From Roseicyclus sp. (GTDB lineage: Bacteria; Pseudomonadota; Alphaproteobacteria; Rhodobacterales; Rhodobacteraceae), in assembly GCA_018401385.1 (NCBI GenBank), contig JAGYKZ010000003.1, forward strand, positions 1 to 64,000: a stretch of 64,000 nucleotides of DNA, read 5' to 3'. The position numbers and the translations under genes are program-made. The notes under the pieces were generated by a model. That model made no database searches. It was not told the DNA's origin and saw only the letters and a program-made list of their open reading frames with translations. This document shows, piece by piece, positions 1 through 64,000 of this stretch; the stretch's first letter is position 1; every line of letters begins with the position of its first letter.

Positions 1-105
<105 letters not shown>

Positions 106-153
106 GGCGCATCTTTGGGCGCAAGACGCCCGAACCAAAAAGAGAGTGACGCA

Positions 154-777
154 ATGAGCGACCAGGCCTTGCAAGAATTGGCCAATTATCTGGCTGAAAA
201 GCAGCCCGAAGCGGTTATGGGCAGCACCATCACGCGTGGTGAACTGACCGTTGAAGTGGCGCTGGCCCATGTGTTGGATTTCGTGGAATTCCTGAAATTG
301 GATCGCAACTGCGCGTTTTCGACCTTGGTTGATATCACCGCGGTGGATCACCCTGGCCGCGACCGCCGCTTTGAATTGGTGTGGCATTTTCTGTCGATGT
401 ATCAAAACCAACGCATCCGCCTGAAAGCTGCGCTCCGCGAGGAGGATATGGCCCCGTCCATCGTGTCGATCCACCCATCGGCCAATTGGTTCGAGCGCGA
501 AGTGTTTGATATGTTCGGCATCTTGTTTACAGGCCACCCCGATTTGCGCCGCATCTTGACGGATTACGGGTTTCGCGGGCATCCGCTTCGCAAGGATTTT
601 CCGACCACAGGCTATGTTGAGCTGCGCTATGACGAGGCGTTGAAGCGCGTGGTCTATGAGCCTGTGCAATTGGTGCAGGAATATCGCCAATTCGATTTCA
701 TGAGCCCATGGGAGGGCGCGCAATACGTGCTGCCTGGCGATGAGAAAACAGACCAAGCCAAGGAGGCGCAGAAATGA
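154..777 (+). CDS. nuoC: NADH-quinone oxidoreductase subunit C (30 kDa)
   Basis: Peripheral-arm subunit of respiratory complex I, working with NuoD and NuoB near the quinone site. The protein of 207 residues has the family signature [20 protein letters not shown] and the C-terminal block [17 protein letters not shown]. The ORF track opens at a TTG (115), but the ATG at 154 follows an AGAGAG ribosome binding site and gives the usual N-terminus [13 protein letters not shown]. It overlaps nuoD by the ATGA arrangement, a sign of translational coupling. It is a separate gene here, not the NuoCD fusion of enterobacteria. Confidence 0.95.
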
Positions 778-1997
778 TGGACGGCTCCAAAGGATTTGAA
801 GACGCGCTGACAGGCGAACAGAAAATTCGCAATTTCAACATCAATTTCGGACCACAGCACCCCGCCGCGCATGGGGTGCTGCGCTTGGTTCTTGAGTTGG
901 ATGGTGAGATTTGCGAGCGCTGTGATCCGCATATTGGTCTTTTGCATCGCGGCACCGAAAAGCTGATGGAAAGCCGCACCTATCTGCAAAACCTGCCTTA
1001 TTTTGACCGTCTGGATTATGTCGGCACGATGAACCAAGAGCACGCATGGTGCTTGGCCATCGAACGCATGACTGGGGTCGAGGTTCCCCGCCGTGCGCAG
1101 CTGATCCGCGTGCTTTATTGCGAGATCGGGCGGATTTTGAACCATTTGCTAAACGTGACCACGCAGGCCATGGATGTGGGGGCGTTGACACCGCCGCTTT
1201 GGGGCTTTGAAGAGCGCGAAAAGCTGATGGTGTTCTATGAACGGGCCAGTGGCGCGCGATTGCACGCGGCCTATTTCCGCCCTGGTGGCGTGCATCAAGA
1301 TCTGCCGCCCGAATTGATCGCGGATATCGACACATGGGCGCAGGAATTCCCCCGCGTTTTGAACGACATAGACGGGCTTCTGACCGAAAACCGTATTTTC
1401 AAGCAGCGCAATGTCGATATTGGCATCGTGACCGAGGAAGATATCCAAAACTGGGCGTTTTCGGGGGTGATGGCGCGCGGTTCTGGTCTGGCATGGGATT
1501 TGCGCCGTGCGCAGCCTTATGAATGCTATAACGAATTCGAGTTCCAGATCCCTGTGGGGAAGAACGGCGATTGCTATGATCGCTATTTGTGCCGCATGGA
1601 AGAAATGCGCCAATCCATCTCGATCATCCACCAAGCTTGCGCCAAGCTGCAATTGCCCGAAAATCAGGGTGATGTTCTGGCGCGCGGTAAGGTGACACCG
1701 CCGTCTCGGGCCGAGATGAAGACCTCGATGGAGGCTTTGATCCATCATTTCAAGCTTTACACCGAAGGCTTCCACGTGCCTGAGGGCGAGATTTACGTGG
1801 CGGTCGAAGCGCCAAAGGGTGAATTTGGGGTTTACTTGGTTTCGGATGGCTCAAACAAACCTTATCGTGCCAAAATCCGCGCGCCGGGTTTTGCGCATTT
1901 GCAGGCCATGGACCATTTGTGCCGCGGCCATCAATTGGCGGATGTGTCCGCTATTTTGGGCTCGCTGGATGTCGTGTTCGGCGAGATTGACCGCTGA
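774..1997 (+). CDS. nuoD: NADH-quinone oxidoreductase subunit D (49 kDa)
   Basis: Forms the quinone-binding pocket of complex I with NuoB. The 407-residue product begins with the conserved core [20 protein letters not shown] and contains [14 protein letters not shown], the segment homologous to hydrogenase large subunits. It ends in the family hallmark [11 protein letters not shown]. The frame is fully open and of normal length. The ATG overlaps the nuoC stop codon (ATGA), so the two are translationally coupled in one operon. Confidence 0.97.
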
Positions 1998-2063
1998 TCC
2001 AAGATCAGCCCCTGCTGCGGCGCCTGTGCTGTGGCAAAGAACCAGTTGACGGAACGAAGTAAG

Positions 2064-2909
2064 ATGCTCAGACGCCTGCACACCGAACAGCCAGACAGCT
2101 TTGCCTTCACGCCTGAAAATCAGGCATGGGCGGAGGCGCAAATCACAAAATATCCCGAGGGGCGTCAGGCATCCGCAATCATCCCGCTTTTGTGGCGCGC
2201 GCAGGAACAGGAAGGGTGGCTGACCAAGCCCGCGATCGAGACGGTCGCCGATATGTTGGGCATGGCCTATATTCGCGCGCTGGAAGTGGCGACTTTCTAT
2301 TTCATGTTCCAACTGCAACCCGTGGGCAGCGTGGCGCATATTCAGGTGTGCGGCACCACGTCTTGCATGATTTGCGGGGCCGAAGATTTGATTGGCGTGT
2401 GCCGTGAAAAGATCGCGGCAAATTCACATCAACTTTCCAAGGATGGCAAATTTTCGTGGGAAGAAGTGGAATGTCTGGGCGCTTGCGCCAATGCGCCGAT
2501 GGCGCAGATCGGCAAGGATTATTACGAAGACCTGACCGCCGTGCGCCTCGCTGAGATTATTGACGCATTGGCCGCAGGTCAGGTGCCAACGCCAGGACCA
2601 CAAAATGGCCGATATGCCGCCGAACCTGCATCGGGTCTGAGCAGCCTGACCGCGCATGAAAAGGGCCGTGATACACTGAATGCGTCCGCACGTTTGGCTA
2701 CGGATATTGGTGATACGGTCAAGCGGATTGACGGGACCGAAGTGCCGCTCTTGGCCCCATGGGGCAAGCAATCTTCTGCGGGCCTGCCCAAGGAGGCGGC
2801 CCGCCCGAAACCCGCAAATGCAGCGAAAAAACCTGTGGCGGTGAAAAAGGCATCTGGCGAAAAACCAGCCGCAAAGCCGCGCAAAGCCAAGCCCAAGGCA
2901 AGCGAATAA
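2064..2909 (+). CDS. nuoE: NADH-quinone oxidoreductase subunit E (24 kDa) with basic C-terminal tail
   Basis: Carries the [2Fe-2S] cluster N1a of the NADH-oxidising module. Cluster ligands are visible in CGTTSC and ECLGAC. The ORF track starts at a GTG at 2031, but the ATG at 2064 ([15 protein letters not shown]) matches the family N-terminus, giving 281 residues. Conserved sequence ends near residue 200. The remaining 80 or so residues are low-complexity and rich in Ala, Lys and Pro ([15 protein letters not shown]). In many other alphaproteobacteria the NuoE tail ends in a helix-hairpin-helix domain; here that domain sits in the next gene. A hairpin terminator follows at once. Confidence 0.95.
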
Positions 2910-2932
2910 CACGGCGCGCACACCATATATTG

Positions 2933-2963
2933 AAAAACCTGCCGTTTTGGCAGGTTTTTGTTT
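2933..2963 (+). terminator. Hairpin terminator after nuoE, inside the nuo operon
   Basis: AAAAACCTGCC pairs exactly with GGCAGGTTTTT across a five-base loop and is followed by more Ts (GTTTTTTAT). This is a textbook intrinsic terminator lying within the nuo gene string, so it probably attenuates read-through to the downstream nuo genes and does not end the operon. Confidence 0.82.
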
Positions 2964-3049
2964 TTTATCTTTGAAATTATAAGGTAAGTTGCGTTTGGGC
3001 GCGTGCGTGAGATGCGCGCGGATCTGATAGACCAGACGGGGGAAAATAA

Positions 3050-3757
3050 ATGAGCGTGAATTCAGGGGGTTTGAGCTGCGCGGCCATGTCATGGGGCTTG
3101 GCTGCTGTGCTCGGTGCTGTGGCGGGCGTGCTTTTGGCCGTTCTTGGTGAGTGGAGCTTTATGCAAGCCGTGTTCGCAGCGGTTATTGTGGCCGTTGCTG
3201 TGGGGGTTGTTCCTGATGCTGACCATCTGTCGCAGCCTGCCTGCGCCAGCCAATACCAAAGCGGATGCGCCAAAGGCAGAGAAACCTTTAAAGCGGCTGC
3301 ACCCAGAGGCCGCACCACCTGCGGTAACGGCAGCATCAAAGCTGCCGCCGCGCCAAAGGTTGCTGCGCCTAAAGCGGCCGCGAAACCCAAAGCCGCTACA
3401 GCCAAGGCAGCTGCACCAAAAGCAGCGGCCAAACCCAAGGCCGATCCTGCCCCAGTGGCGGCTGATGCGGGCAGCAAACCTGAAACGCTGAGTGCGGCAC
3501 GCGCCTCGGGTGCGGATGATCTCAAAATGATCAAAGGCGTTGGTCCCAAGCTTGAGAAAATGCTGAATGGCATGGGGTTTTACCATTTCGATCAAATCGC
3601 CGCATGGAAGGCGGCAGAGGTTGCATGGGTTGACCAGAATCTTGAGGGCTTTAAGGGCCGCGTCAGTCGTGACAATTGGGTGGCGCAGGCGAGAACCTTG
3701 GCTGCTGGTGGGCAGACGGAGTTTTCCAAACGTGTTGGTGATGGCGACGTTTACTAA
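3050..3757 (+). CDS. Membrane-anchored helix-hairpin-helix protein (detached NuoE-tail-like domain)
   Basis: The product has an N-terminal hydrophobic segment (GLAAVLGAVAGVLLAVLGEW and further), a long Ala/Lys/Pro linker, and a C-terminal helix-hairpin-helix-like domain of about 75 residues beginning DDLKMIKGVGPKLEKMLNGM and ending in VGDGDVY. That domain is found fused to the C-terminus of NuoE in some alphaproteobacteria (family knowledge). Lying between nuoE and nuoF, it is probably a complex I accessory or assembly protein; that role is inferred. The frame is open, but residues from about 52 to 95 read better in another frame (LFLMLTICRSLPAPANTKAD), so two compensating indels probably lie near 3205 and 3335. 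An RBS (GGGGGAAAATAA) precedes the ATG. Confidence 0.75.
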   Translation: MSVNSGGLSCAAMSWGLAAVLGAVAGVLLAVLGEWSFMQAVFAAVIVAVAVGVVPDADHLSQPACASQYQSGCAKGRETFKAAAPRGRTTCGNGSIKAAAAPKVAAPKAAAKPKAATAKAAAPKAAAKPKADPAPVAADAGSKPETLSAARASGADDLKMIKGVGPKLEKMLNGMGFYHFDQIAAWKAAEVAWVDQNLEGFKGRVSRDNWVAQARTLAAGGQTEFSKRVGDGDVY

Positions 3758-3776
3758 GCCTTCATAACATTTCGTG

Positions 3777-3816
3777 AAAAGGCGGCCTTGCAGGAATGAT
3801 GCGGGGCCGCTTTTTC
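3777..3816 (+). terminator. Probable terminator hairpin after the helix-hairpin-helix gene
   Basis: AAAAGGCGGCC and GGGCCGCTTTTT form a stem whose core GCGGCC/GGCCGC is perfect, with a loop of roughly 16 bases, followed by TTTTTC. It is the second hairpin of this kind within the nuo cluster. Confidence 0.6.
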
Positions 3817-3865
3817 TTGCAGCCTTGGCTCATGGCGGATAGAACCGCGCCAAACCGGGATCGCA

Positions 3866-4153
3866 ATGACCTCAGACCAGATGCCACAAAAGCCGCAAAA
3901 GCCATCTCCCCAAGAGGCCGCTCTGGACCGTAAGGGTCGGGTTGCGGCTTTGGTGATTGCGGGGGCAATGCTGATCTGGATGTTGATGCAACTTATCGGC
4001 GCGCATATGAGTTGGCCCCTGAGATTCGCGTTTTTGTTTGATCTTGCGGCAATGGCGGCCCTTTTCTGGGCGCTTGTTGTGGCGTATCAAGTATGGCAAG
4101 GCCGCAAAATGCTTCGGACCACGAATGCACAGCACCAGAACGACAAGGACTAG
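3866..4153 (+). CDS. DUF5337 small membrane protein
   Basis: A 95-residue protein with a charged N-terminus rich in Pro and Gln, then two hydrophobic helices (VAALVIAGAMLIWMLMQLI and FAFLFDLAAMAALFWALVVA) and a short polar tail. This matches the DUF5337 family, which sits between nuoE and nuoF in Rhodobacteraceae. Its function is unknown. Position and two-helix topology suggest a role in complex I assembly or stability, which is inference. nuoF starts three bases after its stop codon. Confidence 0.82.
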   Translation: MTSDQMPQKPQKPSPQEAALDRKGRVAALVIAGAMLIWMLMQLIGAHMSWPLRFAFLFDLAAMAALFWALVVAYQVWQGRKMLRTTNAQHQNDKD

Positions 4154-4156
4154 GAT

Positions 4157-5450
4157 ATGCTTCAGGATAAAGACCGTATCTTTACCAATATCTACGGGAT
4201 GCATGACCGCAGCCTCAAAGGCGCAAAGGCGCGGGGGCATTGGGATGGCACCAAGGATTTGATCGGACTGGGGCGCGATAAGATCATCGAGATTATGAAG
4301 GCCTCTGGTCTGCGCGGACGTGGCGGCGCGGGTTTCCCAACGGGATTGAAATGGTCATTCATGCCCAAGGAAAGCGATGGTCGTCCGTCCTATTTGGTGG
4401 TGAATGCCGACGAATCCGAACCTGGCACCTGTAAAGACCGCGAGATCATGCGTCACGACCCGCACACGCTGGTCGAAGGCTGCTTGATCGCCTCTTTTGC
4501 GATGGGGGCGCACGCCTGCTATATCTATATTCGGGGCGAATATATCCGCGAGCGCGAAGCGTTGCAGGCCGCGATTGATGAAGCTTACGCAGCAGGGCTT
4601 TTGGGCAAAAATGCCGCAAAATCAGGCTGGGATTTTGATCTTTACCTGCATCACGGGGCAGGGGCCTATATCTGCGGCGAGGAAACCGCGCTTCTCGAAA
4701 GTCTTGAGGGCAAGAAGGGGATGCCGCGCATGAAGCCCCCCTTTCCTGCGGGCGCGGGTTTGTATGGCTGCCCAACCACGGTGAACAATGTCAGATCCAT
4801 CGCCGTTGTCCCACAGTTTTGCGCCGTGGCGCAGGATGGTTGCGGGTTTGGCCCGCCCAGATAGTCACAGACCTCCGAAACTTTTGCGATTTCAGACCAT
4901 GTAAATAACCCTTGTGTGGTCGAAGAGGCGATGTCGATCACATTCAGAAGAATTGATCGAGCGTCATTGCGGCGGCATTCGCGGCGGGTGGGACAATCTT
5001 AAGGCGGTCATTTCCCGGCGGCTCATCCAGTACTTAGCAGCATCCCGTGGCGAAAATATGCGCGAAGCGATCGCGGATTTCGACTATCTGCGCGAACAGC
5101 GGTCTGGCTTGGGCACCGCTGCGGTGATTGTCATGGATAAATCCACCGATATCATCAAAGCCATTTGGCGTTTGTCGAAATTCTATAAACACGAATCTTG
5201 CGGTCAATGCACGCCCTGCCGTGAAGGCACGGGATGGATGATGCGGGTGATGGAGCGCTTGGTCAAAGGCGAGGCATCGGTCGAAGAGATTGATATGTTG
5301 CTGGATGTGACGAAACAAGTTGAAGGTCATACCATCTGCGCCCTTGGCGATGCGGCCGCATGGCCGATCCAAGGGTTGATCCGCAATTTCCGCGATGAGA
5401 TCGAAGACCGCATCAAATCCAAACGCGGTGCGGCAATCGCAGCTGAATAG
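4157..5450 (+). pseudogene. nuoF: NADH-quinone oxidoreductase subunit F (51 kDa), frame disrupted
   Basis: NADH- and FMN-binding subunit with [4Fe-4S] cluster N3. The first frame (4157 to about 4800) is standard NuoF, with the NADH-site motif [13 protein letters not shown] and [18 protein letters not shown]. The last frame (about 4920 to 5450) resumes with [15 protein letters not shown] and carries the N3 ligands [17 protein letters not shown]. Between them, roughly 4800-4920 contains several indels and substitutions; remnants of CVVEEAMSI can still be read. A second small scramble near 5010-5040 spoils the segment between LKAV and [11 protein letters not shown]. Complex I cannot work without NuoF, so sequence error is likelier than inactivation. 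Confidence 0.92.
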
Positions 5451-5453
5451 GGG

Positions 5454-5480
5454 AAAACGGGGCCAGTGAGGCCCCGTTTT
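5454..5480 (+). terminator. Hairpin terminator after nuoF
   Basis: AAAACGGGGCC, a five-base loop, then GGCCCCGTTTT: an 11-bp perfect stem ending in a T run, four bases after the nuoF stop. This is the third terminator-like element inside the nuo cluster. Confidence 0.78.
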
Positions 5481-5545
5481 CATGTGCGCCCTTTGCACGG
5501 AGTTTTGATTTGAACTGTCTGCGCGGCCTCGTGACATTGAGCATT

Positions 5546-5992
5546 ATGAAGAACCCAGTTGCACAGTTTCGCGCCGCCCGTAGTGTCGCCTTATCGGTGA
5601 TGGTTGTCGCGCTGTCTGTGTCTGGTCAGCCGTCCCATGCACAGGATCGCTTTGACGCGCTGCGCAATGATCCGGAAATCCATGAGGGGCTTTTGGCGAT
5701 TTCCATTGGACGGCTTGTGCGCAATCATTGCGACACCATAGACGCACGGGTTTTTCGCGCATGGGCGTTTGCGCAAAGCTTGGTTGATCGTGGCATTTCC
5801 TTGGGCTATTCGCGCGCAGAGCTTGAAGACTATCTTGAGAGCGATGCTGATAAAGACCGATACCGCAGCTTGGCCCGCGCCTATCTGGGCGCGCGCGGCG
5901 CAGCGGTCGAGGATGCACAATCTATGTGCAGATTGGGCCGCGATGAAATTTCTTCGCAGTCAGCCGTTGGCAGATTGCTTATTGAAGGTTAG
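5546..5992 (+). CDS. DUF5333 secreted protein between nuoF and nuoG
   Basis: A 148-residue protein with an N-terminal signal sequence (VALSVMVVALSVSGQPSHA, likely cleaved after SHA) and a soluble helical domain with two cysteines (VRNHCDTID and SMCRLGRDEI). It matches DUF5333, which recurs between nuoF and nuoG in Rhodobacteraceae. The predicted location is the periplasm and the function is unknown. The ORF track starts at TTG 5510, which has a GGAG seven bases upstream; the ATG at 5546 gives a cleaner signal peptide but a weak RBS, so the start is uncertain. Confidence 0.78.
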   Translation: MKNPVAQFRAARSVALSVMVVALSVSGQPSHAQDRFDALRNDPEIHEGLLAISIGRLVRNHCDTIDARVFRAWAFAQSLVDRGISLGYSRAELEDYLESDADKDRYRSLARAYLGARGAAVEDAQSMCRLGRDEISSQSAVGRLLIEG

Positions 5993-6064
5993 AAGGCACC
6001 AAACGCGAATATTCGGGGCGCAATTTCCAGACCCTTGCCCCAAGGCCAACGAAGGACCGCGCGC

Positions 6065-8115
<2,051 letters not shown>

Positions 8116-8119
<4 letters not shown>

Positions 8120-8502
8120 TGATCATGGGGCTGATATGGGCGGGCTTGGGCCTTGCAGGATGCCAGACCATCCCGCGCTATGATCAAGGACCCCCCGCTT
8201 TTTATGACGGTGTTGAGACAAGACTACTGGACGACGATTTGGTGAATTTTATCGTGCAAATGTCAGGTGCGGCCACGACAAGCAATGTCGAGGACTATGC
8301 CAAATGTGCGGCGGCGCAATATGCGCTGATCCGCGGATATGGCTTTGCGCGGCATCTGCGCACAAATGTATACGAAGAGGGTGGCATTTGGCGTGGAGAT
8401 GCGGTTTACACCATCTCGCCATCCCTCCCACGCGGGTCACAAACGATAGATGCAGAAGTCATCGTTGCGGCTTGTCAGGATAACGGCATACCCACGGTTT
8501 GA
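8116..8502 (+). CDS. Small lipoprotein encoded between nuoG and nuoH
   Basis: A 128-residue product with a short signal sequence and a clear lipobox (GLGLAGC), so it is predicted to be lipidated and exported. The mature part has two further cysteines ([18 protein letters not shown] and VAACQDNG) and no domain I can name. The ATG at 8116 is preferred over the upstream start in the ORF track because it makes the lipobox proximal and gives an ATGA overlap with the end of nuoG. nuoH follows eight bases later. A role linked to complex I is suggested only by position. Confidence 0.75.
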
Positions 8503-8509
8503 GGACAAC

Positions 8510-9551
8510 ATGGACGGTTTCTTATCAACCACACCTGGAATGATGCTGATCATCGCGGCGCAATGCTTGCTGGTGATCGGTTTCGTGATGGTCTCGCTGC
8601 TTTTCCTTGTGTATGGCGACCGCAAAATTTGGGCGGCCGTCCAGATGCGCCGTGGTCCCAATGTTGTGGGGGCTTTCGGCCTTTTGCAAACCGTGGCGGA
8701 TGCGCTGAAATATGTGGTGAAAGAGGTGGTCATCCCCGCAGGTGCGGATCGCCCTGTGTTTTTGCTTGCGCCGATGACCAGCTTTGTTTTGGCGATGATC
8801 GCCTGGGCGGTGATCCCGTTCAATGACACATGGGTTCTGGCTGATCTGAATGTCGCAATCCTTTATGTTTTCGCGATTTCCTCGCTTGAGGTTTATGGCG
8901 TGATCATGGGGGGGTGGGCATCCAACTCAAAATATCCGTTCCTTGGTTCTTTGCGCTCCGCCGCGCAGATGATCTCCTATGAGGTGTCTATCGGTCTGAT
9001 CATTGTGGGGGTGATTATCTCGACTGGTTCGTTGAACTTTGGCGATATCGTGCGTGCCCAAGATGGGGCCTATGGCCTGTTCTCGTGGTATTGGTTGCCG
9101 CATTTCCCCATGGTGTTTTTGTTCTTCATCTCAGCCTTGGCCGAGACCAACCGCCCACCCTTCGACTTGCCTGAGGCGGAATCGGAATTGGTCGCAGGCT
9201 ATCAGGTTCGAATATTCCTCAACACCGTTTTTTTGTTGTTCATGGCGGGCGAATATATCGCCATCTTCCTGATGTGCGCGCTGATGACGCTACTGTTCTT
9301 TGGCGGTTGGCTGTCGCCCATTCCAGGGAGTTGCCGATGGCGCGCTGTGGATGGTGGCCAAGATGGCCGTGTTCTTCTTCTTTTTCGCGATGGTGAAAGC
9401 GGTTGTGCCGCGCTACCGCTACGACCAATTGATGCGGATCGGTTGGAAAGTGTTCCTGCCGCTCTCCTTGGCTTGGGTCGTCTTGGTGGCGTTTTTCGCG
9501 AAGTTTGAGCTGTTTGGTGGCGCCTATGCCCGTTGGGCGATTGGAGGTTAA
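8510..9551 (+). pseudogene. nuoH: NADH-quinone oxidoreductase subunit H (ND1), one frameshift
   Basis: Membrane subunit that shapes the quinone channel of complex I. It starts [17 protein letters not shown] after a GAGG RBS and shows conserved loops such as [20 protein letters not shown] and [20 protein letters not shown]. One extra base near 9333 shifts the frame: GWLSPIPG must continue as [20 protein letters not shown], which is read in the other frame to the stop at 9551. Around 9205-9230 the sequence [14 protein letters not shown] looks like a short compensated double shift of the usual YQVEYSS segment. The repaired length would be about 346 residues, normal for the family. Confidence 0.93.
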
Positions 9552-9553
9552 CG

Positions 9554-10048
9554 ATGACGCAAATCGATTATACCCGCGCGGCGAAATACTTCCTGCTGCT
9601 CGACTTTTTTAAGGGCTTCAAGCTGGGGTTCAAATATTTCTTCGCCCCCAAGGCGACTGTCAATTACCCACATGAAAAGGGGCCGCTCTCGCCGCGCTTT
9701 CGCGGGGAACACGCGCTGCGCCGCTATCCCAATGGCGAAGAGCGTTGCATCGCCTGCAAACTCTGCGAGGCGATCTGTCCCGCACAGGCGATCACCATTG
9801 ATGCCGAGCCCCGCGAAGACGGCAGCCGCCGCACCACGCGCTATGACATCGACATGACCAAATGCATCTATTGCGGCTTCTGCCAAGAGGCCTGTCCTGT
9901 GGATGCGATTGTCGAGGGGCCGAATTTTGAATTCGCGACCGAGACACGCGAAGAACTGTATTATGACAAGGCCAAACTTCTGGCCAATGGTGAAAGATGG
10001 GAAGCGGAGATTGCCCGCAACCTGGAGTTGGACGCGCCCTATCGGTAA
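9554..10048 (+). CDS. nuoI: NADH-quinone oxidoreductase subunit I (TYKY)
   Basis: Ferredoxin-like subunit carrying clusters N6a and N6b, which lead electrons to N2. Both [4Fe-4S] motifs are intact: [12 protein letters not shown] and [12 protein letters not shown]. The start is the ATG at 9554, because GGAGG lies just upstream and the product [19 protein letters not shown] matches the family; the ORF track adds seven spurious codons. 164 residues, normal length. It starts two bases after the nuoH stop. Confidence 0.97.
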
Positions 10049-10071
10049 GTCCGTAGTTGTGAGTGTGTGAT

Positions 10072-10488
10072 ATGAGTAATGAGTCCCCCCCAAACCCGTT
10101 CGAGGCATTGATGCGCCAAACGCAAGAGATGACACAGGACTTCCTCAAGGCGGTGAACCCCGCAATGGCGAATATTTCTGCATCCAATCTCGACAAGCTC
10201 TGGCCCACCATGCCTGCGGAGATGATGGAGGCTTTCTTTGGAAAGCAATTCAATCCAGGGGGGCTTGATGCAAAAACGCGGCTTTTGTTGACCCTGCATG
10301 GTCTGACCGTTCAGGGCGCTTTGGCCGAGGCGCAAATCCGCATGACGGTGCGCCACGCGATCGAGGCGGGGGCAAGCCCGCAAGAGATTGCCGAAACCAT
10401 TGGTATGGCCGCCATGTTTGGTGGCGTGCCCGCGATGAACAAAGCGATGGACCTGGCCAAAGCGGCCATTGACGAAGGCGAGGATTAA
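10072..10488 (+). CDS. Carboxymuconolactone decarboxylase-like (AhpD-fold) protein in the nuo operon
   Basis: A helical protein of 138 residues from the ATG at 10072 (a GTG at 10063 is possible). The C-terminal half, KTRLLLTLHGLTVQGALAEA through MFGGVPAMNKAMDLAKAA, fits the carboxymuconolactone decarboxylase/AhpD fold. There is no CxxC pair, so AhpD-type peroxidase-partner activity is unlikely. A gene of this family is commonly found between nuoI and nuoJ in Rhodobacteraceae; its role is not known to me. nuoJ begins four bases after its stop codon. Confidence 0.8.
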   Translation: MSNESPPNPFEALMRQTQEMTQDFLKAVNPAMANISASNLDKLWPTMPAEMMEAFFGKQFNPGGLDAKTRLLLTLHGLTVQGALAEAQIRMTVRHAIEAGASPQEIAETIGMAAMFGGVPAMNKAMDLAKAAIDEGED

Positions 10489-10491
10489 CAT

Positions 10492-11106
10492 ATGGGCGTG
10501 GCCGATATCACCTTCTACGCGTTTTCAACCGTTCTGGTTGCCGCTGCACTTTTGGTGGTGCTGGCCCGCAATCCCGTGCATTCGGTGCTGTGGTTGATCC
10601 TCAGCTTCTTGTCTGCGGCGGGGTTGTTCGTGCTTCTGGGCGCGGAGTTTGTCGCGATGCTGTTGATCATCGTCTATGTCGGCGCGGTTGCGGTGTTGTT
10701 CCTCTTTGTGGTGATGATGTTGGATGTCGATTTCGCGGAATTGAAAGCGGGCATGGCTCAATATATGCCGCTTGCGCTGCTGATTGGCGTGGTGCTGTTG
10801 ATCCAGCTTGGTCTGGCATATGGCACTTGGGTCTTTTCTGATGGAATTGACACCCGACTTGGCAATCCGACACCCGCTGTGGATGAGATGCACAACACCA
10901 AGGCATTGGGAATGATCCTGTATGATCATTACCTTTTGGCCTTCCAAATGGCAGGTTTGGTTTTGCTGGTTGCGATGATTGGTGCGATTGTGCTGACGCT
11001 GCGCCACCGTGTGGATGTGAAACGCCAGAATGTCTTGGCGCAAATGTATCGCGATCCAGCGAAAGCGATGGAATTGAAAGATGTAAAGCCTGGTCAAGGG
11101 CTGTGA
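10492..11106 (+). CDS. nuoJ: NADH-quinone oxidoreductase subunit J (ND6)
   Basis: Membrane-arm subunit next to the quinone channel. It begins [20 protein letters not shown] and has the conserved third-helix segment [30 protein letters not shown], which contains the pi-bulge of ND6. Five hydrophobic segments, 204 residues, fully open. A small GGGCC-GTTT-GGCCC hairpin without a T run lies in the 73-base gap before nuoK. Confidence 0.96.
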
Positions 11107-11179
11107 CAAAAGCGGGGGCCGTTTGGCCCTCAGCGCATAAATTGAATGACCATGAGGGGTTCCCCCTCGGAGGGACGAG

Positions 11180-11488
11180 ATGACGATCGGACTGGAACAC
11201 TACCTGACGGTGGCGGCTGCGCTCTTTGTGATCGGGATTTTTGGCATATTCCTCAATCGGAAGAATGTGATCGTGATCCTGATGTCAGTCGAATTGATCT
11301 TGCTATCGGTGAATATCAACCTTGTCGCCTTCTCCGCCTATCTGGGCGATTTGACGGGGCAGGTCTTTACCATGTTCGTCCTTACAGTCGCCGCGGCTGA
11401 GGCCGCGATTGGTCTTGCGATCCTTGTCTGTTTCTTCCGCAACCGTGGCACCATCGCGGTTGAAGATGTCTCGAATATGAAGGGCTAA
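11180..11488 (+). CDS. nuoK: NADH-quinone oxidoreductase subunit K (ND4L)
   Basis: A 102-residue, three-helix membrane subunit of complex I. Family hallmarks are [20 protein letters not shown], with the conserved intramembrane glutamate, and [20 protein letters not shown] with a second glutamate. A strong GGAGG RBS precedes the ATG. Four bases separate it from nuoL. Confidence 0.97.
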
Positions 11489-11492
11489 GCCG

Positions 11493-13545
11493 ATGGAAAC
11501 GATCCTGCTATTTGCACCGCTCATCGGCGCGCTTTTGGCTGGCTTTGGCTGGCGCTGGTTCGGCGAACAGCTCGCCTGCATCATTGCAACGGCGATGTTG
11601 TTTTTGTCGATGATCCTGTCATGGATCATATTCCTTGGATTTGATGGCGAGACCTATTCGATTTCGATCCTGCGGTGGGTCGAGTCTGGGTCGCTCTTTA
11701 CCGATTGGGCCATTCGCATCGATCGACTGACCGCGGTCATGTTGATTGTCATCACCTCGGTTTCGGCGCTCGTGCATTTGTATTCATTCGGCTACATGGC
11801 CCATGACGAGAATTTCCGCGAAGGCGAAAGCTATCGCCCGCGCTTCTTTGCCTATCTGTCCTTCTTCACCTTCGCGATGCTGATGCTGGTGACGGCGGAT
11901 AACCTTGTGCAGATGTTCTTTGGCTGGGAAGGCGTGGGCGTCGCATCCTATCTGCTGATCGGCTTTTATTACCGCAAACCCAGCGCCAATGCCGCCGCGA
12001 TCAAGGCCTTTGTGGTCAACCGCGTGGGGGATTTCGGGTTTCTGTTAGGGATTTTCGGGCTGTATCTGCTGGCTGACAGTATCAAGTTTGACGATATTTT
12101 CGCCGCATGGGGGCAGAACTGGCCGAGCAAAGTTTTGCCTTCCTTGGCTTCCGGTGAATACTGTAACAATCGCGATGCTGTTGTTTTATTGGCGCGATGG
12201 GAAATGGCGCAGCTTTGCTGCACACGCCAGTTGCCAGATGCCATGGACCCCACCCCTAACGCCCGCGCTGATCCATGCCGCGACCATGGTGACTGCAGGT
12301 GTTTCTTGGTCTGCCGTATGTCGCCGATTATGGAATACGCGCCCTTGCCACGAATTTCATCATCATTCTTGGCGCGCTGACCGCGTTTTCGCGGCCACAG
12401 TGGGCTTGGTGCAGAACGACATCAAGCGCGTGATCGCCTATTCAACCTGTTCACAGCTGGGCTATATGTTTGTGGCTGCGGGGTTGGCGTTTACTCGGTG
12501 GCGATGTTCCACCTTTTCACCCACGCTTTCATTCAAGGCGATGCTGTTTCTGGGCGCAGGCTCGGTCATCCATGCGATGCATCATGAGCAGGATATGCGC
12601 AATTACGGCGGTTTGCGAAAGAAAATCCCCTACACATTTGCCGCGATGCTGATCGGCACGCTGGCCATTACGGGCGTTGGTATTCCGCTGACCTATTATG
12701 GCTTTGCAGGGTTCCTGTCCAAAGATGCGGTGATTGAAAGCGCCTTTGCCTTTGGTGGCAGTTTGGGAAATTACGCCTTCTGGATGCTTGTCATCGCTGC
12801 GGCCTTCACCAGCTTCTATTCATGGCGCTTGATGTTCCTGACCTTCTTCGGTGCGCCACGCGGCGACCATCACACACATGAACACGCCCATGAAAGCCCT
12901 GTGGTCATGCTGATCCCGCTTGGTGCGCTGGCCTTTGGGGCGGTCTTTGCTGGAATGATTTGGATCAAGCCTTTCTTCGGCCATCCAGATGAGGTCGGCA
13001 AGTTCTTTGGCGTGCCCTATGCCGAGGCCCAGATGGAAGAGGGCAATGACGCCGCAGATGATGGCACGCATCATTATGTCTTTACGGGTGCGCCGGGCGA
13101 AGGGGCGATTCACCAAGCCCCAAACAATACTGTTCTGAATGATGCCCATGACGTGCCCAAATGGGTGAAGGTCGCGCCGTTCATCGCGATGCTGGGTGGG
13201 CTGCTGGTCGCCTATATCTTCTACATCGCAGTGCCCAGCCTTCCTGCCCGGTGGGCCGAGGTGAACCGTCCGCTTTACCTCTTCCTGCTCAACAAATGGT
13301 ATTTTGACGAGATTTATGACGCGGTGTTCGTGCGTCCAGCGCAAGCGCTTGGTCGCTTCTTGTGGAAGTTTGGAGACACCAAGATCATTGACGGCGGGAT
13401 CAATGGGTTGGCACTTGGGATTATTCCCTTCCTCACCCGCCTCGCAGGGCGTGCGCAGTCGGGGTACGTTTTCCATTATGCATTTGCCATGGTGCTTGGT
13501 GTGGTTGCACTGATCACCTGGGTCAGCCTTTCGATCGGAGGCTAA
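11493..13545 (+). pseudogene. nuoL: NADH-quinone oxidoreductase subunit L (ND5), frameshifted in the middle
   Basis: Distal antiporter-like proton channel of complex I, including the lateral helix. The first frame covers about 205 residues, through the conserved region around [20 protein letters not shown]. Between roughly 12110 and 12530 the frame changes several times, yet expected segments remain legible: [45 protein letters not shown] and [20 protein letters not shown]. From there one frame runs intact to the stop. No insertion is seen and repaired length is normal, so the damage is probably in the consensus sequence. Confidence 0.92.
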
Positions 13546-13554
13546 AGGATTTCC

Positions 13555-15099
13555 ATGGACAATCTTCTTTCCATCGTCACCTTCTTGCCACTGGTTGCGG
13601 CTTTGATCCTCGCGCTGTTTTTGCGGGGCGAGGACGCGGCAGCACAGCTTGGGGCCAAGCGTTTGGCGCTTGCGGCCACCACCGCGACCTTCCTGATCTC
13701 ACTTGCCATACTGGTCCAGTTCGATCCCAATGATACGGGCTTCCAGATGGTGGAGGAGCGCGAATGGCTGTTTGGTCTGACCTATAAGCTTGGTGTGGAT
13801 GGGATCAGCGTGTTGTTCGTCCTGCTCACCACCTTCCTTATGCCCATCACCATTGCCGCCTGTTGGGGGGTGGAGCATCGCGTCAAAGAATACATGATCG
13901 CGCTTTTGGTGCTCGAAAGTCTGATGATCGGCGTTTTTGTGGCGCTGGATCTGGTGCTGTTCTACCTGTTCTTCGAGGCGGGCCTGATTCCGATGTTCCT
14001 GATTATTGGGATTTGGGGCGGCAAGAACCGTATCTATGCGGCGTTTAAATTCTTTCTCTACACTTTCCTTGGCTCGGTGCTGATGTTGGTGGCGATGGTG
14101 GCGATGTATATTGACGCGGGCACCACCGATATCCCGACCCTGCTGACCCATGAATTCTCGGCGGCAGGCATCAGCTTGCTTGGGTGGCACATCGCAGGCG
14201 GGATGCAAATGTTGCTCTGGCTTGCCTTCTTCGCCTCTTTTGCGGTGAAAATGCCCATGTGGCCTGTCCATACATGGCTGCCCGATGCGCACGTTCAGGC
14301 CCCCACCGCAGGCTCCGTGGTGCTGGCGGCGATTTTGCTCAAGATGGGCGGCTACGGCTTCTTGCGCTTCAGCCTGCCCATGTTCCCTGTGGCCTCTGAC
14401 ATCATGGCCCCCTTGGTGTTGTGGATGTCGGTGATTGCCATCATCTACACCTCACTGGTTGCCATGGTGCAGGAAGATATGAAAAAGCTTATCGCTTATT
14501 CTTCGGTCGCACATATGGGATTTGTGACAATGGGCATTTTCGCGGCCAACCAACAAGGGGTTGATGGCGCGATATTCCAGATGATCAGCCATGGCTTTAT
14601 TTCCGGCGCCTTGTTCCTCTGTGTGGGCGTGATCTATGACCGGATGCACACGCGCGAGATTGATGCCTATGGTGGGCTCGTGAACCGTATGCCCGCCTAT
14701 GCGGCCGTGTTCATGCTCTTTACCATGGCCAATGTGGGCCTGCCGGGCACTTCGGGCTTTGTCGGCGAATTCCTCACCTTGATGGGGGTGTTCCAAGTCA
14801 GCACGCTGATCGGTCTTTTGGCCGCAACGGGCGTGATCCTTTCGGCCGCCTATGCGCTGTGGCTTTATCGCCGCGTGGTGTTTGGCGATTTGATCCGCGA
14901 AAGCCTGAAGTCCATCACGGATATGACGGCGCGCGAAAAGGCGATTTTTGCGCCGCTGGTTGTGATGACGCTTCTGTTGGGCGTTTATCCAAGCCTTGTC
15001 ACCGATATCATCGGCCCCTCGGTAGAGGCGCTTGTGTCACATTACCAAAGCAGCGTTGCGGCCTTTGCGCCAGTCACCGCGCTTGCAGCCACCCGTTGA
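13555..15099 (+). CDS. nuoM: NADH-quinone oxidoreductase subunit M (ND4)
   Basis: Antiporter-like proton-pumping subunit of the membrane arm, 514 residues and fully open. Conserved segments include the glutamate helix [20 protein letters not shown], the [20 protein letters not shown] region with its key histidine and aspartate, and [12 protein letters not shown]. It starts [20 protein letters not shown] ten bases after nuoL. Confidence 0.97.
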
Positions 15100-15109
15100 G
15101 GAAAGTCTA

Positions 15110-16549
15110 ATGATCGGCGCAGACCTTGCAGTTTTGATCCCCGAGATTGTCCTGTCCATCTATGCAATGGCGGGCCTAATGTTGGCTGTATACACCACCA
15201 AGGACGGGATGGCGCCTGCGCTGACCTATGCCACGGCGGCCGTCTTTGGGATCATGGCACTGTTCATTGCGGCAACGGCCAATGGCCCTGCGCAAAGTTT
15301 TGGCGGCATGATCGTTGTGGATGATTTCGCCCGATTTGCAAAAATCGTGATCCTGCTCTCTGCCGCGGCCGTCTTGATCGTTGGTCAGGACTCGATGCAG
15401 AAATCGGGCCTTGGTCGATTTGAATACCCGATGATCGTGACCTTGGCGGTTGTGGGTATGATGATCATGGTCTCAGCGGGCGATTTGATCATCCTCTATA
15501 TGGGGTTGGAGCTGCAGTCTTTGGCCCTTTACGTCATCGCAGCCCTGCGCCGCGACAGTGTGCGTTCAACCGAAGCAGGCCTGAAATATTTCGTTCTGGG
15601 CGCTCTCTCATCTGGTCTTTTGCTTTACGGTGCATCGCTGGTTTACGGCTTTGCGGGAACCACACTTTTTGCTGGCATCATCGAAGCCTCAGAAGGCGGG
15701 ATGTCTTTGGGCATGATCTTTGGCCTTGTGTTCATGGCAGCGGGTCTGGCCTTCAAAGTATCGGCTGCCCCATTCCATATGTGGACACCCGATGTTTACG
15801 AGGGCGCGCCAACGCCCGTGACGGCCCTTTTTGCGACCGCGCCGAAAATGGCCGCGATGGGGCTGTTCGCGCGCGTGGTCTATGACGCTTTCGGGATGGC
15901 CATTACAGATTGGCAGCAGATCGTTGCAGCCTTGGCGGTTTTCTCCATGTTCGTGGGGGCGATTGCCGCCATCGGTCAAACGGATATCAAGCGCCTGATG
16001 GCCTATTCCTCCATCGGCCATATGGGCTTCGCGCTGATGGGTCTGGCCGCTGGCACGGGGCAGGGTGTCGAGGCGATGCTTATCTATATGTCGATCTATG
16101 TGACGATGAATATCGGTGTTTTCGCCTTTATCATGTCGATGGAGAAAGACGGCTATCCCGTCACAGACATCTCGGCGCTCAACGGTTATGCCAGCGCGCA
16201 ATCGGGTCAGGCTTTGGCGCTTCTGGTTCTGATGTTCAGCCTTGCGGGCGTGCCGCCCATGTTGGGCTTCTTCGCCAAATATGCGGTATTGGTTGCGGCC
16301 GTGGATGCAGGGTTTGGTTTTGGCTGGCCGTGGCGGGCGTGATCGCCTCGGTGATTGGCGCCTTCTATTACCTGCGCATTGTCTATTTCCTCTATTTTGG
16401 CGAGCCGCGCGAAGGTCTTGATGGGCGGATGACCGGTCCAATGGGGTGGCCTGATGGCATCTGCGGTGACGTCTGATTGCGGGAATTGTCAATCTCTTCG
16501 GCATTGATCATTTGGCGGCAAACGCGGCGCAGGCACTTGTGCGCGCTGA
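15110..16549 (+). pseudogene. nuoN: NADH-quinone oxidoreductase subunit N (ND2), frameshifted near the 3' end
   Basis: Third antiporter-like subunit, last gene of the nuo operon. It begins [20 protein letters not shown] and contains [20 protein letters not shown] and [20 protein letters not shown], both family hallmarks. Near 16315 the frame is lost within a T/G-rich stretch and continues elsewhere as [20 protein letters not shown]; further shifts follow around 16450-16490 (GIVNLFGIDHLAANAAQ can be read). The exact stop is uncertain; a TGA at 16547 would give the usual ending ALVR. Confidence 0.9.
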
Positions 16550-16553
16550 CAGG

Positions 16554-17291
16554 GTGGCGGTTGAACGGGTCATCCTGAAGCCCGTATCGACAGCACCATG
16601 GCGGAGGCAGCGCCGGCGCTTGCGCGCCGCGCCACCAAGCACCCAACATGGATTTTGGCCCTTGCCCAGAGGCGGGATATGGGCGGCGGGGGCGGGATCG
16701 CGCGCCCCCTTGGCATTCACAGCATCGCTGATCCTGCCGCTTGATTGCACCCCGCAAGAGGCGGCTTTGCGTTCTTTCACGGCGGCCCTCGCCCTGCGCG
16801 CGGCTTTGGCGGATTATGCGCAGCCTGATGCCTTATCCCTGAAATGGCCCAATGATGTGCTGCTCAATGGTCAGAAAATCGCGGGCATTTTGTTGCAAAG
16901 CCATGGTGTTATGGCGGGCCAGCGCGGGCATTTGGTGATTGGCATCGGCGTCAACCTGCGGCACAGCCCAGAGCCTGACAGCCTTGAGGAAGGGGCGCTT
17001 GCCCCAACCGATCTGTTCAGCGTCACAGGCCAATGCCCAGAGCCTGAGGCATTTTTAGACAGGCTTGCCCCACGCCTTGCCCATTGGGAGTGGCAGATAT
17101 CACAAAATGGGTTCGCCCCCGTGCGCGCCGCATGGATGGCCCATGCCGCCAAGCGCGGCGAGGTGATCTTGGCGCGGCTTCCCAACCGCGATATCAACGG
17201 CGTTTTTGACGATATCGATGACAAAGGTAATCTGATATTAACCACAGCAAATGGGCCATGCGCGATTGCAGCGGCAGATATTTATTTTTAG
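16554..17291 (+). pseudogene. birA: Biotin--[acetyl-CoA-carboxylase] ligase, N-terminus frameshifted
   Basis: Attaches biotin to the biotin carboxyl carrier protein; the accB/accC genes lie at the far end of this window. The C-terminal two thirds are intact: TASLILPLDCTPQEAALRSF, LKWPNDVLLNGQKIAGIL (substrate-binding lysine in the KWPNDV motif) and VIGIGVNLRHSPEP. The N-terminal part is scrambled by indels between about 16570 and 16720, where IDSTMAEAA and PTWILALAQ can be read in another frame. There is no DNA-binding domain, so it is a monofunctional ligase. The start codon is uncertain. Confidence 0.85.
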
Positions 17292-17303
17292 GGGGCGTGT
17301 GGG

Positions 17304-18080
17304 ATGCTTCTTTGTGTGGATTGCGGCAATACGAATACAGTGTTCTCCCTCTGGGACGGCACGCGATTTCTGTGCACCCTGCGCACCGCGACCGAGCATC
17401 AGCGCACCGCAGATCAATATTATGTCTGGTATTCCACCTTGATGGATCACTATGGCCTGACACCCAAGATTGATGCGGTGATCATCTCCTCTACCGTGCC
17501 GCGTGTGGTGTTTAATCTGCGTGTTCTGTGCGACCGCTATTTTGAGTGTCGGCCCCTTGTGGTGGGCAAGCCTGATTGCCTCTTGCCGGTGCTGCCCCGT
17601 GTGGATGCGGGCACGCAGGTGGGGCCTGACCGTTTGGTCAACACCGCTGGCGCTTTTGACCGTCATGGCGGGGATCTGATCGTGGTGGACTTTGGCACAG
17701 CAACCACATTTGACGTTGTGGCCGAAGATGGGGCCTATGTCGGCGGTGTGATTGCGCCTGGCGTCAATCTTAGCCTTGAGGCGCTGCACCATGCGGCGGC
17801 CGCCTTGCCCCATGTCGATGTGACCAAGCCACAGACGGTGATTGGCACAAATACAGTGGCCTGTATGCAATCGGGGGTGTTTTGGGGTTATGTTGGCCTT
17901 GTGCGTGGCATTTGTGACCGCATTCGTGCAGAACGTGACCGTCCGATGCGGATTGTGGGGACAGGGGGGCTTGCGCCGCTCTTCTCTACGGGCGATGTGT
18001 TGTTTGACAGGATCGAGGATGATCTGACCATGCATGGTCTGACCGTGATCCATAAACATAACCAGGAACAGGCAAGCTGA
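17304..18080 (+). CDS. coaX: Type III pantothenate kinase
   Basis: First step of coenzyme A synthesis: phosphorylation of pantothenate. The ATP-binding phosphate motif is at the N-terminus (LLCVDCGNTNTVFSLWDG); GPDRLVNTAGAF and VVDFGTATTFDVVAEDGAYV follow, as in CoaX/ASKHA proteins. 258 residues, normal length. The stop codon shares its last base with the ATG of the RNase J gene (TGATG), so the two are coupled. birA-coaX-rnj downstream of nuoN is a common alphaproteobacterial arrangement. Confidence 0.95.
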   Translation: MLLCVDCGNTNTVFSLWDGTRFLCTLRTATEHQRTADQYYVWYSTLMDHYGLTPKIDAVIISSTVPRVVFNLRVLCDRYFECRPLVVGKPDCLLPVLPRVDAGTQVGPDRLVNTAGAFDRHGGDLIVVDFGTATTFDVVAEDGAYVGGVIAPGVNLSLEALHHAAAALPHVDVTKPQTVIGTNTVACMQSGVFWGYVGLVRGICDRIRAERDRPMRIVGTGGLAPLFSTGDVLFDRIEDDLTMHGLTVIHKHNQEQAS

Positions 18081-19759
18081 TGAGCGATCGAAACCGGCTG
18101 ATCTATCTTCCCCTTGGCGGGGCAGGTGAGATCGGAATGAACGCATATGTTTATGGCGTGGGCGAACAAGGTGCGGAGCGTTTGATCCTTGTCGATTGCG
18201 GCGTGAGTTTCCCCGATATGGATGGCCAGCCCGGTGTTGATCTGATCTTGCCCGATATCGCATGGCTGGAGGAACGCGCGGATCGATTAGAGGGGATTTT
18301 TATCACCCACGCCCATGAGGATCATGTGGGGGCCTTGGGGCATCTGTGGGGCCGCTTGCGCGCACCTGTCTTTGCGCGCAATTTCACCGCTATCCACGCC
18401 CGCCGAAAATTGGAAGAAGCGGGTCATGACCCCGATGTGGTGCGCGTGGTTGGCGCCTATCCCGAAGTGGTCGAGGCAGGGCCGTTCAAGGTGCAATTTG
18501 CGCCTGTTTCCCATTCCATCCCCGAAAGCGCGGGCCTTGTGATCGACACGGAACATGGCCGTGTGATCCATTCAGGCGATTTCAAGATCGACACAAACCC
18601 GATGGTGGGTGAACCTTTTGACGAGGGGATGTGGCGCGAAATCGCGCAAGAAGGTGTTTTGGCCTATATCTGCGACAGCACTAATGTGTTCTCCCGTCAC
18701 GAGGGGCGCAGCGAAAGCCAATTGCCCGAACCGATCACCGCGCTCATTGGGCGTGCGCGGGGGATGATGGTGGCCACAACCTTCGCGTCCAATGTGGCGC
18801 GGGTGAAAACCTTGGCCGATGCGGCCGTGGCCAATGGCCGTTCCGTCTGCCTTTTGGGACGCGCGATGCAACGCATGATCCGCGCATCTGTTGAGGCGGG
18901 CGTGTTAACCGATTTCCCATCGACCGTTTCGGTGGAGGAGGCGCGCGATATCCCGCGTGAAAATCTGATGTTGATTGTCACGGGCAGTCAAGGTGAGCGG
19001 CGCGCGGCCTCCGCGGCCCTGTCGCGGGGGTCCTATTTGGGAATGGAGTTGAAGGAGGGGGATATGTTCCTGTTTTCCTCCAAAACCATCCCAGGCAATG
19101 AGGTGTCGGTGGGGCGTATCCAAAACGCGCTGGCCGAAATTGGGGTGGAAATTGTGGATGAGCAATCGGGCTTTTACCACGTCTCTGGCCATGCCAATCG
19201 CCCCGATCTCGAAAAGATGCACGATATTCTGCGCCCGCGCATCCTTGTGCCCAATCACGGCGAATTCCGCCATCTGCGCGAACACGCGCGGCTTGCAATG
19301 GAAAAGGGGATGCTTGGCCTTGTGGCACCCAATGGCACGATGTTGGAGTTGTCTGGAAATGCCCCAGCGGCGGTGGAATATGTCGAGGTCGCACGCGATT
19401 ACTTGGATGGCAGCACCCGGATTGGTGCCTATGACGGGGTGATCCGCGACCGCATGAAATTGGCCCTGAACGGGCTTGTGATTGCGGCATTGATTGTGGA
19501 TGAGGATGATATCCTGATCGAGGACGCATGGGTGGAGCTGCGTGGCCTGCCTGATCACCTGCGCAATGGCCACGGCAGCCTGACCGAGATGCTTGAGGAC
19601 GAATTGGCAGAATTGCTGCCGCGTTTGGATCGCAAGATCACCCGTGATGATGACAAGATCGAGGAGGCGGTGCGCCGCGCGATCCGTCAATCGGTGCAAA
19701 CGGAAATTGGCAAAAAGCCTGAGGTCACTGTGATTATCAGCCGCCTTGTGGCGGAATGA
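18080..19759 (+). CDS. rnj: Ribonuclease J
   Basis: Metallo-beta-lactamase/beta-CASP ribonuclease with 5'-3' exonuclease activity on RNA. The zinc motif THAHEDHVGALGHLWG is at about residues 75-90, HSGDFKIDTNP supplies a further metal ligand, and the beta-CASP part includes HVSGHANRPDLEKM and PNHGEFRHL. 559 residues, typical for proteobacterial RNase J. It ends directly in a terminator whose other strand serves the converging helicase gene. Confidence 0.94.
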   Translation: MSDRNRLIYLPLGGAGEIGMNAYVYGVGEQGAERLILVDCGVSFPDMDGQPGVDLILPDIAWLEERADRLEGIFITHAHEDHVGALGHLWGRLRAPVFARNFTAIHARRKLEEAGHDPDVVRVVGAYPEVVEAGPFKVQFAPVSHSIPESAGLVIDTEHGRVIHSGDFKIDTNPMVGEPFDEGMWREIAQEGVLAYICDSTNVFSRHEGRSESQLPEPITALIGRARGMMVATTFASNVARVKTLADAAVANGRSVCLLGRAMQRMIRASVEAGVLTDFPSTVSVEEARDIPRENLMLIVTGSQGERRAASAALSRGSYLGMELKEGDMFLFSSKTIPGNEVSVGRIQNALAEIGVEIVDEQSGFYHVSGHANRPDLEKMHDILRPRILVPNHGEFRHLREHARLAMEKGMLGLVAPNGTMLELSGNAPAAVEYVEVARDYLDGSTRIGAYDGVIRDRMKLALNGLVIAALIVDEDDILIEDAWVELRGLPDHLRNGHGSLTEMLEDELAELLPRLDRKITRDDDKIEEAVRRAIRQSVQTEIGKKPEVTVIISRLVAE

Positions 19760-19790
19760 AAAAACGCCCCAAATTTGGGGCGCTTTTTTA
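19759..19790. terminator. Bidirectional terminator between rnj and the DEAD-box helicase gene
   Basis: A perfect 18-base palindrome CGCCCCAAATTTGGGGCG flanked by AAAAAA on the left and TTTTTT on the right. It can terminate transcription from both sides. The rnj stop codon ends at 19759 and the helicase stop codon (TTA at 19788) lies inside the T run, so both genes end within the element. Confidence 0.9.
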
Positions 19791-21443
19791 ATCTTCCGCT
19801 GTCGCCTCGGCAGGGGTTTCGGCCTCTGGCGTAGGCTTTGGCTTGCGCGGGCTGCGCTTGCGCTTTGGCTTCGGGGCCTCCTCGGGGGTGGGCAATGGGG
19901 TGGCATCTATGGACTGCGCCGCATCTTGGCTCTCATCATCCCCCGCATCGACAGGTGCAGGGCTGCTGTTTGGTCCACGCCGCTCCTCAAAGCTGAGTGC
20001 GATGAAGCTTGGCATATGCTCACCCATGCCCACAATGCGGCCTCCACCATTTTGGTGGCCGCGATTGCGTCCGCCGCGCTCATTGCGGTCATATGTGCGC
20101 TCAGGGCGCGCAGTTTCAGCATTTTGGGGTGATGCGCTGTCCTCGGCGGCCTCTTTGGGCGCTTCGGTTTTTGCCGTGCTGGGTTCATCCGCTTCTTGCG
20201 TTTTGCGGCGACCACGCCCCCCGCGACTGCGGCGGGGTTTGTCGCTGTCCTCGGCGGTCTCGGGGGCTTCTTTGGATTTTTCCGCGCCAGAGGGGCTCCA
20301 AGGCAGGTCACTTGTGGGGATCGGCTTGCCGATCAACGCCTCAATCGCCGCAAGGTATTTTTCGTCAGAAGGCACAGAGATGGTGATGGCCCGCCCTTTG
20401 CGTCCTGCACGGCCCGTGCGGCCAATGCGGTGCACATAATCTTCTGCGTGGGAGGGCACATCATAATTGAAGACATGGCTGACGCTTGGCACATCCAACC
20501 CGCGCGCCGCAACATCCGAGGCCACAAGGAAGCGCAATTTTCCTTCTCGAAAACTGTCCAAGGTGCGGGTGCGGTGCGATTGGTCCAAATCACCATGAAT
20601 AGGCGCCGCATCCAGCCCGTGCTTTTGCAGCGATTTTGCAACGATATCCACATCGACCTTGCGGTTACAGAAGATGATCGCATTGGTGCAGCTCTCGCCC
20701 TCGGCCTCGATGGCGGCGCGCAGCATCTGGCGCTTGTCCTTTGCTGTGGTGTCGCGGCGCGTGGGTTTGAATGCAAACAGCGCCTGCGTGATCGTATCCG
20801 ATGTGGTCGATTGCCGTGCCACTTCGATCCGTGCGGGGTTCGACAGGAAGGTCGAGGTGATCCGCTCAATCTCAGGGGCCATTGTGGCGGAGAAAAAGAA
20901 GGTCTGCCGCGTAAAAGGTGTCAGGCTGAAAATCCGTTCGATATCGGGGATGAACCCCATATCCAGCATCCGATCCGCCTCATCGACCACCATGATCTGC
21001 ACACCCGTCAACAACAGCTTACCGCGCTCGAAATGATCCAAGAGACGGCCTGGTGTGGCGATCAGAACATCGACCCCGCGATCAATCAGCAGGTCTTGCT
21101 CCTTGAAACTGACGCCGCCGATCAACAGCGCCTTGGTCAGTTTGAGATGCTTGGTATAAGTGTCAAAATTTTCCGCCACCTGTGCCGCCAATTCGCGGGT
21201 CGGGCAGAGAACCAAACTGCGCGGCATCCGCGCCCGCGCACGGCCGCGTGCCAAAAGCGTGATCATTGGCAACGTGAAACTTGCCGTTTTCCCTGTGCCT
21301 GTTTGCGCGATCCCCAAAACATCGCGCCCTTCGAGGGCGGGGGGGATGGCACCAGCTTGAATCGGGGTGGGAGTTTCATATCCTGCTTCGGATATGGCCT
21401 TGAGAACCTTAGGGTTAAGGTTGAGATCGCTAAATTTCGTCAT
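19788..21443 (-). CDS. DEAD-box ATP-dependent RNA helicase (RhlE-like)
   Basis: RNA helicase of 551 residues with the full motif set: a Q motif (YETPTPIQAGAIP), motif I AQTGTGKTASF, motif II VDEADRMLD, motif III FFSATM and motif VI HRIGRTGRAGRKG. The core ends near residue 380. The C-terminal 170 residues are a low-complexity tail with an Arg/Gly-rich stretch (RSRGGRGRRK, RNERGGRNRGHQNGG) and a lysine-proline end, as in RhlE-type helicases used in RNA decay and ribosome assembly. Convergent with RNase J. It may act with RNase J in RNA turnover; that is inference from position. Confidence 0.92.
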   Translation of the reverse strand: MTKFSDLNLNPKVLKAISEAGYETPTPIQAGAIPPALEGRDVLGIAQTGTGKTASFTLPMITLLARGRARARMPRSLVLCPTRELAAQVAENFDTYTKHLKLTKALLIGGVSFKEQDLLIDRGVDVLIATPGRLLDHFERGKLLLTGVQIMVVDEADRMLDMGFIPDIERIFSLTPFTRQTFFFSATMAPEIERITSTFLSNPARIEVARQSTTSDTITQALFAFKPTRRDTTAKDKRQMLRAAIEAEGESCTNAIIFCNRKVDVDIVAKSLQKHGLDAAPIHGDLDQSHRTRTLDSFREGKLRFLVASDVAARGLDVPSVSHVFNYDVPSHAEDYVHRIGRTGRAGRKGRAITISVPSDEKYLAAIEALIGKPIPTSDLPWSPSGAEKSKEAPETAEDSDKPRRSRGGRGRRKTQEADEPSTAKTEAPKEAAEDSASPQNAETARPERTYDRNERGGRNRGHQNGGGRIVGMGEHMPSFIALSFEERRGPNSSPAPVDAGDDESQDAAQSIDATPLPTPEEAPKPKRKRSPRKPKPTPEAETPAEATAED

Positions 21444-21584
21444 ATACGTCCGTTCTTGCCAGTTTCAAACCAGCGTTCATGAAGGAGCGCATATCCTCGC
21501 GCGCTCCGCGGCGTGATCCCCAGCCAGATTGCCGAGAATGCATCAGCGTGTAGCGGAAAGTTGCGCAAGGGTCAAACGGGGTGT

Positions 21585-23188
21585 TTAAACCATCAATTCC
21601 TTGGTCGCGGAAAGCTGCACATCAGGGTAGTCGCGTGCCACGCGGTCGATGTCCCATTGCAGGCGGGTCAAATAGACGGGGTCGCCGTCATTGTCCTCGG
21701 CCATATGTTGCTTGTTGGCGGCGGCGAATGCCTCGACCTTGTCGCGCGGACCATGCACCCAACGGGCGGAGAGTAAATTGGCTTGCGTCAAACCGCCTGG
21801 GCAGGCCGTATTCAATTCGATACGGCTGGCCAAGACCTCGGTACAGCGCGCCAGCGACACCCGTCGAAATCCTGATCCCAAAACGGGCTTGAAAACACCG
21901 CAGCCCCTTCTTCGGCTTAGTGCATCAGGGCCTTTTCAAGGTGTTTTGCCTTCATCGGGTCGCCTGCGCGCGCCGCGGAGCAATTCAGGCGCAAAACTGG
22001 GGATGCCCGTAAAGCGCAGCCTTCGCCTTCGGTCAGCGCCCCAATGCGCAATTGCCCATGGTTGGGGATGCCGATGATGTGTCCCCTGCCCAGGCCTCTT
22101 CGGCCAATTCGCGGTCAGCAGCCAGAAACAGCACGGGGTTTGAGATCGCCATCGCCTTTTGCTGCGCACATGGTGTAGCTTCATGCCCCGTTCAAAAATG
22201 GCCCGAGGCCAAACGGATAAAAGCCACGCGGTCACGGTGTTTGGGGTCCATATTGGCCTGCGCACGAACACAAACCCCGTGACCTTGCCCTCCTCGGGCG
22301 TCTCGCGCGGATGGGCGGTTTGCACCTGTGGGGCAGGGCCGAATTCGGCAATGCCCGCCATCAATTCGCGCACGCCAAGAATTGATGGCCGAGCCAAACC
22401 AAATCGGCGTCATCGCACCTGCAGAGAAGGTGGCATGATCGAAAGCAGACGAAGTTCGCCAGGCCATCTCGATCTCTTCGCTGGCTTGGCAAGCTGTGCT
22501 TCAGGATGTGATCGGCCAGTTTGGGGTCTTCCAGCCCGCTCATCGCCTGACGGTTTCCGCCACACGGTTGCGGTCGGCGCGATCATCAATTCAAGACGGT
22601 CGTGGATCAGGTCATAGCACCCCAAGAAATCACGGCCCATCCCGATGGGTAACTGGCGGGAGCCACATCTGGCGAGATTTTCTTGGATCGTCAATGATTT
22701 CAAAAATGTGTCGCGGCTTTCGCGGTCCATCTTGTTGCAAAATGTCAGAGATCGGCGAATCGCGCAGGCGGCAGACCTCGAACAATTTCTGGGTCTGGCA
22801 CCACGCCCTTCGCGCCGAAATCAATCACCATGATTGCGGAATCGACGGCCGTCAGCGTACGATAGGTGTCTTCGGAGAAATCGCTGTGACCAGGGGTATC
22901 GACAAGGTTAAAGCGAAATTCGCGGTAATCGAAGGACATGGCCGAGGCCGAGACCGAGATGCCACGATCCTGTTCCATCTTCATAAAGTCCGAGCGGGTG
23001 CGCCGCGCCTCGCCTTTGGCGCGCACCTGACCTGCCATCTGGATCGCACCACCATAGAGCAGGAATTTTTCTGTCAGAGTGGTTTTGCCTGCATCAGGAT
23101 GCGAGATGATGGCAAATGTGCGCCGCCGACCAATCTCGGGCGGCAGGGTCGGGCGGTTTGATGTGATGTGGGATACATGATCGGACAT
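21585..23188 (-). pseudogene. prfC: Peptide chain release factor 3, frameshifted
   Basis: GTPase that recycles RF1/RF2 after termination. The N-terminal frame ([20 protein letters not shown]) has the P loop [13 protein letters not shown], the switch-I region [16 protein letters not shown] and G3 [15 protein letters not shown]. It breaks near 22760 where [10 protein letters not shown] (should be GAKGVEPQT-like) runs out. Segments of the middle are spread over three frames between 21880 and 22760, and the end is readable again (LTRLQWDIDRVARDYPDVQL, then SATKELMV). Colinear, with no insertion seen. Confidence 0.88.
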
Positions 23189-23230
23189 GGGGCGCGGTAT
23201 AGGAGGCTTGTGATCCTTTGGAAAGGGGGA

Positions 23231-24250
23231 TCAACCTTGTGTGGGCTTTCGCCCCCCAAGCGAGGCATTTTGAAGCGCGGTCGCAGGGTCTTGACCAGAT
23301 TTGTGCAGGGCTATGGGGTCAAGCTCCAGCGCTGCGCGTGCCTCTGGGCTGAGGTCAGGATCGGTCGCGGTGGATATGCCATCGGGCAAAACGGGCCGCG
23401 TTTGGCCTGTTACCATCAGGCTTTCGACCGCAATCCCTTCGGCGTAAATGATCTCGTGATGGTCAAGCAGGATGTGAAACCCGTCAAAAAAGCCGCCGCC
23501 CTTGCGGATGATCGTGGTGCCGTTGATCAGATGTGCTGCTTTCACCATCACTTGGGCGCGGCCTGCTTCCAACACATCCGTGCGTTGCCACAGAAAGAGG
23601 CGATGATTTGGCATCAGGACAAGATCCCGCGCCACGTTCAACGCGCCTTTGCGGATCAAAACGGGGGCTGTGCTGCCGGTGCCGCGCAACACGGTGCGGC
23701 CAATCCAACGGATCGGTTGCGCCCCGTTCTCCCGCGTCAGCAGCATATCCCCGACCTGTAGCGCCTCCACGGGTCTTTGGGCGCCCGATGCCAAGGTGAT
23801 CTGTGTGCCCGCAAGAAAAGAAATACAGGCAATATCGGCAAATCGGAGGGAGGCGGTCTCGGCCTCCGTGCCGACCAGTTCATAATCCTCGCCGGGTTTC
23901 AGGGTGCAGAGCGGCAAGATATAATGCGCGGGCTGCCCTGCGGGCCAGATGGTCAGTGTCAAAACCTCCGCCAAGGTGCCATCAGGCGTCATCAATTGAT
24001 GACAGGCCGCAATCGTCAGTGGGTCGCCCGCCCGTCCCAATTGGCTGCCTTCGGCCACCACCTGCGCACCATTTGCGGTGTCGCGCATGGCCAAGATCAG
24101 CGGTGTTGCGCCTGTGCGGAAGCGATAAATGTCACCCGCTTCGACCTCGTCAAAGGTTCCAAGCGCGTCTCCCTCATTGGCACCGCGGTCAACGCAGAGC
24201 TGCGTGGCGGGATAGACATCGAATCTTAACTGTGCGGGTAAGCTGGCCAT
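23231..24250 (-). CDS. Hint-domain (Hedgehog/intein-type) protein
   Basis: A 339-residue protein. The first 150 residues form a soluble domain I cannot name. From about residue 150 a Hint_2-type domain begins: CISFLAGTQITLASGAQRPV, VGDMLLTRENGAQPIRWIGR, VLMPNHRLFLW and FHILLDHHEIIYAEGIAVESL. Such proteins are numerous in Rhodobacteraceae and are often surface- or secretion-associated, but their processing is poorly known. The start is ATG 24250, not the upstream ORF start, because GGAGGGTGAT precedes it. The cysteine before SFLAGTQ is where self-splicing Hint domains have their nucleophile. Confidence 0.82.
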   Translation of the reverse strand: MASLPAQLRFDVYPATQLCVDRGANEGDALGTFDEVEAGDIYRFRTGATPLILAMRDTANGAQVVAEGSQLGRAGDPLTIAACHQLMTPDGTLAEVLTLTIWPAGQPAHYILPLCTLKPGEDYELVGTEAETASLRFADIACISFLAGTQITLASGAQRPVEALQVGDMLLTRENGAQPIRWIGRTVLRGTGSTAPVLIRKGALNVARDLVLMPNHRLFLWQRTDVLEAGRAQVMVKAAHLINGTTIIRKGGGFFDGFHILLDHHEIIYAEGIAVESLMVTGQTRPVLPDGISTATDPDLSPEARAALELDPIALHKSGQDPATALQNASLGGRKPTQG

Positions 24251-24419
24251 ATCACCCTCCGTCACCCTCAATAGGAAGGGGATAGGGTTCGGTCAAGCGA
24301 TGCCTGCATAAATGGCAAAATGATCCTTGGGGCTGGAATTGCCCGCGTGCTGGGCCTAGTTTGCCCCTGACCATGCGCGGTGCCAATCCGTGCCGTGCTA
24401 AAATGTAAGGGAAGACAAG

Positions 24420-25199
24420 ATGGATTTGGGTATCAAAGGAAAACGCGCTTTGGTTTGCGCATCGTCCAAGGGTTTGGGACGCGGCTGTGCCGAAGCCTTG
24501 GCCGAGGCGGGGGTTGATCTGGTGCTGAACGCGCGCGGCGCCGAGGCGCTGGAGGCAACCGCAGCGAATATCGCCAAGACATACGGGGTTTCTGTGACCG
24601 CGATTGCAGGCGATATCACCGATGAGGCGGCGCGCGCGGAGGTGATCGAAGCGGCGGGCACGATTGATATTCTGGTGACCAATGCGGGTGGCCCGCCCCC
24701 CGGATTGTGGTCCGATTGGTCGCGCGATGATTTTATCAAAGCGCTGGATGCCAATATGCTGACACCAATCGCGCTGATGAAACACTATATGCCGCAGATG
24801 ATCGCGCGCGGCTGGGGTCGCGTGGTCAACATTACCTCGCAATCGGTCAAGGCGCCGATTCCGCAATTGGGCCTGTCTAATGCAGCGCGCGCGGGGCTAA
24901 CCGGTTACGTTGCGGGCACGGCGCGTCAGGTCGCCGCGCAAGGGGTGATTGTTAACAATCTGCTGCCGGGCATTCACGCGACCGACCGCGCTGTTGCGTT
25001 GGACGAGGGTGTGGCCGCGCGTGAAGGCATCAACCTTGAAGAGGCCCGCACCCGCCGTTTTGCAACCATTCCCGTTGGCCGCTACGGCACAGCACAGGAA
25101 TTTGGTGCGACCTGTGCCTTTCTGTGCTCGCAACACGTGGGCTTCATGGTGGGGCAGAATGTCCTTCTGGATGGTGGGCAAAACCCAATCACGATGTGA
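24420..25199 (+). CDS. SDR family oxidoreductase (3-oxoacyl-ACP reductase-like)
   Basis: Rossmann-fold protein of 259 residues. The nucleotide-binding loop CASSKGLGRGCAEAL replaces the usual TGxxxGxG, and LVTNAGGPPPG is the NAG motif. The usual active site YxxxK is not present: after NITSQSVKAPIPQLG comes LSNAARAGLTGYVAG. This fits the SDR subgroup known as beta-ketoacyl reductase-like with an imperfect catalytic tetrad. The C-terminus FMVGQNVLLDGGQNPITM is typical of the superfamily. The substrate cannot be inferred. An RBS (AAGGGAAGACAAG) supports the ATG. Confidence 0.88.
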   Translation: MDLGIKGKRALVCASSKGLGRGCAEALAEAGVDLVLNARGAEALEATAANIAKTYGVSVTAIAGDITDEAARAEVIEAAGTIDILVTNAGGPPPGLWSDWSRDDFIKALDANMLTPIALMKHYMPQMIARGWGRVVNITSQSVKAPIPQLGLSNAARAGLTGYVAGTARQVAAQGVIVNNLLPGIHATDRAVALDEGVAAREGINLEEARTRRFATIPVGRYGTAQEFGATCAFLCSQHVGFMVGQNVLLDGGQNPITM

Positions 25200-25274
25200 T
25201 CGGGGTGCTTGAAAGGGGGGCTTGTGCCTGATAGCTGACCTTCTTGAGTGTTTTTATCAGGATGTAGCCCCCCA

Positions 25275-26363
25275 ATGCCCCAATCCCCGCGCCTTGAGGT
25301 CAGCAACCTGTCCTGCGTCTTTGACGGGGTGGCGGTTGTGCGCGACATATCGCTGAATGTGGCAGCGGGTCAGATCATGTGTTTGCTCGGTCCCTCGGGC
25401 TGCGGCAAATCCACCACGCTTCGTGTGGTCGCAGGCGTGGAGCGGCAAAGCAGTGGTAAGGTTGCGCTCGATGGTGCCACGGTGTCGGACTCGACCCTGC
25501 ATCTGCCGCCAGAGGCGCGTTCGGTCGGGCTTATCTTTCAGGATTTCGCGCTGTTCCCGCATCTGAGCGTTGCGCAGAATATCGCGTTTGGTTTGCAGGG
25601 GCGCGGCGCTGACGTTAGCGCAAGGGTTGATGAATTGCTCGCCCGCGTGGACCTCAAGGGCTATGGCGACAAGGGCGTGCATATGCTCTCAGGCGGGGAG
25701 CAGCAGCGCGTGGCCTTGGCGCGCGCGCTTGCGCCGCGTCCCAAAGTGATGCTGATGGATGAGCCGTTTTCGGGGCTGGACAATCGCCTGCGCGATGGCA
25801 TCCGCGATGAAACGCTTGAGCTGTTGAAGGAGGAGGGCACGGCGGTTGTCTTGGTGACCCATGAGCCCGAAGAAGCGATGCGCATGGCCGACCAAATTGC
25901 CCTCATGCGCAATGGCCAAATCGTGCAACAAGGCGCGCCCTACAATATCTACAACGCCCCTGTGGATCAGGCGGCTGCGGCGTTTTTCTCGGATATCAAC
26001 GTGATCTCGGGGCGTGTGCAAGGCGCGCTGACAGATACCGCCTTTGGCCAATTCTTGGCGCCTGGTTTTGCAGATGGCACGGCGGTGGAAATCGTGTTCC
26101 GACCACAGCACGTCAAAATTGATTTTGACCGTGGCGGGCGCGGCCCCAATCCGACCGCCAGCGATGGTGTGCCCGCGCGCGCCATGGTGGAGCGGGCGCG
26201 GTTCATGGGGCATGAAAGCTTGGTCGAATTTCGGATGGAATTTAACGGTGATTTGATCCGCGCCACTGTTCCGGGGGTGTTCTTGCCGAAGAAAGGCACG
26301 CCGCTTTGGTTGAGCCTGCGGCGCGATAAGTGTTTTGTGTTTCCGGCCGCCCATACTGGGTAG
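25275..26363 (+). CDS. ABC transporter ATP-binding protein (Fe3+/polyamine/sulfate-type)
   Basis: Nucleotide-binding subunit of an import system. Walker A LLGPSGCGKSTTLRVVAG, signature LSGGEQQRVALARALA, Walker B KVMLMDEPFSGLD and the switch histidine VLVTHEPEEAMRMADQIALM are all intact. The C-terminal 130 residues look like a TOBE-type domain, as in FbpC, PotA or CysA relatives. No permease or binding-protein gene adjoins it, so the substrate is unknown. The ORF track begins at GTG 25248; the ATG at 25275 (MPQSPRLEVSNLSCVFDG) matches the family start better. Confidence 0.88.
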   Translation: MPQSPRLEVSNLSCVFDGVAVVRDISLNVAAGQIMCLLGPSGCGKSTTLRVVAGVERQSSGKVALDGATVSDSTLHLPPEARSVGLIFQDFALFPHLSVAQNIAFGLQGRGADVSARVDELLARVDLKGYGDKGVHMLSGGEQQRVALARALAPRPKVMLMDEPFSGLDNRLRDGIRDETLELLKEEGTAVVLVTHEPEEAMRMADQIALMRNGQIVQQGAPYNIYNAPVDQAAAAFFSDINVISGRVQGALTDTAFGQFLAPGFADGTAVEIVFRPQHVKIDFDRGGRGPNPTASDGVPARAMVERARFMGHESLVEFRMEFNGDLIRATVPGVFLPKKGTPLWLSLRRDKCFVFPAAHTG

Positions 26364-26563
26364 GGCGGATCAATTCTTGGGTATTGGCGAAGTTTTCGTC
26401 TGTTCTGGGGCGTTTTGCCCCTTGCAGGCGGCGCAGGATTTGGCGACATTCGACAAGGCTCAATGGTCGCGTCTGAAAGTAAGGACGGTCCCTGAGGTTT
26501 CGACATAAATGCGGCGCGGCTGTTTTGGGTTTCCACCAGATCGCGCTGAAATGGGAGAGCGAG

Positions 26564-26785
26564 ATGTTCAACAATATTGGTCCAGCAGGGCTTTTGCTGA
26601 TCGCCGTTGTGGTACTGGTGCTGTTCGGGCGCGGTAAGATCGCGGGCCTGATGGGCGAAGTTGGCAAGGGGATCACGGCCTTCAAGCGCGGTGTCAAAGA
26701 CAGCACCGAAGAGCTTGAGAATAAGGCAGTGGATGGCGAGGATGCCCGTGATGTCACCCCTGAAAAAGAGCGTGACAAGGCCTGA
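26564..26785 (+). CDS. tatA: Sec-independent translocase subunit TatA
   Basis: Pore-forming component of the twin-arginine pathway, 73 residues. Short N-terminal periplasmic end and one transmembrane helix (GPAGLLLIAVVVLVLFG), then the FGRGKIAGLMGEVGKGITAFK hinge and amphipathic helix, then a charged tail. The start is the ATG at 26564 behind GGGAGAGCGAG; upstream codons in the ORF track are not conserved. First gene of tatABC. Confidence 0.95.
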   Translation: MFNNIGPAGLLLIAVVVLVLFGRGKIAGLMGEVGKGITAFKRGVKDSTEELENKAVDGEDARDVTPEKERDKA

Positions 26786-26827
26786 GGGCTGCTGATCGCA
26801 TCATGGTCGCAATAAAAAGGGTGTGCC

Positions 26828-27420
26828 ATGCCTGATATCGGGTGGATGGAATTGATGGTGATCGGCATCGTTGCCTTGATCGTTGTCGGGCCGAAAGACC
26901 TGCCCGTTATGTTCCGCAAGGCTGGTATGTTTGTGGGCCGCATAAAGGGCATGGCGCGTGAGTTCAGTTCGGCAATGAACGAAGCCGCGGACCAATCAGG
27001 GATGCGGGAGGTGAACCGCGAGATGAAGGCGCTGACCAATCCGCGCAAATATGGTTTGGACAAGCTTAAGTCATCCCTAAACGCTGATTTGGATTTGGAC
27101 GCGGATTTCAACAGCGATACCCCTTTGAAAACGGGAAATCAGGGCAAGCCTGCACAGGACAAGTCTACACAGGGCAAGCCTGCACAGGGCAATCCCACGC
27201 AAGCACCAGCGCCTGCCGTAAAGGTCAGCCAGTCTACAGCAAAAACCGAAGAAGCCTCTATAGCCACACCCACCAAATCGGTGGCCAAAGCATCGCGCCA
27301 AAGAAACCCGCGCAGCGTGTGGCCGCTAAAGGCCTGCAAAAGGCCCCTGCAAAGGCCTCCGCAAAACCCGCAGCAAAGCCTGCCGCAAAACCCCGCGCCA
27401 AAAAGGCGGATGAGGCATGA
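26828..27420 (+). pseudogene. tatB: Sec-independent translocase subunit TatB, frameshift in the tail
   Basis: TatB recognises twin-arginine signal peptides with TatC. The N-terminus is intact: [20 protein letters not shown], then [20 protein letters not shown]. The tail is long and low-complexity, with a 30-base tandem repeat. At about 27294 one base appears to be missing: the annotated frame turns into Arg-rich nonsense, whereas the next frame reads [20 protein letters not shown] and ends KKADEA at a TGA that overlaps the tatC ATG (ATGA). That ending is clearly the native one. The repaired protein would be about 197 residues and functional. Confidence 0.9.
27140..27199 (+). repeat. Two-copy 30-base tandem repeat in tatB
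   Basis: CAGGGCAAGCCTGCACAGG and its following bases recur after exactly 30 bases with a few mismatches in the last third. It encodes the direct repeat [20 protein letters not shown] in the disordered cytoplasmic tail of TatB. The multiple of three keeps the frame. Confidence 0.85.
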
Positions 27421-28310
27421 GCGAGGATAAAATTGACGACCATTCCGCCCCGCTGATCGAGCATTTGGCGGAATTGCGCACGCGGTTGATCCGCTCCGTT
27501 TTGGCCTTTGTGATCGGCATGGTCGCCATGTTCGTTGTGGCCGAGCCGATACTGGAATTCATCTCGCAGCCCTTGGCCGATGTGTTGCGCGCGCGCGGCG
27601 AGGATGCGCGGCTGATCTTCACCGCGCCGCAAGAGAAATTCTTCGTCTTGATCCGCATCTCCGTGATTGCGGGCTTTGCGGTGTCTTTTCCCGTGATCGC
27701 GCATCAGCTTTGGCGCTTTGTCGCGCCTGGTTTGTATAAGACCGAACAAAACGCCTTTTTGCCGTTCCTGATCGCCTCGCCCTTGCTGTTCTTGCTTGGC
27801 GCGGCATTCGCACATTACATTGTGACGCCATTGGCCATGAATTTCTTCATCGGTTTTTCCGATGCCATTCCCGCCCTCGCCAATTTGATCGCGGGAGAGG
27901 GCGAGTTTGAACCATCTGCTCCAAGCCAAGAGTTGCAGACCATTTTCCTTGGGTCTGTGCGCGAGTCGCTTGATCTGGCGTTGAAATTCATCTTCGCCTT
28001 TGGCCTCTGTTTTCAATTGCCTGTTCTTTTGACCTTGATGGGCAAGGCGGGTCTGGTCTCGGCTGCGGGTCTGCGCGATGTGCGCAAATATGCGATTGTG
28101 GGTATTTTGGTGGTCGCAGCCCTAGTGACCCCCCCCGATGTGGTGACGCAGCTGATTTTGTTTACCGCCGTTTATGGGCTTTACGAGATTTCGATTTTCT
28201 TGGTCATGTTGGTCGAGAAAAAGCGTGAAGAACGCCTCAAGGCCGAAGGTCTCTGGGATGAGGATGTGCCACAGGATGAGGCCGCGTCTGCGTCCGAACC
28301 GAAAGAGTAA
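27417..28310 (+). CDS. tatC: Sec-independent translocase subunit TatC
   Basis: Six-helix receptor of the Tat system. The N-terminal signal-recognition region is [20 protein letters not shown]; helix 2 to 4 segments include [20 protein letters not shown] (conserved glutamate), and the late conserved stretch [20 protein letters not shown] with PPDVVTQL is present. 297 residues, fully open. It overlaps tatB by ATGA and directly abuts the DUF815 gene. Confidence 0.96.
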
Positions 28311-29167
28311 ATGGTGCCGCCAATGGCCAAAAAACAACTTGCCCGAATTGCCGATGCGCTTGAGCGGATGGCACCGCCCTTGGCCCATTCCCCGGATTGG
28401 GGGATGGCCGATGGGTTTGTGTGGCACGCCGATCCAGATCATCTGGAGCCTGTCCCACAGATATCCCGCGTGGCGGTGGAAATGTTGGTGGGAGTGGATC
28501 GCGCGCGCGACACGCTTGGCCAATACCCGCCAATTCGCACAGGCTATGCCGCCAATAACGCGCTTTTTGGGGCGCGCGCGGTATGGGGAAGTCATCGCTG
28601 GTCAAGGCTGCGCATGGCGCGGTGGTGGCTGAGGGATTGCCGCTCAAACTGGTCGAAATGCAGCGCGAAGATTTGCCAAGCATCGGCAGGCTTTTGGCGC
28701 TGTTGCGCGCGGCACCTGAGCGGATCATTCTGTTTTGTGATGATCTCTCGTTCAGCCATGATGACCAACATTACAAATCGCTCAAGGCCGTTTTGGATGG
28801 GGGCGTGCAGGGGCGGCCAGAAAATGTCATTTTCTACGCCACATCGAACCGCCGTCACCTGATGCCGCGCGAAATGATCGAGAATGAACGCAGCGGGGCG
28901 ATTAACCCTTCGGAGGCGGTCGAAGAGAAGGTCTCGCTTTCAGATCGGTTTGGTCTTTGGCTGGGCTTCCATCCCTGCACGCAGGATGAATATTTTGCCA
29001 TGATTGACGGCTATTGCCGCACCTATGGGGTGGATGTGCCCCAAGATCAGCTGCGCGCAGAAGCGATTGAATGGACAGCCACCCGTGGTGCGCGTTCAGG
29101 CCGCGTGGCGTGGCAGTTTTTCACCGATCTTGCAGGGCGGCATGGCGTCTCGCTTGGCCAGTCATAA
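28311..29167 (+). pseudogene. DUF815 AAA-type ATPase, frameshift at the Walker A motif
   Basis: ATP-binding protein of the DUF815 family. The first frame reads MVPPMAKKQLARIADALERM and a domain up to GYAANNALFGARAV. Two surplus bases near 28572 (GCGCGCGCGG) break the P loop; in the other frame it continues as MGKSSLVKAAHGAVVAEGLP. Removing two bases restores GARGMGKSSLVK. Walker B is FCDDLSF, and VIFYATSNRRHLMPREM is a family hallmark. It follows tatC without a gap. Its function is unknown. Start could also be the ATG at 28323. Confidence 0.88.
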
Positions 29168-30109
29168 TCCGAATATCCGCTCGCCAAGGCTTAACCACAG
29201 CGGCATGGTGACGAAGGACAGCAATGTTTGCAGGGTGATCATGGCCGCCATCAAGGGCGCATCGCCGCCCATTTGGCGTGCCAATGTATAGGCGGCCACC
29301 CCCGTGGGCAACGCCCCGAAGGTCAGGGCGATTTGCGCCTGTAAGGGCGTGAGGTCCAAGACCAGTGCGAAAATCACGATCACGCCCGGAAAGAGCAAAA
29401 GTTTGGCAATGGCCGCGATGGCAAGCGGCCCCGCCTCGGTCGACAGGCCCCGCAATTTGAGGTTGGCCCCCACGCAAAGCAACATGATCGGCAGCGCCGC
29501 TTGGCCCAAGATTTCGAGACTGTCGTGAAAGACGGGCAGGCGCGGCAGCGCCGCAAGGTTCCATGCCAAAGCCGCCGCGATGGAGAGGATCAGCGGATTT
29601 TTGGCAAGGTTCTTGAGTGTTGCCATGATTTGGCCACCCAGACCAATCCCGCGCTCTTGCGGCAGCATTACCACAAGGATCGTCACCACGGTGAGATTGA
29701 CCACAGGCACAAGCAAGGCCGCCCCGATAATCGCAAGTTCCAACCCCTCGGGGCCATAAAGCGCGCCCGCGACCGCCAAAGCGATAAAGGTGTTGAACCG
29801 TCCAGCGCCTTGCACAAGCGAGCTGCCCGCCGCGCGCCCATGATGGCGCATCACGAAGGCCCCAATCAGCCCGGCCAGAATGCCCGCGAAAAAACCAGCA
29901 TAGAGCAGAGAGGCAAAGCCCCCCAAAGCAGCCGCGCCCAGATCCGCGGTAGAGATGCTGTGAAAGAAAATCGCGGGCATCAAGATCAGATAGACCAGAC
30001 GATCATTGAGGTTCCAAAACTCGTCCGAAGGCAGCCCCGCGCGGCGTAGGCCATAGCCTGTCAGGATCAACACGAAAATCGGGGCGATGGCGAGGGAGGT
30101 GGTGAACAT
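29162..30109 (-). CDS. AEC family transporter (auxin-efflux-carrier type)
   Basis: Membrane carrier of 315 residues with about ten hydrophobic helices. The start FTTSLAIAPIFVLILTGYGL and RRAGLPSDEFWNLNDRLVYL, and the C-terminal GALPTGVAAYTLARQMGGDA, are typical of the AEC/MleP family of malate, malonate or auxin-like efflux carriers. The substrate is not predictable. It overlaps the end of the DUF815 gene by six bases, tail to tail. Confidence 0.88.
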   Translation of the reverse strand: MFTTSLAIAPIFVLILTGYGLRRAGLPSDEFWNLNDRLVYLILMPAIFFHSISTADLGAAALGGFASLLYAGFFAGILAGLIGAFVMRHHGRAAGSSLVQGAGRFNTFIALAVAGALYGPEGLELAIIGAALLVPVVNLTVVTILVVMLPQERGIGLGGQIMATLKNLAKNPLILSIAAALAWNLAALPRLPVFHDSLEILGQAALPIMLLCVGANLKLRGLSTEAGPLAIAAIAKLLLFPGVIVIFALVLDLTPLQAQIALTFGALPTGVAAYTLARQMGGDAPLMAAMITLQTLLSFVTMPLWLSLGERIFGL

Positions 30110-30159
30110 AGGGGTGGTCTAGACCTCTCTGAGGGGCAGCGGATGGCCGATGCGATGTA

Positions 30160-30642
30160 TCAGGGCTGATATGGCGTAAAATCCTCGGGGCGGTAGCCAT
30201 TGGCCTTGGCAAGGCGCAAGGCGGCTTCGATGCGATCTGTGCCGCCTGTTGCATTGCGGTCAATCACCCAAGCAAACCGCCGGTCAGGCGCGCCCAGCAA
30301 AGCGGTGCGGTAGCCGTCATCAACCCACAACACCCAATAGGCCCGCCCCTCGGCATCACTGAATCGCGCGCGGTGCGGGGTGTTTGGGGCGGGCGCAAAG
30401 GCAAGGGTTTGACCCGTCCCGTCAATATAGCGCAGCGCGGTGATCCGATCTTGATCCGCCTCAAAGCTGAGTGCTTCAGGCGCGTTTGCTCCAAGCGCAT
30501 GGCGCATCACCCAAGGCCCCGCAAAGCGCGTGGCCTCAAATCGGGTGGTTGAGGCGATGGGGGCCTCTGTTTGGCTTGGGCCTGTGCACGCCGTCAGCGC
30601 CAGCAGCAGAAGGGCTGTAAGGGTGCGGGGCTTGCGCATCAA
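30160..30642 (-). CDS. Lipocalin-like lipoprotein
   Basis: A 160-residue exported protein. Signal sequence with a lipobox, LTALLLLALTACTGP, so it is probably lipid-anchored. The mature part has the weak lipocalin signature FEATRFAGPWVMRHALG near its start and YWVLWVDDGYRTALLGAPDR with FAWVIDRN later, which correspond to conserved barrel strands of Blc-type lipocalins. Likely an outer-membrane or periplasmic binder of hydrophobic ligands; inferred from fold resemblance only. Its start overlaps the stop of the aldo/keto reductase gene by four bases, so they form an operon. Confidence 0.75.
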   Translation of the reverse strand: MMRKPRTLTALLLLALTACTGPSQTEAPIASTTRFEATRFAGPWVMRHALGANAPEALSFEADQDRITALRYIDGTGQTLAFAPAPNTPHRARFSDAEGRAYWVLWVDDGYRTALLGAPDRRFAWVIDRNATGGTDRIEAALRLAKANGYRPEDFTPYQP

Positions 30643-31685
30643 TAGGGCAGGGGGTGGGCGCGGTGGATTGCGTCTATCTCGACCAAAACATCGCTCGAAA
30701 GGGTCACATCCAATCCGTCAAGGATGCGGGCCAATTGTGCGCTGGTGGTCGCCCCGAAAATGGTCGAGACAGGGAAGGGCCGCTGCACGCTAAAGGCCAA
30801 GGCCATATGAACAGGGTCTAGCCCGTGTTTTTGCGCCAGGTCCAGATAGGCCGCCACGGCCTCAAAGGCGCGGGCGGTTTTGCGCCCGCCCAAATCGCCA
30901 TTGCCCGCCATCCGCGACCCCTCGGGGACCGCGCCGTTTTGATATTTCCCTGTCAACAAACCTGCCGCCAGCGGCGAATAGGCCAAAAGGGTCAGTTGCT
31001 CATTCACCGCCAATTCGGCAAAATCGGTGTCGTAAAGGCGGCAGAGCAGCGAATATTCATTTTGCAGCGACATGACACGCGGCAATCCCCGATCCTCGGA
31101 CAGGCGCAGCCATTGCGAAACGCCCCAAGCCGTATCATTGGACAGCGCGAAATAGCGCAGCTTGCCCGCTTTGATCATCCGATCTGCCGCGTCCAGAATT
31201 TCTTCCATATGGGCAAGCGTCACAGATTTCACCTGTGCCGATGGGTCATACACCCAGTTCTGGCGGAAATGATACGAGCCGCGATTGGGCCAGTGCATTT
31301 GATATATGTCGATATAATCGGTCCCAAGTCGCGCCAGCGAGGCATCAAGGGCTGCGGTAAAGCTTGCGGCGGTGATATCCTCACCCATGCGCACGAAGGC
31401 CGCATTTTTTCCGGTAATCTTGGTGGCCAAGATATAATCGCCTCGCTTCGCGGGGTTGGCGCGGTTCCAATTGCCAAGGATGGTTTCGGTCAGGCCCACG
31501 GTTTCGGCACGCACGGGGTTGACGGGATACATCTCTGCGGTGTCGACAATATTGATCCCTGCCGCGAGCGCCATGTCCATTTGGCGATGTGCGTCCGCCT
31601 CGGGTGTTTGGTTGCCCCATGTCATCGTGCCAAGGCAGTAATCGGTGATCATTGTATCTGTGGTGCCGAGCGGTATGTGGCGCAT
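30639..31685 (-). CDS. Aldo/keto reductase (Tas-like)
   Basis: NADPH-dependent oxidoreductase with a TIM-barrel fold, 348 residues. Catalytic aspartate and tyrosine in NIVDTAEMYPVNPVR, lysine in LATKITGK, histidine in IYQMHWPNRG; C-terminal cofactor region PVSTIFGATTSAQLARILDG. Length and the insertion after the catalytic Tyr resemble the E. coli Tas subgroup. The physiological substrate is unknown. Divergent from the SOS-controlled imuA across about 120 bases. Confidence 0.92.
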   Translation of the reverse strand: MRHIPLGTTDTMITDYCLGTMTWGNQTPEADAHRQMDMALAAGINIVDTAEMYPVNPVRAETVGLTETILGNWNRANPAKRGDYILATKITGKNAAFVRMGEDITAASFTAALDASLARLGTDYIDIYQMHWPNRGSYHFRQNWVYDPSAQVKSVTLAHMEEILDAADRMIKAGKLRYFALSNDTAWGVSQWLRLSEDRGLPRVMSLQNEYSLLCRLYDTDFAELAVNEQLTLLAYSPLAAGLLTGKYQNGAVPEGSRMAGNGDLGGRKTARAFEAVAAYLDLAQKHGLDPVHMALAFSVQRPFPVSTIFGATTSAQLARILDGLDVTLSSDVLVEIDAIHRAHPLPY

Positions 31686-31775
31686 CCCGTTATATCCTTC
31701 GCTTCGCTGTCATCCTACGGGCTATTGGTAGCCAGATAGGCGCGAAGGGCAAGGGCAGGCAGGAAAATTCTTGAA

Positions 31776-31790
31776 GAACAAAAAAGGAAC
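31776..31790 (+). promoter_or_regulatory. Alphaproteobacterial LexA (SOS) box upstream of imuA
   Basis: GAACAAAAAAGGAAC matches exactly the direct-repeat operator GAAC-N7-GAAC (GTTC-N7-GTTC on the other strand) bound by LexA in alphaproteobacteria. It ends 16 bases before the first imuA ATG, a position where LexA would block transcription. ImuA is a known SOS gene in this class, so site and gene support each other. Confidence 0.85.
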
Positions 31791-31806
31791 ATTTATAAGG
31801 TCACCC

Positions 31807-32471
31807 ATGCACATCACCCATGGTTCTTTTGATCACATCACCGCCTCTGTCACGCGCGCAAACCGTTTTTGCACCTCTTTGATGGGTGTGATTTGCGGCT
31901 TGGGCGGATGCATGAGTTTTGTGGCCCTGCACGGCGGCGTTTGGCGCTTTGGGTGGCGGCGCAATTGGCGGGACCTGTGCTGTGGATCCGCCCCGCATAG
32001 CAGCCTGACCATCTGCATATGCAGGCTGTGGCGGAGGAAATGGATCCCGCCCGCTGATCTTTGCTGCGGTGGAGCGGCGCGAGGATTTGCTCTGGGTGAT
32101 GGAGGAGGCATTGCGCAGCGGCGCGTGCCCTATGGTGATTGCCGATCTTCTGGAACCCCCAATCTGACTTCGGTGCGCCGTTTGCACTTGGCCGCCGAAG
32201 CCTCGGGCAAATCGCCATTTGCGGCGCTTTTGACCCCACATCATGGCGGTGCAAGCGGGGTGGAGACACGATTTTCCTGTCCGCACACCATGGTTGCCTG
32301 AGCTCGTTGGAGGGCGGCAAGGGGCAGGATGTTGATCTGCCTGCAGGGCTTGAGGCGCGCCTGTGGCAGATGCGGCGCTTGCGCGCCCGCCTCGCCCCGC
32401 CTGCGTCATGGGAGGTGCGACACCGCCCCAAAGGGCTTCTGGCGCAATCCATTGCACCCAGCTTTGTCTGA
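31807..32471 (+). pseudogene. imuA: ImuA family protein (SOS mutagenesis), frameshifted
   Basis: RecA-like accessory factor of the ImuA-ImuB-DnaE2 mutasome. No single frame is open, but the product can be read across frames: [38 protein letters not shown], then an unbroken stretch beginning [20 protein letters not shown] and continuing [20 protein letters not shown], then LTPHHGGASGVETR. The last readable part, QMRRLRARLAPPASWEVRHR, ends at a TGA at 32471. At least four indels are needed, for example a lost base near 32057 (CCCGCCCGCTGATC). AAGG lies ahead of the ATG at 31807. Neither imuB nor dnaE2 adjoins it. Confidence 0.8.
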
Positions 32472-32552
32472 GCCTTTGCGCTGTCTAGCCATTCGGTTTG
32501 CTTTGGGTTAGACGCGGAAGCGAAAGAAATCATCTAACACAAGGCGGGCGTG

Positions 32553-34264
32553 ATGGAGCGTGTTCTGATCACTTCGGCGATCCCATATATCAACGGGATC
32601 AAGCATTTGGGAAATCTTGTGGGCAGCCAATTGCCCGCCGATCTTTTCGCCCGTTACAACCGTGGTCGGGGTCGCGAGGTTTTGTTCCTCTGCGCCACGG
32701 ATGAGCATGGCACACCCGCCGAATTGGCCGCGGCCAAAGCGGGCATGGATGTGGCCGAATATTGCGCTAAGATGCACGCGGTGCAGGCTGAAATCGCGCA
32801 AGGGTTTCGTTTGAGTTTCGACCATTTTGGCCGATCTTCCAGCCCGCAAAACCACCGACTGACACAGCATTTTGCGGGACGTCTGGCCGATGCGGGACTG
32901 ATTTCTGAGGTCAGCGAACGGCAAGTCTATTCCAATGCCGATGGCCGCTTTTTGCCAGATCGCTATATCGAGGGCACTTGCCCCAATTGCGGCTATGACA
33001 AGGCGCGCGGCGACCAGTGCGAGAATTGCACCAAACAGCTGGACCCAACCGATCTGATTGAGCCGCGCAGCGCGATTTCTGGCTCGACCGATTTGCAGGT
33101 GCGCGAGACCAAGCATCTTTACTTGCGCCAATCCTCCATGCGCGATCAGTTGAACGCATGGATTGATAGTAAAACGGATTGGCCGATCCTGACCACCTCG
33201 ATTGCGAAGAAATGGCTCAATGACGGTGATGGGTTGCAGGATCGCGGGATCACCCGTGATTTAGACTGGGGCATCCCCGTCAAGAAAGGCACGCAAGAGT
33301 GGCCCGGCATGGAGGGCAAGGTTTTCTATGTCTGGTTTGATGCCCCCATCGAATATATCGCCTGCGCTGCCGAATGGGTGGATGCGGGCAAAGGCAGCGA
33401 TTGGGAGCGGTGGTGGCGCACCGACATGGGCGCGCAAGATGTGCGCTATGTCCAGTTCATGGGCAAGGATAACGTGCCCTTCCACACGCTGAGTTTCCCC
33501 GCCACGATTTTGGGCAGCGGGGAGCCATGGAAGCTCGTAGATTACATCAAGTCGTTTAACTATCTCAATTACGATGGCGGCCAGTTCTCGACCAGCCAAG
33601 GGCGTGGTGTGTTTATGGATCAGGCTTTGTCGATCCTGCCGTCCGATTACTGGCGCTGGTGGCTGCTCAGTCATGCGCCAGAAACCTCGGATAGTGAGTT
33701 TACTTGGGAGAATTTCCAAGCGGGGGTGAACAAGGATTTGGCCGATGTGCTTGGCAATTTCGTCAGCCGTATCACCAAGTTCTGCCGCTCAAAATTTGGG
33801 GAAGTGATCCCTGAGGCGGGCGCATATGGCGCGCAAGAGGCGCGCGTCATGGCCGATTTGCAGGCCCGCCTTGACGCTATCAAACGCATATGGAGGCGAT
33901 AGAAATCCGCAAAGCCGCCGCAGAGCTGCGCGCGATTTGGGTGGTGGGCAATGAATATCTGCAATCTGCCGCACCATGGACCGTTCACAAGGAAGACCCG
34001 GATCGCGCCGCAGCGATCACGCGCTTCTCTCTGAATTTGATCCCGTTTTATGCGGTGCTCTCTGCGCCCTTCATTCCAGATGCCGCTCAGGCGATGCTCG
34101 ATGCGATGGGATGCACGGACGACACATGGCCCGTGGATGTGGCTGAGGGTCTGTCGCGCTTGCCCGCGGGCGACGCATTTGTGGTGCCTGATGTGCTCTT
34201 TGCCAAGATCAGCGATGAGCAGCGCGAAGCATGGCAAGCACAGTTTGCAGGGGTGCGCAGCTGA
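32553..34264 (+). pseudogene. metG: Methionyl-tRNA synthetase, single-base frameshift near the 3' end
   Basis: Charges tRNA-Met. Class I signature HLGN in [20 protein letters not shown]; zinc-type knuckle [22 protein letters not shown] equivalent [17 protein letters not shown]. The frame fails near 33880: [14 protein letters not shown] should read [20 protein letters not shown], which is obtained by adding one C (GACGCCTATCAAACG). The rest of the anticodon-binding domain is in the other frame and ends at 34264. Enzyme is essential, so this is almost surely an error. The ATG at 32553 is preceded by AAGGCGGG. Confidence 0.93.
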
Positions 34265-34392
34265 TACAGGGTTGAATTTCTTTGCCCTTTCGGCCTTCTC
34301 TTGTCAGGTTGGAGGTGGAAAGGGGAAAAGGATTGCGCAAACCTCAGATACATTCCCTGCCAAATGCCGCGCATGAGGCGCTGCGCCGTGGC

Positions 34393-36045
34393 ATGATGCG
34401 CCTGCGCAGGAATGCGGCAGAGGCATGGTTTCTGATGCGCCGCCAAGGCCCAAGCCAAATGCAGTTTTGGTTTATCGCGCTTGTCATCGGGATTGCGGCG
34501 GGATTTGCAGCTGTGCTGTTTCGCCTCGGAATTGAGCGGCTCCAGGCCGTTCTTTACGGCACAGAGGATGTCCGTCAATTGCACAGCTTTGCCGAAAGCC
34601 TGCCGTGGTATTGGATTCTCTTGATCCCCATTCTGGGCGGCCTGACCGTGGGGTTGATCCTGCACCGTTTCACCCCTGATGGGCGGGTGCGCTCGGTGGC
34701 CGATGTGATAGAAGGTGCCGCATTGAATGAGGGCCGTGTTGAGATGCGCGCAGGTCTGGCTTCTGCAGCGGCCTCATTGATTACGCTCAGTTCGGGTGGC
34801 TCAACGGGCCGCGAGGGGCCAGTGGTGCATTTGGCGGCCGTGATTTCCACGAAGATTTCCGCGATCATCCGCGCCGATGGGATCACGGGGCGCGATCTTT
34901 TGGGATGTGCAGTGGCGGCAGCGGTTTCTGCCTCCTTTAATGCCCCCATCGCGGGGGCGTTGTTCGCGCTAGAGGTGATCTTGCGCCATTTTGCGCTGCA
35001 CGCTTTTGCACCCATTGTGATTGCAAGCGCGGCGGGCACAGTGATCAGCCGCCTGACCCTGGGCGATGTGACGGAGTTTTCCCTGGGCCGTGAAAACGCC
35101 TTGGCCTTTTATGCTGAATTGCCCGCGTTTTTGATTTTGGGCTTGGTCTGTGGCTTGGTCGCGGTGGTGTTCATCCGCGCCTGTTTCTGGGCGGATGACC
35201 AGGGCACCGCCGCGCAAAATGCCCTGCGCTTGCCTCGGTTTTTGCGCCCTGCTGTGGCGGGTGCGATGTTGGGTGCGATTGCGATTTTCTTTCCCCATAT
35301 CATTGGGGTCGGATACGAGACGACCAGCGCCGCGCTGACGGGTCAACTGCTGCTGCATGAGGCGATTGTGTTTACCCTGCTCAAAATCCTCGCGGTGGCG
35401 ATCACGGTGGCGGGCCGCATGGGGGGTGGGGTGTTTTCCCCCTCTTTGATGATTGGGGCCCTGACAGGTTTGGCTTTCGGCCTGATTGCAACGGCGATTT
35501 TGCCCGAGGTGTCGGGGGCCGCAACGCTCTATGCTTTGGCGGGCATGGGGGCCGTGGCCGCCGCCGTTCTGGGCGCGCCTATTTCCACCACATTGATCGT
35601 GTTTGAGCTGACAGGGGATTGGCAGACAGGGCTTGCGGTGATGGTCTCTGTGTCGATCTCAACGGCGGTGGCAAGCCGCCTTGTGGATCGCTCTTTCTTT
35701 CTCACGCAGCTTGAGCGGCGCAATATTCACCTTGCTGCCGGGCCTCAGGCCTATTTGCTGGCCATGGTGGGAGCAGGGCGCATCATGCGTCCGATGTCCG
35801 ACCCGCGCGCAGCACCACCTGACGCATTATTGCGCCAAGTCGAGGCGGGTATCTTCGTCACGCTTGACGATACCCTTGAAACCATCATCCCGATTTTCGA
35901 GCGAACCGAGGCCGAGTATATCCCTGTCATCAAGCCAAGCCCAAAGGACGGACCGCCCGCGCTGGAAGGCGCGGTGTTCCATATTGATGCCCTCAAGGCT
36001 TATACCCGTGCCATGGCGGACACAGCCGCCGAAGAGCACAGCTGA
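34393..36045 (+). CDS. CLC family chloride channel/antiporter with C-terminal CBS-like region
   Basis: Integral membrane protein of 550 residues from the ATG at 34393 (MMRLRRNAAEAWFLMRRQG); the ORF track extends to a TTG with unconserved sequence. The core CLC signature is SSGGSTGREGPVVHLAA, with the gating glutamate in GREGP, and AAVSASFNAPIAGALFALEV and MGGGVFSPSLMIGALTG follow. The glutamate suggests a Cl-/H+ exchanger-like mechanism. The first selectivity motif GSGIP is not recognisable (VADVIEGAA occupies the place). About 120 residues after the last helix resemble a degenerate CBS region (FVTLDDTLETIIPIFERTEA). Confidence 0.9.
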   Translation: MMRLRRNAAEAWFLMRRQGPSQMQFWFIALVIGIAAGFAAVLFRLGIERLQAVLYGTEDVRQLHSFAESLPWYWILLIPILGGLTVGLILHRFTPDGRVRSVADVIEGAALNEGRVEMRAGLASAAASLITLSSGGSTGREGPVVHLAAVISTKISAIIRADGITGRDLLGCAVAAAVSASFNAPIAGALFALEVILRHFALHAFAPIVIASAAGTVISRLTLGDVTEFSLGRENALAFYAELPAFLILGLVCGLVAVVFIRACFWADDQGTAAQNALRLPRFLRPAVAGAMLGAIAIFFPHIIGVGYETTSAALTGQLLLHEAIVFTLLKILAVAITVAGRMGGGVFSPSLMIGALTGLAFGLIATAILPEVSGAATLYALAGMGAVAAAVLGAPISTTLIVFELTGDWQTGLAVMVSVSISTAVASRLVDRSFFLTQLERRNIHLAAGPQAYLLAMVGAGRIMRPMSDPRAAPPDALLRQVEAGIFVTLDDTLETIIPIFERTEAEYIPVIKPSPKDGPPALEGAVFHIDALKAYTRAMADTAAEEHS

Positions 36046-36049
36046 TCCG

Positions 36050-36394
36050 TTAGAGTTGCTCCACCGTCACGCGATTGGAGAAAAACGCGATGTGGCCTGC
36101 GATGGCTTGCGCCTCATCTGTCGCGGGGGCCTCGTAGGACCATGCGGCATCATCAATCTGACCCGCCGCAGTGGATACGGCGAAATAGCTGGCCGTGCCC
36201 TTTTTCGGGCATTTCGTTGTGCTGGAGGATTTCTCAAGCAGGGCCATCGCGATATCTTCGCGTGGGAAATAGATCACAGGCGGCAAATCCCCTTCGCTCA
36301 CTTCCAAAGCCGCAGCGGATTCCGCTACGATCGCGCCACCTGCGCGCACAACATATTTTCCCGATGCGGGACGAATCGTGATTGTTTTGGTCAT
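36050..36394 (-). CDS. DUF427 family protein
   Basis: A 114-residue soluble beta-rich protein. VRAGGAIVAESAAALEVSEG, VIYFPREDIAMALLEKS and the tail SYEAPATDEAQAIAGHIAFF match DUF427. Members are widespread in bacteria without an assigned reaction. It lies tail-to-tail with the CLC gene, four bases apart, and just downstream of the aminopeptidase gene on the same strand. Confidence 0.88.
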   Translation of the reverse strand: MTKTITIRPASGKYVVRAGGAIVAESAAALEVSEGDLPPVIYFPREDIAMALLEKSSSTTKCPKKGTASYFAVSTAAGQIDDAAWSYEAPATDEAQAIAGHIAFFSNRVTVEQL

Positions 36395-36464
36395 GGCTTA
36401 GTCTCCTTCTCAGGCCTCTTTTACAGGCTGATGTGCAGAATAGCTAGGCAAGGTAACGGTGAGA

Positions 36465-38288
36465 CTACACAATCGGCGCGGTCGCGTGATGCAGCCAAAT
36501 CCGCGCCTCAGAGGGCAAGAGCGGGGATAATTCATCCTGCACGCGCGTGTGATAGCGGTTGAGCCATGCCAGCTCATCAGGGGCCATCTGCGCGCTCAGG
36601 ATCAAGCGCCGATCAATCGGCGCGAGGGTCAAGGTTTCAAATTCCAACATCTCACGCGCATCGCCCCCTGCAATCTCGGCAGCCGCGCGCACCGTGATGA
36701 GGTTTTCAATGCGGATGCCGTAGGCGCCCTCTTTGTAAAAGCCAGGCTCGTTAGAGAGGATCATCCCCACTTCAAGCGGCAAGGTTGAGGCGCGGCTGAT
36801 CCGTTGCGGGGCTTCATGCACGCTTAGATAGACGCCGACCCCATGGCCCGTTCCATGATCGTAGTCGCGCCCTGCGGCCCATAGGGGAGCACGGGCCAGC
36901 ACATCAAGGTCGCGGCCAGAAATACCCTTGGGAAAGCGCGCGCGGGAAATCGCAATCATGCCGCGCAGCACTTGGGTGAAGGCTTGTTTTTCCTCATCCC
37001 CAACGGGGCCAACGGGCAGGGTGCGGGTGATATCAGTGGTGCCGTCCAGATATTGGCCGCCTGAATCGATCAAGAACAAGCTGCCCTGTTCCAGCGCTGC
37101 ATTGGTTGCCGCGCTCACGCGGTAGTGCACAATTGCGCCATGCGCGCCTGCGCCGGCGATGGTGTCAAAGCTGATATCCTTTAGTGCGCCTGTGTCGCGG
37201 CGAAATTGCTCCAGCGCGCAAACGCAGTCGATCTCGGTCAGCCCAGCTTGAGGTGCGGTTTGGTCAAACCAATGCAGAAAACGGACAACCGCCGCGCCAT
37301 CGCGCAGATGAGCAGCGCGCGTTGCGGCAATTTCTGCGGGGTGCTTGCGGGATTTGGGCAGGATACACGGCTCTGGCCCTTCATCAATATCGGCTCCCGC
37401 CTTTTGAAGGATCAGGCGCAGCATCTGAGGCGCGCTTTCGGGGTCGAGGCGCACAGGGCCGCATTTTGCACAGCCTTGAAGATGATCTTCAAATCGGGCG
37501 GCGGGCAACAGCGTGACCTGATCCGGCAGTGTCACAGCGTCAAATTTTGCAGGGTCCGCAAAAAGGTCAACCGCGCCTGTGGGTTTCAGGATTGCAAAGG
37601 CTTGAAACACGGGCAGATGCGGCAGATCAGCGCCGCGCAGATTTAACAGCCATGCGATACTGTCGGGCAAGGTCAGCACAGCGGCGCTGATGCCTTGGGC
37701 CGCCAGATCAAGCCCAAGGGCGCTGCATTTCTCCGACAGGCTGCGCCCCGCATATTCAATGGGATAGGCGCTGACCTTGCCTTTTGGCGGGGCGGGGCGG
37801 TCCGTCCAAACAGCATCGACCAAATTCTCTTTGACAGGGTGAAGTTTGATCTGCGTGCCCGCGAGGGCCGTCTCTAACCGTGTGATTTCGGATATCGTGT
37901 GCAGCCAAGGATCAAATCCGATCACGCCGCCATGGGGCAGCGCCGATTTCAGCCATGTTTCAAGCTTGGTCTGCGGCCAGTCAATCGGATCAAAAAGTCC
38001 GGTATCAACTTCATCGCGCACTTGCAGCTTGTAGCGCCCGTCAATGAAGATCGCCGCCTGACCCTTCAGGATGGCGCAAAATCCCGCCGATCCTGAAAAT
38101 CCTGTCAGCCACAAAAGCCGTGCATCACAGGCCGCGACATATTCGCCTTGATGGGCATCGGCGCGCGGCACGATATATCCATCCAACCCTTTTTTGAGCA
38201 GTGTTTTGCGCAAGGCAGCCACGCGCGGAGCCGCTTCATCTGGCTGCGATTTGGTGGTGAAGCTTTGAAATTCCGCGTGTTTATCCAA
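36465..38288 (-). CDS. Xaa-Pro aminopeptidase (M24B)
   Basis: Metallopeptidase of 607 residues that removes N-terminal residues before proline. Two creatinase-like domains precede the pita-bread catalytic domain. Metal ligands are visible in [19 protein letters not shown] (two Asp), [14 protein letters not shown] (His), and [20 protein letters not shown] (Glu, Glu). The three-domain size fits the eukaryote-like XPNPEP1 type common in alphaproteobacteria. Fully open. The cobT reading frame upstream overlaps its start by a few bases. Confidence 0.94.
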
Positions 38289-40191
38289 AGCGATATAATC
38301 CCGATTTTGTGCTGCTGCTGCGTATTCCCATCACGCGTGCCCGCGCCCGTGGGTCATTGTCAAAGAGGGCTGCTAATTGTTCTGTGATGGCGCCTGCCAA
38401 TTGTTCGGCATCGGTGATGGTGACCGCACGCTCGTAATATCGGGTCACATCATGGCCAATGCCAATGGCCAGCAACTCCACCGCGCGGCGGCGTTCGACC
38501 ATGTTGATCACATCGCGCAGGTGCTTTTCGAGATAATTGGCGGGGTTCACAGATAGGGTGCTGTCATCCACCGGCGCACCATCCGAGATCACCATCAAAA
38601 TCTTGCGTGCCTCGAGGCGGGCCCAGCATCCGCCGATGTGCCCATTCAAGGCGCCTGCTGCATCTATGTTTTCCTTCAAAGGCCCTCTTTCATCATCAGG
38701 CCCAGGTTGTCGCACCCGCCGCCACGGGGCATCTGCGGATTTATAAATGATATGGCGCAGATCATTCAGGCGGCAGTTGCTTGCGCGCCCCGCTGCGCCA
38801 GCCATTCCTCGCCAGGCCTTGCCGCCTTTCCCACGCCCGCGTGGAGTGAAGCCCAAAATCTCGACTTCACATCGCACCACGCTCCAGCGTGCGGGCTGGC
38901 TATCTGGCGCAGATCGCGGCGATGGAAATGGGCCGCCCGCGCATTGAGCCAAATTATTGTCCAATGAAGCGTCACCACCGTGTCGCGGAATTCGGTATCT
39001 TTCTCGACTTTGAAAGACAGGGTGGTGGGGTTGGCCACGACCCGTGCCAATCGGCCCTCAAAATCCCCTCCTCGCGGTCAAAGTCCCAAGAGCGGTTCTG
39101 CTGCGCTTGCAGGCGGCGTTACGGGCTTGTTAGCCAATCGAACTCACGGCACCCTTCAAGGTTCCAATTGTTAGTCCAGATAGGCGCGCAGGCGCTCAAT
39201 TCTGCGGCTCGGCCAAATCTTCGGCAGCGATTTCTTCGTCATGGGTGGTGGAAAAGCACACCGTATATTCAGGGTCCATCGGAATGCGGTGGTGCTGGGG
39301 CGGCTCAACGGGGCATTGCCATCGGGCAATTCCATTCCCTCGCCCTCCTCGACATCGCCGTTTTCATCCATCTGCTGTGCCTGCGAAGCGTCTGTTGCTC
39401 CTCTTGCGAACGCTCTGGGTCAGCATCGGCGCTGTCATCTTCCCTGACTTTCGCTCTCGCCTGTGCTGTCAGGGGTTTCTTGTTCTTCTTGATCCTGTTC
39501 GGCTGTCTTCATCCTGTTGATCGTCAGTGATCCGGGATCATCCGCCCAATTGGTCAGTAGCCGAGGTCGAGATGAATTGCCGCGCCACCCGCCCGAAAAC
39601 GCCGCTTGATCGTCCAACGACCCAGTCAGCGCATCGAGGCTTGCGCCGCAGCGCTCCTCGATGAAAGGCCGCCACAGCTCCACAATGTTCGCGCTTCTGC
39701 TGGCGTGGTCGTCCTGTCCACCCAATCTGGCGCAGCATATCAACCCGCCGCTGTGGATAGGGGCGCGCTCACTGCGCTCGGTGATTTCGCCATAGGCCTT
39801 TCGCCGACCTCAGCCCCACGATCTTCGCGTCAATATTGCCCGCAGTTCCCGGCATGACCCGCGCCCCGATGGCCGCAACGGGCGGTCTCAATGGCACTCA
39901 TCAAATCGCGGGCAATTGCCCTGTGGGTTCATATTTTTTGCAGCAATGCGCGGGTTATGAAACCGATGACGCAGCGCAAAAGCATCCCGCTGTGCCGCGT
40001 GCAAAGCAGCACCTCCCTCGCAGCTCATACGGCGGCTGATTTGCCCGGCAGGCGGATCGTGTCAATGCTGGCGCCTGGCGGGTCCACCGAAAAACTGACC
40101 CCGAGATCGGGATCATTGGCCAAAACCCGTGTCGCATCGGCAAGTGCCTTCTTGAACGGATCCCGGCTGGGTTATCGGTGGGCTTGCCCAT
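38281..40191 (-). pseudogene. cobT: Cobaltochelatase subunit CobT, frameshifted
   Basis: With CobS it forms the AAA+ part of the aerobic cobalt chelatase of B12 synthesis; CobN is the catalytic subunit and is not in the window. Readable pieces, in order from the N-terminus: MGKPTDNPA, SIDTIRLPGK-like remnants, VELWRPFIEERCGASLDAL, the acidic linker EQDQEEQETPDSTGESES and MDENGDVEEGEGMELPDG, then the von Willebrand A domain with [20 protein letters not shown] and [20 protein letters not shown]. Frames change many times between 38700 and 40190. The last 220 codons are open except for an odd ending. Confidence 0.87.
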
Positions 40192-40210
40192 TGGGTTTTC
40201 TGATCTTTCC

Positions 40211-41203
40211 TTAGCCAAGGCTGACGCTTGCAGCCGCTCTGGCAGTTCCTCGTCAAAAGCAGCGCGATGGGAATTCCGCCACGGTCTGGCTATCAACTCG
40301 TCACATTTGTTGAGGAAGGACAGGCCGGAACCGCATAGCCCGTGTCGCGGAAAATTTCCATTCTGCTGCGCCCAATTGATGACGGTGCGCGGGCTCATCA
40401 CCGTTGACAGCTCGCCATTCATAAACGCGGTGCGAGGTCAAATCGGCCACAGTGGACCATCTGGCTCACGATCTTGCGCCCTGCGGCGGTGTTGTAATGG
40501 GGCGCTTTCGATAAAACGATTGCAGCCTCAGCATCGTGATTAACGAGATAGTTCAAGGTCGCCACGGCTCAGCCCGGTCCATCTGCGCTTGGTTGATCTG
40601 CTGCGTGCCGTGATAAAGACCCGTGGTATGCCAAGCCCACCGTGTTGGCGGTCGCGAAGAAGGCGAAATATTTATGTGGCGTGATGATTTCGTTTTGATC
40701 AAGCAGTGTCAGCTTGCCGTCATGCTCTAGCACACGCTGGATCACGAACGCTTACATCCGCGCGGCCTGCATCATATTCGTCAAACACGATCGCCACAGG
40801 ATTGCGCGGCGCCCAAAGAAGATGCCTTCATGAAATTCGGTCACCTGCTTACCATCGCGCAGTTTGATGGCGTCGCTTCCCGATCAGGTCGATGCGGCTG
40901 ATATTAACTGTCGAGGTTCACGCGCACGGCGGGCCAGTTGAGGCGCGCAGCGACCTGTTCGATATGGGTGGATTTGCCTGTGCCGTGATAGCCTTGGATC
41001 ATAACGCGGCGGTTGTGGGAAAACCCCGCCAAGATGGCCAATGTCGTATCGCGGTCGAATTTATAGGTGGGGTCGATCTCTGGCACACGGCTGGTTGCTT
41101 CGGCAAAGCCTTTCACCTTCATGTCACTGTCGATGCCAAACACATCGCGCACCGAAATCTCTTCGGTGGGTTTTGCATCTATTGCCAAGCTGCCATCTGC
41201 CAT
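40211..41203 (-). pseudogene. cobS: Cobaltochelatase subunit CobS, frameshifted
   Basis: AAA+ ATPase partner of CobT. The first 99 codons are intact, MADGSLAIDAKPTEEISVRD, with Walker A GYHGTGKSTHIEQVAARLNW. The frame stops at 40904 and resumes in fragments with several indels; the end can be read as FDEELPE followed by AAASVSLG and a stop at 40211, 20 bases before the cobT ATG. cobS-cobT order on one strand is standard in Rhodobacteraceae. Confidence 0.88.
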
Positions 41204-41407
41204 AGTCTCAAACCTCGGGGGAGTTAAAATGCGTCATTTGTGGTGGTGCAACATATCGCGCCGCGCTGCAAGGGGAAGGGGGTGTGGAAAATTGTAGCCC
41301 GCTGCTGCCTTTCTCCCAGAATTACACGTTTAAGTCGAGGCGTGGTGGGGTGGCGCACCACCACCCCATTCCTGCCGCGCTCTGAGCTGCGCTGATAGAG
41401 GGCCCAT

Positions 41408-42568
41408 TCAGGGCTGGCTGGTCGCGGATAGAACGCCGTCAAAGCTTGTGAAACTGTCTTCGATCTGTGGCATAAGCCGCGCAATTTGCAGATATTGCGC
41501 AGCGGGGCCACGGATCAAAACGCCCTTTACCGCATCACCTTCAAGCCGCGCAAAGCCTGTGGCGAAGCGCGTCTCATCGCTTGCGGCCAAGCTGAAACCA
41601 TCACGCAGCAAATCGCGCATCCCGCCCTGTGGCATAATCTCTGGCCCTGTCAGTGTGTCAAAAAGCGATTGCAGACGGGTTGCCCCGCCATCGGCTGAGA
41701 TCAGGATCACCTCCACCCCGCGCGCATCTTTTGGCGCAAACACCGCAAACGGCGGAGCAAAGGCGGCAAATTCCACCAAAGACGCGGGGATCAGCGTTTG
41801 GATGCCGGCTTCGGTCTTGCGTATTGTTTCAAGGCCCAAACTGGCCAGATCATCGCGCCAATCAGCCAGCAGGCGCGCGCGCTGGGTCTCGGTTAGCACA
41901 GCTGTTTCGGGCAGATCATTGGCGCGCTGCCATGCCGCCATCGCGGCGCGTGTTGCAGGACCGAATGCGCCATCAATGGCACCGTAGTAATGGTTATGCC
42001 ATGCCAAGGCGCGTTGAATGTCATCGCGCGCGCTTGGATCCAGCGCGGCTTCACTGGCCTGCGCTTCGGCGAGCGTGGGGCGGGCTGTGGGGGCGCGGTC
42101 CGCGGCCTCTTGTCCGGCGACCGTGGAGGGGCGTTCTGGTTCGGGCAGCGGATCAATCGCAATGACCACGGGCGCCTCGGCCGCGATGGGCCAAAATTGG
42201 CGTGTGTAATTTTGCGCAGATTGCAGATAGCTGTCGCGGGGGATGCGCCCTGCCGCCCGCAGATCGCTCAAGCGCGCCATCGCCTCGGCGCGCGGCAAGG
42301 GGCCAAGCGCCAAAGCATACATACCCGTCTGCATGATGAATCCCGCAAGCGGGGCGGTGGTAGGGTCGGCGCCGTATGCACGCAGGCGCGCTTGGGCGGT
42401 CACAAGATCAGGATGGGCTTCTATCTGCACCCAAACCAGATCATTTTGCGCCTCCGCCCGCACCGTGTTTGCGCAGATGAGACAGAACACCACACCCATC
42501 ACCATGGCCCGCGTCACGATCCCGATCTTCGTCACGCGATATCCCCAAAAACCGCTGCTCAACATCAC
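41408..42568 (-). CDS. Exported peptidoglycan-binding-domain protein
   Basis: A 386-residue protein with an N-terminal signal (IVTRAMVMGVVFCLICANTV, cut probably after RAEA). An early region (LVWVQIEAHPDLVTAQARLR, GMYALALGPLPRAEAMARL) resembles a SPOR-like repeat fold. A PG_binding_1 domain follows: DDIQRALAWHNHYYGAIDGA and FGPATRAAMAAWQRANDLPE. The C-terminal 150 residues are unassigned. Likely periplasmic and cell-wall associated. About 200 bases separate it from cobS, and it diverges from glyQ. Confidence 0.78.
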   Translation of the reverse strand: MMLSSGFWGYRVTKIGIVTRAMVMGVVFCLICANTVRAEAQNDLVWVQIEAHPDLVTAQARLRAYGADPTTAPLAGFIMQTGMYALALGPLPRAEAMARLSDLRAAGRIPRDSYLQSAQNYTRQFWPIAAEAPVVIAIDPLPEPERPSTVAGQEAADRAPTARPTLAEAQASEAALDPSARDDIQRALAWHNHYYGAIDGAFGPATRAAMAAWQRANDLPETAVLTETQRARLLADWRDDLASLGLETIRKTEAGIQTLIPASLVEFAAFAPPFAVFAPKDARGVEVILISADGGATRLQSLFDTLTGPEIMPQGGMRDLLRDGFSLAASDETRFATGFARLEGDAVKGVLIRGPAAQYLQIARLMPQIEDSFTSFDGVLSATSQP

Positions 42569-42688
42569 TGGCCTTCATCAAATCTCAAGACACCACCCTG
42601 TCGGTTAAGCTATCCACGCTGGGATCAAATTACATCCCCCCAATGCGGCCATGGCGCAGTTTTCCTGCTACCTGTGGTATCGCCGTGA

Positions 42689-42717
42689 TTGACCCTCACC
42701 TTCGCGCGTCCTATGTG
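42689..42717 (+). promoter_or_regulatory. Candidate sigma-70 promoter for glyQ
   Basis: TTGACC, a 17-base spacer, then TATGTG, about 35 bases upstream of the glyQ ATG in the gap between divergent genes. The -35 box is near-consensus and the -10 box is fair. Prediction from sequence only. Confidence 0.5.
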
Positions 42718-42752
42718 AACCACGAGTTTTTGTTCAGCCCAAGGACCGATCA

Positions 42753-43696
42753 ATGTCGCGCATGGAAAAGCCACGCAGTTTCCAAGAGATCATTCTGCGT
42801 CTTCAAGCCTACTGGGCGGCAAAAGGCTGCGCGGTGATGCAACCCTATGACATGGAGGTGGGCGCGGGCACATTTCACCCCGCCACCACGCTGCGCAGCC
42901 TCGGGACACGCCCGTGGGCTGCGGCCTATGTGCAGCCATCGCGCCGCCCTACGGATGGACGCTATGGCGAAAATCCCAACCGCTTGCAGCATTATTACCA
43001 GTATCAGGTGCTGATCAAACCAAGCCCGCCCGATTTGCAGGATCTTTATCTTGGCAGTCTCGCGGCCATCGGGATTGATATGTCCCTGCATGACATTCGT
43101 TTTGTCGAGGATGACTGGGAAAGCCCCACCTTGGGCGCATGGGGCCTTGGCTGGGAAGTCTGGTGCGACGGTATGGAGGTCAGCCAGTTCACCTATTTCC
43201 AACAGGTGGGCGGACATGATTGCCACCCGTCTCTGGCGAATTGACCTATGGTCTGGAACGTTTATTACATGTATGTGTTGGGCATGGATCATGTGATGGC
43301 CATGCCCTTCAATGATCCAGATGCACCGATTGCCGTTGACATATGGGGATGTGTTTCGTCAAACTGAGGAAGAATATTCCCGCTTTAACTGACTTACGGC
43401 CAACACGGACATCCCTGTTGCGCCAGTTTTCCAGAGGCCGAGGCCAGTATCGCGCATTCTTTCGGCTGAGGATACTGACCCAAAAACGGGCAAACGGATC
43501 ATCGTAGGCGCATCCGCCTATGATCAATGCATCAAGGCCAACCATATGTTCAACCTGCTGGATGCACGCCAGGTGATCTCACGGTGACCGAGCGAAACTA
43601 CCAGTAATTGCGCCCGTGCGTGCCTTGGCGAAAACTTTGCGCCGATGCCTTTGTGCAGACGAGGCGGGCGGATATGATGCAGGGTCGGCAGCATGA
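42753..43696 (+). pseudogene. glyQ: Glycyl-tRNA synthetase alpha subunit, frameshifted after codon 160
   Basis: Catalytic class II subunit of the bacterial alpha2beta2 GlyRS. The first 163 codons are intact: [20 protein letters not shown], the motif-2-like [20 protein letters not shown], and [20 protein letters not shown]. After 43230 the frame jumps, but YVLGMDHVMAMPFNDPDAPI, TDPKTGKR, YDQCIKA and HMFNLLDAR appear in order. The final TGA (43694-43696) overlaps the ATG of the next gene (ATGA). AGGA precedes the start. Confidence 0.93.
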
Positions 43697-44260
43697 GCAA
43701 CAAAACCAAAGGACGCTTGGTTGTGGCGGCAGTTGCCCTCTCCGCTTTGGCGGCTGGGGCAGGGATGTGGTATGCGCAAACCCGCGCCTTTTATGCGCCG
43801 TCATGCCCGATGACCCCCGTGCGCAGATCACGTTGACGGTCGGGGACGCGCTCCAGCCCTTGGCGATTTCTGGCTTTGACGGGATTGACAGCAACAGCTC
43901 CCCATCCGCTATCGCGCCTGTTTTGCGGTGGAGGCTGGCCAGAAGGCGCTCTTGGCGGCGGCGAAGCACCACGCGGCAGCTTCGCCTTTGGTGGCGCCCG
44001 CGTGGTTTCGGTGCTGACGCCGAGGCCTTGGGGGCGGCCATCGAAGGGGGCGCAACGGCCTATCTGGGACAACGGGATTTCATTTACGGTGTCGATGTCG
44101 TTGTGGCGCTCGATGCGCAGGGCCGTGGCTAGCCATGGCGGCAGATCAACCCTTGCGGCGAGGCGGCCTTTAATGGCGATCCCTTGCCCGGGGATGTCCG
44201 CCCTATGATGCGGAGAGTGACCCGATGCCCCAACCGTCCGCCACGCTCAACAGAATTTAG
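43693..44260 (+). pseudogene. DUF6446 family protein between glyQ and glyS, frameshifted
   Basis: Starts with MSNKTKGRLVVAAVALSALA, a signal anchor, followed by GAGMWYAQTRAFYAP. Later segments in other frames read ARAQITLTVGDALQPLAISG-like sequence (RAQITLTVGDALQPLAISGF), YLGQRDFIYGVDVVVALDAQ and AWRQINPCGEAAFNGDPLPG, ending near PQPSATLNRI with a TAG at 44258. This is the DUF6446 protein that separates glyQ and glyS in Rhodobacteraceae. Membrane-anchored, function unknown. At least three indels. Confidence 0.78.
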
Positions 44261-44271
44261 GATTTTTCGCA

Positions 44272-46346
44272 ATGCCCGATCTTCTGCTCGAACTCTTCTC
44301 CGAGGGAAATCCCCGCCCGTATGCGGGGCAAGGCCGCTGATGACCTGAAGAAACTGGTCGCCGATGGTCTGGTCGAGGCAGGGCTGACCCTAATACCTCT
44401 GCGGCCAGTTTCGCGACCCCCGCCGCCTGTGTCTGGTGGTGGATGGTCTGAGCGCCAATTCCCCGACCACAACTGAGGAGCGCAAGGCCCACGCGTGGAT
44501 GCACCTGAAGCCGCCATTGAGGGCTTCTTGCGCGGCGCAGGCGTGTCGCGATCTGTTGGAGACGCACTTGAACAAAAGGGCGAGTTTATGTGGCGCGGAT
44601 CACCCATCGAGGGCGCGCGGCGGGTGATATTATCGCTGATGTGATCCCCGCCGTGATCCACCAATTTCCCATGGCCAAAATCCATGCGTTGGGGGCAGGA
44701 TCTTTGCGCTGGGTGCGGCCTTTGCATTCAATCCTGTGCATCCTCACCGATGAGGCGGGCGCAAGCACGTTGTGCCCTTTGCGGTCTGACCATCGTGACA
44801 GGCGACCAAACACGCGGTCATCGCTTTATGGCCCCCTGACAGCTTTGGTGTGACCAGTTTTGGATTACGAGGCCAAACTCAAACGCTTTGCCCATGTGAT
44901 TTTGCGCGCCGATGAGCGTGCAGACGCCATCTGGCACAGGCCAGTCAAATGGCGCTGCTGCGGGGTTAGACTGGTCGAAGATCGCGCCCTCTTAGCCAGG
45001 TGGCGGTCTGTGGAATGGCCCGTTGTTTTGATGGGCGAGATTGGCGCAGATTTTCTGAACCTGCCGCCTGAGGTTTACAGACCTCGATGAAGGAGCATCA
45101 GAAATTCTTTTCCGTGAAGAACCCCAAAGCAGGGCGGATCGAACGGTTTGTGACTGTGTCCAGCCGCATCACAGCCGATGAGGGCGCGACCATTCTGGCG
45201 GGCAATCAAAAGGTGCTTTCAGCACGTCTGTCAGATGCGAAATTCGCCACCTGGGGAAAATAAGATTTGGGTGGCGAAATCGGATATCACCCAATGGACG
45301 AAAAGCCTGGAGAATGTGACCTTTCAGGCGGAACTTGGCTCGCAGGCCGCGCGGATAAACGGATTGCCGGAATTGGCGGCGGAACTGGCCCCGATTGTGG
45401 GCGCAGACGCGGATCAGGCGCCAAGCGGCCAAAATCGCCAAGGCTGATTTGTCCTCCGAGATGGTCTATGAATTCCCAGAATTGCAGGGCCTGATGGGGC
45501 GCTATTATGCTGCTGAGGCAGGCTATGCGCCCGAAATTGCGGCGGTCGCGCAGGAACATTACCAGCCTCTTGGTCCCTCCAGACGATGTGCCAAGCGCGC
45601 CTCTCTCGGTCGCTGGCCCTTGGCCGATAAGATCGACACGCTGACGGGCTTCTGGGCGATTGATGAAAAGCCCGCAGGCAGCAAAGACCCCTATGCGCTG
45701 CGCCGCGCGGCTTTGAAATTCGGTTGGTGTTGGACAATGGGGTGCGGTTGTCGCTGGCTGGGCCGCAAGGCATCTTTGCTGTGCCCATGACCATGTTGCA
45801 ACCCAGCTTCACACTAAAGGCTTTGACGAAAAGATTGCAGACCTCCTCGCCTTCTTCCGCTGACCGCCTCAAGGTGCATTTGCGCGATGAGGTGTGCGCC
45901 ATGATGTGATCGTGCCTGCCTGTCGATGGCGGGCAATGATGATCTGGCCTTAGTCGTGGCGCGGGCGCGTGCGGTGCAGGCGGTGCTGTCCACACCGATG
46001 ACGGTGAAAACCCTGATCAAGATATCGCCGTGCCAACAATATCTTGACGCAGGCCGAGGCCAAGGATGGTGGAATACCGCTATGGTGCGGATGTGAAATT
46101 TGGAAACGGAGCAAGAGCGCGGGCTGTTTGCCGCGCTTGAGACCGCGCGCGCCGCCGCCCAGCCCGCTGCAAGCGGGAGGATTTCGCAGCCGCCATGGCC
46201 GCATTGGCCGCCTTGCGGCCCCCCGATTGATGCCTTTTTGAAAAGGTGCAGGTCAATGCCGAAAGTGAGATCGTGCGGCGCAATCGTCTGAACTTGCTTC
46301 GTAAATTGTCGAAACCTGCCAGCTTAGGGTCGCCGATTTGTCATAG
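44272..46346 (+). pseudogene. glyS: Glycyl-tRNA synthetase beta subunit, heavily frameshifted
   Basis: tRNA-binding subunit of GlyRS. It starts [11 protein letters not shown] in one frame and continues [20 protein letters not shown] in another. Further recognisable pieces in order include KGEFMWRGSPIEGARRVI-like sequence, [98 protein letters not shown] and the end VNAESEIVRRNRLNLLRKLS. A TAG at 46344 gives the expected terminus. Total length matches about 690 codons. Indels occur every 50-200 bases. Confidence 0.9.
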
Positions 46347-46435
46347 TTGAGGTAATGCTGCATCGCGGCGCTTTACAGATACGTTATGATTGTATCTTAG
46401 TGTCTTGGCCCGTTTCGGCTAGAGTAAAATTGCAA

Positions 46436-48957
46436 ATGAAAAATCGCCCCGACTATCACGCTGATTACCGCTACGGCGGATATGGACACCGCCCTCATGG
46501 CAACCGCGCCAAATGTTTGCAGCGTTTGGTGCGTCTGGGTTGCCGTGCCGCTGACAGCGGCCTATCCTTTGAAGCTGTGCGCCAGATTGCGCAAGGGCGG
46601 TTCCCGATCTGGCCCCTCTCTGGGCTGAGTTCGGTCCAAATACGTTGGTGTCCTGTGCGCTCCAGCGGTCAAGCTGGCTGATTGGGGCGGGCCGGGCCAC
46701 AGTGCTGAATATCGGGATGAATGATGACTTGGCTGAACATTTTGCCAAGATCCACGGGCGCAGCGCGGCGGATCAACTCTATGTGAATTTCATCGCGCCT
46801 ATGCCGTGGATGTGCTGCGCCTTGATGCGGATGAGTTCGAGGGCCAATGACCCCGCGCATTGCGAAAGAACATTTCGAAGACCCGAGGCGGAGGAGGCTT
46901 TTCCACAAGACCCAGTGGTGCAATTGCGCGGTTTGCGATCCATGGCGCGGGCATGGGAGGGGACAACGGCGCGGCTGTTGCGGCAGGCTGGGAATGCACC
47001 TGCCGATGCGGGCTTGGGGCTCGTGGTCGCGCATGGCGCTGGCATCAACCAGGTGTCTCGGGATCGGGGGTTGTGCAGATGATCGACCCTGACACAGGGG
47101 ATGCCGATGTGATTGGCCGCTTCGTGCAGCAGGCGCAAGGCCGCGTTGCACTGCGCAAGGATGATGCCCTCTATATCAGCCAGGATGCGCGCGGCAATGC
47201 GCTGCAAAATATCGCGCCCGAAGCGTACCACGAATTGATTGCGGCAGGTGCCTTGATGCAAAAAACTGCGAAGAAATGCAAATTGAATTCACGCTGATGA
47301 ACGGTCAGCTGAACATTCTGGACGCGGTGCGTGCGCCGCGGTCGGCGCGGGCGGCTGTGGCGGGGAGTGTCGTCAAACTGGCGCAGGACGATGTGATTTC
47401 GCGCGGCGAGGCGCTGTTGCGCATCCCGCCCTTTCAGCAGGCAATTGCTGCACCGTCAAGTCGATGCAGAGGCCCCGCGCGATGTGTTGGGCCGCGGGAT
47501 TGCCGCAGCACCGGGCGCGGCAACCGGCAAGATTGTGTTTTCCTCCACCGCCGCGCAGGCCTTGGCCGCGCAGGTGAAGCCACGATTTTGGTCAAGCGTG
47601 GGGAAAACCAGCTCCGAGGATGTGCGCGGGATGCACGCCGCGCAAGCCATTGACAGAGCGCGGGGGATGACCAGCCATGCCGCCGTGATCGCGCGCGGGC
47701 TTGGCCTGCCTTGCGTTACGGGGGCCAGCAGCTTGCAATTGGATATGCGCAAAAAAACCCTGACCGCCCCAGGGCGGCGCGTGTTCCACGAGGGCGATGT
47801 CATCACCGTTGATGGCTCATCGGGCGAGATTTTGGTGGGCGCAGACCAAGCTGATCAAGCCCGCCATAGGTGAGGCCTTTGCCACGCTGATCCAATGGGC
47901 GGATGACATCCGCGACATCGGTATTCGTGTTAATGCCGATACGGTGGAGGATGTGGAAACGGCGCAGCAATTTGGCGTGGATGGGATCGGCTTGTGCCGC
48001 ACGGAGCATATGTTTTTTGATCCCAGCCGCCTGACATTGATGCGCGAGATGATTTTCGCGGAAACCGAAAGTGACCGTGCGGCGGCTTTAGGATCGGTTG
48101 TTGCCGATGCAGCGCAGGGATTTCACGGAGTTGTTTAAGCGGATGGAGGGCAAACCCGTTTGCATTCGTTTGTTTGATCCACCTTTGCATGAATTCCTGC
48201 CCTCGGATCGCGATGGTATTCGCGCCCTGGCGAGGCACTTGACCTGCCGATGAGCCGTGTTGCGGCGCGGGTAGAAAGCCTGGCGGAATATAACCCGATG
48301 CTGGGGATGCGGGGGGTGCGTCTGGGGATTACCGTGCCTGAGATTTACGATATGCAGGCCCGCGCAATTTTCGAGGCAACCATCGCCGCAAGCGAGGGCA
48401 AAGACCCCGTTGCGCCAGAGATCATGATCCCGCTTGTATCCGCCAAACGCGAGGTGGAATTGGTCAAGTCACGCGTGGATGCGGTGGCTGCCGCCGTTGC
48501 CGCCGAAAGCGGTAAACGGTTCACCTATCGCTTGGGCGTGATGGTCGAAACGCCACGCGCCTCGCTTCGGGCGGGCGAGATTGTGGAATGCGCGTCTTTC
48601 TTGTCCTTTGGCACCAATGACCTGACCCAAATGACCTATGGCCTCTCGCGCGATGATGCAGGGCGGTTTATGTCGGCCTATGTCCAGCAGGGCGTCTTTG
48701 TAGAGGATCCGTTTACGCGGTTGGACACGGAAGGGGTGGGGGAATTGTTGTTGATCGGGGCCGAACGCGGTCGTGCGGCACGCCCTGATGTGACATTGTC
48801 GATTTGCGGCGAACATGGCGGCGACCCCGATTCCATTCGCTTCTCGCGGGTTGCGGGATTTGATTATGTTTCCTGTTCACCTTTTCGTGTGCCATTGGCA
48901 AAACTATCTGCGGCGCAATGGGTGCTTGAGGACGAAAATATACTCGCAAAGCGTTGA
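46436..48957 (+). pseudogene. ppdK: Pyruvate, phosphate dikinase, frameshifted in its N-terminal two thirds
   Basis: Interconverts pyruvate, ATP and Pi with phosphoenolpyruvate. N-terminal ATP-grasp pieces: NRAKCLQRLVRLG, LSFEAVRQIAQGRFP, VLNIGMNDDLAEHFAKIHGR and QDPVVQLRGLRSMARAWEGT. The phosphohistidine domain carries GMTSHAAVIARGLGLPCVTG with the catalytic histidine. From 48250 on the frame is intact, starting [20 protein letters not shown], with SFLSFGTNDLTQMTYGLSRD and the PEP-domain CGEHGGDPDSIRF (catalytic cysteine). At least ten shifts lie between 46440 and 48240. It follows glyS by 90 bases. Confidence 0.91.
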
Positions 48958-49107
48958 AAACGTAGCGAGTCTCTCTCCGTCTCAATCGGCGCTTTGATCA
49001 AAATGATGCGGTGATATCGGCGCAAAGCACAAAAACGCGGGTCAAGTTGTCGCTTTTGGCAAACCATGCTAGAAGCCTCCCTGCATTCTGAGCAACGGGA
49101 TGCGTCA

Positions 49108-49124
49108 TTGGGGATCAACCCCAA
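49108..49124 (+). promoter_or_regulatory. Small hairpin next to the RBS of the cell-wall hydrolase gene
   Basis: TTGGGG-ATCAA-CCCCAA forms a six-base-pair stem that ends directly at GGAG, the ribosome binding site of the downstream gene (GGAGCAGAGGTTATG). It could influence translation; no T run follows, so it is not a terminator. Confidence 0.35.
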
Positions 49125-49136
49125 GGAGCAGAGGTT

Positions 49137-49841
49137 ATGAGCTTTAAACAGGTATTCGCCGCGACTGCGGCTTCCCTTGTTTTTTTATCGAGTGCCGCTT
49201 TGGCGGAAACATCTTCCATCTATGATGGGGATTATCCCGTTGTGATGTCCTCCTCTCAGCCGCAATCAGGCTCGATGGAGCTGCGCCTGTCATCCTTGAT
49301 GTTCGATGAGCGGGCCGCGCTGCGCGGGGTCAGCTCGTCACAAGTGGCGCGTTTGGGGTCTTCGGTGCGTTCGCCTTTCGGGCGCAACGGCGCACCGCGC
49401 CAGATTTACAATGAGGCGCAGCTGATGTCGATTCCGCGCCCGCGCAGCAATGCGCAACACCGCTGTATGACCGAGGCGCTTTATTTCGAGGCGCGCGGTG
49501 AACCTATTCGCGGTCAATATGCGGTGGCCGAAGTGATCCTGAACCGTGTGGATCATAAGGAATATCCCAATAATATTTGTGACGTGGTCTATCAAAACGC
49601 GCATCGTCATTTGGCGTGCCAGTTCACCTATGCCTGTGATGGCTTGCCTGAAACGGTGACGGATCGGGCGATGTGGGAGCGGCTGTCGCGCATCTCGCGG
49701 ATCATGATGGATGGGGCGGATCGTCCTTTGACCTCTGGGGCCACACATTACCATGCCACCTATGTCAACCCAAATTGGGCGCGCGTCTATCCGCGCACGG
49801 CCTCGATTGGCCAGCACCGTTTTTATCGGATGCAATATTAA
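49137..49841 (+). CDS. Exported cell wall hydrolase (SleB-like)
   Basis: A 234-residue protein with a signal sequence (FAATAASLVFLSSAALAE) and a C-terminal Hydrolase_2/SleB domain: CMTEALYFEARGEPIRGQYA, VILNRVDHKEYPNNICDVVY, CQFTYACDGLPE and GATHYHATYVNPNWA. The glutamate in EALYFEARGE is the presumed catalytic acid. Predicted to cleave peptidoglycan in the periplasm. It has its own leader with a possible promoter (TTGTCG ... CTAGAA near 49050-49075, weak). Confidence 0.9.
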   Translation: MSFKQVFAATAASLVFLSSAALAETSSIYDGDYPVVMSSSQPQSGSMELRLSSLMFDERAALRGVSSSQVARLGSSVRSPFGRNGAPRQIYNEAQLMSIPRPRSNAQHRCMTEALYFEARGEPIRGQYAVAEVILNRVDHKEYPNNICDVVYQNAHRHLACQFTYACDGLPETVTDRAMWERLSRISRIMMDGADRPLTSGATHYHATYVNPNWARVYPRTASIGQHRFYRMQY

Positions 49842-49945
49842 GATCGGGTCGTTTGTGATTAAACTTGTGGCGGTTTTGCCCCCTGTCTTGCCGAAGCAAT
49901 TGCGTTATGCAGCTTTGAATCGATAACCCACGAAAGCCCGCGCGG

Positions 49946-50872
49946 ATGACGGAAGAGATTAAACTTGCCTTTGCGCATCCCTCCGAACGCGCAAAGGCCA
50001 CTGCCTCAGATCACCCTCTGGATCGCATTTCCATGTCCGATCATGAGCGCGATGTGGAAATCGGTGCTTTTCAAGCCGAGCGCGGAATTTTGCAGCGCAT
50101 TCGGTTTAACGTGGTGGTTGAGGTGCACTCACAAGCCGAAAGCGCCGAGGATGATGTGGATCGCATTTTATCCTATGACCGTATTGTCGAGGCGATTGAC
50201 GCGGAATTGGCGCTTGGTCGGGTCAACCTCCTTGAGACACTCGCCGTGCGGATTGCGGTACGGGTTCTGACCCATCCCTTGGCTGCGCGTTGTTTCGTGC
50301 GGATTGAGAAACTGGATCGCGGCCCTTATACATTGGGGGTTGAGATCATGCGCGAGGCCCCAAAAGGGCAGCGTGTCAGTCTGCTATCTGATGATGACCC
50401 GCATCCGTTGATCGTATTTTTGTCGAATAAGGCCATTGCGCGCAGGGATCTTTCCGATTTGCTGGACCACTTGGCGCAGGCAGGCGCACCCGTGATTTTA
50501 TGTGTCGGGTCGACCGGCCTAGAGTTGCCAAAGGCCCATCATGGAATGCCGCAGCGGCGCATTGACCTATTAGATATTGAGAAAAACGCGTGGGTTCTCG
50601 CCTCTTGCGATGACCGCTGTGTTGTTGTGGACAGTCGCACCGAACTGGACTGGGCGATGCGGCACGGACAAATTTCGGTTTGGGCACCGTCCAAGCTGGT
50701 GCTGGACAGTGCGGAGCCGCCAAAGGGCTTGAAACCCACGGGCGAACAATTGGCGCTGTGGTTGGCCGCGCAGTTCGAGGCGCAGCGTATCGTCTATTTG
50801 GGCGGCCACCCGCCGTTAACATCATCCATTCCTGTGCAGGCGTGGCCCGATGATGTGATGCCCGATCTTTGA
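49946..50872 (+). CDS. folB: Dihydroneopterin aldolase with a C-terminal amino-acid-kinase-like domain
   Basis: Folate pathway aldolase acting on dihydroneopterin. The FolB domain occupies residues 25-130: ERDVEIGAFQAERGILQRIR, LSYDRIVEAIDAELALGRVN, LETLAVRIAVRVLTHPLAAR. The protein is 308 residues, more than twice a normal FolB. From about residue 150 a second domain reads HPLIVFLSNKAIARRDLSDL, ELDWAMRHGQISVWAPSKLV and PTGEQLALWLAAQFEAQRIV, which resembles the end of amino-acid-kinase-fold proteins. That domain call is inference. It precedes folP in one operon. Confidence 0.85.
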   Translation: MTEEIKLAFAHPSERAKATASDHPLDRISMSDHERDVEIGAFQAERGILQRIRFNVVVEVHSQAESAEDDVDRILSYDRIVEAIDAELALGRVNLLETLAVRIAVRVLTHPLAARCFVRIEKLDRGPYTLGVEIMREAPKGQRVSLLSDDDPHPLIVFLSNKAIARRDLSDLLDHLAQAGAPVILCVGSTGLELPKAHHGMPQRRIDLLDIEKNAWVLASCDDRCVVVDSRTELDWAMRHGQISVWAPSKLVLDSAEPPKGLKPTGEQLALWLAAQFEAQRIVYLGGHPPLTSSIPVQAWPDDVMPDL

Positions 50873-50926
50873 GCTTGGGGTGGTGTGATCTTGAAGCGGC
50901 CCGCGCCACGGGATAGGGCTGATCCG

Positions 50927-51946
50927 ATGAATGCGTATTACCGTCCTATTCCGATCATTGGCCCTGCCATCGGGGCTGACGCGCTGCCCTTGGCGGGGGG
51001 CTGGTGTCATTTCACGCATATCGAACGGATCAGCCGCACGGGTGCGCGGGCGATTTTGCCCGCCACTGAATTGCCCGCGGCATGGCACGCCTCCCTCACA
51101 GCGGCGCGTGGCGATTTCGCGACCGTGCCAATGGGGCGTCCAAGCCTGATGGGGATTATAAACCTGACCCCAGACAGCTTTTCTGATGGGGGGCAGCACA
51201 ATCACGGTGACGCGGCCCTCGCGCAGGCAAGGCGCTTGTGGGCGGAAGGGGCAGATATTCTTGACCTTGGTGCCGAAAGCACGCGACCAGGTGCCAAAGA
51301 GGTGCCGCAGGCGCAGGAAATCGCGCGCCTGACGCCGGTGTTGGGGGCATTGAGCGGGGCAGGGGTGATTTCGCTTGATACGCGCAAGGCCGATGTCGCG
51401 CGCGCGGGCCTTGTGGCAGGGGCGCAGGTGATTAACGATGTTTCGGGGCTGCGTTTTGACGCTGCTATGATTGATGTCTTGCGTGAAACACGCGCACCTG
51501 TGGTTTTGATGCATTCCCTTGGCACGCCTGAAACCATGCAGGACTTGGCCCCCGATGCCTATCAAGACGTGGTATTGGACATTTTTGATGGGCTGGCCGC
51601 AATGCGCGATAAAGCGCTTGCAGCGGGTCTGTCACGCGATCAAATCCTGCTTGATATCGGTGCAGGCTTTGGCAAGACCTATCCTCAGACTCGCGCGCTT
51701 CTGCGCGATATCAGCCTGTTTCATGGGCTTGGCTGTGGTTTGCTCTTGGGCGTGTCGCGCAAGGGGTTTGTCGGCCATGTTACGGGTATCAAAGCGGCGG
51801 ATCAGCGTGATGCTGCATCGGCGGCAATTGGCTTATGGGCGATATCGCAGGGGGTTCAGATGCTGCGTGTTCATGATATAGCCGTGCATCATGCGATGAT
51901 TTCTGCCTATATGGTGGCAAGCGGTCTGACCCTTGGGGAGGGGTAA
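50927..51946 (+). CDS. folP: Dihydropteroate synthase
   Basis: Condenses dihydropterin pyrophosphate with p-aminobenzoate. Motifs: MGIINLTPDSFSDGGQHNHG (pyrophosphate loop), ADILDLGAESTRPGA, VISLDTRKADVARAGL, INDVSGLR, PVVLMHSLGTPETMQ and LLLGVSRKGFVGHVTG. 339 residues from the ATG at 50927 (MNAYYRPIPIIGPAIGADA); the upstream GTG at 50885 is an alternative. The first 75 residues are an extra N-terminal region also seen in rhodobacteral FolP. It is four bases from glmM. Confidence 0.94.
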   Translation: MNAYYRPIPIIGPAIGADALPLAGGWCHFTHIERISRTGARAILPATELPAAWHASLTAARGDFATVPMGRPSLMGIINLTPDSFSDGGQHNHGDAALAQARRLWAEGADILDLGAESTRPGAKEVPQAQEIARLTPVLGALSGAGVISLDTRKADVARAGLVAGAQVINDVSGLRFDAAMIDVLRETRAPVVLMHSLGTPETMQDLAPDAYQDVVLDIFDGLAAMRDKALAAGLSRDQILLDIGAGFGKTYPQTRALLRDISLFHGLGCGLLLGVSRKGFVGHVTGIKAADQRDAASAAIGLWAISQGVQMLRVHDIAVHHAMISAYMVASGLTLGEG

Positions 51947-51950
51947 GGAA

Positions 51951-53280
51951 ATGGCACGAAAACTATTTGGGACGGACGGGGTGCGCGGGCAGGCGAACAG
52001 CTATCCGATGACCGCTGATATGGCCCTGAAATTGGGTGCGGCGGCAGGGCGCTATTTCCGCCGCAATATGGAACGCGGCCACCGTGGTGATCGGCAAGGA
52101 TACCCGCCTGTCGGGTTATATGTTGGAAAATGCGCTGACGGCAGGCTTTACATCTACAGGCATGGATGTGCTGTTGCTCGGGCCTGTGCCGACCCCTGCG
52201 GTGGGTTGTTGACCCCCTCCATGCGCGCCGATGTGGGTGTGATGATCTCCGCCAGTCACAATCCCGCTACGGATAATGGGATCAAGTTTTCGGCCCAGAT
52301 GGGTTTAAACTATCTGATGAGGCAGAGGCGGAAATCGAGGGCTTTGGTGTTTGGTGATATCCAACCCGCACAATCCGAAAATATCGGCCGTGCCAGCGCA
52401 TCGATGACGGGCGCTTTCGCTATGTGGAGCGGGTGAAGGGCACATTTCCGCAAGGCCTAAGCCTTGAGGGTTGAAAGGTGGTCATCGGTGCGCCAATGGC
52501 GCGGCATCGTGCCGCCCCGAAGTGCTGTGGGAATGGGGGCGGATGTGGTAGCCATTGGCGTGTCGCCCAATGGGTTCAACATCAATGATGGTGTCGGCTC
52601 AACCCATCCGCAGGCGCGATTGCACGCCTCAAGGAAACGGGCGCTGATGTGGCCCTGTGCCTTGATGGTGATGCCGATCGCATCGTGATCATTGACGAGA
52701 CAGGGCAGGTGGCCGATGGCGATCAGATCATGGCGCTTTTGGCGGCACGTTGGGCCGATGAGGGCGCCTGAAGGTGGCGCTTTGGTCAGCACGGTCATGT
52801 CGAATTTGGGTCTTGAGCGCTTCTTGGCTGGACGGGGATTGGCCTGCATCGCACCGCAGTGGGCGATCGCTACGTGGTCGAGGCGATGCGTGCGGGCGGC
52901 TATAATCTGGGTGGCGAGCAATCGGGCCATATCGTGATGAGCGACCATGCCACCACCGGGGATGGGTTGATGGCGGGATTGCAATTCTTGGCAGAAATGG
53001 TGCGCCAGAACAAACCTGCAAGCACACTTGCGCGCAGCTTTGCACCGTGCCGCAGATGCTGGAAAATCTGCGGTTTCGCCAGACAAGACCCCGTTGGAGG
53101 CGGCATCGGTCAAGGCGGCAATCGCCGAGGCAGAAGGCGCGTCTGGGACAGACAGGTCGTGTCTTGATCCCAAAATCAGGCACTGAGCCACTGATCCGCG
53201 TCATGGCCGAAGCCGAGGATGAGGCGCTTATGGCTGCTGTCGTGGGCGACATCACCGCCGCCATTCGCGCCGTTATGTAA
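51951..53280 (+). pseudogene. glmM: Phosphoglucosamine mutase, frameshifted
   Basis: Makes glucosamine-1-phosphate for peptidoglycan and LPS. It begins MARKLFGTDGVRGQANSYPM after GGTAAGGAA. The catalytic serine segment VGVMISASHNPATDNGIKF is intact, in the first frame after a compensated patch (52070-52210). Metal loop [20 protein letters not shown] is read in another frame near 52670-52730, substrate loop [20 protein letters not shown] near 52910, and the C-terminal phosphate site [20 protein letters not shown] before the stop. About seven indels; the order and total length are normal. Confidence 0.92.
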
Positions 53281-53289
53281 ACGCTGATG

Positions 53290-53315
53290 GGTGGTTTTTT
53301 CGAAAACCACCTTTT
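53290..53315 (+). terminator. Terminator after glmM with a TTCG loop
   Basis: GGTGGTTTT, loop TTCG, AAAACCACC, then TTTT: a nine-base-pair perfect stem eight bases after the glmM stop. Ends the folB-folP-glmM operon. Confidence 0.85.
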
Positions 53316-53371
53316 CAGAACGGTTCTGCAATGTCATACCCCGCGCAAACCGCTATTGCGTGAGGTGGATC

Positions 53372-54760
53372 ATGTTGGACGAACAAGACCTCCATCTGGA
53401 TGATGATCGTGACGCTTATGCGTTAGACGACAGTCTGCGGGCGCAGTTGCGGCGCGCGGTGAGCGCAAAAGATGTGGATGCAATTGATGCGCTGATGGCG
53501 CCGCTGCACCCCGCTGATATCGCCGATATTCTGGAGCAAATCTCAAGCTCCGAACGCGAAGCGTTGTTGACGCTTTGGTCGCGTGGGATTGATGGCGAGG
53601 TCCTCTCGGAACTGGACTGGTCGATCCGCGAGGATATCCTGCCGCTGCTGCCGCGCGATGTCTTGGCCGAAGCGGTGCGCGAGCTTGACTCCGATGACGT
53701 GGTCGATCTGGTCGAAGACCTTGAGGAAGACCAACAAGGCGCCATTTTGGGGGCCTTGGACGCCGCCGATCGTGTGGCGGTCGAGCAAGCGCTGAGTTTT
53801 CCCGAAGGATCCGCTGGCCGTTTGATGCAGCGCGAGGTTGTGCGCGCGCCCGAACATTGGACCGTGGGCGAGATGATTGATTATCTGCGCTCCGAAAAGG
53901 CGGAATTGCCTGAGCAGTTTTACCATGTGATCCTTGTGACCCCCGCGATGAAACCCGTGGGTTACGTGTCCTTGGGGCGGCTGTTGTCGAGCGCGCGCGC
54001 GACCGCGTTGATGGACATTCTGGAGGATAGCTTCCGCACCATTCCCGCCAAGCAGGACGAGGATGACGTGGCCTATGCGTTCAACCAATATCACCTGATT
54101 TCGGCACCTGTTGTGGATGATGATGGCCGCTTGGTTGGGGTGGTGACGATTGATGACGCGATGAGCGTCTTGGATGAGGTGAACGAGGAGGACTTGCGGC
54201 GTCTTTCTGGTGTGGGCGTTGATGAAAGCTTGAACGACACCACCTTTGAAACTGTGCGGCAACGGTTTCCTTGGCTGTTTGTCAATCTGGCCACGGCCAT
54301 TTTGGCCTCCATCGTGATCGCCCAATTCGAAGCGGTGATCGCGCAATTGGTGGCCTTGGCCGTGTTGATGCCGATTGTGGCTTCGATGGGCGGTAATGCT
54401 GGCACGCAAAGCCTTGCTTTGGCGGTGCGCGGCTTGGCCACGCGCGATTTGACATCCGCGAACCTGTGGCGTGTCGTGATGCGCGAGGCGGGCGTGGGCG
54501 CGCTCAATGGCATTGCCTTTGCCATCGTGATGGGGGTGGTCGGATATATCTGGTTTGACTCTGCGCTGCTCGGTGGCGTGATCGCGGCGGCGATGGTGGT
54601 CAATATGGTTGTCGCGGGCTTGGCGGGTATTCTGATCCCCGTGGCCTTGGAGCGCTTTGGCGCTGACCCTGCTCTGGCCTCAGGCACTTTTGTGACCACC
54701 GTGACAGACGTGGTCGGCTTCTTTGCCTTCCTCGGTCTTGCCGCTGTGCTGCTGATCTAG
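53372..54760 (+). CDS. mgtE: Magnesium transporter MgtE
   Basis: Mg2+ channel of the MgtE family. The N-terminal superhelical domain (LHPADIADILEQISSSEREA), the CBS pair (SAPVVDDDGRLVGVVTIDDA) and a C-terminal transmembrane domain with MPIVASMGGNAGTQSLALAV and FFAFLGLAAVLLI are all present. The ORF track begins at GTG 53291 inside the terminator region; the ATG at 53372 (MLDEQDLHLDDDRDAYALDD) has GAGGTG upstream and gives 462 residues. Its stop overlaps the stop of the converging gene by four bases. Confidence 0.93.
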   Translation: MLDEQDLHLDDDRDAYALDDSLRAQLRRAVSAKDVDAIDALMAPLHPADIADILEQISSSEREALLTLWSRGIDGEVLSELDWSIREDILPLLPRDVLAEAVRELDSDDVVDLVEDLEEDQQGAILGALDAADRVAVEQALSFPEGSAGRLMQREVVRAPEHWTVGEMIDYLRSEKAELPEQFYHVILVTPAMKPVGYVSLGRLLSSARATALMDILEDSFRTIPAKQDEDDVAYAFNQYHLISAPVVDDDGRLVGVVTIDDAMSVLDEVNEEDLRRLSGVGVDESLNDTTFETVRQRFPWLFVNLATAILASIVIAQFEAVIAQLVALAVLMPIVASMGGNAGTQSLALAVRGLATRDLTSANLWRVVMREAGVGALNGIAFAIVMGVVGYIWFDSALLGGVIAAAMVVNMVVAGLAGILIPVALERFGADPALASGTFVTTVTDVVGFFAFLGLAAVLLI

Positions 54761-56618
54761 CCGTTTGGCACCTCAAGCGTGATGTTTTGACCGTCTTTGA
54801 TATATTGTAGCCTGTCGTCATCAATCGCGGCGACACGTCCACCGTCCAGACGGTCACCCACTTCGACCGTCACAAATCGCCCCGAAGCAAGGCGCACAAG
54901 CGCGCGGCGATTGTTTGAGGACCCTGTCACCCCGATCAAATTGGTGTTGCGCAGGTTGATGGCGTTGCGATTGGTCGCAGCGCGCGTCACCCGCTCGCCT
55001 GAAGGTGTATCGGTGCTGATGGCGGCGATTTCCGCCTCGATCTCCGCATCCGTCCCTGATTGCGCGGCCTCTGCGGCAACGCCACAGAGTTATTGTGGCT
55101 GCGGCCAGCCATATGGCGACAACTGCACAACCTGCCGCGCCTGTGGTGAAGTCCGAGCCGCGCCGACAACAATCGCTGATCAACGCTTGGTTGATGCTGC
55201 GCCCCGCGCCTGCTGGGCGGGCGGTCGCTGCCTCGGCAGGGCGTGTAAAATCCGCCCGTGGCCTCGGCGATTTCCTGCAAGGAGGCCGGACGCAGACGGG
55301 GGATAAAGGTGGCTAATTCGGCACGGGTGAAACCATTGAGCCGTTGTCGTTCCAGAATTTCCATAAAATTCTCGGGGCGCAGACGCGGTGGCGTGCTGGC
55401 CAAAGCCTCCAGCGTTTCGGCGGTGGCAGCGCGGGCGGCTTCCACAATCGCATCGGGGCGCGGGATTGCGGCCACCGAAGGCGCGCCTGCGATAATCAGT
55501 ACGCCCTCAGGGTTCAGCGTTCCTTCGGGGCTTGGGTCAACCAGACCTGCTGCATTGAGCACGCCGCCCGCCCCGAAAGGCAGAGGCGAGAGGATGGGCG
55601 CAGGCAGATCACCGCCCGTGCCCCCTTGGGGGGGACGCAAGGCAAGGGCATCTTGCTGGGTCACAATCGGATCAATCGCGTCAAGCCTGACCCGATCCGA
55701 AACCGTGCGCGGTGGCCTCAATGGGGCTATGGTCGCCGCAAGGGCAATTTCGGGCGCAGGCAAAACCGCGGGCGCGGGGCGGGCTTGGGGTGGCTGCACA
55801 GGTGCGACCACATCAGGCCCAACCACATCAGGCCCAACCACATCAGGTGCGATCACCTCTGGCTGTGCGGGATTGGTGGTGGCCACCACGACTTCGGGCG
55901 GGGCTGTTGGCGTGGCACTTTCTGTCAGGCTGTCTGATGGCGGTTCGGGCCATGTAAGCCAAAATACGGCAAGGGCCGCCACCACCGCCGCACTCAGACC
56001 CCCGCCAAGCGCCAAATGTGCGGAGTTCAAGCGCGGTCGCGCGGGTATGAAATCCCTCAAGCCCCAAGATGCTGCCATGGCTGGCCGTGCATTGGCGCGC
56101 GCATTGGGGCGTGGTGTGGCCTGTCCCACATCCAATGGTGGCGGGGCGCGCAACGTGAACACCGGGGCACCGTCATATTCTGTGGGGCGGGTTTCGACCG
56201 TCAGCGCCGCAGCCTTGATCCCATTGGCCGCAACAAAAGCCCGTGCATCCTCGATGGTTTCATGTGCGATGGCCGCGATCTGTAGGTCGTGCTCACAGCG
56301 CACCCAATCATAGCGTAGCTCGTCTAGATGGTAGGGTGTTAACCCGTCCAAGTGGGATTGCACTGCTGCGGCTTCTGCGTTGCGATCTGATGCGGCGGGG
56401 GCGGGGCAGGTGGTGAAAAGAACCTGCTCACGCGGTATGACCAGCAATAGCTGTGCATTCTCTTTGCTGTCGATCAAGGCCTTCATGCGCGCAAAGGCAT
56501 CGGCCAAATCTTGGGCAACAGGCGTGGTTGTGATCACGTTTTCCCACTGGTCATCCTCTTGGCGGGCCGCCAAAATAATCGCCTCTGGCGAGAGATGTAG
56601 CGTGAACTGCGTGGTCAA
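54757..56618 (-). pseudogene. Single-pass membrane protein combining GspL/PilM-like and GspC/PilP-like parts, frameshifted
   Basis: N-terminal cytoplasmic domain of about 170 residues (VIPREQVLFTTCPAPAASDR, HLDGLTPYHLDELRYDWVR, LQIAAIAHETIEDARAFVAA) resembles GspL/PilM actin-like proteins. One helix follows (LSAAVVAALAVFWLTWPEP), then a Pro-rich linker with tandem repeats, and a C-terminal beta domain (IGVTGSSNNRRALVRLASGR, VEVGDRLDGGRVAAIDDDRL) like GspC/PilP homology regions. The last domain is in another frame; between 55000 and 55290 the frame shifts at least twice. Conserved as a hypothetical protein in Rhodobacteraceae as far as I recall. Function in secretion or pilus assembly is inference. 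Confidence 0.6.
55806..55850. repeat. 15-base tandem repeat in the proline-rich linker
   Basis: The unit CAACCACATCAGGCC occurs about three times in a row on the plus strand. On the coding strand it encodes the pentapeptide repeat DVVGP (APDVVGPDVVGPDVVAPV). The unit is a multiple of three, so copy-number change would not alter the frame. Confidence 0.85.
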
Positions 56619-56777
56619 AATATCCCTGCGCTTCTGTTGCTTGTAACTGGTGAGGCCATCATGCTGCGCATTGTGTGCGCTTGGCGATAGTTTATATGCA
56701 TTTTGGCGCAGTCATAAACCAGATAAGCGCGGATATTCGCAAAAATATCCACATATCTCGGCGCATCTTGCCTGCGG

Positions 56778-57306
56778 TCAGACAAGCTTCTCATAAATGC
56801 GGACGATCAGCAGCGCGACAAGCAACAGCCCCATCAATGCGAGCGCATCCATCACGCTCAAAAATAAGACAGTCTGCGCCGCATTAAATTGCATCCATTG
56901 TGTATGGATGATCCACGCAACAGCCGTTACCGCCGTGCTCGGTATCAAACAGGGCAGAAGGCGCTTATGAGCTGCGTTGTGCAGGGTACCATAAAGGCCG
57001 ATTTTCTCAAGCAGGCTGAAAAAGAAGATCGGCAGGATCACACCCATAAGGCCCAATGACAGGATTTCACGTGAATTCAATCTCGGTCTGAATGAAGCCA
57101 ATGGCGACCAATGCAGGCAGGCTGCAGACAGCGGCCATGCGCCCAAAGAGCCAAGTAAGCAACAATTTTGTCACGCTGACGAAGCCAAAAAGAAGGGGTA
57201 AAGCTCCGCCGGTAGGTTCTGATCTGTTCGGGATCAAAGCCATCACGGCCATGTTCAAAAGGACCGCAGAAGATAAAACCACTGACACAATAGCCGTTGT
57301 TTTCAA
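56778..57306 (-). pseudogene. Unrecognised inner-membrane protein, split by one frameshift
   Basis: Two overlapping minus-strand frames join into one plausible product: MKTTAIVSVVLSSAVLLNMA, ALPLLFGFVSVTKLLLTWLF and MAAVCSLPALVAIGFIQTEI in the first, then REILSLGLMGVILPIFFFSL, TAVTAVAWIIHTQWMQFNAA and ALALMGLLLVALLIVRIYEK in the second. A one-base shift near 57075 would unite them into about 176 residues with four to five hydrophobic helices. I do not recognise the family. Neighbours give no clue. It could also be two real overlapping genes, though the second frame has no good start. Confidence 0.45.
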
Positions 57307-57483
57307 GGACTTTGCTCAAAATACACGCGCTTGCGCAGGCAATATCCAGTGTAACACGCGGTTTGCTCCTTAAATGGGTAGGGCTCCGTCTATTCTATGG
57401 TCGGCCAGATCGACAGACTTCTTATTTTCGATTAGCCGCATCGCCCAGATTTAAACTTTGCAAGCGCATATAGTTGCTAAGTG

Positions 57484-57882
57484 TCAATCGCTTTGCGCAG
57501 CAGGTTTGCCACTTCGATTTTTTATAATGCTTGGCGCGGCAGTCTGACTCAGCTCAATATATCCTTTTTTTCATAAGGGATTTAAGCGCACGATTGAAGG
57601 TTGCCGTTGGCACATCGCGCATCAGACTGTGGTTGTGGATTTCCGCAGAGGTCAAGACTTGATCTGATTTTCGGCAAGAAGATCGACCAGCGTAAAGCAG
57701 ATCCAGCTCAACCTTCGGCAGAGCAACCAAACCCAAATCCCGCTCGAGAGGCCAGAAGCTGCCGCATTCGGGACAACACATTGAGCGAGTTTTGATCCAA
57801 AGCGGTCCCTCCGATTAACCCATGAGATCAGCTTACCAGAGACGCGAGGCCCAACACGGCCAAGTTCCCCACTATTTTGCAA
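57484..57882 (-). pseudogene. Possible small winged-helix regulator, frameshifted
   Basis: A minus-strand frame from 57781 contains a helix-turn-helix-like stretch, LTSAEIHNHSLMRDVPTATF followed by NRALKSLMKK. Correcting one base near 57556 extends it as GYIELSQTAAPSIIKNRSGK to a stop at 57484. Upstream, two frames (PKVELDLLYA and FTLVDLLAENQ) seem to be parts of one helix. The composition fits a MarR- or BlaI-like DNA-binding domain, but the N-terminus is unclear and I could not assign a family. Confidence 0.35.
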
Positions 57883-58139
57883 TATAATTCATATATGTTT
57901 CGTAAATGCAACGGCCAATTGCAATCTTGATCAAAAATTATCAAAATGATTGAAAAGCCCCTCTTCTTATGTCAAACGCGAGTCGTGGGGACGTTTGTGC
58001 CGAAGAAAACGAGAGGCTGCGCTGCTGCTTTCGTCTTCTTTGCTGAGACCATTCCCCGATCTGAATTTGAACACCCCTCCCGCAGCTGGCCAATCTTGCG
58101 GGTTGGGTGCGGGCTACCTGTAACCCCATCGTAGCCTGG
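57883..58139. other. Gap with no recognisable gene
   Basis: Between the putative regulator and the hairpin near metY there is no convincing coding frame. The first 80 bases are AT-rich (CAAAAATTATCAAAATGATT) compared with the rest of the window and may hold a promoter for the minus-strand gene. The remainder has ordinary GC content. I see no tRNA fold. Confidence 0.4.
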
Positions 58140-58186
58140 GGGCAGAGGCCAGTCCCCAGTTTAGCAGCCGACACTGGCCTCTGCCC
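58140..58186. repeat. 14-base-pair perfect inverted repeat (large hairpin)
   Basis: GGGCAGAGGCCAGT and ACTGGCCTCTGCCC are exact reverse complements separated by 19 bases. No T run adjoins it on the plus strand. On the minus strand it comes just after the metY terminator, so it may be a second terminator, a stable RNA stem or a REP-like palindrome. Confidence 0.8.
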
Positions 58187-58197
58187 GAACCTGCAAC

Positions 58198-58236
58198 AAA
58201 AACCCCCGCCCAAAATGCGTTTTGACGGGGGTTTTT
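58198..58236 (-). terminator. Terminator of metY
   Basis: AAAAACCCCCG and CGGGGGTTTTT pair perfectly (11 bp) with a 17-base loop. It lies about 20 bases past the metY stop, and on the minus strand the second arm ends in a run of Ts. The symmetric A/T flanks would also allow termination on the plus strand. Confidence 0.82.
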
Positions 58237-58254
58237 CTTTCAGCGGCGCATGAT

Positions 58255-59537
58255 TTAGGCGGTGGCTTTGGCCAAGGCCTGATCAAGATCTGCGTGATCA
58301 AATCATCTGCATCTTCAATCCCGATGGAGTACACGCACCACATTGCGCCCCTGCGGCCTGTTGCTGCTCAGGCGTTAACTGGGCGGTGGGTTGTAGCGGA
58401 ATGGATAATCAGCGAACGGGTATCGCCCAAATTGGCGACATGGCTGAACAGCTCAAGACTATCAACCAATTTTACGCAAGCCTCGTAGCCGCCTTTCACC
58501 GCGAAGGTAAACAGCGCGCCTGCGCCTTTGGGGCAGATATCTCAACCCGCCCATGATAGGGCGAGGAGGGCAGACCCGCATAGGTCACGAAATCCACGCG
58601 CGGATCTTTCTCCAACCATGCCGCGATTTTCGCGGCATTCTCAACATGGCGCTGCATCCGCAAAGATAGGTCTCAATCCCCATCAGCGTGCAATGCGCGG
58701 CTTGCGGGTTCATCGTCACGCCCAAATCGCGCAAGCCAATTGCGATGGAGTGAAAGGTAAAGGCCATTGGCCCCAAGCCTCGTGGAACTTCAGGCCGTGA
58801 TAGGCGGGTTCAGGGGCCGAGAGCGAGGGGAATTTGTCGCTGGCAGACCAGTCAAATTTCGCTATCGACCACACAGCCACCTGTCACAGTGCTGTTGCCT
58901 GTCAGATATTTGGTGGTGGAATGCACAACCAAAGTCGCGCCATGCTCAATTGGACGGCACATAAGGGGTGGCAGATGTGTTGTCCACGATCAACGGATGC
59001 CCGCGCCATCGGCGATATCCGCAATGCTGCGCAGATCGGTGATGTAGCCACCAGGGTTTGCGATGGCCTTCGCAGAATACGGCGCGGTGCTGCGCTGTCA
59101 ATCGCGGCTTTCACCGCGTCCAGATCATCGAAATCAACAAATTTCGCCGACCACCCAAAGCGTTTGATCGTCTGGCTGAATTGGTGCGTGACAGTGCCGC
59201 CATAGAGACGGTGGAGGCCACGATATTGCAGCCCGCCCCATCAGAGGGAAAAGTGCCGCTGATTCGCGCGCGGCATGACCCGGATGAACAGCACACCGCA
59301 CCAACACCGCCCTCAAGGGTCGCGATGCGCTCTTGCAGCACGGCCACGGTGGGGTTGGTCAGGCGCGAATAGATATAGCCCACCCAAAAAGCTGAACAAG
59401 CGCGCCGCGTGATCGGTATCTTTGAACACATAGGCGGTGGTTTGAGGATTGGCGTCTGGCGCGCCCGCTTGGTGTGGTCTGATGCGCGCCTGCGTGAATT
59501 TGCAGCGTGTCAAATTTCAGGCTTTGGGGTCGGACAT
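58255..59537 (-). pseudogene. metY: O-acetylhomoserine sulfhydrylase (PLP-dependent), heavily frameshifted
   Basis: Forms homocysteine from O-acetylhomoserine and sulfide. No long frame survives, but the family sequence can be followed: MSDPKA at 59537, [52 protein letters not shown], then the Met/Cys PLP region ([10 protein letters not shown] traces near 58910), [56 protein letters not shown] and SIGIEDADDLI, ending in AKATA before the TAA at 58255. At least ten indels. GGAGAG precedes the ATG. Confidence 0.87.
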
Positions 59538-59595
59538 GGCGTTTCTCTCCTGGCGTGCTTCCTGACCGCTATGTTTAGGCGCAGGCGTGCAAAAC

Positions 59596-59614
59596 AACAT
59601 CTGTCGCAGATGTT
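59596..59614. promoter_or_regulatory. Palindromic operator candidate between metY and the NDUFA12 gene
   Basis: AACATCTG-TCG-CAGATGTT is a perfect 8+8 inverted repeat with a three-base spacer, 59 bases upstream of metY and 75 bases upstream of the divergent NDUFA12 gene. The shape suits a dimeric regulator. It does not match a SAM-II riboswitch as I know it. The binding protein is unknown. Confidence 0.5.
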
Positions 59615-59688
59615 ATTGGCATTGCCACTGGACCTTGGCGGCGCGTTGCTGCATTAGAGAGTTAATCGCGATTTATTTCGAGATCGTC

Positions 59689-60061
59689 ATGTTCTCATTC
59701 CTGATGCGCCTTGTGACGTGGTGGAACGGTCAAACGCTTGGCACGCAGCTGTACACTTGGCGCAAGGGCGTAGGGGTGGGCGAAGATGCTGAGGGCAACA
59801 TTTTCTACCAATCCGCGATGGCAACGCCGCTGGGTGATCTTCAACGGCGTGAGGCAGAAGCCAGCCGCGTCAGCCCAGGACTGGCATGGATGGTTGCATC
59901 ACACATGGGATAAATCCCGCTGAGGCCCCCATTGCGCGAAAGTCATGGGAAAAGGCGCATGAAATGAATTTGACAGGTTCTGTGCGGCCTATGCCTGTGG
60001 GTCTTCGCGCAAGGATGCACCTGTCGCGCGTCAAGATTATGAGGCATGGCGCCCCGAATAA
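59689..60061 (+). pseudogene. NDUFA12/B17.2-like complex I accessory subunit, frameshifted
   Basis: Supernumerary subunit of alphaproteobacterial and mitochondrial complex I. It begins MFSFLMRLVTWWNGQTLGTQ and LYTWRKGVGVGEDAEGNIFY. Further on, other frames supply RRWVIFNGV, EAEASRVSP, DWHGWLHHTWDKSP, EAPIARKSWEKAHEMNLTGS and a final QDYEAWRPE before TAA at 60061, all as expected for NDUFA12. At least four indels between 59820 and 60000. It is encoded 43 kb away from nuoN in this window. A good RBS is not obvious. Confidence 0.88.
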
Positions 60062-60102
60062 CAGTCCCGCGATCAAGCGCCTACAGGAAAGGGGTTCCCG
60101 TT

Positions 60103-60555
60103 ATGGCTGGAGAACAGGTTGAGCGAGATTTTGCGGGCGGCGCGGTCGTGGCTGCTGCAGCGGGCTTTCTGTTTTATGCCGCCGAGATCGGGGGCGTTGG
60201 CGGGCGCGGTGCGGACAGTTACGAGTTGTCCGCCCTGTTTCGCTCCGCCGAAGGGATCAGCATCGGCACAGATGTGCGGCTTGCGGGCGTGAAGGTGGGA
60301 TCGGTCAGCAGCTTGCATCTTGACCCTGAAACCTTCCGTGCCGAAGCGATGTTGTCGATCCGTGACGATATTCTGTTGCCTGATGACAGTATTGTCTCCA
60401 TCGCCTCCGAAGGGTTGTTGGGCGGGTCTTTTGTCGAAATTCAACCCGGCGGCTCGCCGTTTAACTTGGCGGCAGGGGATGAGGTCATGAACACGCAAAG
60501 CTCGGTCAGCCTCGTCACATTGCTGATGCGCGCTTTTTCAGGCTCTGGCCAGTAA
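60103..60555 (+). CDS. mlaD: MlaD family lipid-transport substrate-binding protein
   Basis: Periplasmic MCE-domain component of the Mla system that moves phospholipids between membranes. One N-terminal anchor helix (GGAVVAAAAGFLFYAAEI), then the MCE core ELSALFRSAEGISIGTDVRL, AGVKVGSVSSLHLDPETFRA, DDSIVSIASEGLLGGSFVEI and a short C-terminal helix. 150 residues, normal for MlaD. AGGAAAGGGG upstream supports the ATG. The other mla genes are not in the window. Confidence 0.92.
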   Translation: MAGEQVERDFAGGAVVAAAAGFLFYAAEIGGVGGRGADSYELSALFRSAEGISIGTDVRLAGVKVGSVSSLHLDPETFRAEAMLSIRDDILLPDDSIVSIASEGLLGGSFVEIQPGGSPFNLAAGDEVMNTQSSVSLVTLLMRAFSGSGQ

Positions 60556-60556
60556 G

Positions 60557-61222
60557 ATGCGCACATCTTTGGCGGGATATCTCGCGGTTGTCACCCTATC
60601 CGCCCTGCCTGCCTTGGCGCAGGATCAGAATTTGGGCCTCAGCGGCACGATTTCGGAAGAGGGGATCGTGGTCATTCCGATTGATCCGCTGCCCCTTGGG
60701 CAAGACCGTCCACAGACCTTTGGTGAAGGGACATTGCCTGAAGGCGATGGGCGCGTGATTGCGCCTGCCCCCGTGATGGGGGAGGCTGCACCTGTGATTG
60801 TGCCGCAAGCGGATGGACAGGGAGCGACCCTGACCGATAATGGCGGTGCGGGTCAATCTGGCGTTGTTCTGGAAACACGCCCTGCGGAACCTGATTTGGG
60901 CGGTGTAACCTCCATCACAGAAATCGCAACGGAAACAGGGTCGGGTGCGCTGTTGCGGGCCTTGGACAAAACCCTTGCGCAATCTCGGGACATAGATTTG
61001 CAAACGGGGGAGGCCACGCGGCTGGGGCGTATTAATGTTGAAATGCTCGAATGTCGGTACCCCGAGGGCGACCCCAACTCAGATGCTTTCGCACATATGC
61101 GGATCAGCGATGATCAAGGTGGCACGCTGTTTGATGGCTGGATGGTGGCCTCCAGCCCCGCGTTGATTGCCTTTGATCACCCGCGTTATGATGTTTGGGT
61201 CTTGCGTTGCAACACATCCTGA
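60557..61222 (+). CDS. DUF2155 family exported protein
   Basis: Signal sequence ([18 protein letters not shown]), a variable low-complexity middle of 100 residues, and a C-terminal DUF2155 domain: [40 protein letters not shown] and [16 protein letters not shown] with two cysteines that may form a disulfide. 221 residues, periplasmic, unknown function. It follows mlaD by one base and overlaps the 3' end of aat tail to tail. In Rhodobacteraceae this order is common. Confidence 0.88.
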
Positions 61223-61840
61223 GGGGTAAACACCTTATCAGCTGCACGGAAATCGGCCTCTAGGGCCAAGGCGGCGTCCAACCTTTTGCGATATTCCGTG
61301 CGACTGATTTCTATCGCACCCAGGCTGAGGAGATGCGGCGTGGTGAATTGCACATCGAAAAGCGAAAACCCGCCCGCATTGAGACGTGCGACCAAATAGG
61401 CCAAGGCGATCTTGGACGCATCGCGGACCTTTGAAAACATACTTTCGCCAAAAACGCGCCGCCAAGAGCCACGCCATAGACCCCACCCGCACCAAATCGC
61501 GGCCCTGCCAAATTTCGAGAATGCGCAAAACCTCTGCGTGCAACGCCGTGTAAAGCTGCGTGATCTCGCTATTGATCCATGTCTCCTCCCGATCCGCGCA
61601 GGCGGCTACGACTGCCGCAAAATCGGCGTTGATCTTGACCTCGACCGCGGCCTGCCGAATTTTGCGGGCAAGGCTGCGGGAAATATGAAATCCATTCAGG
61701 GGAATGACCCCACGGCGCTTAGGTTCCACCCAAAATATGCGCGGATCATCGCGGCCCTCAGACATTGGAAAAATGCCCGCTGCATAGGCGTGCAACAACA
61801 GCTGCGGCGTAATCTGGGATGCGGGAATGGCGTCAGGCAT
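61186..61840 (-). pseudogene. aat: Leucyl/phenylalanyl-tRNA--protein transferase, one frameshift
   Basis: N-end rule enzyme that adds Leu/Phe to proteins beginning with Lys or Arg. The start is MPDAIPASQITPQLLLHAYA (61840), with AAGIFPMSEGRDDPRIFWVE as hallmark. Near 61440 the frame changes; the correct continuation is [20 protein letters not shown] and [20 protein letters not shown] in the other frame, to the stop at 61186. Repaired length is about 217 residues. The upstream extension in the ORF track is not conserved. Confidence 0.91.
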
Positions 61841-61915
61841 GAGGCACGGATAACATGAAAAGGGCCAAAATACTGCACGCATTTCGGCCCCATATGTGGA
61901 GATTTGGCGCGGCGG

Positions 61916-63246
61916 CTATGCCTTCCCGTAGGTGGTGTTCAGCCAATGCTCCAGCCAATGGATGTTATATTGGCCCGTTTGCACCGCTTCTTGGTCCAAC
62001 AATTCGTGAAAAAGCGGCACCGTGGTGTCGACCCCATCCACGATCAGCTCCGACAATGCGCGCTTGAGGCGGGCAAGCGCCTCGGGGCGGTCGCGGCCAT
62101 GAACGATCAGCTTGGCGATCAAGCTGTCATAATAGGGCGGAATGCGGTAGCCATCATAAAGCGCGCTATCCATACGCACACCAAGACCACCCGGCGCGTG
62201 ATATTGTGTAATTTTGCCCGGGCAGGGCGAAAATTGTGGGACTTTTTCTGCATTGATCCGCACCTCGATGGCGTGACCATTGATCTGCAAATCGTCCTGC
62301 GCAAAACTCAGCGGCAGGCCCGATGCCACGCGAATTTGCTCGCGCACCAAATCCACGCCAAAGATCCCCTCGGTAACAGGATGCTCCACCTGCAAGCGGG
62401 TGTTCATTTCGATGAAATAGAACGCGCCATTTTCGTAAAGGAATTCGATGGTGCCTGCACCCTCGTAGCCCATTTTTGCAATGGCATTGGCGCAGATTGC
62501 GCCGATTTCGGCGCGTTCCTTTGCGCTGATGGAGGGGCCTGGGGCCTCCTCAAATACCTTTTGGTGGCGGCGTTGCAGCGAGCAATCGCGCTCCCCCAAA
62601 TGAACCGCATTGCCCTTGCCATCACCAAAAACCTGCACCTCAATATGGCGCGGGGTGGTGAGGTATTTCTCAATATAGACAGCGTCATTGCCAAAGGCAG
62701 ATTTCGCCTCGCTGCGTGCGGTGCGGAAGGCGTTTTCCAACTCCTTGGCGCTTTGCGCCACTTTCATGCCGCGTCCACCGACTGCCGCCATGGTCGCCTT
62801 GATGATCACGGGGTAGCCCATATCCATGGTGGATTTTCTTTGGCCGCCTCCAGATCAACGCCGCCGTTGATCTGCACGGCATGGATGCCAAGCGCCTTTG
62901 CGGGCTTTATGGTGATCTGCGTTATCACCCATGGTGTGGATGTGTTCGGCCGAAGCAATGAATTTGATCCTGGATCCTTACGATTTGGCATAAAATTCGC
63001 GTTTCGACAAAACCGTAGCCTGGATGGATCACTGGCTCCCCAGGATCTCGCAGGCGGATGTGATGGACGGACTGACAGATAGCTGTTAAAAGCTATGGGG
63101 GGCCGAGATACGCTTTCATCGACATATGGACGTGCATCGCATCGCGTCTGGTGGTAAGTGCACCGCGACCGTCTCAATGCCCATTTCGCGTGCGGCACGG
63201 ATCATGCAGCGCGATTTCCCCGCGACATGATCAGATCTTTGAACAC
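61916..63246 (-). pseudogene. accC: Acetyl-CoA carboxylase biotin carboxylase subunit, N-terminus frameshifted
   Basis: Carboxylates biotin on AccB in the first step of fatty acid synthesis. From 62827 the frame is intact: GYPVIIKATMAAVGGRGMKV (the family loop reads ATAGGGGRGMKV), EKYLTTPRHIEVQVFGDGKG, ERDCSLQRRHQKVFEEAPGP, FYFIEMNTRLQVEHPVTEGI and the end LEHWLNTTYGKA. The first 140 codons are scattered over frames 62830-63246; traces such as ALGIHAVQ, AEHIHTMG and NSYLSVRPS are recognisable. A GTG at 63246 (FKDLIMSRG) is the likely start. Confidence 0.92.
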
Positions 63247-63258
63247 TGAACTGGCCAT

Positions 63259-63755
63259 TTATTCGATGATCATCAAGGGCGCGTCAACCTATCGGGCGCT
63301 ACCCTGACCAAATCCGCTTTACCAGGTTCGCACGCGGGCTGGGGATTTGGTTCATGGTTTCTATGGCTTGATGATCAACAACACAGGCTGACCTCCTCGG
63401 CCGCCAGCTGCCAACAGACAAAGGCCGCTGCACCAGGTTCTGGGGCAAGATATGGGTGCTGACCATGGGCGCGAGGTGTCAAGGTATCTTTGCGCTGTGG
63501 ACAGGGTCTCTGGCGGGGGGGCGGTCGCGGTGGAGGGTGTGGCCGCTTGGGGAGCGGCAGGGGCTGGGCTGTAACTGCAACAGACGGCGGCGCGGCAACA
63601 GGGGCGGCGTGGATCTGGCGGGCAACACGTACGTTGAGGGTGTCGTCTTCGCCGTATTCGCGCAGGACTTCCACTTCGGTTAGATCGTTTTCGCGCAGCA
63701 ACTCCGCCAAAGCTTTGATGAAGCCAACATCACTGTCATGCGTATTCTTGCTCAT
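63259..63755 (-). pseudogene. accB: Acetyl-CoA carboxylase biotin carboxyl carrier protein, frameshifted
   Basis: Carrier of the biotin that is carboxylated by AccC. The N-terminus is intact, MSKNTHDSDVGFIKALAELL and RENDLTEVEVLREYGEDDTL. The Ala/Pro linker is shifted (a run of Pro/Arg codons), followed by YLAPEPGAAAFV. The biotinyl motif region (EAMK) is damaged near 63360-63375; TMNQIPSPRA is still readable and the end RPLMIIE with TAA at 63259 is clear. It lies directly upstream of accC. Biotin would be attached by the BirA encoded at 16.5 kb. Confidence 0.87.
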
Positions 63756-64000
63756 AAATCCCTCGCAGATTGTGGGTCAGCGTTTCAAAAGAGGCCCGCT
63801 TTCCGTATCTTTTCGCCTTGGTCGCATCCCAACTTGCAGCCAAATTTGGTGTTCTATAGGCCAGCGCGTGGCCCGTGGAAAGCACCAGATCACCAAAAAT
63901 ATACGCTTCTTCTGCAACGGGCGCTGATTTTCACGATATTGTCTGTCACTCGTGGCCGAAGTGATATGGCAGATTGCTTGTTCATGCAATGATTGACGGC
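63756..64000 (-). other. Unidentified 3' end of a minus-strand gene upstream of accB
   Basis: One minus-strand frame (63777-63989) is open without a recognisable product. Another frame reads PVAEEAYIFGDLVLSTGHAL and AYRTPNLAASWDATKAKRYG, which looks more protein-like and would end inside the accB start region. Given the indel density here, neither can be trusted. I could not match it to aroQ, which often precedes accB. Confidence 0.3.

Follow-up and report, generated by a model that had tools for sequence, protein, structure and literature searches.

Platform components of type II secretion systems (T2SS) and type IV pili (T4P) link the two sides of the inner membrane: GspL and the GspC/PilP proteins contact the ATPase and the secretin (title of 4pht; PMC3169554). 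The cytoplasmic domains of GspL/EpsL (T2SS) and of PilM (type IVa pilus) have the same fold, and GspL continues into one transmembrane (TM) helix and a periplasmic part. GspC and PilP carry, after a membrane anchor and a linker, the so-called HR domain, whose published fold consists of six β-strands in two sheets (PMC3169554) and whose usual partner is the secretin N0 domain. Fusions of PilO and PilP in Pseudomonas putida (cited in PMC3169554) are a precedent for a fused platform protein containing a PilP part. As for the Tad pilus, PilMNOP homologues are reported to be lacking or very rare near its genes (PMC6668835), and its alignment complex is reported to be RcpC, which is encoded in tad loci, sits in the inner membrane with one TM helix, links to the envelope through a periplasmic part and is reported to lack homology to known alignment proteins (PMC12307814).

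The protein described here combines a domain of the GspL/PilM type with one of the HR type, as a rule in a single open reading frame (ORF), and is conserved in one bacterial family. It differs from GspL and PilM in that its match to the PilM fold covers roughly the first half only and its periplasmic part ends in an HR domain, with no T2SS or type IVa pilus genes around it; unlike GspC and PilP, it has a GspL/PilM-like cytoplasmic domain. The PilO–PilP fusions differ in that they have another fusion partner and belong to a type IV pilus system. Searches of open-licence papers yielded no report on the fused protein.

The gene lies in a stretch of 64,000 nucleotides from Roseicyclus sp. (hereafter the window), in an assembly of 2.1 Mb that comprises 197 contigs and is 69% complete. 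Its limits are exactly those given by the first-pass annotation, which had read it as one polypeptide combining the two modules around a single membrane helix and a Pro-rich repeat linker. Its features are the following:

54757..56618, minus strand: whole gene, TTG start at 56616–56618 and TAG stop at 54757–54759; reading frame interrupted within the linker in this assembly
56154..56618, minus strand: N-terminal GspL/PilM-like cytoplasmic domain, residues 1–155 (AlphaFold, Foldseek, Pfam)
55959..56015, minus strand: predicted TM helix, N-in/C-out (hydropathy and charge bias)
55683..55958, minus strand: Pro-rich periplasmic linker, holding a DVVGP repeat at about 55804–55850 (sequence)
55248..55682 (approximate boundaries), minus strand: conserved periplasmic segment with repeated RP motifs and predicted short helices (alignment of 42 relatives; partial model, pLDDT 80–96)
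55060..55247, minus strand: frame-breaking stretch with several small indels, probably an assembly error (DNA alignment with L098 and L099)
54760..55002, minus strand: C-terminal HR (GspC/PilP-like) β domain (Pfam PilP, model, PDB matches)

The domain order, namely a cytoplasmic GspL/PilM-like domain, one TM helix, a Pro-rich linker and an HR domain, holds. Both the single helix and the Pro-rich repeat linker were recovered by hydropathy and sequence inspection. In 65 of 76 relatives, positive charge is greater before than after the predicted helix; this bias, together with the presence of one TM helix only, assigns the N-terminal domain to the cytoplasmic side and the HR domain to the periplasmic side. 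The DVVGP repeat is genuine in the window, and the alignment shows it to be missing at the equivalent place in L098 and L099, the nearest relatives fetched. The gene is convergent with mgtE.

An AlphaFold model of the N-terminal domain (mean pLDDT 92), built from window residues 1–177 aligned with 53 relatives, was compared with the PDB using Foldseek. The best match was the cytoplasmic domain of Vibrio vulnificus GspL (E = 5.2e-9), and the other matches included the homologue from the pullulanase T2SS (PulL), EpsL and PilM (E = 4.9e-7), with FtsA ranking lower; TM-scores were moderate, about 0.5–0.57 on the query. Pfam profiles point in the same direction, the best E-values among the relatives being 9.4e-4 for PilM_2 and 0.015 for T2SSL, whereas a PDB sequence search with this domain returned nothing relevant. 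Modelling thus identifies the domain as a member of the GspL/PilM superfamily, with an actin-like fold closest to GspL/PilM. The window copy scores 12.9 bits against PilM_2, below the curated cut-off of 27, and its roughly 155 residues align to positions 48–159 only of the 340 in the profile. It does not comprise the complete two-lobed nucleotide-binding fold of PilM, the second lobe of which appears, from this alignment, to be absent. As the match does not extend beyond the first half of the PilM fold, we infer that the domain is a scaffold without ATPase activity. Note that PilM_2 also matches ORFs elsewhere in the genomes, whose lengths suggest MreB and FtsA.

At the other end, all eight aligned members weakly match Pfam PilP (best E = 1.9e-4; below the cut-off where shown). 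For the C-terminal 319 residues of L098, the model is confident in roughly the final 60, which form six strands. In the PDB search with this model, the top six matches were chain Pa of a type IVa pilus model (taken as PilP because of its chain name), GspC 3oss, PilP (two matches), LspC and the HR domain of PulC; GspB ranked ninth. The superposition on the HR domain of GspC 3oss has an rmsd of 2.1 and a TM-score of 0.78 on the target. A PDB sequence search with the C-terminal domain gave a weak match to GspC 7oio (E = 0.38), listed beside matches to ribosomal protein L2 that are likely due to chance. As modelled, then, the domain is a six-stranded HR β fold of the GspC/PilP type. Structure prediction at both ends, which could have yielded models unrelated to these families, thus bears out the two domain assignments of the first-pass annotation, with GspL followed by PilM at the N-terminus and PilP, GspC and PulC at the C-terminus. 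In the cases shown, neither end reaches the curated Pfam cut-offs by sequence similarity, and Pfam and NCBIfam searches with the window ORF alone gave nothing useful; it was the alignments and models that were informative. The segment with RP motifs that lies between the TM helix and the HR domain (L098 5287–6243, about residues 40–170 of that stretch) is conserved in the alignment of 42 relatives; part of it is modelled as helices with pLDDT values of 80–96, and it matched no known fold in the PDB search of the C-terminal model.

We then consider where the protein occurs. The C-terminal domain was found in 59 of 61 sampled genomes of the same family, the Rhodobacteraceae, and strong matches to both profiles are confined to this family in a class-wide sample of 190 genomes, so that the fused protein is, judging by profile matches, near-universal in Rhodobacteraceae. 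The two profiles match the same ORF, N-terminal before C-terminal, at 73 of 80 fetched loci and at 26 of 28 loci from sampled genera; every one of these loci was fetched through its C-terminal domain, and a contig end cuts several of the exceptions. Conservation and the fold matches together exclude a chance origin of the observation. Outside the family, the C-terminal profile weakly matches short proteins, several encoded beside secretin-like or ATPase-like genes; these are candidate GspC- or PilP-type proteins. Short proteins (about 80–115 residues) consisting of an HR-like domain alone are encoded at L081, L082, L083, L085, L086 and L088; they have no evident signal peptide or TM helix, and a soluble HR-like domain would be unusual. 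At L085, the gene adjoins purF, as read from the sequence. In three genomes of the same family (L093, L094 and L095), the HR-like domain lies in a shorter ORF of 151–277 codons in which no GspL/PilM-like domain was detected. A typical copy of the gene is also present on a 41.6-kb contig (L161) labelled Enemella evansiae, an actinobacterium; this is probably contamination.

Shadow ORFs obscured the clustering of neighbours. When the genes at L064 and L070 were read one by one, the surroundings proved to consist of housekeeping genes, as they do in the window; no gsp or pil gene, let alone an operon, adjoins the fused gene at these two loci or in the window stretch inspected, as the first-pass annotation had supposed.

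In the window itself the single polypeptide is not intact: the peptides LTPYHLDELRYDWV and RRALVRLASGRFVTVEVGDR, by which the two domains had been recognized, are both present but in different frames. This could mean that the window contains two separate genes or a decayed pseudogene, the fusion being only apparent. We regard this as very improbable. In L098 and L099 both domains lie in a single intact ORF of 589 and 599 residues, respectively, and the same arrangement prevails at the fetched loci; L098 is about 85% identical to the window copy at the DNA level, and the C-terminal domain is 96% identical to that of L098. Moreover, other window genes are frame-split as well: in a tblastn frame test against L098 or L099, glmM, metY, aat and a membrane-protein gene (51933–53277, 58287–59537, 61189–61840 and 56781–57351) each spread over two or three frames (these names were assigned by reading the sequences). 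The tblastn test replaced the counting of blastn gaps, which proved unusable since diverged relatives likewise show many out-of-phase gaps. Because glmM is essential in bacteria and yet broken in the window, a consensus error is the likely cause of the broken frames. Thus, the intact ORFs of close relatives and the broken state of glmM and metY nearby make an assembly error the most likely origin of the frameshift, and at the sequence level the relatives, which carry one intact ORF where two genes might have emerged after frame repair, already refute the two-gene interpretation.

If the protein is a true fusion, which machine does it serve? The secretin and GspE-type motor that the first-pass annotation had thought worth seeking do exist in the genome, but on another contig: the secretin, one strong T2SSE match and two T2SSF genes lie together on contig 164, a cluster as expected of a Tad pilus locus. 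The fused protein could therefore be an accessory platform of the Tad pilus, its N-terminal domain sitting on the TadA/CpaF-type ATPase and its HR domain on the RcpA/CpaC-type secretin, much as GspL and GspC/PilP touch these partners in T2SS and T4P; in addition, a secretin is present in 56 of the 61 same-family genomes. However, the fused gene lies outside the Tad locus, the Tad alignment complex is reported to be RcpC, and a search of six genomes, some of which have a secretin, yielded no STN (N0-type) domain, although an N0 domain that has diverged might go unrecognized by the STN profile. Above all, two near-complete genomes, G045 (one contig, although a Tad locus might reside on a plasmid that the assembly lacks) and G056 (99% complete), encode the fused protein with both domains in one frame, and no secretin, T2SSE or T2SSF was detected in either, so that co-occurrence with these core parts breaks down. 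We therefore consider a Tad role unlikely. Less probable still is a role in a conventional T2SS or type IV pilus, the rest of which would be encoded elsewhere. The folds of both domains do place them in that superfamily, but the single secretin and both T2SSF genes of the Roseicyclus genome are on the Tad-like contig and no PilN match was found in this genome; a single secretin is all that most sampled genomes have, whereas the fused protein is near-universal; and no core parts were detected in the same two genomes. The available sequences thus suggest that the fused protein is not tied to a known machine, even if it may have a secretin-linked role in the 56 genomes that have a secretin.

The explanation that we prefer, with a probability of about 0.5, is that the protein derives from a platform component of a type IV filament or type II secretion machine and has come to function without such a machine, as a secretin-independent scaffold across the inner membrane. 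The N-terminal domain would dock a cytoplasmic partner, acting as a scaffold and not as an ATPase; the linker and the RP-repeat segment would extend into the periplasm; and the HR domain would bind a partner in the envelope that is not a classical secretin N0 domain. Together, these parts would tether a cytoplasmic factor to the periplasm or the outer membrane. The first-pass annotation had proposed a minimal platform of an undescribed apparatus; the domains and their fusion have found support, while the apparatus stays conjectural. More tentatively, Rhodobacteraceae might share an undescribed, secretin-independent, envelope-spanning complex built on this one fused platform protein. If the scaffold interpretation is true, this protein, near-universal in a major bacterial family, demonstrates that platform parts of pili and secretion systems can be fused and retained without secretin or motor, which would be a simple case of repurposing, testable by one gene deletion.
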